Source: Platanthera guangdongensis
Taxonomy: Eukaryota; Streptophyta; Magnoliopsida; Asparagales; Orchidaceae
NCBI GenBank assembly: GCA_039583875.1
Contig: CM077157.1
Coordinates: 73,222,346-73,286,345, forward strand
Length of the DNA stretch: 64,000 nucleotides
Direction: 5' to 3'
Part shown: positions 1 to 64,000 of the stretch, piece after piece
Numbering within the stretch: position 1 is the stretch's first letter
How the letters are laid out: every line of letters starts with the position of its first letter
Notes under the pieces: generated by a model
What the model was told of the DNA's origin: nothing
Seen by the model: the letters and a program-made list of their open reading frames with translations, nothing else
Database searches by the model: none
Translations under genes and position numbers: made by a program

Positions 1-2
1 CA

Positions 3-1151
3 TTGCAAATTAAGCTAGATGAGCAAAGGAAAGCTTTACAAACTTATATGGATGAAGGCCATAAATCACTTCAATTTGATCTGGCTCAAGACATAAAATC
101 TATAAGATTTGAAGTGAATCAAAACAAGAAGGAAATGACTGATTGTTTCCATAAAGGAGGGAATGCAGTGGTCTATCTGGCTACTCATCAAGAGAATATA
201 AAGAAAACGATTGATGACTTGGAAGTCAAACAAGGATATGTCCTGGAGAATCAGCTTAGAATGAATGATAATCTAACTACTTCTCATAATTCCATTGTCA
301 CTGAAATGAAAAATATAGCTACTGCCCAGACTGCTGTAATTGCTACTGCCAAAGAAGCCTTTGATAAGCACCTACAAGAGAGCCTAACAGCTGTTAAAAC
401 TGCCATTGAAGATTCTCAGAAGGCAATTACTGAAAAGCTCCAAAGGTTAAAACCTTTTTATAAGGATGGAGTTAACTATTTGAATGCTTAGATAAGATTC
501 CAAAAGGATGATCTTAGGGATCATATAGAAAGAGAAGTCATAAAGAGGGAGAGGGTATTAGTCAAAGCAGGCTGTGATCATGCAAAATTTATTGCAAACT
601 CTATCAGAGCTACCCTTGGATATCCACCTTTATGTGATGATGATAATGTGGTAGAGTCTGACATAAATCCTGCATATTTTGGAGGAGAACAAGCTGAAGT
701 GGCTCAAGTGATATACCCTCCTGCTGATTTTGACATGATACATCAGGAGGTACAGTCTATGTATAGTCCTCCTGAGGGTAATCAGAATGTTATTCTTGAA
801 AAAGTTGTACAGCCTGTGCCAAAGGCAGTTCTAAAAGAACAAGAGGCCCAATTATCTAAGAAAAGGTTCAGAGAGAAAGCTGAATTAAGGCCAGATTTTG
901 AGCAATGGAGCCCAACCTCTAGGAATATCATATTGACTGCTTGGAAGGCTGCTAAGGATAATTTCCTAGAGAGAGGAAAATGGTATTTTGACCAGGAATG
1001 GAAGAAACATGAGGCTAGGCAAGAGGCCATAGTACAATACAGAAGGAAGGCTAAATTAGGGAAGCTACCTCCTAATGCACAGGAGCCTAGCAAGTATTTC
1101 CCTAAGCCTTATCACTATTTTGAAAGACAGAAGATAAGGGCTGAAGAATAG
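3..1151 (+). pseudogene. C0 ORF2, coiled-coil protein in env-like position
   Basis: One reading frame runs from the window edge to 1151, broken only by a TAG at 489-491. The first 160 residues are charged and heptad-like, with no cysteines of a zinc knuckle and no protease, integrase or RT motif. The last 90 residues hold a block shared with ORF2 of C1 and C2: an Arg/Lys-rich stretch, then WSPTSRNIIL, then an aromatic/His-rich EW...H segment, then SKYFPKPYHYFERQ. The position, directly upstream of the polypurine tract and 3' LTR, is where SIRE elements carry an env-like ORF. No transmembrane segment is visible, so envelope function is not supported. The upstream start is not in the window. 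Function unknown. Confidence 0.7.
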
Positions 1152-1534
1152 AAAAAGAAAGATCTTAAAGGGAAGAAGTCTGCTGATGACAATGATGCTC
1201 CAGTCCAAGCAAAGATTCAATCTGGAAAGGGCATTGTTATCAAGGAACCAGAGCAGCCATAGGATAGAAATTTTCATAAGTTTACAATTTGTAATCATTT
1301 GCATTTAACTCTATGTAAACTTTTGATTAATGAAAATGTTTGAAGTTGTAAGAACAATGTTATATGTTCAATCTATTACATTATTGTTCTGAGATAATTG
1401 TTTATACATGTTCTGTTTATACATGTTTAGTTCTTACCCTGTCATTTAATATTGCTGTAAATCATATTGAGTATTTGTTATGTATGGTGTATATCATTGA
1501 CTAAGGGTTATGACTTCTCCAAATGGGGGGAGAT
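1152..1534 (+). promoter_or_regulatory. C0 3' untranslated region and polypurine tract
   Basis: This is a short AT-rich stretch with no ORF after ORF2. It ends in a purine run, AAATGGGGGGAGAT (1521-1534), immediately before the LTR start at 1535. A run in this position is the plus-strand primer of LTR elements. C2 has the same arrangement (AAATAGGGGGAGAT), and so does C1 on the other strand. Confidence 0.85.
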
Positions 1535-1683
1535 TGTTGGGTACATTGGAATATATATACCAGATTTGAAGGAGCCTCACCCTACTCAATGATATACATC
1601 AAGGTGTATTTGATGTGCTTTGAGTTTATTTGTGCAAGTTAAGTAACTGCAGGATTGTAGGAAAAGTTTCTAAGTCCATGATT

Positions 1684-2460
1684 CGACACCTAGAAGAAAA
1701 GTGTCGACACTTAAGAAGGCTTGTGTCGACACCTAGAGAAGCTGTGTCGACACTTGGACTAATTTTGTCGACACCAGGAAGGCAGAGTCGACACCAGAAG
1801 AAATGTGTCGACACATACAGGCAGTGTCGACACACAGTGAAGAATTGTCTAAATAATTAGTGTCGACACTTAGAAGCAGTGTCGACACCCAGAGAAACTT
1901 TGTCGACATCAAAAGTGTCGACACCAGGAGGCTATGTCGACACTCAGCGAACTTCAACAAAGTTTAAGTACATGTGTCGACACAAAGGAGATGTGTTGAC
2001 ACTCAGCAAAGTTTAAACACATGAAAGCAAGTGTCGACACAAAGGAGATGTGTCGACACTCAGCAAGATTTCAACACATGAAGGCAAGTGTCGACACAAA
2101 GGAGATGTGTCGACACTCAGCGAGATTTCAACACATGAAGGCATGTGTCGACACAAAGGAGATGTGTCGACACTCAGCAAGTTTCAACACAAGAAGTTGT
2201 GTCGATACAAAGGAGTTCTGTCGACACACAGCAGAAATCAACTAAGTATTGAAGAAGAAGGACTTGTGTCGACACACTCAATCAGTGTCGACACATTCTA
2301 CAGAAGACTTGTGTCGACACACAGGATCAGTGTCGACACATTCTGAAGAAGCAGTGTCGAGAAGCTGTTACAACAATACAAGGAGTTGTGTTGACACCAT
2401 GAAGGCTAGTGTCGACACTTAGTCTACTTGTGTCGACACTTAGTCTATTTGTGTCGACAC
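1684..2460. repeat. GTCGAC palindrome array in C0 LTR
   Basis: About 27 copies of GTCGAC, most inside GTGTCGACAC, lie in under 800 bp. A random sequence of this size would hold well under one. Several near-copies are GTGTTGAC, the change expected from CpG deamination. Around 2010-2200 the spacing becomes a regular tandem repeat of about 60 bp, with two palindromes per unit. The C3 LTR has the same word. Confidence 0.95.
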
Positions 2461-2990
2461 ATAATGACTATCTGTCTTGACACTTTGAGACAGTGATAGA
2501 GATTTCAAGAAGTGACTGGATGACTTGACAACTGCCATTTCAACCGGTCAACTGCAACTGTCAGAGCTGTTAGAAGGTTGTTAGAAACTGGATCAGCTAG
2601 TTACCTTGGAGGAAGACTATTTAAAGACCTTTCTCCTTCGACAAAAAAAAAAGATAAGTGATCAATGAATTGAAAAACAACACAACAAAGAAGAAGACCT
2701 TTAAGAGAAGATCTAAGAAGTTGGAGAGAGAGAGCTCCTTCTAAGAAGAGCAGCTGCTGAACCAGGCTGCTAAGTAAGATTCAGATTAAAATCTGAATCT
2801 CAAGACAGCAGTTGATTGAAGATCATCTGCACAGAAGATTCAACCCTACTGTGTTCTAATTCAAGAAGCTTTGAAGAAAGCCAAGGGTGGTTGATCTCTG
2901 CCTAGTTCTTCCAAGAACTCATCAAGAAGCCAGTCAACTCATCTCTCTCTTTCAGAGTTGTGGTTAAATACTTTGTAAACTTTATTTTCT

Positions 2991-3243
2991 GTAGGATCTT
3001 GTATAGATCTGAGTTGTAAGCCTAAATTATAAAGGCTGAGGTAGGGCTTTTGTGGCTGAGTATAGGAGATTCTATTCTCAGAGTGTAGGCCTTGATTGAA
3101 GGCTGAGGTAGGGCTGTTTAGCCTGAGAGTAGGTCTTGGTGAAGACTGAGTGGTAAGGCTTTGTGCCTGAGTTGTAGGAGTGGGGTCACTCTGAGTTGTA
3201 GGAACCTGATTGGGGTTTTGAGTTGTAAGATCTGAGGATCTGA
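2991..3243 (+). other. String of about ten mini-hairpins in C0 LTR
   Basis: Successive stems are separated by a near-constant GAG(TT)GTAG spacer. Stems seen include GATCT/AGATC, AGCCT/AGGCT, GAGA/TCTC, GCCTT/AAGGC, GGCT/AGCC, GTCTT/AAGAC, AGGC/GCCT, GAGTG/CACTC, AACC/GGTT and AGATC/GATCT, each with a loop of roughly 4-8 nt. Stem sequence changes from unit to unit while pairing is kept. One unit near 3042-3056 has lost pairing. Equivalent strings occur in C1, C2 and C3. Confidence 0.85.
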
Positions 3244-3496
3244 GAAGAAATGGAGAAGTTAGGCCGAATCTAGTATGCTACTAAATAGGCGAAGGGGGAA
3301 AGTGGATGTACCCAAACCTTGGGGAACCACTATAAATCTTGTGTGCACTCTGTGTATGTATGATTGTATGGTAGATGTGTTGTGACAATTGTAGAATTCA
3401 TTTACTGTACTGTATTTCTGCCTGAAAAGTTAAAAAGATATAGGTCACCTATTCACCCCCCCCCCCCCTCTAGGTGATTAGGCACTATTACTTTCA

Positions 3497-5040
3497 CCCC
3501 CCCTTGTTTTGCCTGGCAAAGGTATCGCTATCTTCTCTTCTTGTCGAGCTCACCCGATGTCCGAGCTCGTCACATTGCTGCTGAGTTTCTTCTAACTCTT
3601 TCCAAGTATTTTCATGCAGGGGAGCGGATAATTCCCGTGAACCCGCCGTTTGTGGATCCGGGGTCGCACCCGGACCCCTTTGCTCGCGAGAAGGCGGCGG
3701 CGGCGGCCTGCCGAGATGACGCGCCCCCCTCTCAACCGTCCTCCAGCAAGAGGTGACCTGAGGATGCGGTGTCGAACCCGCCATACCGCCAGCGACTACC
3801 AAAGAAGATGAGGAGATCCATGCTGGCTCTGCGGGGGCAACAACAATAACAACATCAGTAGCCCAGCCCCAAATACATCAGCTCGTCTGAGACTCCTCCC
3901 GACGCGTCGCCGGAGAGCCCTCTGAAGGAGGTTACCAGCAAGGGTCGGAAAGGCGGCGAGGGCCCTTCTTCCGCGGCGGCGATCTCCCCTCCTCCATCGA
4001 CGAAGAGGGCGGCTCGCGAGCGCGTGGCACCGAAGCAACATCCCCTCTTCAATTTCGGGGGGCGGTGGAAGGACTCGGCGGGCGAGCCCATGCTGCATTG
4101 GGATGAGCTGGCCCACCGGGTCTCCATCTCCACTCTGCACCCATCTTGGCATGACCGCAAGCCCGCCACCAGTCATTCTTACTCCCTCAGCTTCGGCCTC
4201 TATGGCCGCGAGGATGTCGAGGCCTACAAGAATATGACCCTTTGGCAGCTCGGTCATGAGGGTCTGCAGGCCCACCTGTGGACAATGGAGCTCCACCACA
4301 TGCTGACCCGCTGCAGCTTCGCCCTCAGCAATCAACTCCAGAAAGCTGAGCAGGCTCGCGACGTCGCCAAAGACAAAGTCGCCGATCAGGCGAGGCGGCT
4401 CGGCATCGCCGAGGGTCTTCTCGCCCAGACCGCCGGCGGGTTGGTAAGTGTCAGGCACTCCTCTTCTCTTTTACTTAGAACATTCTGCGCTGATACTAAA
4501 CCGGATTTTCTCTTTTTCCATGACGCCAAGGCCGCAGAGGAGCTTCAGGCTCGCAATGCCGAGCAAGGGGAGGAGATTAGCCAGCTGCGCGCCCGCCTTG
4601 CCGAGCTGGAGGGGGCGAACGCGAAGCTGAAGGAGGAGAATCAGCATCTCAACCGCGAGGTCCGCTGCCAGGTGGAGATTTTCTTCCCAGCCCGCGACGT
4701 CGACCCTACCCTCCCCTATAAGAGGCCGTGGATCTTTGGCGAGGCCGATCTCGCCGAGAGGTTGCGGATCAACTCCATCCAAGAGACCGAGTGTACCCTC
4801 CAAATGATGAAGGACACGGGGGTGTTGGTGCAAGGGTGCGAGGAGATCTCTGCGAGGGACCTGATGCCGAGCTTGTTCCCGGCAACGCCGCCCAGTGAGA
4901 AAGAGGACAACATGGACGCGATGTTCGGGAAGGGCTTTTCGGACCAGCCGGGTGAAGGGGAGGACCAGTTCGGCGGGGGGGGGGGGGGGGGGGGGGGGGG
5001 GCGAGGCTTGAACTTGTACATCTTCGTTTTTGGTTTACTC
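3497..5040 (+). pseudogene. Antisense gene of G1 (aORF) with an intron
   Basis: It is coded opposite to gag-pol. A reading frame from about 3630 to 5040 is broken by TGA (3754), TAA and TAG before 3900, then stays open from 4024. It holds a Pro/Ser-rich stretch, a conserved-looking segment (PLFNFGGRW, WDELAHRV), a heptad-rich coiled coil (EELQARNAEQGEEISQLRAR) and an acidic C-terminus. An 87-bp intron with GTAAGT donor and CCAAG end (4444-4530) keeps the frame. A second intron probably ends TTTTCATGCAG at about 3620. A run of 27 G (4975-5001) reads as poly-Gly. The 5' exons were removed by C0. Tat-lineage elements are known to carry antisense ORFs; the role is not established. Confidence 0.65.
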
Positions 5041-5621
5041 GCCGAGGCGAGCCCCTGTAAACACTTTTGTAAACGTATTTATTTAATGAAAGAAAGATTT
5101 TTTATCGTACCCATGCCACTTTTGTTTTTTTTGTCTATTTGTTGTGCTTTGTATGTCCGCGAGTGCTTCCCCAGGCGACGTCGCGTAGATAGGTACTGTG
5201 AGTAGGATAGTTATGAGTACGCGCCCGCGAGTGGGTACGTTTTGAGTGCTTGCCGAGCTTCAGGCGATTCGGGAGCGAGCTGCTCTCCGCCCTTGTCACG
5301 TCTCCCCAACTCGCCCGCGAGCCATCCCGGTTGAACTCAGAAAGAAAGGAAAGAATCTTCTAAGTAAAATAGGCATAGAGGTGAAGTGCCTCGGCCTGGC
5401 TCGCATTCCTTCAGCGAGGTCCTGAGACCTGGCTTGCCATCCCTTTGCCAATGTCGAGCTAGATTGGGCGAGTCCAAACTCGCCTGTGCAGAATCCCTTT
5501 GCCGATGCCGAGCTGGGTTGGGCGAGCCCAAGCTCGCCTATGCAGACCTCTTCCCCCTTATTCCTTGGCATTCTAAACTTCTTGGTCTTTACCTGGCGAG
5601 TTCAAGGCCGATACCATCGAG
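5041..5621. other. G1 spacer between antisense gene and dimer array
   Basis: No gene is visible. The sequence is rich in the words CTCGCC and GCCGAGC, also common in the G1 LTR. At 5443-5550 a unit of about 54 bp, beginning TTTGCC and containing GGGCGAG...CTCGCC inverted words, occurs twice. Confidence 0.6.
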
Positions 5622-6487
5622 TGACTTCCAGCCCTGCCAGCTAGGTGGGAGCCTGACAGCGGGATCTGCTCGAGGCCCAAGGATGACACTGAGTGACTTG
5701 CAGCCCTGCCAGCTAGGTGAGAGCCTGACAGCGGGATCTGCTCGGGGTCCATTATCAATACCATCGAGTGACTTCCAGCCCTGCCAGCTAGGTGAGAGCC
5801 TGACAGCGGGATCTGCTCGAGGCCCAAGGATGACACCGAGTGACTTCCAGCCCTGCCATCTAGGTGAGAGCCTGATAGCGGGATCTGCTTGGGGTCCACT
5901 ATCAATACCATCGAGTGACTTCCAGCCCTACCAGCTAGGTGAGAGCCTAACAGCGGGATCTGCTCGAGGCCCATGGATGACACCGAGTGACTTCCAGCCC
6001 TGCCAGCTAGGTGAGAGCCTGACAGCGGGATCTGCTCGGGGTCCACTATCAATACCATCGAGTTACTTCCATCCCTGCCAGCTAGATGAGAGCCTGACAG
6101 CGGGATCTGCTCGAGGCCCAAGGATGACACCGAGTGACTTACAGCCCTTCCAGCTAGGTGAGAGCCTGACAGCGGGATCTGCTCGGGGTCCACTATCAAT
6201 ACCATCGAGTGACTTCCACCCCTGCCAGCTAGGTGAGAGCCTGACAACGGGATCTGTTCGAGGCCCAAGGATGACACCGAGTGACTTCCAGCCCTGCTAG
6301 CTAGGTGAGAGCCTGACAGCGGGATCTGCTTGGGATCCACTATCAATACCATTGAGTGACTTCCAGCCCTGCCAGCTAGGTGAGAGCCTGGCAGCGGGAT
6401 CTTCTCGAAGCCCAAGGATGACACCGAGTGACTTCCAGCCCTGCCAGCTAAGTGAGAGCCCGATAGCGGGATCTGCTAGGGGTCCAA
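5622..6487. repeat. 147-bp dimer tandem array (six dimers)
   Basis: Twelve monomers start TGACTTCCAGCCCTGCC. They alternate between two types: 72 bp ending AAGGATGACACCGAG, and 75 bp ending ATCAATACCATCGAG. Starts at 5622, 5694, 5769, 5841, 5916, 5988, 6063, 6135, 6210, 6282, 6357 and 6429 give exactly 147 bp per dimer with no insertion or deletion. Because 72 and 75 are multiples of three, long ORFs appear on both strands; these are by-products. Confidence 0.95.
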
Positions 6488-6575
6488 AACACATTCCATT
6501 TCTTCATGCAAGCTAGCTGTGACAGTACTGCAGTGTTAAAGAATTTTATTATAATCAAGGTATCACTTACATGTT

Positions 6576-8695
6576 TCAAGGGAAAAAACATTTTAGGTCG
6601 TCACCACTACAGGTGAGACTCAGGGTCTTGCCCTCTACATTTTGGAGTCGATAACCTCCCGATTTTAAAGCCTCTTTTACAATAAACGGTCCTTCCCAAC
6701 TGTGGTTGAGCTTCCCTATGGACGCCGACCTCCTTGCAGCATCCACCTTCTTCAGCACCAAGTCCCCTTCCACGAACTGTTTGACTCTGACATGCTTGTC
6801 AAAGTACTTGGCCAATCTCCTTTTTACCTCTTCCTGTCTGATGGCGGAAAGGTCCTTCAGCTCTTCCACCATGTCAAGGGAGAGCCTCAGCTCTTCCTCG
6901 TTCTCGGCCTACCATTCTTCCCTTCCTCCCTTGGCCGCAACGACTCAAGGTGTTCGAACTTCAAACTCCACGGGGAGCACTGCCTCGCACCCATGGGAGA
7001 GCTTGAAGGGGGTCTCCCCAGTGGCCGTGTTAGGGGTGGTCCTCAAGGCCCAGAGGACCGCGGGAAGCTGCTCCACCCAGTTCCCCTTCAAATTCTCCAC
7101 TTTCTCCTTGAGGAGGTTGACGATGATCTTGTTTGCGGCCTCCGCCTGTCCATTGCTCCTGGGGTGATGGACAGCGGCGAACCTGAGGTCGATTCCAAGC
7201 TGCTCGCAGAAACTAGTGAACTCAGCTCTGGTGAACTAGGGCCCGTTGTCCGTGACAATGGCTTGGGGCAGCCCATGGCGGCAGATGATCTCCCCCCAAA
7301 CAAAGTTCCTGATTACCTGGGAGGTCACTTTGGCTAGTGCCTTCACTTCCAACCACTTGGAGAAGTAACCAATCATTACTAGGAGGAACCTCCTCTGCCC
7401 GCTGGCCTGGGGAAATGGCCCAACCAAATCCATCCCCCAAATGGCGAAGGGCTAGGGGGCCAAGATACTTTTGAGTCGCTGGGCCGGCTGTAGCTGGAGG
7501 GGGGTAAACAGCTGGCACTTACGGCACCTTCTCGTGAACTTCGTTGCATCATGGCCCAGGGTGGGCCAGAAGTACTCATGCCTGACGATTCTTCCCTCCA
7601 GGGTCCGACTCCCAGAGTGGCTCCTACACTTTCCAGAGTGGACTTCCTCCAGGATTCTTTGTACCTCCTCTTCGGCTACACAACGAGCCAACATCCCTAA
7701 GAGTGTCTTCCTGTATAGCTGCCCATCCTGGAGGAGGTAGTACGCCGACTTGTGCCTTAGCTTCTTCTTATCTGCCCCCTCCGGATACTCTCCTGTGGAA
7801 AGGAAAGTTACAACTGGGTCCATCCATGAAGTCTGTTGATCAATCTCCATGAGTTCCCCCTCTTCGATGGAGGGGAGGAATAGGTCGGTGATGGTACCCC
7901 CCACCTGGGGACCATGCTTTGCTAGTTGGTCGACCTGTTCGTTTTCTTCCCTGGGCACGTGTCGGATGGAGAAGGTTTGGAAAGTGCCTATGACCCCCTT
8001 CACTTTGGTTAAGTACAACCGCAAGGTAGGCTCCCTTGCTTCAAACTCCCCGTTGATCTGGGAAGCTACCACCATGGAGATAGTAAAGACCTCCACGTCT
8101 AACACCCCCAGCTCCCTGGCCAGGCGCAGCCCTGCTATCACGGCTTCATACTCGGCTTGATTGTTGGTGATGGGGAAATGCACCACCAGCGTCTGCTCAA
8201 TTCTAGTCCCCTGGGGGTTCTCCAAGATCACCACCACTCCTAGGGAATGCCTCCCCGAGGTGCCGTCCACCTTTACCTTCCAAGGAGTCAGACGGGTGAG
8301 CTCTTTCTCTGCCACCTCAATCACATAATCAGCCAAGAAGTCGGCCATTGCTTGAGCTTTGATCGAGAGACGGGGGACAAAGGAAACATCCAACTCGCTC
8401 AACTCCACTGACCACTTGGCGAGCCTGCCTGAATGCTCCACCCCCTCAAAGATGTTACGGAGAGGATGGTCAGTCACCACTCAGATTGAGTGTGCCTGGA
8501 AGTAAGGTCGCAGCCTCCGGGCTGAGATGATTAGGGTGAAAGCCAGCTTTTCCAAAATCGGGTACCGGAGCTCGGCCTTCCTCAGGACCCGGCTTACGTA
8601 GTAAATAGGGAGTTGCTTCTTCCCCTCTTCATGAACTAGGACGGAGCTCAAGGCCTCTGCCCCGACCCCGAGATATAAAAACAGGTCATCCCCCT
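6576..8695 (-). pseudogene. G1 pol, 3' part: RNase H, second RNase H, integrase
   Basis: Read leftward from the C1 junction at 8695. First comes the end of the RT-linked RNase H (IYYVSRVLRKAELRYPILEK). Next is a second, archaeal-type RNase H (KVDGTSG, TNNQAEYEAVIAGL, HVPREEN), then an integrase zinc-binding region (HSG...CRKCQLF). The integrase core follows with the first Asp in MDLVGPF, the second in TDNGP and the Glu in SNGQAEA. A C-terminal segment ends near 6579 (GDLVLKKV...WEGPFIVKEAL). The D-D-E residues are present, but stops (after TDNGP, and near 6930) and frame changes break the coding. The dual RNase H marks the Tat lineage. Confidence 0.9.
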
Positions 8696-8917
8696 TGAAA
8701 GTCCACCTAGTGTCAACTACCTTCACCTATGGGGGGGGGGGGAATAGGTGACGTGCAGCGTTTTTGCAGAATTTAAAATTGTACCTGCACAAGAAAACAA
8801 AACAGCACAACAAAGAAAGTACACAAGCAATTTATAGTGGTTCCCCGATTTGGGTACATCCACTTTCCCCCTTCGACCTATCTCCCAACAAGGGACGACT
8901 CGGTCACTTCACCAACA

Positions 8918-9027
8918 GGATTGAAATCCAATCCTTGCACTATCAGAAGGAACCCTTCCACACATAGGAGACAACACTCCCACAACACGGGTTGCATCCA
9001 ACCCTTACAACTAGGAACCAACGTTCC
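8918..9027 (-). other. Mini-hairpin string in C1 3' LTR
   Basis: Five stem-loops are seen: GGAT/ATCC, GAAGG/CCTTC, GGAG/CTCC, GGGTTG/CAACCC and GGAAC/GTTCC. Their spacers are related to TACAACTA, the complement of the spacer seen in C0 and C2. The second C1 LTR repeats the string at 15911-16020. Confidence 0.85.
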
Positions 9028-9689
9028 TTTACAACAAAAATGAAACTAGAATGTATAAGAAATACAAACAACCTATGGAGACAAGGTGTCCCTCTTCGTT
9101 CGATGACGTGGTCTTGAGGTCAACGAAGAGTCTACAACCCTAGATCTCTCTTGGAGAGAATCTCCTCGAAACCGGCGGCGGCAAGAGGGGCAGCGGCTTG
9201 ATTCTCGGGATCGGCGGCGACAACGGTGTGCGGCTGCTGTACTTTGGAGATTGAATCTTCGTAGCAAAGCTAGCAAGGTCTATCAACGGTCGCACTAGGA
9301 TCGATCATCTCGATCGATTCAGAAGGGAAAGGTATTCCCGATCAACGAATCAAGAGAAAAAGGATCTCTGGTTAGATGCGTGAGACGCTACGCTTGGCTA
9401 AGCTTCTGTCGCCGGAAGATCTAGAAGAATCACGATCAAACGGCCGGCGATCGACTAGCACGAGCGGCGACGGCGGCGGAGCAGGTATCGCGATCTAGGT
9501 CACGTCGTCAGCTCGTGTATATTTTTCTCTCTGCTTACTGTTCAAAATACGCGTGTATTTATACGGTAGAATACTCCAATATAACCGTTATGGGTCCCAC
9601 CTGAAGAAACCCTAATTCCGGTTCAAAATAGAGCCTTAATGTTTGATCCGGTCCAGCGGTATCCAGAAAATTGTCCAAGTCAAATTCGG

Positions 9690-9945
9690 TGAGAATCGAA
9701 GGTTATTCTCGATGAGTCGGCGAGAATCATCTGGTGATTCTTAACGATTCGATGAGAATCACTAGTGATTCTCGCCAAATCACTTGATGATTCTCGACGA
9801 TTATGACTTGGCGCCAGATTTGTACGCTTTGATGTAGCCGGATAGAGACGGCGAGAATCAACCAGTGATTCTCGACGATTCGGCGAGAATCACTAGTGAT
9901 TCTCCCCGAATCGGCGAGAATCACATGGTGATTCTCGTCGAATAA
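9690..9945. repeat. GAGAATC/GATTCTC palindrome array in C1 3' LTR
   Basis: Repeated inverted words GAGAATC and GATTCTC are joined by short centres and by CGACGATTCGGC-type linkers. One palindrome is perfect over 20 bp (GAGAATCACTAGTGATTCTC). The 5' LTR holds the matching array at 16680-16912. Confidence 0.9.
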
Positions 9946-10278
9946 TACTTGGATGATTTTTCGTCTTTCCGCCTCTGAGCTGCTATTTGACTCATCCTTG
10001 CTCCTTGTCTGCTCTTGCAATATCACAGCCCTGTACTTGAAAATAAGTACACTCCAATAGAGAGAGTACACGTAGGCCAACACACTGATCTGCTCAACGA
10101 GGGATTACGTCGTGCAGACCCGTGTATATTGACCTACTACACCCTGACATTGGAGTGCACTTAGCGTGGAATAACTGCAAGCACAACTTAAAAGGTTTTA
10201 TCAAATACATTGTGAATTCATCTTAGCTTGACAGGTGGCTTCGTCAAATCCAGGTAATTGTGGATACAATACCCAACG

Positions 10279-10522
10279 ATCTCCCCCTATTTGACGGAGC
10301 CAAAATCCCACTAGCTAAGATGAATACCACCATCCAGATAATATATACATCATATAGAATTTAAAGATACGGCACCAGGAAATAGAGGCAAACAGGTCAA
10401 AGCTTGAGTCAATCATAAATTCATATACACATATATATATATAAATATTCCCAAGATCGTTCATATAACAATAATAAAAGATAAAAATGTTCATGAGACA
10501 ATGACAAGCTATAAATTTTTGT
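10279..10522 (-). promoter_or_regulatory. C1 polypurine tract and ORF2 3' UTR
   Basis: The complement of 10279-10294 reads AAATAGGGGGAGAT, directly before the 3' LTR, as in C0 and C2. The rest, up to the ORF2 stop, is AT-rich with a TA-repeat near 10430 and holds no gene. Confidence 0.85.
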
Positions 10523-12892
10523 CTATTGCTCTTTGGCTAGGTCATCCTTATGTTTTTGAGCCAAAAACTTCTTTCTTTGTCTCTCAACGTACTCCTTGGG
10601 CTTTGGATAGTATCTTGGAGGAGGAGCTTTATCTGCCGCCATGTTGGTCCTGAAGAAGATGTTCCGTTTAGCTTCATATGTCTTGTGCAGCTCCCACTCA
10701 TGCTGGATGTATACTTCGTTCTGATTGATTTCCTCTTTTTCTTGTAGCCAGAATGTGTCCAAGATGATACTCTTTGATACCGGACTCCACCTTTCGTTCC
10801 TTACTTCATCCTCCTTCAATCTGATTCTCTTTTCAGCTTGTGTTTCCTTAGAAGTCCCTTCTTGAGATTTTCTCTTGTCCCTAGCTTTTGCTAGGGCTCC
10901 TTGGTCAAACATTGCCATTAGTTTTGCCTTGGAGGTGGCCCTAGCAGCCCTATGAGCATCAGCTTCACTTAAGGGAACTTCTTCAACACTTGGTCCCTCA
11001 TCAGCCGCAGTATTAATTTCAGGAGCAGGAGTACCCTCAGGATTTTTAGGGATGTTAGCGTCTAGCGCTTGTTTGAGCATCCACCAGCAACTGTCATAAA
11101 CATATATGTTTGACTGCTCAAAATTTTTGATTATGATTTCTTGAAGCTCGGCCATCTTAGCTGTATATTCTTTCTCCCCCTTTTTGGCTTCGACTGCAAT
11201 GGAGTTTGCATAAGAATGCAGTGACTCATCAATGTGCTTTGTAGTCTTAGAGAACTCGGTAACCAAGGCTTGTTGATTGCTGTTAAGAGTCACCATATTG
11301 CCATCAAACTTTTGAATGTTATTTTCTACGACATGAGCATTCTGATTCACTACAGCGAGAGTATCAGTGTTCTTTTTTAATCCGTCCATAAGAAGAGTTA
11401 CAGCTTGGCCGGCTGCTATATACTTGTCTTCAAACTTCTTTTCCATCAAATCCAGTTTGTGATTGATTTCCACAACGTTCTTGAGCATGAGATTCTCAGA
11501 TTTCTTAGTTCTTTTTAACATTTTATTTTGAGCTTTCTCAAAAGATGCTTTGAGCTCATCCACGATACCTTGAATAACATTCACGGTGTGATTAGCTAGA
11601 TCAGCTTGTAGTGGATGATCCTGAGGCATTCCTTGGCCTTGCTCTTCAGCAGATTTACTTATAGAGCTGGACACTAGCACAGTCTCTGGGGGGGAATACT
11701 TGCAGCCTCAATAGAGTTCTCGGAAGTACTTAGCAGTCGCTGCTGAGAGGACTCCCCCTCCACTGTTGCACTAATTTTCTCAGGAACGATCTCCGGAGCT
11801 TGCTTTTCAGATGGAATTTCAGTGATGTCCTGAGGCTCCAATACTTCCTGTCTCGTATTTCCTTCTTCCTCATCCTCATCATCCATGAAATCATTCTCAG
11901 CTGCATCATCTTCCAAACCTCCCTCAACATTTTCCTCTACATTACCTCCGGCTCCTAGATCATTCAGGTTCAGGGCCGCCTCGTTTCCCATCACAGCTTC
12001 ACTTTCTTCTTGTAGATCTGCAACTGCATCTCTTGCTATCTGAGAGATGCCAGTTATGATATTAGCAGAAGAAGGTAGAGACTCCCCCTCAATTCCTGCA
12101 GTCAGTGCATCTGGAATTTCACTGGGGATAACCAAGGAATGAGCTACAGTGCCGTCCTCGGCAGGGGACTCTTCTTGTTCTTCTACCATGGCGGCCTGCC
12201 CGATGCGTCTCTCCCATCGGTCAAATACGCTCGAGTCCATTTTCTTCAAATAATGCAGTGGAACTCCTTTACTCATGTCAAACCTATCTCTGTTTAACTG
12301 ATTGAGATATAGGCTGATAATTCTTCCAAAACTTGGTGATCTGAGAGTGTCCTTAATCTTCGCAAAAAGCAATGCGCCCCAGTTGAGTCTTTTTCTGCAG
12401 ATAATCGCCGCCAGGATCTTGAACATGTCCGCTGAGATGTGGTCATGTGAGCCGGGTTTGCATATCAGCACTTTCCCAATGATGTCGGACAGAAGTTTCC
12501 CCTCCTCATTCATTTCCTTTCGCTTTATCGATCTGGTTCCTCGAGCAAGTCCGTAGAATAATAATGTTCTGGTTTTATCCTGTTCCTCTAGATAATCCTC
12601 GTGCTCAGAACTAGTGAGCTGCAGGTATTGGGTCAGCTTGCTTGCAGACATCTTGATCTTTGCACCTTGCAACCTTACTCTTGATGAGAGAGTCTTCATT
12701 CCGGAGTTTGGCGGTTGTGAATAACTCCATCACTTCCTTGTCCAAGATTTTGCAGGGGTGCTCCAGTATGAAAGAGAGTCCAGCCTCTTCAAGCATGATG
12801 ATGATATTTCTGAATTCATCAAAAGCATGTGAGAACCCTGTTCGAACCAACTCACATCCAGTGACCAGGCCGGCGGTTGTCCTTGGAGCCAT
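10523..12892 (-). pseudogene. C1 ORF2, large coiled-coil protein (about 790 codons, two frameshifts)
   Basis: Three consecutive minus-strand frames make one protein: 12892-12611 (start MAPRTTAGLV), 12699-11674 and 11680-10523. The second break lies at a run of seven C (complement of 11687-11693), so a single homopolymer indel explains it. The N-terminal third (HISADMFKILAAIICRKRLNWGALLF) resembles the putative plant transposon protein domain often annotated in plant genomes; this is recalled, not searched. The middle is very acidic (DDEDEEEGN). The C-terminal third is coiled coil, then the block shared with C0 and C2 (WSPVSKSIIL...HEWELH...PPRYYPKPKEYVERQ). No transmembrane helix or enzyme motif is visible. 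Confidence 0.75.
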
Positions 12893-14041
12893 TGCAAACC
12901 TAGGGAGAGAATCCCAATTCTACATCTAATCAGAAATCAAGAGGGAAGCTACACTAACAGTAAGTCACTGTAAGGGTGAGGAAGTGGTTACCCAAGAGCG
13001 TAGAAGGTGAGAATCGGTGAGAATCGATGAAGACGATCGCTACTTAGGTTGATCGAACCCGCCGAGACTTGGACGAGCGCCCTGGACGCGAGAGGAGCGA
13101 TCCACGGAAGGAAGAATCTGCGAGTTGCCGCGGGATATTAACGAAAGTGATTGCGGGATGACGACGGAAGGGGCTGCGGGATTCCTGCAGGATGAGGAGC
13201 GGCAGGATTCTTGCAGGATATCGTTGGAAGGAGCGGTGGGATTCTTGCAGGATATCGACGGAAATGAACCAGTTCGACGGAAATGAGGAATGTGAAGGGT
13301 CGGCGGGATTCCTGCGCGATATCGGCGGGTTTTAACGGGGTTTTAACTGGGTTTTCGTGCGAAACGCGAAATGCAAAGGTTTGGCGGGAGTTTGTCTAAG
13401 TCGGAATCGACGGGATTCTTCAATAGGAATCCACGGGTTAAGAGGCATGCTGGATTCTCGAGAGTTACTTGAAAGTCCACTTAGTGATTCTCGAAATCTT
13501 CTGATATTAAGGCGGTTTTTTAAAAAAAAATCTTTTGTATATATATATTTCTTAATACCAATTTATTGGGGGTTTGAGCGGGGTTTTTCCATACAGTTCT
13601 TGATGTTAATTGTAAGTTTTAGTAATTTCCAAAGACATATCTTCTTTAAATTTCAGTGAACTGATTTATGCCTGTAGATGGTTGTTCTCGAATCTATCAG
13701 TGAATTTACAGATTAGATCTTGATTAATGTAACTAAGGTTTATGTTTACAGTGATAACCTTTCCTTAGGTGTACACACATATCTGTGTATATATATAAAT
13801 ATATATATATGTAAATGTCGATACAATATGACTCAAGTATTTGAGCTGATCAAAAATACCTGGGATTATGAGATTCATCATTTACCCCCTCTGGTTGAGG
13901 CATACCAGGTGTTCAATGTGAGTATACCATTGTGGATAGTACTTCTGTTATTCCAGACATTTGTTCCAATTCAGTCTTGAAACAACTTCTGTCTAGTTCC
14001 CATCATATTTACGGGAACCTAGACTACCCTGCAAAAGAGAG
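12893..14041 (-). other. C1 spacer where pol would normally lie
   Basis: There is no coding signal. Near ORF2 the minus strand has a pyrimidine tract ending CTCTCCCTAG (about 12900), a good 3' splice-site candidate 7 nt before the ORF2 ATG. At 13130-13330 a GC-rich patch repeats GCGGGATTCTTGCAGGATAT-like units of about 45 bp. From 13500 to 13830 it is AT-rich with TATATA runs. Confidence 0.6.
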
Positions 14042-15619
14042 TTACCTTACCTTAGGAACCCAATACATATTGGGTCCTAGGTTCTTGTTAGCATGAAAAC
14101 TCGAATGCCTTCCCTCAGAAATCCTGTCAGGAAGACTACCTTTGCCCAGAAGATGTGGATAGGCCCTTGCCCTTGACACAGAGGGGTTGTGCCAACAGTC
14201 TATGGCAAAGTGTCCCACCTTACCACAGCACCAACACGTGTGAGTGTTGTACCTCCGTTTCTGACCTGATCCAGTGACTGAGGTAGTCATGATCCTTGGT
14301 CCAAACGGGATAGATCCGGATCTGCTCCCACAATTTCCTCTTCCACTGTGACACTTTGAAGGGTGGAAGGAATGCGTGTAGCGAGCGTCATGAGGCCTGG
14401 GAGGTGGTGCTTTCCTTTCAGTCAGCACCCTTCCAGAATCCTCATGAGAACTTACTGCATGACTTCTAACCTCCCTTTCCTGTGTCCTCGGGTGGTGAGA
14501 AGCGTTCTGAGAGCTGATACCAGCAGATTCATGCTGAGTTGGGGCAGTGGCCGAGAATACAAAGGGCTCAGAATAAGCCTTAGGTATTCTCTCATGGGTG
14601 GCCATGACAGCCCTTGCACTATGGGTGTCTCCACATGAGGACAGATCACCCTTGCAGGGACCACGATTGTTCCTGTGATCATACCTGAAGGCAAGATGAA
14701 TACCCTTCCTGCCTGGAGTGGGGGGTCTGAATACTGTTTCCCCATTTCTCCATGAATTGATAATTCGGGAGATCCACCCATTTTCTTCCTTTCTCTTCAT
14801 AGCATCAACTTTGGAAAAGTTGGATACTATCCTTTTCTCATTCTCTAGACTACTCTCTAGATCTGAGATTTTAGAGTCCTTGACCTTGTTGGATGCCAAT
14901 TGGAGAACCAACAAGATCTTCAGCCGAGCAATCTCCTGAGCTTTCTCCTCAACAAGTAGGTTGCTTTTCTGAAGGGCTCTCTTCAGGGAATCAGGATTTT
15001 CTGAAGGGTGACAATTCCTGTCTTCAGGAACTTCAAGAGAGAAGGGGCAAGATGAAGAAGTTACTTGCTCATCAGAGTTATTGTCACCAGCGCCAGAGAC
15101 TGTTGTGTCAGCCTCATCAGAACTGCTTTCCTCAATTTCTTCTTCAGTCTCTGACAAGGACACCGGAGCCCTGATGCTGTCCGATTGATCCTTGCCTTCA
15201 TCTTCAGAGGCGAGGACCCCCACATAGGCTTCATCCTCTTGCTGGCAGCAGATCCCTGCTTTCTTTGATCCCCCCATCAGCTCTGAGATGGTTACCCACA
15301 TAGATTTGGCCGTCCCACATTTTTCCAATCTAGATCGAGAAGGTCCAGACCAGACATCCATGATGATCTGACGAATCATCTTATCCAGGTTAAACAATGA
15401 AAGTTTAGTTTCCGACATCTCAGTAATACACTTGGGGATTGGGATATCCTTTCCAGAGCCGGAGGTCTTCATAGGAATGAAAGGACCCTCTTCTAAGATG
15501 AGAGATGCTCGAGGATCGATAGCCTCCAGGTAATAGGATACTCTCATCTTCCAGACGGGATAATACTCCTTAGTGCACGTGGGAAGTCTTAGTGGAGAGA
15601 TCTCATGATCCATCTCCAT
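14042..15619 (-). CDS. C1 gag-like protein, 525 aa
   Basis: An open frame begins MEMDHEISPLRLPTC, about 60 nt inside the primer site. The N-terminal 120 residues match the copia gag fold region (YPVWKMRVSYYLEAID, EEGPFIPMK), also seen in the C3 gag. An acidic Ser/Glu stretch and a coiled coil (residues about 210-270) follow, then a basic Arg/His-rich part. A CCHC zinc knuckle (CWCCGKVGHFAIDC) sits near residue 450. The end, MYWVPKVR, resembles the point where copia polyproteins run on into protease, but here a stop follows. The last codons overlap AAGGTAAGG, a strong 5' splice-donor match. The role would be the particle core. The frame is intact. Confidence 0.85.
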   Translation of the reverse strand: MEMDHEISPLRLPTCTKEYYPVWKMRVSYYLEAIDPRASLILEEGPFIPMKTSGSGKDIPIPKCITEMSETKLSLFNLDKMIRQIIMDVWSGPSRSRLEKCGTAKSMWVTISELMGGSKKAGICCQQEDEAYVGVLASEDEGKDQSDSIRAPVSLSETEEEIEESSSDEADTTVSGAGDNNSDEQVTSSSCPFSLEVPEDRNCHPSENPDSLKRALQKSNLLVEEKAQEIARLKILLVLQLASNKVKDSKISDLESSLENEKRIVSNFSKVDAMKRKEENGWISRIINSWRNGETVFRPPTPGRKGIHLAFRYDHRNNRGPCKGDLSSCGDTHSARAVMATHERIPKAYSEPFVFSATAPTQHESAGISSQNASHHPRTQEREVRSHAVSSHEDSGRVLTERKAPPPRPHDARYTHSFHPSKCHSGRGNCGSRSGSIPFGPRIMTTSVTGSGQKRRYNTHTCWCCGKVGHFAIDCWHNPSVSRARAYPHLLGKGSLPDRISEGRHSSFHANKNLGPNMYWVPKVR

Positions 15620-15679
15620 GCTTTTGACACTGGTGGCAGGATTCTACTCAAGGTGTTAACCTTTTTGATGAGTAATCTC

Positions 15680-15691
15680 GCTTTGATACCA
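15680..15691 (-). other. C1 primer binding site
   Basis: The minus strand reads TGGTATCAAAGC two bases after the 5' LTR. This is one base off TGGTATCAGAGC, the complement of the 3' end of plant initiator tRNA-Met, the usual copia primer. Confidence 0.9.
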
Positions 15692-15693
15692 CT

Positions 15694-17240
15694 TGAAAGT
15701 CCACCTAGTGTCAACTACCTTCACCTATGGGGGGGAATAGGTGACGTGCAGCGTTTTTGCGGAATTTAAAATTGTACCTGCACAAGAAAACAAAACAGCA
15801 CAGCAAAGAAAGTACACAAGCAATTTATAGTGGTTCCCCGATTTGGGTACATCCACTTTCCCCCTTCGACCTATATCCTAACAAGGGACGACTCGGTCAC
15901 TTCACCAACAGGATTGAAATCCAATCCTTGCACTATCAGAAGGAACCCTTCCACACGTAGGAGACAACACTCCCACAACACGGGTTGCACCCAACCCTTA
16001 CAACTAGGAACAAACGTTCCTTTACAACAAAAATGAAACTAGAATGTATAAGAAATACAAACAACTTATGGAGACAAGGTGTCCCTCTTCGTTCGATGAT
16101 ATGGTCTTGAGGTCAACGAAGAGTCTACAACCCTAGATCTCTCTTGGAGAGAATCTCCCCGAAATCGGCGGCGGCAAGAGGGGCAGCGGCTTGGTTCTCG
16201 GGATCGGCGGTGACAACGGTGTGCGGCTACTGTACTTTGGAGATTCAATCTTCGTAGCAAAGCTAGCAAGGTCTACCAACGGTCGCACTAGGATCGATCG
16301 TCTCGATCGATTCGGAAGGGAAAGGTATTCCCGATCAACGAATCAAGAGACAAAGGATCTCTGGTTAGACGCGTGAGACGCTACGCTTGGCTAAGCTTCT
16401 GTCGCCGGAAGATCTAGAAGAATCACGATCAAATGGCCGGCGATCGACTAGCACGAGCGGCGACGGCGGCGGAGCAGGTATCGCGATCTAGGTCACGTCG
16501 TCGGCTCGTGTATATTTTTCTCTCTGCTTACTGTTCAAAATACGCGTGTATTTATACGGTAGAATACTCCAATATAACTGTTATGGGTCCCACCTGAAGA
16601 AACCCTAATTCCGGTTCAAAACAGAGCCTTAATGTTTGATCCGGTCCAGCGGTATCCAGAAAATTGCCCAAGTCAAATTCGGTGAGAATCGAAGGTTATT
16701 CTCGACGAGTCGGCGAGAATCATCTGGTGATTCTCGACGATTCGGCGAGAATCACTAGTGATTCTCGCCGAATCACTTGATGATTCTCGACGATTATGAC
16801 TTGGCGCCAGATTTGTACGCTTTGATGTAGCCGGATAGAGACGGCGAGAATCAACCAGTGATTCTCGACGATTCGGCGAGAATCACTTGGTGATTCTCGT
16901 CGAATAATACTTGGATGATTTTTGGTCTTTCCGCCTCTGAGCTGCTCTTTGACTCATCCTTGCTCCTTGTCTGCTCTTGCAATATCACAGCCCTGTACTT
17001 GAAAATAAGTACACTCCAATAGAGAGAGTACACGTAGGCCAACACACTGATATGCTCAACGAGGGATTACGTCGTGCAGACCCGTGTATATTGACCTACT
17101 ACAACCTGACATTGGAGTGCACTTAGCGTGGAATAACTGCAAGCACAACTTAAAAGGTTTAATCAAATACATCGTGAATTCATCTTAGCTTGACAGGTGG
17201 CTTCGTCAAATCCAGGTAATTGTGGATATAATACCCAACA
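15694..17240 (-). repeat. C1 5' LTR, 1547 bp
   Basis: It starts (minus strand) TGTTGGGTATTA and ends GGACTTTCA. It holds the palindrome array at 16680-16912, the mini-hairpin string at 15911-16020, the shared block at 15822-15860 and the C-rich hairpin at 15722-15743, here with a run of seven C. The near-identity to the 3' LTR points to a recent insertion. Confidence 0.92.
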
Positions 17241-18184
17241 CCCCTCCTTCGGCCCATAGAGCAGCGGAGCCTGAGTCAACTGCATCATGAGGGCCCGGAA
17301 TGCCTCCTCGCACTCCTCGGTCCATTCGAACTTTTGACCCCCCCTCAATGTTTTGAAGAAGGGGGAGCACTTCTCCCCTGCCCGGGAGAGGAACCTACTC
17401 AACCCTGCCAGCTTCCCCGTTAGCCGTTGGACCTCCTTAGCATTCCGCGGCGACCCCAGCTCTAAGATAGCCTTGACCTTATCAGGATTCGGCTCGACCC
17501 CCGCAGGGGTGATGAGGTACCCCAAGAACTTTCCCCTGCTAGCCCCAAAGACACATTTTAGGGGGTTTAACCGCATCTTGTACTTGCGCAGGGTGGCTAA
17601 GGTCTCCTCTAGGTCCTAGAAGTGGGAGTCCACATCCCGACTTTTGATCATAAGGTAATCCGCGTACACCTCCAAATTCCTCCCCTTCTGCTCCTTGAAG
17701 ACCCTATCCATCATCTTTTGGTAGGTCGCTCCTGCATTCTTCAGCCCAAAGGGAATCATCTTGTAACAGTAGTATCCATCCCCCGTGATGAACGAGACAT
17801 CCTTGATGTCCGGGGGGTGCATCCTGATTTGATGATAACCTGAAAAAGTATCTAGAAAACTCATTACAGAAAAACCAACGGCTGAGTCAACAGCGCGTCG
17901 ATCCGAGGCAAAGGATAACAGTCCTTAGCACAAGCTTTATTAAGTAAAGAAAAATAGATACACATCCTACACCGGCCGCCTCCCCTTTTGACCATGACCA
18001 CATTGGAGACCCAACCGGGGTATTGGATCTCGGACACGAAGGCGGCCTTGAGGAGTTTCGCCACCTCCTCCCTGATAGGCTCTGCCAGCTTGTCTGCAGT
18101 GGACCTCTTCTTTTGCTGAACGGGGTGTGTTCCTGGGTCCAAGTTGAGGCGGTGGCAAGCCACATCTGCGTCAACCCCCGGCAT
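17241..18184 (-). pseudogene. G1 reverse transcriptase, N-terminal part
   Basis: RT blocks are seen in order: the N-terminal fingers (LLKAAFVSEIQYPGWVSNVV), KDCYPLPRID, FLDTFSGYHQIRMHPPD, FITGDGYYCYKMIPFGLKNAGATYQ, and the C-terminal LNPLKCVFGASRGKFLGYLI and RLTGKLAGLSRFL. The catalytic YVDD of this family, intact in G2, reads YADY here, so the second Asp is lost. Stops occur between the blocks. The frame enters C1 LTR sequence at 17240 and resumes at 8695. Confidence 0.9.
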
Positions 18185-18220
18185 CTCCGCGGCGTTCCAA
18201 GCGAAGATGTATACGCTCTT

Positions 18221-19402
18221 CTAGATGCACTCCAGCATCCTGCCCTGGTCTTCCGGCGTCAGCCCTCCGCTGACGCGGACCTTCTCCACCCCGCCTCCAT
18301 GGGTGAGCACCTCTAACTCCACCACTTCCTCCGCAGCCTCCAACCTGGACTGCTCTCCCCATCCTTCAGCATCCCTCTCTTCCGAGACCGGGATCTCCAC
18401 CTCCACCTCTTCTTCCACGGCCATCACTTTGGCCACCTCCTCCAGGTCTCCTCCTGCCGCCGCCTCCTCCGCGCAGTTCTCCATCTCCAGCTCCTCCCTT
18501 CCTGCTTCCTGCTCAGCCTCCTCCATCCTTCGCTCCATCTCCTTGGCTCCCTCCTGCCAGGAGATGGTGTTCACCGCAGTGACATAGCATTCCCGCGCCA
18601 CCTTGGGGTCCCCCCTGACCCTGACCTGAATCCCCTCAGCGTTGAATTTCAAGCACTGATGGAATGATGAGGGGACGCAACGGAAGGCGCTGATAAGGGG
18701 CCTCCCGAAGATGCTGTTGTAACTATTGGGGGCGTCCACGATGATGAACCTGTAGTTCCTGGACTGGCCCCCCAGGGTCACATGGAGGTCGACTCCTCCC
18801 TCCACTTCCTTCCTCTCCCCCGAAAACCCGAACAAGGGTCCATCTGAGGCCAACACTCTTTTCGCCTCCACCTTCATCGCGTCGAACGCCTTCTAGAAGA
18901 TGATGTTGACAGAGCTCCCGTTGTCCACGAGGATCCGAGAGACAGTAAAATTCTCGATGGCTGCCTTGATGACCAGTGCATCACAGAATGGATCCTCGTG
19001 ATCTGGCATGTCGCTTCTAGAGAAGGTGATCCTCTCCTCTGGGGGTGGGGTCTGGGATGTGGAGGCAACGCTCCGACGGTACATGGTGTGGAGTCTCGCC
19101 TTGCGGGAAGCCTCGACCCCCACCGCCCCGTGGATCACTCTGATCCCTCCTCGGGTTCCAACATCCACCCGGTCTTCGCAACGGTCCTCCTCCGCCCGAG
19201 GCAGGACCTCCTCAATCCTCACTTCTTGCCTCCCCTGCTGCTGCTGCTGCTGCTCCCTATTCCCCCTCATCTCAAGGAATTCCGGGCATATGGCGATGGC
19301 GTGCCCCTTCTCCTGATGGAAGTTGTAATAGGGCAACTCCACCCTAACTTCTATCCTCCTCCTCCTTATTATTCTCCTCCTCTCCCCCAAGGTTATGGTC
19401 AT
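18221..19402 (-). pseudogene. G1 zinc-finger and protease region
   Basis: Upstream of RT, a degenerate finger reads YYNFHQEKGHAIAIC, where Tat elements usually have CxFHxxxGHxTxxC; the first Cys is lost. A retroviral-type aspartic protease site, ILVDNGSSVNIIF, follows, with the downstream strand FIIVDAPNSYNSIFGRPL. Then comes a long Glu/Val-rich linker (about 18350-18570). A stop after the active-site segment breaks the frame. Confidence 0.85.
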
Positions 19403-19529
19403 AGCCTCCTCTTGATCGGGGAGTCGGGGCCTCTAGGCCTGCCTCCATCCCGGGGGGTGAAACTGATCTTGCCCCCCTTGATAGCGATCCCTTTCGTGGT
19501 ATCCCCTTTGTGGCCGCTGCCCTTGCCAC

Positions 19530-20606
19530 TCAGGCCTCCAGCCTAGTCGACGGTCGGGCTCCTGACGCCCCCACCTCGGCTGCTGCTGCCACTGGAGCTA
19601 CCTCTGCTCCCTCTGTCGGGGCTCTCCTCTCCTCCTGTCCTCTTCCTCCTCTCGACTCCTTCTCCTCCTCTATGGCCCACCTGGCCAGCTTCTGTGCAAA
19701 CTTCGGGTTCGACGCTTCCCCGTCAACTTCTCTCGCCGCCCTCTCCATCAGCTCCTCGTAGGAGAGGGGGCGAACTCTCTTCAGCTCCATCCTGAAGAAT
19801 CCCTGATGCAGGCCCAGGGTAAAGGCCATCATCAAACTATGGCCCGGCATCTCCTGGACCTGAGTAACCTCCTCCTGGAACCGATCCACGTAGCTCCCCA
19901 ACGTTTCATTCACCCCCTGCTTGATGTGGAACAGGGACTCCGACTCCTTCTTCCTCTTCTTTGAGGTAGTGAACCTCAGCATGAACCCCCGCCGCAGGTC
20001 CTAAAATCAGTAGATGGAGCTGGCCGGTAGCTAATGGAACCACTCCCTTGCCTTCTCCCTGAGGGTGATAGCGAAGAGTCGGCATTTGAACCCGTCCGAT
20101 ATCAACCGGATGGAGACTACATCCTCGAACCATTGAACATGCTGGACCGGGTCTCCCTTCCCGGTGTAGTAGGACATCTCGGGTTCCCTGAACCCATCTG
20201 GAACTGGAGCTGAAGAGACCAACTCGCTGAAGGGGCTACCTCCCCCTGCTGGGCGAGCTGGCGAATCTCGCAAGCCTAGCTCGTCGAACCAACCTCGGCC
20301 TGCCGAGCCAGGGAAGAGCTCGCACCCGGGGAGCTCGTACCCACGGCCTTCCTCCGCCACTTCTTTCCCAGCTCGCCTACCGGGGGCGTCCTCGCCCAAA
20401 GAGGGGGCAGCTGCGATCTGGACTGCTGGAGTCGAGCACTCGGCCTGCGTGCCGAGTGCGAACTTGACGAGGTTCAGCACCTCATTCCTGAAATCTTCAA
20501 ACATCCCTACCGTGGCGAGAGGCGGGGGCGGCGAGTTTGGCCTGTCAGATCCCTGTCCTCCTGTCATCAAACTCGCTGAAGCTTTTCTGCACTGACCACG
20601 CTCCAT
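19530..20606 (-). pseudogene. G1 gag
   Basis: The ATG at 20606 lies only 16 nt after the LTR end. The gag core is clear: REPEMSYYTGKGDPVQHVQW, CRLFAITLREKAREWFH, SESLFHIKQGVNETLGSYVD and RFQEEVTQVQEM, with an Ala/Glu-rich tail. Stops near 20030 and 20005 split it. This is the capsid domain of Ty3/gypsy elements (Retrotrans_gag family). Confidence 0.9.
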
Positions 20607-20622
20607 GCTCACTGCACCAAAA

Positions 20623-21356
20623 TGTTGAAACCGATTTCTCGGTCTCCTGTGGAGTTCGCCCTTGGGGAAGGGGTGGTCTCGCACCTACTACACTCCTGCA
20701 AGCAAAACAACAATGAAGACAAGGAAAAAACCGACAAAAGGGCTCGGCGGGGAGGTCCCACCACACACCCGGAAGATCTTAGAGCGCTTCTCCTCCTTAG
20801 CCAGAGGCCGAGTTAAGGTACCCTCAGAAAGCACTTGAAAACTGGAGTAGGAAAGTAAAGGAAGCCTGCCTTCTGGGGTACCCCTTGGGACCTATTTATA
20901 GTTTTTAGAATCTGAACTGCCAATAACCAAAAGAACTGACCTGAAATTACCAAAATACCCTTGGTTGGATCTGCCAACAGCCAAACTCCGCTGTTTTGAA
21001 GGGCTATAGGCAGACCAGCGGGGGAAAAACAGTAAAAAGTACCTCACACATCCAGGCGAGCTGGGGAGCTTGATCACCTCGGCAGGTCCTACTCGCCTGT
21101 TGTTGCCGAGCTCCGTTGTTAGGGAGCGAGCTGGGATGGTGAGCTCGCCTATCCCTCGGTCGCCATCAGTTGTCTTGGGCCAGCTCGGCGAATGCCGAAC
21201 TCGGGGTCGACGAAGGCTGATCTGTGTTCGACGAACGTCGATCTCTGGTCGACGAATGCAGAGCTCGGGCTCGACTTCTCCACTACCGAGCTCGCCCACC
21301 ATCTTCTGCCCTGTCTGGTTCCCGGCGACCTTGCTTGCCGTACACGGGGTTGTACA
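20623..21356 (-). repeat. G1 5' LTR, 734 bp
   Basis: On the minus strand it starts TGTACAACCCCGTGTAC and ends CGGTTTCAACA. It matches the G2 LTR (44229-45039) at both ends and in the middle. Plus-strand CCTATTTATAG at 20890-20900 gives CTATAAATAGG, a TATA-box match, on the coding strand. GAGCTCG and GTCGACGAA words are frequent near 21100-21300. Confidence 0.9.
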
Positions 21357-23076
21357 AAGAAAGTATCAATCTCTTCTATTCAGAGATGGGAACTGAAATT
21401 GCTGATTCCTGCTCAGGTTGCTATGGCTCATGAACATCCAGCTGTAGAGGACAGGACTCCATCTCCCTCTCAACCTCATATTGCTAGCACATCTGGTGTT
21501 GCTACTGAGGGGAGCCTACTCCTTCTATTCAAGAAGAAAGAATACCTACTCTACCTACTGCTTCTTCTCTCCCTCCAACCACTCTAGAAGAAACTCCATC
21601 AGATACTCAAGTACAAGAAACCGTACTCTCTACTGCAGAAGACATTAACCAGATGATAGAAGAACTAAGCTCTGAAGAGCCTCTTCCTCCCCTCCAGAAA
21701 GACGCACCTGCAGAACCATCCAAGGAACCAACTCCAGTACCATCACCCTCTCCTACTCCATCTCCAGGATCCCTTGTTCCCCAATATCCTACCACTGACA
21801 AAGAGAAAGATGAGACCATATTGATTTCATATGAGAAAGAGCAGACTCCAGAACCAGCTGAAGCTCCTCTGAAGAGCTTGGACTTTACTATTCCCATCAT
21901 CATTGGTGAGGAAGGAGATGCTCTGCTTCACACTACCAGAGCTCAGAGCTCAGTGATCATTGAAGAGATTACTCCATGGAATGCTCCTCCTCTAGTTCCT
22001 CATACTGCAACTCCAACTCCTGCTGCCAATGATCTTCTAGGTAAGATAAAACAGATGTTGATGGACCAGAGAAAATATTTTGATGACTCCTTGAAGGTTG
22101 TTCAAGAGAAAGTTACTGCTCTTGAAAAAAAATGAGCAGAGGCTTTGCAGAAATTCAGCACAACACTGATGAGCTAAAACAGTTATTCAGACTACGTGGA
22201 AAAGCACTGGACCACACAATTACCGGTGTTGGCCTAGTGATGGACCAATCTGTTACTCTTGCTAATAATCAGATACAGTTAGAAAAGATGGCAAAAGAGC
22301 ACAATTTCAAAATCTATGAAAAAGTGGGTACTTTCAAAGAATCTGCCATAGTGGAACTAACTGTAGAAGTCAGAAAGTGGAAGACATTAGTCAAATAACA
22401 TTTAGAAAAATCAGATGCTGACAAGCAAACTCTCTGGGAAGAAAATCTAAAGGAAATTCATATTGATGTGCAGAATCAGATTAATGGTGTAAAATTTCAC
22501 ACCTATGATACAACTATGTGGATGCACAACCAGATCTTCCCTAATTTTCTTGCAGATCCAAATATAATTTCCCATCATCTGAATCCTTTAGCACAGCATC
22601 CTCCAGTCCCAGTTCCTCAGTCTACATTTTCTCCAAGACCTGAAGGCTCTGAAGCTCCTCCTCCAGAAACTTATGCTCAGGTTTGGGAATTTGATCCAGC
22701 TGACATACTTCTTCAAGCTCCTCCTGAGATTCATATTCCAAAGAAAAGAAAGTATGGTGATGGAGCTTCCGCCAGCAGGTCCATTCCAATCCCAGAGGTA
22801 GAGACAAGAAAAGCTCATGAATTTGCAGAGATTTGGAGTCCTACCTCAAAGTCACTAATCCTTGACACTCTCAAGTTAGTTTTGGACTTTAATGAGAATA
22901 GACATGTTCATTACAGCTCCCATGAGTGGGACTTGTATGAGAAATCTATGACCAAAAGAAGAATCTATGATCGAGAGTATGGAAGGAATAATCCTGCTGC
23001 ACCTCCAAAACCTCCTAAATACTACCCAAAGCCATTCAGCTATCAGAGAAGGCAACAAGAAAAGAAGGACAGATAG
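21357..23076 (+). pseudogene. C2 ORF2 remnant
   Basis: Pieces at 21653-22135, 22132-22398 and 22468-23076 form one broken gene. A Pro/Ser-rich stretch (PVPSPSPTPSPG) comes first. A coiled-coil stretch follows (KVVQEKVTALEKK, HNTDELKQLF), then the shared C-terminal block: IWSPTSKSLILDTL, SSHEWDLYEKS, PPKYYPKPFSYQRRQ. Breaks are a run of A at 22126-22133 with a stop, and a TAA at 22396. The block order matches C0 and C1. Function unknown. Confidence 0.75.
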
Positions 23077-23317
23077 CAACAACAACAGCAACATCAAGCT
23101 AAAGAATGAAGAAAGTTCTAAGAGTGTGGATTGGAATTGTGTAGAAATGAACTTTGGACAATTATATTTATATAAATCCTTAATTTTGATAATCTACTCT
23201 TTGTCTTCAACCTTTGTGCATGTTACTCTATTTTCTCTCTTTTATATCTAGTTCTTTATTTGTTTATATAATTCACCTTAGTGTAGAGGGTTCTGACTTC
23301 TACAAATAGGGGGAGAT
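23077..23317 (+). promoter_or_regulatory. C2 3' UTR and polypurine tract
   Basis: An AT-rich, gene-free stretch ends AAATAGGGGGAGAT (23304-23317), directly before the LTR. Confidence 0.85.
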
Positions 23318-23647
23318 TGTTGGGTATTGTATCCACAATAACCTAGATTTGTATGAAGTCACCCTTGAACTAAGATGAATTAAGTTGTATTTGATGTATT
23401 GTTTGAGTTATGTGTTTGTAGGACTTAATTGCCAAGTGTAGACCAATGTCAGTCTACAATGGGTCACCAAACACAGGACCATATAATGTAATCCTTCATT
23501 GTGTGATCCATGGTGTTGACTCATGTGTAGCCACTGTATTGGGATGCACTTCATTTTTCAAGCACTATGTTTGTTGGAGAAAGGCATGTTGTTGATTCCA
23601 TTGAAGAAAGGAAAATCTTCATAAACCAAATTCTTTTCTAAGTATTT

Positions 23648-24196
23648 CACTCGAGTAGAATTCTAATACTCGAGTAGAACCGTTAGTTGTGCTCGAGTAA
23701 GTCTAGTCTGGATTTCGAGTAAAGGAAATGGTTCTCGAGAAATTTGAATCTAGTTCTCGAGAGGCCAAGTCCATTACTCGAGTAGACTTCTTCTCTTTCT
23801 CGAGTTGACAGATTTCCCTTCTCAGAAATTTTCTAAGTATTATACTCGAGTAGTCAAGTTCACCACTTGAGTAGATGAGCACTTTGACTTGAGTGACAGA
23901 AGGAAAGTTCTCGAGAAGAATCTACCCCACTCGAGTAGTGTAGTTCCTGTACTCTATAAGCTTGTCTACTTCTCGACAAGTCCAGATCTAGTACTCGAGT
24001 AATCTGTTTTATTTCCCAGAATTTTCTCTAAGTCTTCTTCTCGAGAAGTTCACTTCCACTTCTCGAGTAACATTTCTAGCACTCGAGTAACCCTCATTCC
24101 ACTCGAGTGATAATGAATTCTGTTCTAAAATTTCCTGAAGGGCTTCTTCTCGAGTAGTCTGATATTGTCTTCTCGAGAACACATTTTAATACTCGA
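23648..24196. repeat. CTCGAG palindrome array in C2 LTR
   Basis: There are about 18 CTCGAG words in 550 bp, in two flavours: ACTCGAGT(AG) and TTCTCGAGAA. Near-copies such as ACTTGAGT fit CpG deamination. None of the other copia LTRs in the window uses this word as an array. Confidence 0.95.
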
Positions 24197-24695
24197 GTAG
24201 TTCTTCTTTCACTCTAGTAATCCAGTCATTTTTTTTCAAAAAATTTTGCTAAGTCCTAACATACACGATTTTCAAATGACTTGACATGACTGGGCCACGT
24301 GGCCGTCATTAATGATAATTATGACCGTTAGGGAGATCTTATATAAGGTCTTGTCATTCCGACTAACCCTAAGCGCGTTAAAGAAGCATTCTAAGAATTC
24401 TGAATCGGCTATTTTCTGTTTCCTAAATCGGACGCCCCCGCCGCTCATCTTCCTCATTACCAAGGGCTGTCGATCCAGAACGATTCAGAAAAGTTGACTT
24501 GCAGATCAAGATATTCTTCCATCTACTGATTCTCTCTCTGATCTTGTAATTCCAGGAATTTTCAGATCAAGGATCCTGCCATGTCTTCTTCAAAATTTTC
24601 TGACTGTGCCACAAAGTTCAAGAAGGAAGACCTAGGCAGAAATTTCCAGATCTGAGAAAAGATACTATTTGTATTTCTTATTTCAATCTATTCTT

Positions 24696-24834
24696 GTAGG
24701 AGACTATTCTCCGAGTGTAGGAGCTTTGTTCTCCGAGCTGTGGGAAGTTTTCATCTTCCGAGTGTAGGTCCGTTTTGTGGATCGAGTTGTAGGAACGTTG
24801 TTCCGAGTATTAGGATTGGTTTCAATCCGAGAAT
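24696..24834 (+). other. Mini-hairpin string in C2 LTR
   Basis: Stems in order are GGAG/CTCC, GGAG/CTCC, GGAAG/CTTCC, GGTCC/GGATC (one G-T pair), GGAAC/GTTCC and GGATT/AATCC, spaced by GAGTGTA or GAGTTGTA. A CTAG/CTAG hairpin follows at 24851-24865. Stems differ between units but pairing holds. Confidence 0.9.
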
Positions 24835-25054
24835 AGTGGAGTAATTGAGTCTAGTGCTTTGCTAGATCAGTGAGTGGAAAGTGGATGTACCCAAGGTTGG
24901 GGAACCACTATAAATCTCTGTGTCCTCTGTGATTGCTTGTTTATTATTCTGTGCTTAGATCGCTAAATTTTTTATTCCACAAAAGATGCACAACTCAACT
25001 ATTCACCCCCCCCCCCCCCCTCTAGGTGATTTAGGTAGACAACTAATAACTTCA

Positions 25055-26330
25055 CTACCGTTTGTTCGATTCTAGTTCCCCGGGGGCTCTCCAAGATCAC
25101 CCCCACCCCCAGGGAATGCCTTCCTGAAGCTCCATCTACCTTTATCTTCTATGGAGTCAGACGAGTGAGCTCTTCCTCCACCACCTCGATCACATAATCG
25201 GCCAAAAATTCGGCCATTGCTTGGGCCTTGATCGAGATGCGGGAGACGAAGGAGATGTCGAACTCTCTCAACTCTACCGACCACTTGGCCAACCTGCCCG
25301 AATGCTCCACCCCCTCAAAGATGTTGCGGAGGGGATGGTCAGTCACCACTCGGATAGAGTGTGCCTGGAAGTAGGGCCGGAGCCTCCGGGCCGAGATGAT
25401 CAGAGTGAAGGACAGCTTCTCCAAAATCGGATACCGAAGCTCAGCCTTCCTCAGGACCCGACTCACATAGTATATGGGGAACTGCCTCTTCCCCTCTTCT
25501 CGAACCAGGACAGAGCTCAAGGCCTCTCCCCCGACGTCGAGATACAAGTACAGGTATTCCCCTTCCTTTGGCCCTTGGAGAAATGGAGCCTGCGTCAACT
25601 GCATCTTAAGGGCTTGGAATGCCTCCTCGCACTCCTTGGTCCACTCAAATTTTCGCCCCCCCCCCCCCCCTTAGTGTTTTGAAGAAGGGGGAGCACTTCT
25701 CCCCGACCCGGGAGAGGAACCGGCTCAATCCCGCTAACTTCCCCGTCAACCGATGCAACTCTTTAGCATTCTGCGGTGACCCCAGTTCCATGATGGCCTT
25801 AACCTTGTTAGGAGTAGGCTCGACCCCTACGGGGGTGAGGAGATGCCCCAAGAACTTTCTCCTGCTGGCCCCGAAGACACACTTCAGTGGGTTTAGCCGC
25901 ATCTTATACTTACGTAAGGTGGCGAAGGTTTCTTCAGAGTCCTGAAGGTGAGAGTCCACGTCCTGACCCTTGATCATGAGGTCATCCACGTACACCTCCA
26001 GGTTCCTCCCCTTCTGTTCCCGGAAGACCCTATCCATCATCTTTTGGTATGTCGCTCTTACATTCTTCAGCCTAAAGGGCATCATTTTGTAGCAGTAGCA
26101 CCCATCCCCCGTGATGAATGAGACGTCTTTGACATCCGGGGGGGTGCATCCTGATCTGGTGGGAACCTGAAAACGCATCTAAGAAACTCATTACAGAAAA
26201 CCTATGGCTGAGTCAACCAGCACGCCGATCCGAGGAAAGGGATAACAGTCCTTAGGGCATGATTTATTAAGCAAAGAAAAGTCAACACACATACGTTACT
26301 GACCGTTTCCTTTTTTAACCATAACAACAT
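25055..26330 (-). pseudogene. G2 reverse transcriptase and RNase H
   Basis: From right to left: RT fingers, VSFITGDGCYCYKMMPFRL, the intact catalytic YVDD in EVYVDDLMIKG, MRLNPLKCVFGASRRKFLG and RLTGKLAGLSRFLSR. After a C15 run (25656-25670) that breaks the frame comes RNase H (LYLDVGGEALSSVLV, IYYVSRVLRKAELRYPILEK, VVTDHPLRNIFEG). The frame is lost at the C2 junction at 25055. Compared with G1 the RT active site is preserved, but several frame breaks remain. Confidence 0.9.
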
Positions 26331-27524
26331 TGGAGACCCAGCCGTGGTATTGTATTTTGGATACAAAGCCGGCCTTGAGAAGTTTGGCCACCTCCTCTCT
26401 GATGGGCTCGGCCAGCTTGTCCGCGATGGACCTCTTCTTTTACTGGACGGGGCGTGCTCTTGGGTCCAGGTTGAGGCGGTGGAAAGCCACATCCGCACCA
26501 ACCCACGGCATCTTCGTGGCGCTCCATGTGAAGATGTCCACATTCTTTTGGATGCATGTCATCATCCTGCCTTGAGCCTCTGGGGTCAGCCCCCCGCTGA
26601 CGCAAACCTTCTCCAACCTACCTCCAAGGGTGAGGACCTCCATATCCACCACCTCTTCTACAGCCTCCAGTCTGGACTGCTCCCCCATTCTCTGACGTCC
26701 GTCTCCTCCGGGACAAGAACCTCCGCTGCTACCTCTTCTTTCACGGCCATTGCCTTGGCCAACTCCTCCCGGTCTCCTCCTGCCAACTCTACCTCAGTGC
26801 AGCTCTCCATCTCCATCTCCTCACTGCCAGCCTCCTACTCTGCCTCCATTCTATGCTCCATCTCCTCGGCCCCTTCCTGCCAGGAGATAGAGTTCACGGC
26901 GGTGACGTAGCACTCCCTTGCTTCTTTGGGGTCACCCCGGACCCGAACCTGGATCCCCTCGGCATTAAACTTCAGGCATTGGTGGAACGATGAGGGGACG
27001 CAGCAGAAGGCACTGATGAGGGGCCTTCCGAAGATTGCGTTGTAGCTGCTAGGGGCATCCACGATGACAAATCGGTAGTTTCGGGACTGCCCCCCCCCCC
27101 CCCCCCCCAGGGTGACATGGAGCCCCACTCCTCCTTCTACCTCCTTCCTCTCCCCCGAGAACCCAAACAAGGGGCCATTTGAAGCCAGCACCCACTTTGC
27201 CTCCACCATCATAGCGTCGAAAGCCTTCTTAAAGATGACGTTGACGGAGCTTCCATTGTCGATGAGGATCTGGGAGACGGTGAAATTCTCGATGCCTTAT
27301 GGATGACCAGCGCATCGCAGAAGGGATCCTCATGATCCGGCATATCATTCCTTGAGAAGGTAATCTTCTCTTACGGGGGTGGGGTCTGGGATGTGGAGCC
27401 AACGCTCCGACGGTACATTGTGTGGAGGCTCGCCTCCAAGAGGCCTTAACCCCCCCCCCCCCCCCCCCACCCCCATGGATCACTCTGATCCCTCCCCGGG
27501 TCCCGACATCCTCCTGGTATTCAC
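26331..27524 (-). pseudogene. G2 protease and linker
   Basis: It holds the same order as G1: an active-site segment near 27240-27280 (ILIDNGSS-like, frame broken), the strand FVIVDAPSSYNAIFGRPL, the Glu-rich linker, and the start of RT. Two C19 runs (27090-27108 and 27450-27468) interrupt the frame. X inserts at 27524. Confidence 0.8.
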
Positions 27525-28986
27525 TATTAAACCAGAAATCAGCAATCCTTCCCAAGGTTTCCAACTCGCTAGTCGCGGCCTGCTCCAGGTTCTCCCTGGA
27601 GGTCGCGACGTCCAAGGATGGGCGGACAGGCTTCTCTGTCCGCTCAGGCTGCACGGCTTGGGTGATCTCAGCGGTCTGACAGCCCAAGTCGCGCAGCGTT
27701 CCCTTGGTCAGCAGGGGCTGCAGATTGCTTCTTCAGTCCGCCCCTGCAGGTCGCGCGCCTTATCAACTAACAACCTCAAGCTTCCCTTCGCAATAGGTGC
27801 CGACCAACTTTGGCAGACTCAGATACCCCTCCGCCCAGACCAGCAGTAAGTCGTTCTCTTTGCAGGAGTTAAGTCTCCTTCAGCCCGCTCCTGCAGTTTG
27901 CACATCAAATAGATCATACTGCCACATCGTCAAGAGGCCTGCCTCTAGGTTGCCCACCATCGGTAGCGTCGACTACCCGCTAGCTCGCCGAATAGCAAAA
28001 ATGGCGACCTGCCACCAGGCCGCCAGCAACACCTGGTTCCACTTCGCCAGCATGCGCGACCTAACAGGTCGCCAAGCCCAGGCTGCCCAGCAGGGAGGCA
28101 AGCCGTTCCATTCAATAGGTATCGGACTTCAGCAGAAGGCACGACCTGCCTCCTCAGTCTGGTAGGTCGCCCAAGTCGACCAGCACAAACACTAGCAGCT
28201 CGCGGTTTCCAGCTCTTCTCCACTGCGGGCTAGGCGGACTCGCCCTTCAGACCGAAAATTTCAATAAGCCCCAGCTCTAGCTTATTAGCAGCTGGCGGCC
28301 TCGCCTCTATTCAGTAACAGAGGCGAACTCGGCCTATCTCCTGCGAACACGGCAGATTAACCACTGGCAGCCCGTCGTTCAACAACAGCTTCCAGCACCC
28401 GCTTCTTCCCTGCAGCGGGTGGTTAGCCTTCTCATCCTGCACATCTTGGTGCGGGCTTGCTCAGCACAGCAGGGGCGTACTGTTCCCAGTCCGCCAAGTA
28501 GTAGGACCAACTCCAGAAGCAAGTCCCAGACCGCGCGGCCTGGCCCGGAATCGGCGGACGCAGTTCTCTACTCGCGCAAGTTACCGTCTCACCGAGGGTA
28601 ACGTCACCGAAAGTCGTTACCTCCTCAGTCCTATAAATAGCCCCTCATACCTCTCATTGGGGGGATGCTCTCGGGGCTCAACATCGCCTCACGCTCGAAG
28701 ACATCCGACAACAAACTCAAGTCTTCAACCCCTGCGGACTCCGTTTCGCAGTCCGCCTTTTCTCTCCTCTGACAGCGCGGCCTGCCGGCCCGACTCCTCT
28801 GATCGCATGGCCTCCTTTCTGGCACTTTCTTTCCTTAGCCGCCAGCTTCCCCCAATGTACCCTTTATTTGCTTTCCATGCAAAGGTGTAACTCAATCTGT
28901 AATACTCAACATTAATCAAAGGAAAGCCCGTCGCAAGAGTGGCATTTAAGCCGCAGCGGGCAAAGTTTGTTGTTGTCGCTGCTAGC
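27525..28986 (+). repeat. X left LTR, part 1
   Basis: It begins TATTAAACCAGAAATC, where the right LTR has TGTTAACTCAGAAATC, so the terminal TG is mutated. It aligns with 40994-42460 throughout. The promoter candidate CCTATAAATAG is at 28631. GCGGAC/GTCCGC words are frequent. Y interrupts at CTAGC (28982-28986). Confidence 0.88.
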
Positions 28987-30526
28987 TGATACGTGTCAAA
29001 ACTTGATGCGTGTAATACGGCAAGCGCACCGGTCGCACAAGTAATAAAGTTTTGGGAGTAAATCCCCAAGTGTCAGTCTCTTGAGGAATGCAATTAGCGT
29101 AGAACGGCAACTGTACCGAGAATATTGTTATGAGAGTTAAAATAGAACAAAAAGGAAATAGCGGACTCGGGAGATTGTGGATGTTTGATCTACTGAACTA
29201 GTAAAAGCTATGCGGGTCGACGGCACCGCTTCGCAAGGTGAAATGGGTTTGTCAGCCGCTATGCCGAACTTCAGTTGGGCGAGTGGAAGGGAAACTAATA
29301 GATTGCAGCGTTCTTGTGTGGATTGCAATCGGACAAGGCACAGGAATGAAGTGGATGTGGGGTGAGTGAGGCGCATTCACAGACAGAACTCACAAGCATA
29401 AGAAGAAACTAACATTCCATTAACTAGAAAGTAAACTTGATATTCAGGGATGGAAATGTTCATTACACTGCTCAAAACATTCATAACACAGAGGAACTGG
29501 AAGAGGAGTAAACCAAAAGAGAATGAAGATCCACCGCGGGTCGTGGCCGGAGTAGCGAGTTGTCAATCCGCTTCCGGGCTCAGTCCAAGGAGGCTTCCGG
29601 TACCAACGATCTGTCACCTCGAAGGCCTTTAAGTCCGTTCTCTAGGTTATCTACTTCACCAACTCTGCAGGAAAGCTTGGAGTTCAAGTCACCAATGGCC
29701 GAGGGCTTCGCCGGAGTGTTGAAAAGCTTCGGAGTAAGTGGAAATGGCTTCCCGACGAATGTGGAAGTGATGGATCAGCTAGAGAAGTGAAAAGGCGATT
29801 CCCGCGCACTCTCCGATCGTAGCAAATGACAGGCGTTGACCTAAAACGCGGAGCAGGGCCTTTTATACGGAGACAGCAGAAGCAGTGCGCACGATCAGTG
29901 GCGCACGACCAGTGGTCGTGCGCACTGTAGGTCGATGATCGTGCGGCTTTTCCAAATAAACCTGCAACCTGGACAAGAAGCATCAGCATATACGCGCACG
30001 AGCAATGGCGCACGACCAGTGGTCGTGCGCACTATGGCCAGTGCTCGTGCGATTACCGAGACAGGGTTATGAAAAAGCGGGTGTAATGCGCACGAACAGT
30101 GGCGCACGACCAGTGGTCGTGCGCAGTAAGTCCAGTGGTCGTGCGCTTACCCCAGGCTGATTCTATGGAAAACGTAGAGTAGTGCGCACGATCGGGGGCG
30201 CACGACCAGTGGTCGTGCGCATTAGATCCCCTGATCGTGCACAGTATTCCTGTTTCACAACCATCCTGGAACACGCACACGACCCCTGTACCAGCAAAAG
30301 GGGCAGAAAGGCCACCAGAACGTGCACACCACATCCCCGAGATAGGGCTAAAGAATAACAACAGAAATGGAAACACAGAAAGCACACAGAAGCGGGCCTA
30401 CAGTGCACTTAATCGTGAAATAGGTACATAAACACAAATAGGCAATAAAGGCTCTCAAGTGTAGTGCTAAGGCGATAAAACTAGCCCAGATGAGTCCAAA
30501 AATCAGTGTAAAATGTGGACTCATCA
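28987..30526 (-). repeat. Y 3' LTR, 1540 bp
   Basis: On the minus strand it starts TGATGAGTCCACATT. The end has 17 bases (28987-29003, ending in CA on the minus strand) that the 5' LTR lacks, yet the target duplication fits only if they are included. Four large palindromes lie at 29902-30221. Confidence 0.85.
29902..30221. repeat. Large palindromes in Y 3' LTR
   Basis: Four copies, about 100 bp apart, of a 23-bp near-palindrome with 11-base arms GCGCACGACCA and TGGTCGTGCGC around one base. Between them are single half-sites such as GATCGTGCGC. The 5' LTR repeats the set at 34633-34952. Confidence 0.95.
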
Positions 30527-32416
30527 CACCCCCAGACTTAACCATTTGCACGTCCCGAGCAAATCATCACTCCATGAACTCGAAGATAGCTAACTGGCTC
30601 AGCAATTTCAAGAAGAAGTAAGACGAGAAATCAAATATATCATGAGTATAGAAGATATAATAGAAAAACTTTTTAATTATACAACGTAGTTTAAACTATT
30701 CGACAGACGTAAATAAATATTGTAATTGCTCAAAATTAGAATTCTGGAGAATCGTGCGATCATGTGCAGGAAGAAAGTAGGCAGGCCACTAAGGTGAGCA
30801 TTGCCAAAGTTCGGGACTCAGGATCACCTCCAAAGGAATCCACCAATGTCGGGGACCATACGCTTGCACGTTCACACTCTCTCCACGGCGCGGGTTAGAC
30901 TCAAGCGTGAATCAGTAGGACTTGTAGGAGGAAATGGGGCTTAGGCAACGGCTTGGTGGTCAAAGATAAACATGAAGGCTCTATGCAACCAAAGCGAGCA
31001 AAAACAACCCAAACCAAAACAGCCACTTAGAAAAGAATGGGGCACACGCCCCCAGACTTAGCTTGAAATCCGGGTGTGAACACGGCTGAACCCAACCAAA
31101 TTCAATAAAGAGGATGGGGATCGAAATCTCAATGCAATTCTTTCACATAAATATTTGTTTTTTCGATTGCGCGAATCAGCTTTTTATTTTCGTAAACTGT
31201 TGTTTTCTTTTCTGCGCTAGCAATCCCCAAACGAAGCAATCAAAACGGGAATAAAATCAGCACCCCCAAAAACAATGTCCACTAATCACAACCTCGGCAA
31301 AACAGTAATTACAAATCATCTCAAGCATTTGATTGCGAAGGTGGGTTTAGCTTCAGGCCTTGGTGAAAGTGAGTGGAGCTGGATCAAAGGAAGGGTAGGC
31401 ACAAATTGGGCATGCAATGGTTAACAGGTAGGAATGGCTAAACAAGGCTCAAACTAGCCAAAAATAAGGCCTACGTCATGCTCACGCTTAACTAACCGTG
31501 CACCAATGCTTCGAGAGTAGCTTAGGGCAAGTTCTTAGCCACCGAGAAAGATGATCCTTCCCCCTGACTCGAGCAATACGAGTCTAGTGGCGGCTACACA
31601 CATTCCTACACTATCGTTCGATTATCCCAGATTCAGATTTTGAGCAGTACAAACAATATTGACGTGAGCAGAAAAGAATAATTCTACGAGCATAAAGAAA
31701 AATTAGTTCTATCCTAACTCTACACAAACCATGAGTATTCGATTAGGAGCACTGCATGAGTTTCGAACGACTCAATCCTGAAATCCTAAGCCAGTACCAC
31801 TATTTTAAAGTTTACACAAAAGCAATAAATTTAACTAGGGTTGTGCGCGTGGGTAAGAGCGCACTCGTGTGGGTGATTCAGTGTGTGCAACCAAAAAGCA
31901 AGAAATATGTAAATAAGAAACTGGAATGCAACAGAAAGTGCGGTGTAGTGACCACAGGCATACTCCCCCCCCAGACTTAAAGTTGACAACGAATAAAAAT
32001 AAACATTCCAAAGAGGAGAAATAGCTAGGGTAGGAAGTTACCTATGCTCAAAATTGAGCATACCAGTCGGGCAATGAGATGTCCAAGTGCGGCCACGTTG
32101 CCGCGCCTCTAATAATCATGCACCTGCGATTAAAGGATGCAAGCCAAACAAAAGCTGGACACACATATATATATGAAGAAATAAACTGAAATCAAAACAC
32201 AGCATAGGACCGAACGATCCAACTTGGGTTGTCTCCCGAAAGCCATTTTGTTTACCGTCCTTAAGGTGGACCAAATACCTGTATTAGCAGTTCAAATAGA
32301 GAGTTCGATACACAGCTGGGCTAGCACACCCAAATAATGAAATACAAACAAAAATTTAACAAAAGAAACACTATCCTAGATAACTGTTGGGTTTATTGTC
32401 TCCCAACATGACTTAT
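30527..32416 (-). other. Y 3' untranslated region with polypurine tract
   Basis: No gene is visible. The minus strand before the 3' LTR reads AAGTCTGGGGGTG (30527-30539), the polypurine tract. Similar CCCCCAGACTTA words recur at 31049 and 31968. Blocks at about 30826-30850 and 31525-31560 resemble blocks of element A (about 54340-54365 and 55010-55035), so the two elements share ancestry here. Confidence 0.75.
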
Positions 32417-33307
32417 TCAAAATCTGAGCATTTTGTAACTGATGGGCGAATGAAACTGTAAATGCTCAGGCAGAGGTTCATGGTCGCGCTGCGGTAGCGG
32501 GTACCGGAACGTAGATAGAACATAAGCCCCGATACCTGTATACGTATAACTATCGGAAGTGTCGGGCATGGGCAGAAAGTAACTTGGGAAGCTCATCGGC
32601 TCCAACTCTATCTGCATCTGGTTACAATAAGTCCGAGGCCGCGTTACAGGCCCTTGTACTGATTGGACCAATTCCACAATGTGGTCCTGCATGGGAGTAG
32701 ACACGAGAGTAGGATCAAGAAATAAACTAGAAGAATAACATAAACGGACCTCAATCTTGGGGATGATCCCGGAGTCATCCCCCGTCGGTGGAATTGTGGA
32801 TGCTTCCAAACAGTTGTCTAAGCTAGTGCAGGAATGTTCTGAAGATGCATCTGCCTCGTCCATGCCTCGGGCATCCTCACATGGGATGGAGGTCACAACC
32901 TCTGCCACGGAGTCGTCCTCCTCGACTGGATCTAACAGAACGCGGGAAATGCTAATTTCCACCTGCGATTCAATCTCAGCAGCACTGTCAGAAGAAGAAA
33001 TAATTCTATGCAAAGAAGAAGGTGAAGATACGAAGCTTGGTAGGACGTTGAGCGCTGGCTCTTCACAACTAAAAGATTCTATGCTAGGTGAAGTATGCAC
33101 TTCAGGAGTATAAATAGCAGTGTCAGAATGGGGATAAGCGCGTGTATCGATGCACATACCTGGGATGTCTTCTCCATAACATAGAGATGGCAATGGTACA
33201 TACCCTGATACAGAAGGGGTGCTGCCCAAGGTTGAAGTGGAGACAATCCGAAAATCCGGCTCGTCATCCACCGCTAGCTCAGCTAGGTACGCGGCGCAAT
33301 CCTTCAA
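32417..33307 (-). CDS. Y acidic ORF, unknown function
   Basis: The frame is open for 297 codons in the Y interior, starting at a non-ATG codon, so it probably continues from the upstream zinc-knuckle ORF by frameshift or is itself damaged. Residues are Ser/Asp/Glu/Pro-rich (DPVEEDDSVAEVV, SSSDSAAEIES) with no catalytic motif, coiled coil or membrane segment. It may be the C-terminal tail of a gag. No family recognised. Confidence 0.45.
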   Translation of the reverse strand: MKDCAAYLAELAVDDEPDFRIVSTSTLGSTPSVSGYVPLPSLCYGEDIPGMCIDTRAYPHSDTAIYTPEVHTSPSIESFSCEEPALNVLPSFVSSPSSLHRIISSSDSAAEIESQVEISISRVLLDPVEEDDSVAEVVTSIPCEDARGMDEADASSEHSCTSLDNCLEASTIPPTGDDSGIIPKIEVRLCYSSSLFLDPTLVSTPMQDHIVELVQSVQGPVTRPRTYCNQMQIELEPMSFPSYFLPMPDTSDSYTYTGIGAYVLSTFRYPLPQRDHEPLPEHLQFHSPISYKMLRF

Positions 33308-33334
33308 TGCATGATCCCAGCTTCGACAAAAAAG

Positions 33335-33573
33335 TCACTTCTTAGCTGGCTTTGGCGGTGCAACGGGTGCTGAAGCTGAATAAAAGTAGTGCGACAATGG
33401 CTCCGCAGGTCGGTAGCTAACCGGCTTATGTCGACGATATGTCGATTCATGAATTTCCTGGCTACTATACTTCTGAGGGCATCTGTCGCTAGCATGAGAG
33501 ATGTCTCCACAATGACGGCAATTGATATTGAAATTGGCCCACATTGCAGCGATTTCAAATATAAGGGATACAA
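33335..33573 (-). pseudogene. Y zinc-knuckle fragment of gag
   Basis: The short ORF contains CRHCGDISHASDRC, a complete CX2CX4HX4C knuckle, followed by a basic Tyr/Pro-rich tail and a stop at about 33335. It lies only about 150 bases from the primer site, so the capsid part of gag is missing. The knuckle would be expected to bind element RNA. Confidence 0.7.
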
Positions 33574-33711
33574 CTACTTGGCATAGATTCTGCGAATAAA
33601 ACTAACAATTCCAGCTGACGGAATAACAACACAAGAGAAAAGGGATCAAAAACAACAAAACAACTCGCATCACGAAATTCTCAGTCATCTGGAGTCGCTC
33701 TATAGTTGCAT

Positions 33712-33729
33712 TCCCCGGCAACGGCGCCA
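33712..33729 (-). other. Y primer binding site
   Basis: The minus strand reads TGGCGCCGTTGCCGGGGA, a sequence shared by Athila and Tat/Ogre-type elements of plants just after the 5' LTR. Confidence 0.9.
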
Positions 33730-33735
33730 AAAACT

Positions 33736-35259
33736 TGATGCGTGTAATACGGCAAGCGCACCGGTCGCACAAGTAATAAAGTTTTGGGAGTAAATCCCCA
33801 AGTGTCGGTCTCTTGAGGAATGCAATTAGCGTAGAACGGCAACAGTATCGAGAATATTGTTATGAGAGTTAAAAATAGAACAAAAAGGAAATAGCAGACT
33901 CGGGAGATTGTGGATGTTTGATCTACTGAACTAGTAAAAGCTATGCGGGTCGACGGCACCGCTTCGCAAGGTGAAATGGGTTTGTCGGCCGCTATGCCGA
34001 ACTTCAGTTGGGCGAGTGGAAGGGAAACTAATGGATTGCAGCGTTCTTGTGTGGATTGCAATCGGACAAGGCACAGGAATGAAGTGGATGTGGGGTGAGT
34101 GAGGTGCATTCACAGACAGAACTCACAAGCATAAGAAGAAACTAACATTCCATTAACTAGAAAGTAAACTTGATATTCAGGGATGGAAATGTTCATTACA
34201 CTGCTCAAAACATTCATAACACAGAGGAAGGGGAAGAGGAGTAAATCAAAAGAGAATGAAGATCCACCGCGGGTCGTGGCCGGAGTAGCGAGTTGTCAAT
34301 CCGCTTCCGGGCTCAGTCCAAGGAGGCTTCTGGTACCAATGATCTGTCACCTCGAAGGCCTTTAAGTCTGTTCTCTAGGTTATCTACTTCACCAACTCTG
34401 CAGAAAAGCTTGGAGTTGAAGTCACCAATGGCCGAGGGCTTCGCCGGAGTGTTGAAAAGCTTCGGAGTAAGTGGAAATGGCTTCCCGACGAAGGTGGAAG
34501 TGATGGATCAGCTAGAGAAGTGAAAAGGCGATTCCCGCGCACTCTCCGATCGCAGCAAATGACAGGCGTTGACCTAAAACGCGGAGCAGGGCCTTTTATA
34601 CGGAGACAGCAGAAGCAGTGCGCACGATCAGTGGCGCACGACCAGTGGTCGTGCGCACTGTAGGTCGATGATCGTGCGGATTTTCCAAATAAACCTGCAA
34701 CCTGGACAAGAAGCATCAGCATATACGCGCATGAGCAGTGGCGCACGACCAGTGGTCGTGCGCACTATGGCCAGTGCTCGTGCGATTACCGAGACAGGGT
34801 TATGAAAAAGGGGGTGTAATGCGCACGAACAGTGGCGCACGACCAGTGGTCGTGCGCAGTAAGTCCAGTGGTCGTGCGCTTACCCCAGGCTGATTCTATA
34901 GAAAACGTAGAGTAGTGCACACGATCGGGGGCGCACGACCAGTGGTCGTGCGCATTAGATCCCCTGATCGTGCGCAGTATTCCTGTTTCACAACCATCCC
35001 GGAACACGCACACGACCCCTGTACCAGCAAAAGGGGCAGAAAGGCCACCAGAACGTGCACACCACATCCCCGAGATAGGGCTAAAGAATAACAACAGAAA
35101 TGGAAACACATAAAGCACACAGAAGCGGGCCTACAGTGCACTTAATCGTGAAATAGGTACATAAACACAAATAAGCAATAAAGGCTCTCAAGTGTAGTGC
35201 TAAGGCGATAAAACTAGCCCAGATGAGTCCAAAAATCAGTGTAAAATGTGGACTCATCA
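33736..35259 (-). repeat. Y 5' LTR, 1524 bp
   Basis: On the minus strand it starts TGATGAGTCC and ends ACACGCATCA, then AGTTT and the primer site. It matches the 3' LTR almost throughout and carries the same four palindromes (34633-34952). Confidence 0.9.
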
Positions 35260-35590
35260 CTAGCGGCCCCTCTTTTCTCAGCTCAAATCTCTCGGCATCA
35301 ACTTGCAAGCACAACCGTCAAAGTAAATGTCTGCTCGACAGCTCCTGATCAACCTTCCCAACCAACTCCGCATTCAGATCAACACCCTTCTGTCCTCTAT
35401 CCCCGCAGCCCTTGAACAAGCGTTTACTCCACTCTCGAGCACCCAGAAGCTTTCTCCTCTCCTCTATCCCCGCAACCATCAACCTCTTCACCTCATCACC
35501 TTGCTTGTGAGACGAACACACCCCGTTAGCTGTTGGTGCCCGAGACAATAACCCTCTACTTCTCCCCTCATCCATTTTCGCGCATCAACA
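35260..35590 (+). repeat. X left LTR, part 2
   Basis: It continues the X LTR after Y and ends CGCATCAACA, as the right LTR does at 42783. The following TTTCATACGCGGCC should hold the primer site, but no tRNA match was recognised by eye. Confidence 0.85.
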
Positions 35591-35642
35591 TTTCATACGC
35601 GGCCTTCAGATCCAAACAGACGGTGAACACCGACAGTTAGCC

Positions 35643-36512
35643 ATGTCAGGTCATCGTTCAGCCGAGAACCTTGCTCAATCAAGTCCCAGTGATGATCCTC
35701 TCTGGGAGGCCTTGGAGAAATCACGTCGTGAAATCGCTCAACAGTTTCAAGCAATCAATCAAACTCTTACTGCAATCGCGCAGCGATTAGACACACAATC
35801 TGCAGCAGCTCCAGTTGCTCCGGTCAATCTAACACCAACATTGGAGAATCAACAAGCTTTTCCTTTCTATCCTCCTCCTTACACAACAACCTTTCCACAA
35901 GGTCATGCATCCCCTTTGCGGCCTCAGAATGATGAGTTTGTAGCTCGTCAAAACTTCTTCTGAGAAGCAGCTCGGGGGAGTCTAGCAAGATTTCTGAACT
36001 TTCAGGGAAGTCATCCTTACCCATCAGCTCCTGCCTTTGCTCCTGCAACAACTTTTCCCTTCTATCCACCTGCTTCTTTTACAGCTACAACTTATGCTCC
36101 CTTTTATCCTTATGTTGTAGGAGAACAGGGAGCCGTCACCGTTTTAAGAGAACGTTCTTCATGAACCAACTCCAGCTAATTTCAAAGAGCCACGATTACC
36201 AATCTACACTGGAGAGACTGATCCAGTGAAACATCTTCAAGCCTTTGAATCGACTGTTGCTCTCAAAACTCTCTCAGACGCTACCAAGTGCAAGCTCCTT
36301 GTAACAACCTTTGATGGACAAGTGAGGGATTGGTTCTATGGCTTGCGCCCTCAGTCTATCACTTACTTTGCTGATCTACGAAGGGAGTTTTTGCTCGGAT
36401 TTTCTACTTCAACAAAGAGAAAGGGCGGACCAGAAGCCCTCTTTGAGATCAGGCAACGTGAGAATGAAACTTGTTCTCAGTTCGTTGATCGATTCCAGAG
36501 AGAATCTTGGAC
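35643..36512 (+). pseudogene. X gag, N-terminal and capsid part
   Basis: The ATG at 35643 begins MSGHRSAENLAQ. A Gln-rich helix and a Pro/Tyr/Phe-rich linker follow, then the Ty3/gypsy capsid domain: RLPIYTGETDPVKHLQAFES, CKLLVTTFDGQVRDWFYGL, FADLRREFLLGFS and EALFEIRQRENETCSQFVD. A TGA near 35961 and a frame break near 36160 disrupt it. S interrupts at 36513. Confidence 0.9.
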
Positions 36513-38143
36513 TGTTGAAATTTGTGAAGTGGAAGTGGGTGACGGGACAGGCCGCGCGGCCTGTGGCGGACAGCCTTGGCGGACTGGGCGGACTGGGCGG
36601 ACTGAGGTTTGCGGCCTGTTGAGAAGTCTGGTGGAAGCCGGCTGTGTTCTGAGCGGGTTGTTGCATGGAGTCCGCAGTTTGGTGCGGCCTGGTATCTGCG
36701 GACAGAGAGGCTTGCGGACTGGTGCTTTGCTCAGTGGTCGCGGGTGCAAGCTTGTGCTGAAAGGCGGGTTGGCTCTTGTCCGCGGGAAGCTTGCGGACTG
36801 ATGTGTCCGCGGTATTGGCTGTTGCGGACTAAGCTTAGAGCTTGGCTGAGGCCTTGTCGAGCTCTGGTGGCACAGCAGGGAGTTGCTGTGGAGATCGTTG
36901 TGGCGGCCTGGGTTTGGAGTCCGGGAGGAAGCTGCTGCGTTGGACAAGTGCGAGGAGCTCGCGGACTGGTTGCGGTCTGTGCTAGGGTGTTTGGCGGACG
37001 GGACTTTGTGTCCGCCATGCTCGCACTGGCCCTTGTTGGTTTTGGACTTGGTCACAAATTGTGCCAAGTTCATGGTGTCCGCCGTATCCGCCAAGTCCGC
37101 TGTGACCGGGCGGACTGTTGCTGTTTGCCTTTGGTCGTGGACTTGTGGCGGATTGAGGTGTGGGTCTTGCGGACTGCCTCGGGTTGGTGCGGACAGCCAT
37201 TGAAGAGGGTTTGCTGTCCTGAAGCAGTTGGAGCTTTGCGGGCTGGTGCCTTGTCCGCTTAGCTTAGGCGGACTGGAGAGGGTTCGTCATTGGTTGCCTA
37301 GCTCCTGGCGGTTTCCTTGGTATCCGGCTAAGTCCATGCGGACTCAGCGGACGGTGGTTGTATTCGCGCGGACTGAGGGTGGTGTCGCTATCTCTTGGGC
37401 GGTGACCACACTCCTCACCTTTGCCTATAAATAGGACCCCCCTGGCACATCTACAGTAACCTAAGTAACTTGAGTGAACAGTAAGTTGGGGTGTGCGAAG
37501 TGCTGCGGTCTGTGTTTGTCAGTCCGCGCGGATTGTTTCAGGCTGACGGTTTGCTGTGTGCAGGTCGCGCGGATAACTTCAAGGAGCCAGGAGTTTGGCT
37601 GTGACTTCGGTCAGTGCTTGGAAGTGTGCGGTCTCTGCGGTCTCAGCAGGAGGTCGCTCTGCGGCTTGTCAGTTCTGTTTCATCTTTGCCAGCTTCAATA
37701 ACCTGTCCGTCGGTTTCAGGCGGGTAGGGGAGTTCCTCAGTTCGGGTTCAGCAGGAGGCGAATAACGGTCTGTCCGCGCGGCCTCGCGGCTTCGGCGGAC
37801 TCCGTGGTATTCGGCGGATTGCAGCATAGCTTGGGCGAGCTCAGCGGTCTCGGCGGTCTCGGCGACCTCGCGGTCTCGGCGGACTGGAGTGCTGTCCGCC
37901 CGGCTTGTTTTTGGTTTCTTTCTGTTTCCAGCTGTAATACTAGCGAAATCATGTCTCGCTATGTATGCCTCAGATTGTAAAGAAGTGAATGCATAATAAG
38001 ACCTTCTTGTGCTTCCATTGTTTTGTTGGGTGCAACCTCTAGTCCTTGGGTTTTCCGCAGGTTCTGCGTGCGAACTGGGTAGTTCCGAAGATATTAATTT
38101 GGTGTTTGGGCTATCTTGCTGACCACGTTGAGAAAATTTAACA
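36513..38143 (+). repeat. S: solo LTR, 1631 bp
   Basis: The ends are TGTTGAAATTTG and AAAATTTAACA, which form an imperfect inverted terminal repeat. Flanks are TGGAC at 36508-36512 and 38144-38148. No interior, primer site or second LTR exists, so it is a solo LTR left by recombination. A promoter candidate CCTATAAATAGG is at 37425. GCGGAC/GTCCGC words are dense, as in the X LTR, suggesting related families. Confidence 0.9.
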
Positions 38144-38148
38144 TGGAC

Positions 38149-38916
38149 ATCGAGATTGTTGATCAAGAAATGTACCGAGTGGCTCTTATCCACAGTCTCC
38201 ATGAAGGGCCGCTCAAGTTTGAAGCCAATGTCCGAGCTCCAAGAACATACCAAGAGTTGATTGGCCTAGCCAACTCATACATCTGAGGCAAAAAGAGCAA
38301 CCCAGGCTTCATCTCCAGGCTTATAGCAGAGAAAGATCCTCCTTCTCACAAGCAGCCTCTAAGGTCACCTCACAAAGATTTCTCATCTCACTCAAGGAAG
38401 GGAAGGAGATTTCAGCGTCATCAACACTCCTTCCCAGACCATGATTGTACTCGAGATCAATTGTTGTTATTACCAGCTCCATCTTCACAATCATCCTCAG
38501 TTCATCAGCAGCAAGATGATGACTTGCAAGAATGCGAACTCGAAGAGGCTATGCTAAAAGTAAGCCAAGTCATGAAAGAAAGGGCTAATTACAAAAGGCC
38601 TTATCAACCAGCTGATCAAAGATCTAAAGACTCAGATCCATACTGCGAATTCCATAAAGTGCCAGGCCACCTAACTGAAAACTGTCGAGCACTTCGCCAA
38701 CTAGTGAAAAGGATGCTGCGGCAGGGTAAGATGCGTGACCTGCTCCCCAAAGATGATCACCCGGATCCAACAACCTCAAAGGGCAAAGAGGTTGCGGACA
38801 CTCCTTGTTGCTCAAGAGGAGTGAGCCAAGTCGACAAATACCCTCTCCTCGTTGATAACAATACCGTTGAAACCTTTGATGCTGATGATGAGAGCAGTCT
38901 TGGAAGACTATTTTGA
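38149..38916 (+). pseudogene. X gag, C-terminal part with zinc finger
   Basis: It resumes the gag after S: DIEIVDQEMYRVALIHSLHE, then an Arg/His-rich stretch and a finger-like CEFHKVPGHLTENCRALRQL, the CX2H-type finger common in Tat-type gags. A TGA near 38284 interrupts it, and the S junction is one base out of frame. The last stop is at 38914-38916. Confidence 0.85.
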
Positions 38917-40180
38917 GCTGAAAAAGGACATCACCGCTCCTCAAAGCTCCTCGCAACCATTGACGGTTATCCCTACTCTACATGTTTCAAACGTTTTCTT
39001 TACAAAATGCTTCTAAGTGTTTCTCTCTTTTCATTTCAATAAAATTTACCTCATGGATCCTGTACTGACACATTTCCCTTTTTGGAGTGCTTCCTCCTCT
39101 ATTTTTCTCTTTGCCAAAGAGATAACTGAACAACTGAGACATTGTCGAGTCTTGCTATAGGCCCCACTCAAGATTGTATTTTGGCGTAAGGCCACAATGA
39201 CCACATATCGCAGGGAGTGTTCGCATATGTGTAGTGGGAGCTGTCCAACTCTCATGCGGTGGAATATGGGACTTTGGATACTGGCCAGCATCTAACACAA
39301 AGTGTTCATCAAGGGAGGTCCCATGTGTTATCTCTGTTGTGCTTCGTTGAGGATACATTATAGTTACGATGATCTTTGTTTGACAAGTAATGGAGATCAA
39401 GCGTAGCCTTGTCTCTTTGATCATCTCACAACTGTGATGGCCGAACACTCTATGGTACTCTCAATCCGTGCTTTTGTGGGACCCCACAATTCTGCTGATC
39501 TTTCCACAGACAAGTAATGTTATATGCCACTTTGCGCAACTAATCTCATTGATCAGTGATGTTGTAACCCAAGGCAAGAGAGCAGTGTATCTAGCGATCC
39601 TTCTTAGAATTTCCTTTGCTTTTCTCTTTTGTGCCCTTCTAAAGGATGCGTGGCCAGCCCGCTCTGAGTAGGACTATACTATTGATGACCTTTTTTAGGC
39701 AAGCGATGCATAAGGCCCACGGGTGATCTCCTGTGGCAGCATCCAGTCTCTTTTGGTCATCTCTGAGTATAGACCTATTTTTTATCAACTGCCTCTTTCA
39801 CAGGTGGATAGGTTAAATTTGACCTTTCAAAAGGATTTGCAACAATCATTTCGCTTATTCTCATCTTATATGCATTACTCGCGTGAAGCTCTATCAGATG
39901 ATGATCTACAAAGCTCTTCATTACTCTTATCAGATGTTAATGGCATCAATCATTGATCAAAGAATCTAGCTCTTGATTAAAAAGCTATACTATGGGAGTC
40001 TAATCAAGATGATTTCTTCTTATTGATCAGGACTTAATATTAAAGACGTTATCTCTAATCTAGCAAGATCACTATTCTGGCTTAATCTTCACTCAAGTAT
40101 CATCAGAGTTCGTCAGACATTTCCTCTGTTATATGATCACTTCTATCTTATCTCATCAACAGTTACAATTCGCAAGTCCC
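38917..40180 (+). other. X untranslated region without pol
   Basis: There are no domains and no long ORF with a recognisable signal. The sequence is T-rich with scattered CTTTTGC-like words and an AATAAA at about 39041. In an autonomous relative this place would hold pol. Confidence 0.7.
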
Positions 40181-40845
40181 GCTCAGGTACTTGCAGCTTA
40201 GTTCATTATATTATGTATGCTGCTCACTCTTCTCTTTGCAGTGGTTAGCAGGCACCTGCAAGTCCCTTCAGGTACATGCAGCCTAGCTTTTCCTTCATAT
40301 CTGCTTCTAACTTCTCTTTTGCAGAGATTAGCAGATACCTACAAGTTCCCTTCAGGTACTTGCGTCTAGCTTTTCCTTCATATCTGCTTCTAACTTCTCT
40401 TTTACAGAGATTAGCAGATACCTGCAAGTTCCCTTCAGGTACTTGCGGCTTACTTTACTTTCATATCTGTTTCTAACTTCCCTTTTTGCAGAGATTAGCA
40501 TATACCTGCAAGTTCCTTACAGGTACTTGCGGCTTACTTTACTTTCATATTTGCCTCTAACTTCTCTTTTGCAGAAACCAGCAAACGCTTGCAAGTCCCC
40601 TTCAGGTACTTGCAAATTATTTTTCCCTTCATGCATACTGCTTACTCTTCTTTTTGCAGAGGATAATAGGTGCTTGCAAGCCTCCATTAGGTAATTGAAA
40701 GTTATTATTCTTCTATGTTTTCCTCTCATCTTCGTTTTGCAGAACTCAAAGGAAGACACGTCTCCTTCATTTTTGCAAAGACAAACTCAGGTACACACAA
40801 GATGTACCATCCATACATGCCTACACTAACTTTTCCTTTGCAGGA
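40181..40845 (+). repeat. 83-bp tandem repeat with splice-site-like units in X
   Basis: About eight decaying copies. CAG after a pyrimidine tract (TCTCTTTTGCAG) recurs at 40239, 40322, 40405, 40489, 40572, 40657, 40740 and 40841, spaced 83-85 bp except the last. Each unit also has CTTCAGGTACTTGC about 28 bp downstream. Tandem repeats in the 3' untranslated part are known in Ty3/gypsy elements of the Tat/Ogre type. Confidence 0.92.
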
Positions 40846-40993
40846 AGAAGATGGTCATTAGCAAACTTCTAAGGAGAGACATCAGGTTCTATCTCTCCTC
40901 GCCTCCTCCTTTTTCTTTGGGGCGGATCACGATTTTTGTGGGTCTCCTACTTTTTCGAAGTTCCCTTCAGAACTTAAAAAAGTGTGGGGATTA
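40846..40993 (+). promoter_or_regulatory. X pre-LTR region and polypurine tract
   Basis: It ends TTAAAAAAGTGTGGGGATTA directly before the right LTR. The AAAAAAGTGTGGGGA part (40976-40990) is the polypurine tract candidate. Confidence 0.75.
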
Positions 40994-42783
40994 TGTTAAC
41001 TCAGAAATCGGCGATTCTTCCCATGGTTGTCAGCTCGCTATTCGTAGCCTGCTCCAGGTTCTCCCTGGAGGTCGCGACGTCCAAGGATGGGCGAACAAGC
41101 TTCTCTGTCCGCTCAGGCCGCACGGCTTGTGCGGTCTTAGCGGTCTGACTGCCCAGGTCGTGCAGCGTTGCCTTGGTCGGCAAGGGCCATGGATTGCTTC
41201 TTCAGTCCTCCCCTGCAGGCCGCGCGGCTTATCGGCTAACCGCCTCAAGCTTCCCTTCCCAATAGGTGTCGACCAACTTTGGCGGACTCGGATACCCCTC
41301 CGCCCAGACCAGCGGTAAGCCGTTCTCTTTGCAGGAGTTAAGTCTCCTTCAGCTCGCTCCTGCAGGTCGCACATAAAACAGACCAGACCGCCACATCGTC
41401 AAGAGGCCTGCATCTAGGCCACCCACCATCAGCAGCGCCGACTACCCACTAGCTCGCCGAATATCAAGAATGGCAACCTGCCCCTAGGCCGCCAACAACA
41501 ACTGGTTCCACTTCGCCAGCATGCGCGACCTGACAGGTCGCCAAGCCCAGGTCGCCCAGCAGGGGAGGCAAGCCGTTCCATTCAACATGCGGCGGACTTC
41601 AGCAGAAGGCACGACCTGCCTCCTCAGTCTACCAGGTCGCCCAAGTCGACCAGCGCAAACACTGGCAGCTCGCGGTTTCCAGCTCTTCTCTACTGCGGGT
41701 TAGGCGGACTCGTCCTTCAGACCGCAGATTTCAATAAGCCCCAGCTCTAGCTTCTTAGTAGCTTGCGGCCTTGCCTATATTCAGCAATAGAGGCGGGCTC
41801 GGCCTATCTCTTGCGGACACAGAGGATTCACCACTGGCAGCCCGCCGTTCAACATCAGCTTCCAGCACCCGCTTCTTCACAGCAGCGGGCAGTTAACCTC
41901 CTCAGCCCGCACAGCTTGGTACGGGCTCACTCAACACAGCAGGGGCGGACTCTTCCCAGTCCGCCAAGCAGTAGAACCAGCTCCAGGAGAAATTCCCAGA
42001 CTGCACGGCCTGGCGCGGACTCGGCGGACGCATTTCTCTACTCGCGCAAGTTACCGTCTCATCGGGGGTAACGTCACCGAAAGACGTTACCTCCTCGGGC
42101 CTATAAATATCCCCCCATACCTCTCATTGGGTGGATGCTCTCGGGGCTCAACATCGCCTCACGCTCGAAAACAGCCGACAACAAACTCAAGTCTTCAGCC
42201 CCTGCGGACTCCGTTTCGCAGTCCGCCTCTTCTCTCCTCTGACCGCGCGGCCTGTCGGCTTGACTCCTCTGATTGCGCGGCCTCCTTTCGGGCACTATCT
42301 TTCCTTAGCCGCCAGCTTCCCCCAATGTACCCTTTATTTGCTTTCCATGTAAAGGTATAACTCAATATATAATACTCAATATTAATCAAATGAAAGCCCG
42401 TCGCAAGAGTGGCATTTAAGCCGCGGTGGGCAAAGTCTGTTGTTGTCGCTGCTAGCGACCCCTCTTTTCTCAGCACAACTCTCTCGACATCAACCTGCAA
42501 GCACAACCGTGAAAGTAACTGTCTGCTCTATAGCTCCTGATCAACCTTCCCAACCAACTCCACATTCGGATCAACACCCTTCTCTCCTCTATCCCCGCAG
42601 CCCTTGAACAAGCGTTTGTGCCACTCTCGAGCACCCAGAAGCTTTCTCCTCTCCTTTATCCCCGCAACCATCAACCTCTTCACCTCATCACCTTGCCTGT
42701 GAGACCGAACACACCCCGTTAGCTGCTGATGCCTGCGACCATAACCCTCTACTTATCCCCTCATCTGTTTTCACGCATCAACA
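40994..42783 (+). repeat. X right LTR, 1790 bp
   Basis: It starts TGTTAACTCAGAAATCGG and ends TTTCACGCATCAACA. The promoter candidate CCTATAAATATCC is at 42100. It aligns with the two parts of the left LTR and shows the uninterrupted CTAGC site used by Y. Confidence 0.9.
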
Positions 42784-42788
42784 TTCAT

Positions 42789-44212
42789 ATCGATCTTCCT
42801 CCGCTCGAGGTAGGACCTCCTCAATCCTCACCTCCTGGCGCCCATGTTACTGATACTGCTCCTTGTTTCCTCTCATCTCGAGGAACTCCGGGCACATGGT
42901 CGTGGCGTTCCCTTCGTCTTGGTGGAAGTCGCAGTAGGGCAACTACACACTGACTTCTCTTCTCCTCCTTCACGACGCTCTCCTCCTCTCCCCCATGGCT
43001 ATGGCCATAGCCTGATCTTGATTGGGGAGTGGAGGTCTTTGCGCCTGCCTCCAACCTGGGGGTGGAACTGATCCTGGTCCCCTGGTGGTGGTCCCTTCCC
43101 TGGTATCCTCTCAGTGGCCCTTGGTCTTGCCACTCGGGCCTCCATCCCAACCGACGGTCCGGCTCCTGACGCCCCCACCTGGGCTGCTGCTGTCCCTGAA
43201 GTTGCCTCTATTCCCTCTACCATGGTTCGGCTCTCCTCTCCTCCTCCCCCCTTGTCGCCTCTCGGCTCCTTCTATTCCTCTGTGGCCCACCAGGCCAATT
43301 TCCGGGCAAACTCCAGATTCGACGCTTCCCCATCGACTTCTCTTGCCGCCCTCTCCATCAGCTCCTCATAGGAGAGGGGGGCACTCTCTTCAGCTCCATC
43401 CTAAATAAACCCTGTTGCAGCCCGAGGATGAAAGCCATCATCAGGCTATGGGCTGGCAACTCCTAGACCTGGGTGACCTCCTCCTGGAACCGGTCAACAT
43501 AGCTCCCCAAGGTCTTATTCACCCTCTGCTTCATGTGGAACAGGGACTCCGACTCCTTCTTCCTCCTCTTGGAGGTGGTGAACCTTAGCATGAATCCCCG
43601 GCCCAGGTCCTCGAAGTAGTAAATGTAGCTGCCCTGCAGCTGGTAAAATCACTCCCTCGCCTTTTCCTTCAGGGTGATGGCAAAGTGCCGGCACTTGAAG
43701 CCATCCGACATCTGCCGGATCGAAACCACGTCTTTGAACCATTGGACGTGCTGGACCCCCTTCCAAGTGTAGTAAGACATCTCTGGCTCTCTGAACCCCT
43801 CTGGAACTGGGGCAGAGGAAACCAACTCGCTAAAGGGGTTGCCTCCCCCTGCCGGGCGAGCTGGAGCGTCTCGCACACCAATCTCGCCAACTCGGCCTAT
43901 GCTTGCCGAGCTGGGGAAGAGCTCGCGCTCGGGGAGCTCGCATCCCCTTCCTTCCTCGGCGACCTCCTTCCTAGCATGCCTGTCGGGAGCATCCTCGCCT
44001 AGAGACGGGGCGGCAGCGATTTGGGCAACTAGAGTCGAGCACTCGGCCCACACGCCGAGTGCGAACTTGATGAGGCTGAGTACCTCATGTCTGAAGTCTT
44101 CAAACATTCCCATTGTGGCCAGAGGTGGCTGGGGCGGTGAGTTGATCCTGTCTGAGCCTTGTCCTCCTGTCATCGAGCCTGCTGAAGATTTTCTGCACTG
44201 ACCACTCTCCAC
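42789..44212 (-). pseudogene. G2 gag
   Basis: It is homologous to the G1 gag through REPEMSYYTWKGVQHVQW, KCRHFAITLKEKARE, SESLFHMKQRVNKTLGSYVD and FRMELKRV. The start codon that is ATG in G1 reads GTG here, and stops and frame changes follow. X interrupts the region upstream of protease. Confidence 0.85.
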
Positions 44213-44228
44213 GCTCACCGCACCAAAA

Positions 44229-45039
44229 TGTTGAAACCGAAAACTCGGTCTCTTGTAGAGTTCACCCGTGGGGAAGGGGTGATAACACACCTACTTCTCT
44301 CCTGCAAGCCAAATGACAAAGGAAAACTGACCCAAGGGCTCGGCATGGAGGTCCCACCACACACCCGGTAGATCTTAGATCGCTTCCCCTCCTTAGGCAA
44401 AGGCCGAGCTTCAGAAAGCGCTAGAAGATTAGGGAACAAGTGAGCATCTAAAGCATGCCTTCTGAGGTACCCCTTGGGTCTTATTTATAGATTTCTAAAA
44501 ATGGCCTGCAAATAGCCAACCTACGTTATTCCAAACAGTTATGTGCAGTCCAGGTTGGCCTGCCAACAACGTAACTTTGTTATTATGAAAGGCTATGGGA
44601 TGGCCAGCGAGGGAAAATGGTAAAAAAAACATCACAGATCGATGGGCGAGTAGCTCTCAGCAACCTCTGCTCGGCAAGGGCGGCGAGTACGGGTCCGGAC
44701 TGCTCTGCTCACGAGCCGCGAGTTCACTCAGCGGTCAGAACTCGGCGAGCGACCTGGGACTCGACGAATGGTCCAGAGGACGATGAACTCCAAGTTCTAT
44801 TTGACGAACGCCGAGCTGCGTTCGACGAACTGAGGGGACTAGGTGGTACTCACTGCTTCTACTCTCCTCTCGACGAGTGCGGGCCCGGCTGGCCCTACTT
44901 GCGTGCGACTAGATGGGCTCGCCTGGACGAGCTGGAGGCTGCCGAGCTCTGCCCCCTTGGGGCTCGCCTGAGACTCAAGAAAAGGGAGACGGTTGATCTG
45001 GGTCCTGGCGACCCCACTCGCCGGATACGGGGTTGTACA
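44229..45039 (-). repeat. G2 5' LTR, 811 bp
   Basis: On the minus strand it starts TGTACAACCCCGTATCCGG and ends CGGTTTCAACA, matching the G1 LTR ends. Plus-strand TTATTTATAG near 44480 gives CTATAAATAA as a TATA candidate. Confidence 0.9.
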
Positions 45040-46228
45040 AATCAGACTCACTATCAGACAGTGTTAATTGTCTGTTTGCCAATAGGCTTTTGTCAGCCTT
45101 CTTGTGTTGTTCGTCCTTCAAGTTCTCAGACTTTCTCTCCTTCCTTTTTGCTGGGCAGTCAGCTATGACATGCCCTTTTCTGTTGCAACAATAACACACT
45201 ATATTAGTTTTAATATATTTATTCTGAGAAGAGTCATACCTGTCCCCAGAATTCTTCTTCCTTGGTTTCTTTAGATGATTGATCTTTTTGTGAGAAGAGT
45301 CTCCAGTTGAACCCTTCCATCTTCCTTGTTTTCTTCTCCTTAACATCTTTTTGAACTGTCTAGAGAAGAGTGACAGTTCCTCCTTAGTTAATTCTCATTC
45401 TGTTGTGGATGAATCTGAGCACTCAGAGGCAGTTTCCAGTTTTTTTGTGAGTATTGACTTCTCTCTGACTTTTCTGGATGACTTAGCCTTTAAAGTCAAG
45501 GTCTTTTCTCTATTGAGTGCTCTGGATGATTCTTCTTCAGACTTTTTGAGATTAAGTTGTAACTCATGAGACAACAACTTTCCAAATAGGGCTTGGGGGT
45601 CTATGTTGGCTAAGTTTCTCATTTCTCTTATGACACAGATCTTAATGTCTCATTCCTTGTTCAGGGACCTCAAGAACTTATCATTAAGTTCATAATTAGT
45701 AAAACTTCTGTCATAAGTCCTCAGGTTGTTAACAATTCTAAAGAACTTTTCAAAATACTCAGCCACTGAATCTTTTTTATCTTGCCTGAAAGCTTCATAC
45801 TGTTGAATTAGCAGAGATTTTCTATCATCTCTAACTTCTTCAGTACCTTCCATGTCAACTATCAAAGACTCCCACATTTCTTTGGTTGTTCTGCAATAAA
45901 TCAGATTCTGAAAAGTGGAATCATCAATTGCACTAACTATAATATTCTGAGCTTTTTTGTCCATAGAGGCCAGTATGATTTCATCCTTATCCATTTCCAT
46001 GTAAGTCTTGGGTATCTTGATGTTTGCATCAAGAACTGACAATTTCATGGGTATGAATGGTCCTTCAACTACAGTAATATATATTATTGGATCTGCTGCC
46101 TCCATGAATAATCTGACTCTTTCTTTCCAAATTCCAAAGTTTTCTTTGGAGCAGACATGGAGCTTAATGGAATTATTTTCCCTCTGGGCCATGATATTTC
46201 TTTCTTTGCAATCCTTTTGGATTCTCAC
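45040..46228 (-). pseudogene. C3 copia gag
   Basis: The N-terminal domain matches copia gag (UBN2-like): NFGIWKERVRLFMEAADPI, EGPFIPMK, KEMWESLIVDMEG, LIQQYEAFR and FEKFFRIVNNLR. After a stop near 45650 the frame resumes (LANIDPQALFGKLLSHELQL). A Lys-rich part and a CCHC knuckle CYCCNRKGHVIADC (about 45165-45205) follow. The likely start is MAQREN near 46190. Truncated by G2 soon after the knuckle. Confidence 0.88.
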
Positions 46229-46258
46229 TAGGATGGTATGCTTTTTTTAGTGAACCTC

Positions 46259-46270
46259 CCTCTGATACCA
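46259..46270 (-). other. C3 primer binding site
   Basis: The minus strand reads TGGTATCAGAGG two bases after the LTR, an initiator tRNA-Met-type primer site. Confidence 0.9.
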
Positions 46271-46566
46271 ATTGTAAATGTTTACTTTATGATTGAAAAT
46301 GACCTAGACGGGGGTGAATAGGTCTAATTTAATTATGGCTCCCCTTTTCTTTAATCAGAATACTACTTTAAATAAAGTGATTTACTCAGTCAGATAATTA
46401 ACATAAACTAAATAGCAATTAACAGAATTAACACATCACAACACATCAGCACACACAGCACAATGTACACAGATTTATAGTGGTTTCCCAATTTATGGGT
46501 ACATCCACTTTCCCCCTTCGCCAATCTAGCAATGAACTAGATTCGGCCAAACTCCTCCGCTTTCCT

Positions 46567-46800
46567 TTACTCAGATCTTTAGATCTTACACCTCAGAGCC
46601 CACCCGGCTCCTACTACTCAGACTTCACAAGTCTTTCCACTCAGATCACCAAGATCCTACACCTCGAGTTCTTCCCAAGAACTCTACCTCAGAATGAATC
46701 CTCACTCCTACTTCTCAGGCAACAAATGCCCTACAACTCAGAGAATTTTCAACTTATCCTACCTCAGGCAATCCTAGCCCTACCTCAGACTTTATAACAC
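46567..46800 (-). other. Mini-hairpin string in C3 LTR
   Basis: Plus-strand stems are AGATC/GATCT, GAGCC/GGCTC, GACTT/AAGTC, GATC/GATC, GAGTTCTT/AAGAACTC, GGCA/TGCC and GGC/GCC, separated by CTAC...CTCA spacers (complement GAG...GTAG). Two units near 46695 and 46745 pair poorly. An ATCTAG/CTAGAT hairpin lies beside the string at 46524-46542. Confidence 0.88.
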
Positions 46801-47309
46801 AGGCTTACAACAACAAGAGAATAAATCTCCACCACTCAGATCTACAGACAGATCTTACAAATTGAATATAACAGAGAAATGAATCAAAAAATGTCACCCA
46901 GTATGAGATTTGAGTAACTGCTTCTTGATCTGATCTTGATGATTGTGCTTCCTTTGATTCTGACAAGATAGATCTGATCAAACCCTTATTAGCTTTTCAA
47001 AGCTTCTTTAAGTAGAAATTATGGTTGATCTAGGCTGGAGAGATGTTGTAGATGCTTCTTGATCATACCTCTCTCCACCTTCTAAATTATAGTTGGAGCT
47101 TCAAAGATGTGCTGCTTCTTCTTTATTTTTTGTTCTTTTTTTCTCTATGTTATCTTTCTTCTGAAGACTGCATCCCTTTAAATAGACTCTGGCAGGAGTA
47201 ACCTGCTGATCCGGTTAATAACTGACAGTTCTGACAGTTGTCGGTACCTCAGTCTTGATATCTGTACTTAGGAAATAAGTCTGCAGACGTGTTGAGACTT
47301 GGCTGTGAA

Positions 47310-47815
47310 ATGTGTTGACACAAGTCCTGGGTGTCGACACAGCTCCTGTAGTGGTGTTGAAACACTTCTGAATGTGTCGACAAAGCTCTTCAACTTATCT
47401 CGACACAACTTCTGTGAAATGTGTCGACACAAGTCCTGTGTGTCGACACAGTTGTCTTCAGTCTCGTTACAGCTTGATTATAGTGTGTCGACACTAATCC
47501 TGAGTGTCGACACAGTTGTCTTTAGTCTCGACACAGCTTGAATAAAGTGTGTCGACACTAGTCCTGAGTGTCGACACAGTTGTCTTCAGTCTGGTATAAT
47601 GTGTATAGAGTGTGTCGACAATAGTCCTGAGTGTCGACACAGTTGTCTTCAGTCTGGTATAATGTGTATAGAGTGTGTCGACACTAGTCCTGAGTGTCGA
47701 CACAGTTGTCTTTAGTCTCGACACAGTTGTCCTTAGTGTCGACACACCTTTTCTTTGTCTCGACACAACTTGTTCAGTGTGTGTCGACACTAGTCCTGAG
47801 TGTCGACACATTGTA
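47310..47815. repeat. GTCGAC palindrome array in C3 LTR
   Basis: There are about 15 GTCGAC words in 500 bp, mostly GTGTCGACAC. They are organised in an imperfect tandem unit of about 70 bp containing CAGTTGTCTT(C/T)AGTCT. Confidence 0.93.
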
Positions 47816-47932
47816 CTTAGATTTATTAACCTGCACATATAAACTTAACATCCATCAAATACAACAATGTGTATATCATTGAGCTAAAAAGACTTCTTCA
47901 AATCAAGTACATTGAGAGCAATGTACTCAACA

Positions 47933-49650
47933 ACAACCTATTACCCGCCGGAAAATTAACCTAATAAAATTAACCTACCCACCATTTAGTTCTTCTTGCG
48001 TCGTTAGGACGAGGATGATGTGACAGTTCTCTGTAATTCCTTCCAAATTATAGGAGATTGATTTTAGAAAAAAAAATGGGACAAAAGATTGATTATGATG
48101 ATTTTTTCCGACGAGAATGCATAGTTCTCCGACAAGAATGCACAGATTGATTTTTAAATTAGGTTAAATGTTAAAATAAAATTTCAAGTAGCACTGCAAA
48201 TGTTATTCTTCCAAACAGTTTTACAGATTTTGTCACTAATCAGCAAAAGAACTGATTATTTCATCACTGCTTCTCACCACTGCTTCTCCAGTCGCCCCCA
48301 CATCACCAAACAGAGCCCAAGTTTTGTATCAATTGTATCAGCTTTATTTACTAAGACTACGGCTCTCTTTTGGGGCGACAGTGTGAGAGAAAACAATGAT
48401 AAGAAATCAATGGTAAGTTATAGCCGTTCAGAAAGCTGTTTTGAAAAAATTATAGGCTATTTGAAAAATCTTCGTTTAAATATTTTTCAAAACAGTATTT
48501 CACATTTTTTAATCATAAAGTGTGTTTTATGTTAATTATCATATGGATAAATTAACATTATATAAATCATAAATAAGCAAGTTATAAAATGTCAGCGACG
48601 AGAAGCAAATATCACGGATAGTGAAGAATCATAAATGGGAGAAAAAAACATTTGCAACTATGAGAAGGAAGAAAGACAGATCACGTATAGCCCGGGCAAG
48701 ACTTTCAGAAACGCTCGAATAAAAGAGAAAAAGTTGAAAGCAAAGAAGAAGCTTTTAAAAAACCTATATTGAACCGGCAGCACAAAATGCCCCAAAAAAA
48801 ACTTTCTTGAAAAAAGAACTTTTTGAAAAAGATTCTCATAAAACACCTTAAAAAGAATAGCGGCGGCGGAAATAGAACTTTTCCCACCACCCCAAAGAGA
48901 ATCGAGAAGTCTGCACATCCTAAGTAACTATTATATACTATTACTTGAATATAGTCTTACATGAAACATGAATGATTCAAAAAATAATCAACAAAATAAT
49001 TACAATAACTAATTTAGTTAATTTCTTAATATTTCTCACCATACTTTTTCACCATCGCCCAGGCATTATTGGTCATCTCGATCAATACGCACAGTATACC
49101 TGAAACTACTGATCAGGTTGATTTTGAATAACAAAAAATCTAAGGTACTCCTGTTTGGCATAGCGCCGGCGGTCGTGAACATTTTCTTTCCGGCGAGTTT
49201 GGACCAAATCAGTGCCGTCATGAAATAAGTGTTGTTTGACGTAACAATGATTGTGACTGCCACCAAAAAAAACCAATTTTAAACATAAAATAGACAGTTT
49301 CTTAGGGAAGGTCAAGCATTCGCGAACAACAGTTTGTAACAGTGACCACGACCTCAGCCACCGTGCCAAACAGACCCTAAACCTCAACCATAAGCCGCAA
49401 ACAAATCTGCTAACATCTAAACCAAACAGCCCCTAAAACTAGAAATGTGATGTAAAGGAAACCCCAAAACAGAATTGAAAGACTATATACATTAATGTAA
49501 AATACATGATTACAAACATTTGATCCTGCTTACCAAAATGGAGAATATATATCTCCCTATAAACCGCATGCTAACAACATTACCCCCCACCACATAAAAT
49601 TTAAACAGTCAGAAAAAAGCTATAACAACCCACTTTTGTTCCAGCCTGTC
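47933..49650. other. Intergenic host DNA
   Basis: This AT-rich sequence has no convincing gene. Two stretches (about 48290-48375 and 49280-49435) contain CCAAACAGA(G/C)CC-type ends often seen in small DNA transposon remnants, but no complete inverted-repeat pair or target duplication was found. The part next to 49650 would hold the 3' UTR of the WEB gene. Confidence 0.5.
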
Positions 49651-51162
49651 CTACCCTGTGCAAGAATATTGTCTCCTCTTTTTGTTCTTCTTTGTCTTCT
49701 TCCTCTTCGATCTTTCATTTCTCAAGAGACGCGCCAACAAAACAAAACCAAATCTCTTCCTCTTCGTCGGATTCTTCTTGCGAGAAGATCTGCAGCCATT
49801 CTTTGGAGACAAAACTTCCACTCCTCTGTCCAGTAATTGACGGAGCGAAACCTTCACCTTTTCTGCTGATGTCTGGGGTATTCCCGAGTTGTAATCATCA
49901 TCTACAGGGCCAATCAACTTCCTACTAAGTATCTCTCCGATAGAGAATGTATGACTCAGCCCACTCCATGGATCATCATTCACCAAATTTAGCCCATTAA
50001 GGTCAAGCATCCTCGGGGAGACGTGTTTTTGATGACCTGGATATGAGCTCTTAAATTTGGCAGAGTTATGAATGTATCTTCGCTTCTGCCCGTGCTCGGA
50101 TCTCCATCTCCGCAATGCTTCTTCGGCAGACAGTTTTCCCTGGTTCGCCTCATCGGCATGATCCATGGCTTCTTCAAGAAACTTCTTTGCGGTTTCTAAA
50201 TCTGTTGCAGCTTCCGCGAGTTTCTCCATTAGCTCCACATTAGATCGGTTCGCTCTCTCCACATCGAGCACAGAGAGTTCGATTCTCTTCCTGGAGATTT
50301 CCTCAGCCTCTTGAACTTTGCGAATTAGAATGGTGTATTCGTCAGTTGAAAGGATCACTTTGATCGAACTGCTAGTGTTTGATAAAGCTTTAGCTCGAGC
50401 AACTGCAGCAGCTTCAGTGGCTTTGGCAGCTTCTTCCATCTTTTTAGCAGCAAAAATCCTAATTTCACCAGCCTTTATACTAACATTTATTAGTTCAATC
50501 TCAGAAGCTAATCTTTTTACTTCAGATTTAGCAGCTTCAATGGCTTGTTTAAATTGTTGTCTCTCAGAAGCTAGTCTTTTTACTTCAGATTTAGCAGCTT
50601 CAATGGCTTGTTTACATTGTTCTCTCTCAGAATTAAGTTTCTTGATTTCCATGGAGATACTTACAGGATCTCCATTACAGTAACCATTAGCTTGTTTGGT
50701 CAACCGTAAAGTCATTTGCTTCAACTCTTCTTCCAAAGAAGAAGCAATGGCATTTTTCGAAGAAACATTTTCCAGATTTTTTTTGTGCAAGGCTTTCTCT
50801 TCCCGTAATTTATAGCTGATTGATTCTATGGAGGCTTGAATGTTAGTCAGATAGCTTGTTGTTCGGCTCAGAATCACTTTCGCCTGGCCGAGCTCAACTA
50901 AAATTGACCCAGGAGATCCTGCTGCCTTCACACCGCCATGAATGAAATGTACAGGGGAACCATTAGCGAGGGCTTCAGAGAATTTATTGGCATCAGATAA
51001 TTCATGTAATCGGAATTTCAAGTCATCTACAGTCTTTTTAGTCTTTTCAAGCTCCTGTAGAACCTCCAGAGTTTCCCTTTCTTTTATAATAAGATCCTTC
51101 TGCAGTTGAGCAGCCTGCTCTTGGACATTCATAAGCTCAAAATCCTCCACTGAATGATGTTT
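49651..51162 (-). CDS. WEB-family coiled-coil protein, last exon(s)
   Basis: 503 codons to a stop at 49651. The frame is open upstream of the first Met and begins after a clear 3' splice site (TTTGTTTTCTTCTTAG at 51163-51178, minus strand), so this is a terminal exon, not a complete gene. Nearly all of residues 1-330 is coiled coil (EVLQELEKTKKTVDDL, ERANRSNVELMEKLAEAATD). The C-terminal half has family hallmarks: EEALRRWRSEHGQKRR, SFSIGEILSRKL-like TFSIGEILSRKL, KVSLRQLLD and a basic tail (KRKRFGF). WEB proteins with PMI2 act in light-driven chloroplast movement; this one resembles the At2g40480/At3g56270 group (recalled, not searched). A 63-bp in-frame tandem duplication is present. The N-terminal exon is not seen. 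Confidence 0.9.
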   Translation of the reverse strand, partial: KHHSVEDFELMNVQEQAAQLQKDLIIKERETLEVLQELEKTKKTVDDLKFRLHELSDANKFSEALANGSPVHFIHGGVKAAGSPGSILVELGQAKVILSRTTSYLTNIQASIESISYKLREEKALHKKNLENVSSKNAIASSLEEELKQMTLRLTKQANGYCNGDPVSISMEIKKLNSEREQCKQAIEAAKSEVKRLASERQQFKQAIEAAKSEVKRLASEIELINVSIKAGEIRIFAAKKMEEAAKATEAAAVARAKALSNTSSSIKVILSTDEYTILIRKVQEAEEISRKRIELSVLDVERANRSNVELMEKLAEAATDLETAKKFLEEAMDHADEANQGKLSAEEALRRWRSEHGQKRRYIHNSAKFKSSYPGHQKHVSPRMLDLNGLNLVNDDPWSGLSHTFSIGEILSRKLIGPVDDDYNSGIPQTSAEKVKVSLRQLLDRGVEVLSPKNGCRSSRKKNPTKRKRFGFVLLARLLRNERSKRKKTKKNKKRRQYSCTG

Positions 51163-51297
51163 CTAAGAAGAAAACAAACTATTTTGAGAAATTTCTAGTA
51201 CCAAATTGTGAAAAAACATTGAGAAGCTAAAATGAAACAGACTACAATTTGAAGAACACTTCAAAAAAGAAACATCTTCAAGAAACAGGAAGATACA
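51163..51297 (-). other. Intron remnant of the WEB gene
   Basis: AT-rich sequence carries a pyrimidine tract and AG next to the exon. No further exon is visible before element F begins at about 51298. Confidence 0.7.
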
Positions 51298-51424
51298 TGT
51301 TACCAACCGCGGCGCAATCGACTCGTATTGGGGCAAGACGTATCAGCGACGCAACAATAGCACTCACGAAGACCTCGAATATGATGAGGATCACGGCGAC
51401 ATGACAGGGATGACATCATCCAAG

Positions 51425-51645
51425 GAGTAGACTTTTTTACTTTTATTATCCCATGTGTTTTAAGCTCAAGTGGGGTGCATGCTTTCATGATGATTAGTGT
51501 GAACTTTTTGACTTTTATTATCTCATGTATTTTAAGCTCAAGTGGGGGCATGCTTTCATGATGACTAGCTTAAATTTTTTGACTTTAATTATCTCATGTG
51601 TTTTAAGCCCAAACGGGGGGCATGCTTTCATGATAACAAGATTAC
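51425..51645 (+). repeat. Triple repeat in F LTR
   Basis: Three copies of about 85 bp contain TTATTATCTCATGT, TTTTAAGCTCAAGTGGGG and GCATGCTTTCATGAT. A TATA candidate CTATTTAAACC follows at 51685 and a CT-repeat at 51737-51765. Confidence 0.85.
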
Positions 51646-51910
51646 TTTATTCCCACTTGTCTAAGCCTAGGCGGAAGACCTTTCTATTTAAACCTATTGT
51701 GATCTCTTTGAGGGTAAGAAGAAAAAGGTTGAAGATCTCTCTCTCTCTCTCCCTCTCCCTCTTCCACCAGGGCTAACGCCGGCCACCCTCCTCTCTCGCT
51801 CTCTACCGCAGCCATCTCGACGGGATCCGAGAAGGGTCATCGCAATCCCTTGCGGGACATAGTCCTCCATCGGCATATTACGTGCTAGAACTCACAAGCA
51901 CGTATCAACG

Positions 51911-51922
51911 TGGTATCAGAGA
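51911..51922 (+). other. F primer binding site
   Basis: TGGTATCAGAGA lies three bases after the LTR end (ATCA, 51907), an initiator tRNA-Met-type primer site. Confidence 0.88.
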
Positions 51923-51969
51923 TACCTCCTCCCTCCCCCGACGCATGACTTCTTCCCTTACCCGCAGAC

Positions 51970-52382
51970 ATGGCTGACCACAATCAGCTACTACCATTCC
52001 TTCAACCCATCTTGGACGTGATTGCACACATGCAAACGTCTTTGAACCTCCAAGGTGCCGAACTCGCCATCCTAAGGGCGCACGCACATGACACCAGACC
52101 ATCGGGGTCCGCAAGTCCCATCGGACATACCACCACCACCACTCCATCCTCCTACAAGTCCCAACTCCGGAAGGAAGTTCGACCCCGCCCGCCGACGGCC
52201 TTCCCCCGCATTACCCGAAGATGGACTTCCCAATATATGACGGCCATGATGATCCATTTTTCTGGCTCACCCGGTACGAGCTCTACTTCTCCACCCAATG
52301 TAGCCCACCGGAAGATCAACTCGGCCTCGCTTCGTTTCATCTCATGGGCGCAACCCAAATGTGGTTCATGCAACTACGCCGT
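51970..52382 (+). pseudogene. F gag, N-terminal fragment
   Basis: The ATG begins MADHNQLLPFLQPILD. After about 60 codons the frame shifts; the capsid start is then readable in another frame: FPIYDGHDDPFFWLTRYELY, PPEDQLGLASFHLMGATQMW. Cut by element A at 52383. Confidence 0.85.
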
Positions 52383-54043
52383 TGATGGGTTTTAGTTATA
52401 ACCACAAATAACAACGACAAGTGTACCATATCAAGAGTGGTGTAAGATCGATTAGATCAATGTCGTATTAGACTCGGGGCAGTTGATTAATTCTACTTTG
52501 GAAAATTGCTATTATCTTATCAAATAGAAATTTGGAGTTGGTTTGTAAGATTAAAGAGACTAAAAACTAATTGAATTAAACGGATTGAAAACGATGATTA
52601 AAACTAGCACTCGATCTTTAAATCACCTCGGACTAAGAAAATAACGAAATGAAATAGAAGTTCAATTCTCTCACTGAAGAGGCTTTTGACCGTGGAGGTT
52701 CCCGAAGCATGAACACTCCTCTCTCGAGTATTAGGTTCAACTAAGCTTAGGTGTATCGACCGACCTATCGTTCTCAATTCGTATCGCCTGAGACTTGTTT
52801 TAGGTTGTGAACCTCGCTATTGGATTTCACTTCAATCTGAAAGAGTTACGACATCCTCTCTCAAGGGTTGCGTTCTACTCTTTTTATCTATGAGTGCTCG
52901 ATTCATCTTATGAGCCTCTTGGCTAACTAAAGAACAAATACAAATATGAAAACTATATATTGATTATATAGCCTCGATGATTAGATCAAAGGTAAATCGT
53001 AAAGCGTTCAACAATTTAGAGTAATGAAATTCTAAATCATAACTAAATGAACTTCATCCCTGGATCATCTCGATCAAGTAATATAAAAATTAGTTACTCA
53101 TAAATATGGAGAAATCATAAGAAAAAGAATAATACATGATGAACAAAGAGGAGAAAAAGTAGAGTAAAGAAACAATATTTTATTACTATGAAACGGAAAT
53201 TACAAGAAAGCTAAAGAGTTACAGGTGAAAGAAAATTACAAGTTAGCAAGAACTAAAAATAAAGAAGAGTACAAGTTAGCAAGAACTAGAAATAAAGAAG
53301 AGTACAAGAACACCTTAAATATGCTAAAATAGTGCAGAAAATTACAACTTGGACTCTGAAATTCCCTCCTTCTGCTGCTGGAGAAGCTGGCTTTTTATAG
53401 CTGAAAAGTACAGGTTACACGCCCTAAGTACACGTCCGTGACCCGGGCGTGTCTGGGGAGTGATGGCTGGAGGCGGATCGGGCGCGATCTGAATTGAATT
53501 CTGTCATTATGGGCATGTCACACCCCTTTGTCACGTCTGTGGCAGGTGGCGTGACCTCTGTAAAATTGCTTCTGGCGGGAACTCTTGGCAAGCTGGCGTG
53601 TAACGCCGATCCGCGTGAAGTACACGGGAATGACATGGAAGTCACGGGCGTGTTGGGGAGTTATCGTTGGCTTGATTGCTGGAGGTGTTACACGGATGTG
53701 ACATGAAGTCACGCCCCTGGCCATGGGCGTGACTGCTGGACGTGTAAAATTAATTGACGTGGCAACTTGCTTCTGGGCCATGGCACAAGCTCCGGGCGTG
53801 ACCCTTGTCACGCCCCAGGTACACGCCTGTGACCTAAGCGTGTACTTTGCATTTTTTTCATAATTGCTCTAAATCTTCTATTAATCCTGTTAGTTCTCCC
53901 CAAACTGCTATATGAAGCCCAGTTTAATCTGAAATCATAAAATAAGGCATTTTATCATATAAATACTAAAAACTAAATTAAATTGATAAATTAATTAATA
54001 ATAAAATAGACAAAAATATAGATAAGGAAGAGCTTATCAAACA
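52383..54043 (-). repeat. A 3' LTR, 1661 bp
   Basis: On the minus strand it starts TGTTTGATAAGCTC and ends TAAAACCCATCA. It begins exactly where F gag stops. It holds the palindrome-rich part at 53410-53845. Confidence 0.75.
53410..53845. repeat. TCACGCCC/GGGCGTGA palindromes in A LTR
   Basis: Inverted words recur: AGTCACGCCC...GGGCGTGACT (53706-53733, 10-base arms), GGGCGTGAC...TCACGCCC (53795-53816), and GTACACG...CGTGTAC pairs at 53817-53850. At least five loose units. Confidence 0.85.
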
Positions 54044-55910
54044 TCTTCATACTTGTTTGCTCGTCCAGAGCAAACAATTACACATAAAGGTAAGAAAATC
54101 TAATGTTAGTTGGTTTTTCAAAAACTAAAGAGTAAAATGTGAAGTATTACGCCGACACATGTAGAAATTATAACAGAAAAATAGTCTTGACATACACTCT
54201 TGTTTATGAATTTTCGAAAGTGTGTTGCAATTATTTATTTTTACTTTAAAAAAAAAAGTCAACGATAAATATTTAAGTTATGTAAAGAGAAACAATCGTG
54301 TGATTGTTGAGATTTAAATTACTAGACATCGACGCTCGGGATGACCTCCAAAGAAATCCATCAATGACGATGTTCATAGGCTTACCCGTTCACACCTTCT
54401 CCACTACACTCGAAACTATCCAACTTTAAGGATTATTAGGACTTTAGTGGGATTTAACATAAGACTTAGGTTTAAAGGTGAGGCAGACTGATAAACATGG
54501 GGGCTTATCACACTTAAACCCAAAAATAATTTTGAGATAGGCAAAAATTTGACTACCTTATAAATAAAATGTGACCCCTCCATAGTTGAATTTTTGTAAG
54601 GGGACACTCATAAAGACTTTTTTTACCAACTTTTCATTTGTTTTTTTCTTTTCTCATTCATAATTTTTTTCTTTTATTTTGGCTTTTCTTTTCATTCTGA
54701 AATTTTGCTCAAGCTATTTTTTTCTCAAATCAATCCCCAAGTATTTTTTCTTTTTAGTTTTTTACCAACTCACCAATATAGAACCTAATTTTTTCCAATT
54801 TTAAGTGTGAAATTAGGTTTGGCTTTTTGATTTTGGTAAAGAAGTGGTGGGGGTAAAACAATAAAAAAAGGTAAAAGGTCCAAATTTTTGTAAGCATGGG
54901 TAGTAATATTGGGTTTGGAACAAAGGCTCAAACTATCCAAGAAAAAGTCTAAATCATTTCCATAGAGCTAATTAATTTCTAAAGTGCACATGCATCGAAG
55001 ATAGCTAGGGGCAAGTTCTAGACATCGAGAAAGGACACCCTTTTCTTCAAATCGATTAATAGTTGTCTAACATCTATACACTCACCTAAACACCTTTTTA
55101 ATAAAACCAGATTCAGTTTAGAAGTAAAATAAAACCTCTCTACGCAATTAGAAAAATCATAAATTTAGATTTATGTCAAGAATGTGATTCTACACAAATA
55201 CCACTTTAACGCAAGTGTTTGACTAGAAATATAACATGACCCACAATTTTACTCAAAAGATTCAAAATCTATTATAGCACAAAAAATTCCTAGTCCACAT
55301 GAAAATTTTAATTTACTTGAAATTTACAATTAAGTAAACTATGAGGTTTTGGCAAGCTAATACAAATCAATTAATTCATAGTTTCTTTGTTAATTCCTAG
55401 ACTTCCCGAGGTCTATTCTGTGAGGGGTTCACATCGATACTAAAAGATATGTTGGGATGATAAGCCCAAACCTCCCTTCTAGGAAATTAATTTTCGAGTT
55501 TCTAATATTTTTGGTATTTTTGGTATTTTTGCTATCTAAGTGAAAAGAGACATCTAAAAATTATCATCATTTTTTTTGGAACTTTTTGAATTTTTTTGAG
55601 ACTAAACTAGAAAGTACACCCACAAACTTAAAATTAAACACTGTCTACTTAAAATTAAATATTGTCCTCAATGTTTAAAACTAAGTATGAAGTTCATAAT
55701 TTAAATAAAAAAACAATAACAAGAGAGGTTATAAGGAAGCTTCCCTGATTGGTTGTCGGGGTGACCGCTTATAATCTCGGGGAAAAAAAAATTTGCAAAA
55801 CATGTTAAGATAAGAAACAAGCAGAACAAAAAGGTAACAATGTGGTGTCTCACACAAGCACTTTGTTTACCATCGCGTATCTTGACTAAGTAACGATTCA
55901 CCTAAATATT
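54044..55910 (-). other. A 3' non-coding region
   Basis: Very AT-rich with T-runs and no ORF with recognisable content. Blocks at 54340-54365 and 55010-55035 match the Y interior. Confidence 0.7.
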
Positions 55911-56123
55911 TCAAAAATTTAGCGTTTCAATTTTTTTGGTCGAGGGGTCGCCGAGGTGATACAATTTTAAACGGTGTTTGTTTACTTTAAATGAGTCATT
56001 TTTCAGGTTCTCAATTAGCACGGTACTGTATGGTCAAACCTCTTTTACTACAAAAGGGTCGGACCATCGGGATTTTAATTTTCCCGGAAAAAGCCTCAGT
56101 CTAGAATTAAAGAGGAGCATAAG
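55911..56123 (-). pseudogene. A integrase C-terminal fragment
   Basis: The minus strand reads LLFNSRLRLFPGKLKSRWSD, then PFVVKEV, a stop, STVLIENLKN, KVNKHRLKLYHLGDPSTKK and a final stop at 55911. This is the C-terminal end typical of Athila-lineage integrases. K interrupts upstream. Confidence 0.85.
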
Positions 56124-56766
56124 TGATGGGGAAACATCAGATGCACCTGGAGGGGTTCGCCGCAAGGCGGGACCCACGTACATGTATTCGCGCAGGAGGA
56201 CTTGATCGGATCGCCGATCGGACTCCGCGGTTGCATCCGGGACGTCGCCGCGAGTCAAAAAACTATATTAGTTTATTTTTTTAGTTTGTTTTGATGTATT
56301 TTAAGCGCCGAACTCACCGACCAATCATAGTCGTTGATGGGGATGTCCTAGCCTTCTTTTATTATAAATAGGAGTCTTGAGGGCTGAATTGAATCATTGT
56401 TGGATTTGGAGAAGAAGCATTCCCGGATTCCAGTGATCCCTCCCCGGTGCCGACGTCGTGGAACCCTAGGTGACGACTCCTAGGCTGCCAAACTTCTCCC
56501 CAAGGTATACCCTACCCCCACCATCGTTTTCCACCTCTCCCCCTCCACATCCAGCCACCAGATTCTCCAAAATCCCCCTCCCAACAGTCGCCGACCTGCA
56601 GTCTAGCAAACTGGCCGACCCACCCACCCCCCCCCCCCCCCCTCACCCCTGTTTCCCCCTTGTCCGCCGCCCGCTTGCCCAGAACAGGCCGTCGGCCTTG
56701 CTGCCAGCCACTCAGCACCCCACCTAGAGTCATAGTTTCCGAGCACCACTAGCCTACCCTAAAACA
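56124..56766 (+). repeat. K 5' LTR, 643 bp
   Basis: It starts TGATGGGGAAACATC, directly after A integrase, and ends CCCTAAAACA. The TATA candidate TATTATAAATAGG is at 56360. It contains a C16 run at 56627-56642. The primer site TGGTATCAGAGA follows at 56770-56781. Confidence 0.85.
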
Positions 56767-56800
56767 TTTTGGTATCAGAGAACATGATTAGACCATTTGC

Positions 56801-58298
56801 ATGCTCCGTAGTGGTAGGACATTTAGAGAAAGGATGGTAGAACCCCAAGTCACCGACGACCGCACGACGGGCTCGAATTCGGGCACCGCTATAGCTGAGT
56901 TTCAGCGCCTTATCCTAGACCGTTTCGACGCCTTAGGTGCCCGGTTCAACGATGTGCGTCATGATCTTGCCGAGGTGAACCTTCGCCTAGACCACTTAGA
57001 GAATATCAGGGATACCCCGACACAGCATGACGGGCCACTTGAGGACGACCCTGACGCTTCTCCACGTCGGGAGCAACGTCCGAGGGATGGTACGCCTCCC
57101 GCAGACCGTCACCATCGTGATATTCCTCATCGAGCCCTGATTCCGCCGGTAAGGCGAAATCCTGATTTTGTGATAGATCATAGGCAAATTCTGGCGCGGG
57201 ATAGACTTCCACATCAGCGTGATGAGTACCGTATGCCACATCGGCCTCAGCCTGACCCCAAAGATCGTTCCCCCACACGGTCGCCGTGACCATCACCATA
57301 ATGAATATTATCCCCCGGGTCAGAGAGAGCGTGGTCCCCCACCCGCTCAATACGACTACACCCATGATGATTATCTCGAGGACTATCCAGACCCACTGAG
57401 AGGAGGCCACCACCATGACATCACTCGTCGCATCCGACTCGACGCCCCTTCGTTCGATGGTCGCATAGATCCGAAAGCCTTCAACAATTGACTCTTGGAC
57501 ATGAACCATTATTTCGAGTGGTACGACATGAGTGATGAGCGTTGTGTCCGCTTTGCGAAGACGAAGTTGATCGGGCAAACTAAGGTACTCTGGATCAGTG
57601 TTGAGAGAGCCTTAGAGCGGGATGGTTACTACCACATTGCCAGATGAGATGAGATGAAGGAGAGACTGAAAGAGAAGTACCTCCCCGCGTCATACCGAGA
57701 TCAGCTATTTGAGCAGCTACAGAATTTACGACAGGGGACACTTACCGTCGCCAAGTACATGGCTCGCTTCGATGAGCTGATCGTCAGGAGTGACATTTCA
57801 GAGGAACCTATTGTCACTGCCTCCCGTTTCAAGGCGAGCCTTTGTTCCGGTATTCGGAGAGAGTTGATTCCCCACCGCTTGGAGACTGTTGATCAGATAT
57901 TCCAACTCTCCCTCGAGTACGAGCAGTACCTCTGATCGTCTAGCACGAGGCAGTTCACTTCGCGGACGGATTCCTCGACTTTTAGAAAACCCGCTCCTCC
58001 CCAGACCACCCCGACTGCACCCTCACGTATCTCCGTGGATGCGAAGGGCAAAGCCATAGCCACTGATGGTCAGCGATCTGGGGGCATTGTATGTTTTAGA
58101 TGTTCTAGCAGAGGACACATGGCGGTGCAGTGCCCCACGCGGAGCCTGCTAGTTGAGGAGGAGCAGGGTTTAGAGGACGAAGAGGAGGCCCCAGAGGAAG
58201 TTAAGGCCACAGTCGAGGAAGGTTGGGAGAGTAACGCCGAGCGATCGTTAGAGGTGGGGGTAATTAGACGCCTCCTACACACCCCACGTGTGGATTAG
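56801..58298 (+). pseudogene. K gag
   Basis: It starts MLRSGRTFRERMVEP. A coiled coil (FDALGARFNDVRHDLAEVN) and an Arg/Asp/Pro-rich stretch come first. The capsid follows: RLDAPSFDGRIDPKAF, then WYDMSDERCVRFAKTKLIG, MKERLKEKYLPASYRDQLFE, LTVAKYMARFDELIVRSDI and RELIPHRLETVDQIFQLSLE. A CCHC knuckle CFRCSSRGHMAVQC and an acidic tail follow. In-frame stops (57288, 57489, 57644, 57933) break it. Confidence 0.9.
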
Positions 58299-58884
58299 GA
58301 TTGGTGACGCGCCACCATCTTTTACACGTACTTTCCTAGGAAGGCGGCCCCTGCAAGCTAGCTATCGATAGCGGGAGTTGTGTGAACATCGTAGCCCTGA
58401 AGGGGCTTGAAAGTATGCGGGTGAAGGCAGAGCCTCACTCGCACCCATATCGTGTCGTCTGGGTTGACAAGACGGCAATTCAGGTCACCCAGCGTTGCTT
58501 AGTCCCGATTACTATCACGTCCTTTCAAGACAAGGTCTGGTCCGATGTCATTCCCATGGACGCGAATGTGTTGCTTGGCCTCCCCTGGCAATTTGATCGT
58601 GATGTCACATGCTTCGACCGCTCAAACACGTGTGTCTTTTATGATAAGGGGCGGAAGATTACGTTGACGCCCACCCAGCCCCGAGATTGATCCAAGGGTG
58701 TGGTAGAGCCATCTGTGAGCACGAGCGCCTCACGGCAACTGCATATTTTAAGTCAAGGCGAGTTTTTGCGAGATAGCGCTGAGTCAGGCGTCATTTATGT
58801 GGTTGTCGCTACTCAGGTTACTGAGAACACCTCTGTTGACCACCCACCCACGGTGCGTCCCCTTTTAGGCGAGTTTGCGGCATA
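58299..58884 (+). pseudogene. K protease region
   Basis: An aspartic protease active site is readable as IDSGSCVNIVAL (about 58365). Strands with LVPITITSFQDKVWSDVIPM and VLLGLPWQFDRDV follow, then a stop at 58688 and a variable linker to 58884. Confidence 0.85.
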
Positions 58885-59218
58885 ATGCCGGACGAACTCC
58901 CCGATGAGCTGCCTCCCCCACGGGACATTCAGCATGCCATTGATTTAGTCTCGGGAGCCTCCCTCTTGAACCTGCCCCATTACCGTATGCACCCGGATGA
59001 GCACGCTGAGCTCAAACGGTAGTTGACGAGCTTCTCCGGAAGCAGTTCATTCGTGAGAGTATGAGTTCTTGTGCGGTCCCAGCCCTTCTTACCCCTAAAA
59101 AGGACGGTAGTTGGCGTATGTGCATCGATAGCTGCTCCATTAATAAGATCACAGTCAAGTATCGTTTCCTGATCCCCCAACTCGATGACCTTCTGGATAC
59201 TATGTCTGACGCCCAGAT
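58885..59218 (+). pseudogene. K reverse transcriptase, first part
   Basis: It includes [30 protein letters not shown], a stop, then [20 protein letters not shown] and [20 protein letters not shown]. The frame stops at the Z insertion (target CAGAT, 59214-59218). Confidence 0.9.
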
Positions 59219-62200
59219 TGTAAGACCCCCCCCCCCCTCTCGGATCCCAAAACACGGCACGAAAGGGGAGTCTTATGCCCGGAACAGCCGTCTTGCGGTA
59301 GCATTAGCACACGGGCTAACCTGTACCACAAGACGGCTATTCCGCCGGCTACAACAATATCAACAGAACATGTCAACCCAACCAAATAAATAAGCAAGAG
59401 AAGTCAAAATCCACACTAAGTATATAATGTCCAAATACATCAATAAGGAGAAGCTAAACATGCTTCTACAAAATATCAGAGTACAGCTAAACATTGCCCA
59501 AACAGGCTACATCAGAGTATCAAATACTAACATCAGTAACCGGCGGTATCGACGGCACCGTCACTTCAGCCCCTATCGTCCTGGCCTGGCTGTCCTGCTG
59601 CGTAGTCTGCGGCTGCTCTACCTGCGGCGTGACCTCCTAAAAAGGAAGACGTAGCAACCGTTAGTCGAAACGACTAAGTAGTTTCACATCTGCTCCCCCG
59701 GCGACTCCTCGGCACCGGGCGGGAAAAAGGAACAAGAGTACAATATATATAAAAGTATAACAGGTACAAGCAGGTGACAATAGTGTAAGAGTAACAGTAT
59801 CATAATCAACATTTATTTAAGAGCTACACTAAACTAGCAAGTATAAGTAACAGCAGGAAAGTAACTTAACTTATAAGAATGTTCATACAAACTTATAAGT
59901 TAACGATCGGGTTACATAAAGGCAACTCATCGTATAAGAGTGCTCATACAAACTTATACAATGAGGATCTTGTTGTGCAATGTTATGAAATGTTATGAAT
60001 GCTATGGAATGACTCACCCATGCACACACATGCAATTGCTATGTCGACACAGACTATAGTTACCACTTTTCGAGCAGGTAGCTAACCTCTCAGGCATCAG
60101 CCGCCGTGGTCAGGCGGTGACAGTAGAACGGACACTTCTACTACTAGGCGGGTATCACACTACTTCACCTAGGCCTCTGTACGCCTCAATGCTAAGAATA
60201 CAACAGCGGAGCTCATGCGTACTATGGCCCAGCGGGAGCCTCGGGTAGATGTGCACCGAGGACCAAGCCCCGAACTGACCTTGTGTGACCCGGAAGGAGC
60301 CTCGGAGTGAGCACGAGGACCAAGCCCAACCGTTCACCTGGCACGGAAGGAGCCCCGGGACGTGAACACCGAGGACCAAGCCCAACCGCCCAAAGTCTAA
60401 CTGTCGACTCCCGTCGGTGTGACGACTGGCGAGCCCGTATACCTGCCACACTATCCTTAACCCAGGATTACGACACCGCGTGTCAACTCACACGACATGC
60501 AAATACCACATCAACATAACATGGAAGGGGCCTCGGAAGTAAGCACGAGGACACAACCCAACCATCCATCTATACCTTATCTCAACACAACCAAAACAAG
60601 TGACGGTCAACACCGCACTTACATCCCTTCTCAATACTACCCGTAGGGAGACGACGCTATAAGTATTGGACTACTAGACTCATTTCATTAATCAAACATA
60701 CTCATGGCCATAATCTATTCATCTATATGACTTTCCAAATGATGACAACGTAATATAAACATGATGCACATATCAAGATCTATCACACTTTCCATTGATA
60801 ATGTCATAATATAAACATGAAGTGCACAATTATCAATCTTTCAAAATCCTACCAAGTCAATTCGTTTAAATAAGATTGCTTCACAATTTGATTATATGAA
60901 ATCTGATTAATAAGCTACATCAATCATGCAACAAATGATTAATCATAAGGGTTCATCCAAGCCAAGTATCTTGTAATATTAATTCCACCGAATCCAAATC
61001 CATCTTCCATTATAGCCCAGAATTTAGGTGCAGGTTGAATCTGGACAGCAACTTCGACCGGAGATTCCCGAAGCTACAGGAATCCGGTGAAGACGTGTAA
61101 CCCCACGATGGAAAGGTCTTTCCGTGGTCTACAACTCTCGTATTCAGACCTCAACCCAGATTTGACATTATCCTATTTGAAATCGGACTTGAAGTCCGCT
61201 GCGTACAGGACACAGTTTCTGCGTGGAGGATTTATTGAACACCATTTTCGTATAGACTTTCCCGTGGCTACAGACTTCGCCAGAAGTCGTGCAACCATTC
61301 GTTGGAAAGGTATTTTCAAGGGCTTCAACTTTCGTGTTTAGCCGAAAGCCCAGACCTGGTCATATCATGCTTAAAAATGGTCACGAAGTTCGCTGCGCGC
61401 AGAATACAGATTCTGCACGCATCTTAAGGCGGAATGAACGACATCGGTTCATCTTCCTCCTCAAGGCGATCTTCCCAAATCATTCCAGAAAATCTCCTCC
61501 CTTATTCAACCTCAAGAGGCCTTTGCTCTTCACAAAACCATCCCTCATCTCCACATAGAAGATCGGAGAGGTTGAAGACACCACTAACCAAGAGCACAAG
61601 CCCCGGATTGGCCTCACCCTAGAGAAAGCATCTTCTCACATGTCAAGACTCTTTTGAGTCGACGTCTCGCCTAGATATCTGCAGATCTAGCACCAAGGGA
61701 GAGGGTAGGAAACTCACATCGGTTCCAGCGGTACCACCATTTCCGGCCATGGATCTCGTAATTCTCCTTGGCGGCATCTTCTCCTTCACGATGATGGCGG
61801 ATTTTCTCCTGTAGAACTTGCTCCAGCAGTTTTCTCTCTCATCGGGAGTTCTCACAGGAAATAGGGAATGAAATGAGCAAGAAAACGGCTAGGGTTTTCT
61901 CTTCCCTTATATATGAAAAGTGACACGGGCAGGGACACGGCCGTGTCCTTACCCGTGTCCTGCCTGGGCGAAGCGGCAACGACAGTTTCCATGTCGGTTC
62001 AATAGTTGACACGGGTAGGGCCACGCCCGTGTCCCGACCCGTGTCCACATGACACGGCCGTGTTCCTGGCCGTGTCCTTGGCCGTGTCCTTCTCGGGTTG
62101 CATCTCGACGAACTCAACTCGACACACACGGAACACGGGTAGAGACACGCCCGTGTCTCTACCCGTGCCATATAATTCGTCGATCTTGACACGGAGTTCG

Positions 62201-62692
62201 TCGATCTCGACACCTCTCGTCGAGTGTAACTCGACACACACGGGTAGGGACACGCCCGTGTCTCTACCCGTGTCACATGGTGTCGACACAGCTCGACAGT
62301 CTCGACACGCCCTGTCGAGTGTAACTCGACACACACGGGTAGGGACACGCCCGTGTCTCTACCCGTGTCACATGGTGTCGACACAGCTCGTCAGTCTCGA
62401 CACGCCCTGTCGAGTGTAACTCGACACACACGGGTAGGGACACGCCCGTGTCTCTACCCGTGTCACATGATGTCGACACAGCTCGCCGATCTCGACATGC
62501 CTCGTCGAGTTCAGCTCGACGCACACGCGCACACGGGTAGGGACACGCCCGTGTCTCTACCCGTGTCCCTTCACAGCACTGATTTCACTACTCCACAAGT
62601 GCAGTCCAATTCCCTGCACGTCCCAGGACTCGAGTCAACCCTCCTGACTCAAACACACACACTAGGGGCCTAGAGCGATTCGGGACGTTACA
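59219..62692 (-). repeat. Z: solo LTR, 3474 bp
   Basis: Flanked by CAGAT (59214-59218 and 62693-62697), it splits the K reverse transcriptase. Minus-strand ends are TGTAACGTCCCGAATCGC and GGGTCTTACA, typical of long chromovirus (Tekay/Del-type) LTRs. No coding region or primer site is seen, so it is a solo LTR. A patch at 60222-60560 repeats GGAAGGAGCC(T/C)CGG...GAGGACCAAGCCCAACC about four times. Confidence 0.88.
61918..62575. repeat. Long hairpins in Z
   Basis: Seven copies of a 36-bp inverted repeat have arms like ACACGGGTAGAGACACG and CGTGTCTCTACCCGTGT around CC. The copy at 62132-62167 is nearly perfect. Later copies lie in a tandem unit of about 100 bp that also contains GTGTCGACAC and paired CTCGAC/GTCGAG words. 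Confidence 0.93.
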
Positions 62693-62697
62693 CAGAT

Positions 62698-63550
62698 CTT
62701 CTCCAAGATCGACCTCCGTAGTGGGTACCATCAGATACAAGTTCGTGATGGAGACGAGTGGAAGACCACATTAAAGACCAAGGACGGCATGTACTAGTGG
62801 CTAGTCATGTCATTTGGGATATCCAACGCCCCGAGCACGTTTATGCGAGTTATGACGCAGGTTTTGCAGCCCTACATGTGCAAGTTTCAGGCGGTATACT
62901 TTGATGATATACTAGTCTATAGCCAGACTCAAGCTGCTCACCTTGATCACCTGAGACTTCTCTTTGTCACCCTTCGCCAAGAGAAACTGTATGTGAATCT
63001 GAATAAGTGCGCATTCCTCTCCGAGTCTGTCCACTTTCTGGGCTTTATTATATCCACTACTGGAGTCTTCGTAGACCCTGAGAAGGTCAAGTCCATTCGG
63101 GATTGGCATGTGCCTAATAATATCCACGAGGCTCGTAGCTTTCATGGGCTTGCCACCTTCTATAAGAGGTTTGTCCAAGGGTTCAGCACGATCATGGCCC
63201 CCTTCACGAGCTGTCTCAAGAAAGGAGAGTTTCAGTGGGCCCTCGCCGCCGCTAGAGCCTTCGAGGAGATTAAGAAGAGGTTGACGACAGCTCCAGTCCT
63301 ACGATTGCCGGATTTTCGCCGCGCCTTTGAGGTCGTCTGCGACGCGTCAGGTATCGGTATAGGTGGTGTATTGAGCCAAGAGGGACACCGAGTTTTTTAC
63401 TTTAATGAGACTCTGAATGAAGCTAAGCAAAAGTACTTGAATTACGATCGAGAATTTTACGCTATAGTCCAGTCTCTGCACTACTGGAGGCACTATCTCC
63501 TTCCCAGGGATTGTGTTGTACTCCGACCACCAGGCCCTATATTACCTTGA
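62698..63550 (+). pseudogene. K reverse transcriptase, second part, and RNase H start
   Basis: It resumes after Z with [20 protein letters not shown], a stop (TAG at 62795), then [20 protein letters not shown] and the catalytic motif in [11 protein letters not shown] (both Asp present). [31 protein letters not shown] and RNase H ([20 protein letters not shown]) follow. A frame change at about 63530 separates the rest. Confidence 0.92.
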
Positions 63551-64000
63551 CTCGCAACGCAAGCTGGGTCACCGACTGTGAAGTGGGTCGAATATCTGCA
63601 GGATTTTCATTATGTTCTCAAGCACCGTGCTGGTGTTGAGAACAAGCCGGCTGATGCGTTGAGTCGTCGCGTATCCCTGTTGCAGACGATGACTGCGAGT
63701 GTCGACGGACTTGAGAGGTTGATGCTCAAGTACCCGACGTGCCCTGATTTTGGCGAGATTTACACCGCCCTATCCCGAGACCCACCCGACCCTGTTGAGG
63801 GATATCAGATCTATGAGCGATATCTGTACCGTGGTTCCCGCCTATGCATTCCCCAGACGTCTTACCGAGATTATCTGATTTGGGAGTTGCATGCGGGCGG
63901 AGCCGCGGGGCACTTCGGGCGAGATAAATCCATAGTCAGTGTCGAAGACCGTCTCTACTGGACCGGCCTTAAGAAGGATGTAGCTCGCGTTGTGCGCCAC
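63531..64000 (+). pseudogene. K RNase H end and integrase start
   Basis: [18 protein letters not shown], a stop (TGA near 63578), then YVLKHRAGVENKPADALSRR ends the RNase H and linker. The integrase zinc-binding start follows: LIWELHAGGAAGHFGRDKSI and LYWTGLKKDVARVVRH. It runs off the window. Confidence 0.88.

Follow-up and report, generated by a model that had tools for sequence, protein, structure and literature searches.

A string of short hairpins with changing stems lies in the LTRs of all four Sirevirus-like elements (C0 to C3) of a 64,000-nucleotide stretch of the Platanthera guangdongensis genome (contig CM077157.1, positions 73,222,346 to 73,286,345; hereafter the window). Its features point to a real RNA architecture that is apparently selected and whose function we infer. 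LTR retrotransposons account for a large share of big plant genomes, yet few of their cis-acting RNA signals have, to our knowledge, been described in plants.

Results

A hairpin string 5′ of a conserved block

Direct reading placed 5 to about 12 hairpins 5′ of a conserved block in each of the four elements. In all of them the stems vary from unit to unit yet stay complementary, as the original prediction had described. The strings, with stem-loops counted by eye, are located as follows.

2994..3241, plus strand: C0 hairpin string, 11 stem-loops
24699..24828, plus strand: C2 hairpin string, 6 stem-loops
46573..46855, minus strand: C3 hairpin string in the 5′ LTR, about 12 stem-loops
15910..16021, minus strand: C1 hairpin string, 5′ LTR copy, 5 stem-loops
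8917..9028, minus strand: C1 hairpin string, 3′ LTR copy, 5 stem-loops

For C0, ten or so stem-loops had been proposed and 11 were counted. The C3 string was present as predicted, its real stretch being longer than the 46567–46800 first put forward.

Each unit runs in the order stem, loop, stem′, and spacer. The spacer had been described as a near-constant GAGTTGTAG, which did not hold: in C0 and C3 it is GAG-N0-4-GTA followed by A or G, in C2 it is of a CGAG type, and in C1 it is looser and resembles TTGTA or GTGTG. Since a T stands as the last letter of the unit, just ahead of GAG, most units close with G.U (272 of 341 distinct units); in C2-type units the last letter is C and the closing pair is G-C. 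The L011 family has 15 strict spacers within the 700 nt 5′ of the block. Neighboring units are identical in L016 and L017, so arrays can grow by duplication. Two C0 hairpins (3044–3057 and 3065–3080) contain one pair-breaking change each; both changes are absent from most of the C0-type copies compared, the first being present in L102.

The surrounding LTRs resemble the Sirevirus plan

Judged by its sequence features, the LTR arrangement in the window resembles the Sirevirus plan of Bousios et al. (2010), whose available text describes LTR palindromes, the TATA box, the junctions, and an integrase signal, but no hairpin string of the present kind (PMC2829016). The window LTRs share one order. 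A polypurine tract (PPT) and TG start, seen in C0 and C2, come first; then come the GTGTCGACAC palindrome array of C0 and C3, a TATA box, and the string, which starts about 330–535 nt after the TATA box in the four elements. A two-part hairpin and the conserved block are next, and the LTR closes with a polyC motif before its CA end. In C1 and C3 a site resembling the primer-binding site (PBS) follows. The corresponding features in C0 and C2 are listed below.

1535..3496, plus strand: C0 LTR, either a 3′ LTR or solo-like; GGGGGGAGAT resembles a PPT and is followed by TG at 1535; last letters CTTTCA, at 3496
1683..2460, plus strand: C0 U3 array of GTGTCGACAC palindromes upstream of the TATA box, boxes of the RM type (concept from PMC2829016)
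2618..2625, plus strand: C0 TATA box candidate TATTTAAA; ATG avoidance begins downstream
3448..3476, plus strand: C0 polyC integrase-signal motif, by direct reading
23318..25054, plus strand: C2 LTR; PPT AGGGGGAG-AT immediately upstream, end placed by eye
24340..24346, plus strand: C2 TATA box candidate, by direct reading

The Sirevirus PPT, AGGGGGAG followed by AT/TG at the 3′ LTR, was exact in C2 and one base off in C0 (GGGGGGAG); a pattern scan of the window found none for C1 or C3. The Sirevirus PBS, TATCAGAGC after ATTGG, occurred with one base changed in C3 (TATCAGAGG; LTR/PBS junction near 46270, minus strand) and in C1 (TATCAAAGC), and no PBS follows the C0 LTR end at 3496. The polyC integrase signal lies near the LTR end in all four elements. 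The GTGTCGACAC arrays upstream of the TATA box in C0 and C3 resemble RM boxes but lack the CGG-CCG core; arrays of this or similar palindromes were seen at window positions 1683–2460, 47312–47814, and 62133–62567. According to the available text of Bousios et al., Sirevirus Tnd-1 also lacks the CGG-CCG core of the RM palindromes (PMC2829016). A CCHC motif was found in C1 and inside C3, and a gag fragment of C3 matched PF14223 (copia gag). Rfam gave no match at gathering score in the window. A tandem array of six copies of a 147-bp unit (93% matches) occupies window positions 5611–6486.

Pairing within units exceeds that of swapped arms

Only the spacer (GAG-N0-4-GTA) was used to delimit units, blind to pairing, and the control swapped the right arms. 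In 80 units from 15 of 23 cluster representatives, 73.7% of cells were Watson-Crick pairs, compared with 45.9% (sd 2.5) after right arms were swapped within elements, and 88.8% of the units had at least 4 bp in the same register, compared with 33.7% in the swaps (sd 5.2; maximum of 2,000 swaps, 48.8%). The strict spacer yields fewer than two units in the other 8 representatives, including the window's C1 (0) and C2 (1). Among the 23, L020 and L036 have a block whose upstream sequence is unrelated, and L039, L043, and L073 are without a string. Of 20 additionally sampled copies, 12 have an intact block pattern. The larger unit set covered 108 copies, of which 96 had at least two units, and gave 341 distinct units, 334 of which were tested: at least 4 bp formed in register in 84.7%, compared with 18% after arm swapping (maximum of 1,000 swaps, 23.7%). 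Sliding one arm by 1–3 positions left pairing in 0–2.6% of the 152 longer units among the 341.

Many different letter combinations can serve as stems as long as they pair. Across the 341 units, all four Watson-Crick pairs occur at stem position 3 (A-T 127, G-C 73, C-G 61, and T-A 52) and at position 4 (C-G 142, G-C 90, T-A 34, and A-T 34). When single elements were tested, the 11 C0 units, cut by eye, had 51 of 55 positions paired with G.U allowed (swap mean 37.6; reached by none of 20,000 swaps), and six C3 units, cut by the spacer pattern, had 28 of 30 (swap mean 21.0; reached by 51 of 20,000). The original prediction had proposed a comparison with shuffled sequence, and pairing proved to be far above the arm-swapped controls in the genome sample, in C0, and in C3.

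It had also called for a covariation test, and here the outcome was divided. In a 19-row alignment of related strings, 96.3% of cells paired, compared with 26–44% with slid structures, and 26 cells had changed on both sides, compared with 10.7 in shuffles (none of 500 reached 26). Two of the five measures were not above the shuffles in this alignment, namely the number of pairs with a change on both sides (5, reached by 144 of 500) and the number of further pair types (21, reached by 365 of 500). All but one of the 26 cells changed on both sides fall in one hairpin slot (columns 315–332), where whole units, rather than single letters, may have been exchanged. In alignment A3, row L083 was wrong and was disregarded.

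Thermodynamic folding was also tried. Global minimum free energy (MFE) folding proved to be a weak test, misleading for arrays: energies were weakly below shuffles (z −1.1 to −2.7). At unlimited pair span the C0 string was not the predicted fold (best pair probability 0.00–0.46 for the 9 of 11 hairpins tested); with the span limited to 40 nt, eight of the nine reached 0.69–0.95 and one stayed at 0.06. The C1 hairpins appear in both the MFE and centroid folds; pair probabilities for three of the five were in the wrong register and were disregarded. A span-limited scan of the 23 representatives in 100-nt windows starting 300–100 nt 5′ of the block gave a mean z of −1.2 to −1.8 and was set aside as not specific, because windows further upstream give −0.3 to −1.8.

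Widely shared variants are rare in stems and spacers

Variants found in one element, taken as decay after insertion, were compared with those common to at least four, taken as carried by spreading lineages. The C0 set comprised 39 copies in 32 element groups (5 of 44 rows, L124–L128, which are 84–91% identical, were omitted). Private variants were spread evenly over this string (0.353 per site in stems, 0.339 in loops, and 0.288 in spacers), whereas variants common to at least four were found at none of 116 stem sites, 5 of 59 loop sites, and 1 of 73 spacer sites (loop versus stem plus spacer, Fisher p = 0.0065). Variants in two or three C0 elements ran opposite (14 in stems, 6 in spacers, and 2 in loops).

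The C2 set comprised 44 copies, with the two LTRs of one element not grouped and L161, in which part of the string is deleted, omitted. With one mis-registered hairpin still included, private variants per site were 0.667 in stems, 0.531 in loops, and 0.610 in spacers; those in two or three copies were 0.317, 0.375, and 0.317, and those in at least four copies were 0.183, 0.938, and 0.122 (loop versus stem, p = 3e-5). A repeat analysis that leaves this hairpin out counted 25 shared variants at 25 loop sites and 7 at 50 stem sites. Four of the seven change G-C to G.U, one is pair-breaking, and two are the halves of one compensated change, T-A to C-G, in a homologous C2 hairpin (24817/24824) in 6 of 44 copies. 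Pooled with C0, this repeat gave p = 5e-8 for loop versus stem (variants in at least four copies). All of these Fisher values are optimistic, since shared variants in a subfamily are linked by descent. Variants in two or three copies showed no loop-biased pattern in C0 or C2.

Because decay is even and wide spread is uneven across stems, loops, and spacers, the structure of the string looks selected, with stems and spacers apparently under purifying selection during the spread of the element. The original prediction of selection on structure thus found support in the pairing above arm swaps, the both-sided changes, and the shared variants lying mostly in loops.

ATG is avoided from the TATA box onward

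ATG and its reverse complement, CAT, were counted and compared with dinucleotide expectations. Between the TATA box and the 3′ end of the string, the four window elements contain 3 ATG where 30.7 are expected, and CAT is not avoided. By region (observed/expected), ATG stood at 49/58.9 upstream of the TATA box, 3/17.9 in the stretch that begins 30 nt past the TATA box and runs up to the string, 0/12.8 within the string itself, and 14/22.3 after it; the CAT values were 53/63.6, 23/22.8, 3/1.9, and 9/11.1. The 14 of 23 representatives used for the same count gave 14/47.5 for ATG and 16/11.1 for CAT in the string, 20/63.3 and 57/73.7 in the 300 nt before it, and 58/60.4 for ATG at 500–800 nt before it.

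Avoidance of ATG on the sense strand from the promoter on is what a ribosome-scanned leader would show, so the string probably lies within the transcribed leader. The earlier suggestion of a position near the leader, probably in RNA, is supported in this respect by avoidance that starts at the TATA box. Mismatch types were considered as proof of the RNA strand and set aside: G.U and A.C inside stems stand at 28 : 13 (137 distinct arm pairs; swapped arms 0.246 to 0.065), a ratio no higher than base composition gives and therefore no proof of RNA over DNA.

The conserved block and the hairpin before it

Two further hairpin features follow the string.

3263..3290, plus strand: C0 terminal two-part hairpin, lying 3′ of the string and 5′ of the block
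3301..3331, plus strand: C0 conserved block, fold AGUGG-AUGUA-[CCCAA..UUGGG]-GAA-CCACU
24880..24909, plus strand: C2 conserved block hairpin
46479..46509, minus strand: C3 conserved block hairpin

The block takes one fold in 21 of the 23 representatives, running from AGUGG through the internal loop AUGUA and a 3–5 bp inner stem, variable in its inner letters, to CCACU; the exceptions are L039 and L043, where the block reads GTAGGC. The hairpin before the block, assessed partly by eye, keeps its form while its stems differ between families (GCC/GGC with TCTAG, CCGA/TCGG, GACC/GGTC with TCCC/GGGA, TCCAAC/GTTGGA, and CCTTA/TAAGG), and it folds unevenly (z −3.8 to +1.0, 23 representatives).

An AUG stands in the internal loop of the block hairpin (for example 3301–3331) despite the ATG-avoiding leader upstream; by construction of the search pattern, it is in every copy examined. 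A conserved short ORF starting there was considered and rejected, as the frames differ between families and, read by eye, are unrelated in C0–C3 (nine codons plus stop in C0 and three plus stop in C3). In L010, L011, L019, and C1, a run of mostly pyrimidines that closes with (T)GCAG or ACAG lies some 40–60 nt after the block; it resembles a 3′ splice site or else a poly(A) context rich in U.

Genome-wide abundance

Pattern scans of the 4.25-Gb assembly found 16,848 matches to the block, 5,365 to the C1-type block, 2,641 to the C2-type block, and 37,157 pairs of spacers at unit distance, this last pattern not demanding pairing; the reversed-pattern control gave 0 in each case. Viral contigs gave no match to the block. 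A cis-acting RNA signal would here be visible by sequence alone, beside a block of this abundance and with its own internal controls, and the copies of the string offer RNA studies a rich, naturally occurring source of covariation.

A second hairpin array occurs within about 200 nt 5′ of the block in block-bearing elements without the string (L073, L039, and L043). Its stems differ around a constant loop, (C)ACCTGATCAAAA; those of L073, read by eye, are CAAGT/ACTTG, TGAGC/GCTCA, and CAGT/ACTG. Two ACCTGATCAAAA-loop motifs 10–40 nt apart were found 18,354 times in the genome, with 0 in the reversed control.

An apparently gag-only element with the string

C1 (8688–17239, minus strand) has LTRs that are 96.5% identical and a 5.4-kb interior.

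15686..17239, minus strand: C1 5′ LTR
8688..10277, minus strand: C1 3′ LTR
14042..15619, minus strand: C1 gag-like ORF of 525 aa with a CCHC knuckle, CWCCGKVGHFAIDC

The ORF was labeled gag-like from its knuckle and position; it had no Pfam match and a single protein match, an orchid hypothetical protein (P. guangdongensis). No pol domain was found in seven sense-strand frames of at least 90 aa, and from its sequence C1 looks like a gag-only, non-autonomous element. Another C1 ORF weakly resembles PF20167, with a score below the cut-off of that family. Neighboring C1-type blocks on the same strand, judged by eye from about 100 of the 5,365 places, were in many cases about 6.4–7.5 kb apart and in others 3.6–20 kb, while close pairs of C0-type LTRs were 9.7–10.9 kb apart in 7 of 9 cases. 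As the C1-type spacing is the shorter, the short form seems common. A family that has lost pol and still retains both its gag-like gene and the string would be in keeping with a Gag-linked signal, an argument drawn from one C1 interior.

Discussion

We tentatively propose that the string is a cis-acting RNA element of the 5′ leader (LTR R/U5) of these Sirevirus-like elements, serving as a multivalent site for Gag and packaging; it is the explanation we favor, at somewhat less than even confidence. The hairpins would act as scaffolding that keeps the repeated GAG..GUA spacer, predicted to be unpaired by the unit model, single-stranded and evenly spaced, and the evenly spaced spacers would form a multivalent docking site. 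By analogy and from the one gag-only element, the most likely partner would be the element's own Gag, binding through its CCHC zinc knuckle either to recognize and package genomic RNA or to switch the RNA from translation to packaging. The hairpin before the block and the block hairpin, with its AUGUA internal loop, may be parts of the same leader structure. Arrays would enlarge by unit duplication, after which the stems would drift through compensated changes. GAG..GUA spacers are constant in C0 and C3; counting against this reading are the C1 spacers, which depart from GAG..GUA, the global MFE fold, which lends no support in C0, and the variants of two or three C0 elements, which show no shortage in stems. 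Because a constant unpaired motif set among variable hairpins is a multivalent protein-binding design with a precedent in alfalfa mosaic virus, and because Ty1 gives a precedent for packaging sequences near the start of the RNA, we would place Gag recognition first, translation control second, and a role in reverse transcription or dimerization third.

A role in translation is a doubtful second. The string might help ribosomes to scan or skip a leader that is very long and poor in ATG, through weak hairpins, a shunt, or internal entry, and might also time ribosome arrival at the block AUG or the gag start. Such a role would suit the avoidance of ATG through the leader and the block AUG, which is built into the search pattern and so stands in every copy examined. 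Stems of 4–6 bp, however, are too weak to stop ribosome scanning, the block AUG opens unrelated short frames in C0–C3, and a constant spacer motif would be unnecessary.

It is rather unlikely that the hairpins aid strand transfer or dimerization, working either in the R region of the RNA or in minus-strand strong-stop cDNA. The string sits between the TATA box and the PBS, its complementarity would fold cDNA equally well, and wobble pairs give the RNA strand weak support; but shared variants fall most often in the loops, on which a kissing contact would depend.

A related and unlikely possibility is that the string is a self-recognition code that sorts like with like for dimerization and packaging, the constant spacer being the common grip of Gag. 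Since stems drift between families yet stay self-complementary, identical RNAs could swap arms and zip together. If so, RNAs of co-resident related families would zip less well, and the ACCTGATCAAAA-loop array would be a further instance of this design.

UGUA is a far-upstream and UAUAAA a near-upstream element of plant poly(A) signals, and a 3′-end element made of spacer UGUA and block UAUAAA would fit the many UUGUA spacers and the UAUAAA and U/GU-rich sequence that come after. We consider this quite unlikely and set it aside: only 71 of 129 spacer matches 5′ of the block in the 23 representatives contain UGUA, 42 read GAGGTA, and the paired stems would go unexplained.

Very unlikely, too, is the absence of any function, with template switching during reverse transcription turning imperfect palindromes into perfect ones. 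This would give compensated stems without selection in LTRs where palindromes are plentiful, but in C0 private mutations strike stems and loops alike, whereas stems and spacers hold few of the variants that at least four copies have in common, and neither the constant spacers nor the avoidance of ATG would be explained.

Hairpins serving as small-RNA templates or decoys, as proposed for maize Sirevirus palindromes, are the most improbable explanation: small RNAs are attracted to the palindromes of maize Copia LTRs in the available account (PMC10760457), but those cases are copies of one palindrome in a cis-regulatory region rather than short variable hairpins downstream of the TATA box, and an element that conserves its own silencing trigger would be unexpected.

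Recognition by Gag, our preferred explanation, makes the string a defined and testable candidate for Sirevirus RNA recognition. No description of it was found in the open-licence PMC literature searched. In the available portion of an LTR-model paper, Sire LTRs have TATATA as a motif and CAACAAA as their poly(A) site, and no string is mentioned there (PMC3601003). The miRNA-like hairpins of maize Copia LTRs are likewise predicted LTR secondary structures; the commonest motif is the RM palindrome CACCGGACNNNGTCCGGTG, and no variable-stem string is described in the accessible part of that work (PMC10760457). Sirevirus RM palindromes are, like the string, repeated dyad-symmetric units in LTRs, but in the account available they are CpG-rich copies of one sequence upstream of the TATA box, whereas the stems of the string differ and lie downstream (PMC2829016). 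C0 and C3 have both RM-type palindromes and the string.

The packaging signals of Ty1 and of retroviruses (psi) are known as a few complex folds or a pseudoknot and are not known to form a repetitive string with constant spacers. The Ty1 leader packaging and dimerization domain and retroviral psi are nonetheless structured, cis-acting RNAs of the 5′ leader, thought to be recognized by Gag, and Ty1 packaging needs sequences in the first 580 nt of the RNA, as far as the available text goes (PMC4974528). The orchid string may have a comparable position: it is downstream of the TATA box and ATG-poor, from which its placement in the leader is predicted.

In the 3′ UTR of alfalfa mosaic virus, a linear array of stem-loops flanked by AUGC binds coat protein at several independent sites, according to the available text (PMC9414508). 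The orchid string resembles this alfalfa mosaic virus and ilarvirus array in being a line of hairpins set apart by a short constant motif. It differs in the motif, GAG..GUA instead of AUGC, and in its probable place in the 5′ leader instead of at the RNA 3′ end; the virus is a plant RNA virus with reported protein binding, while the string is known from sequence, the likeness being one of design. By analogy of design, the alfalfa mosaic virus array is the closest proven case known to us.
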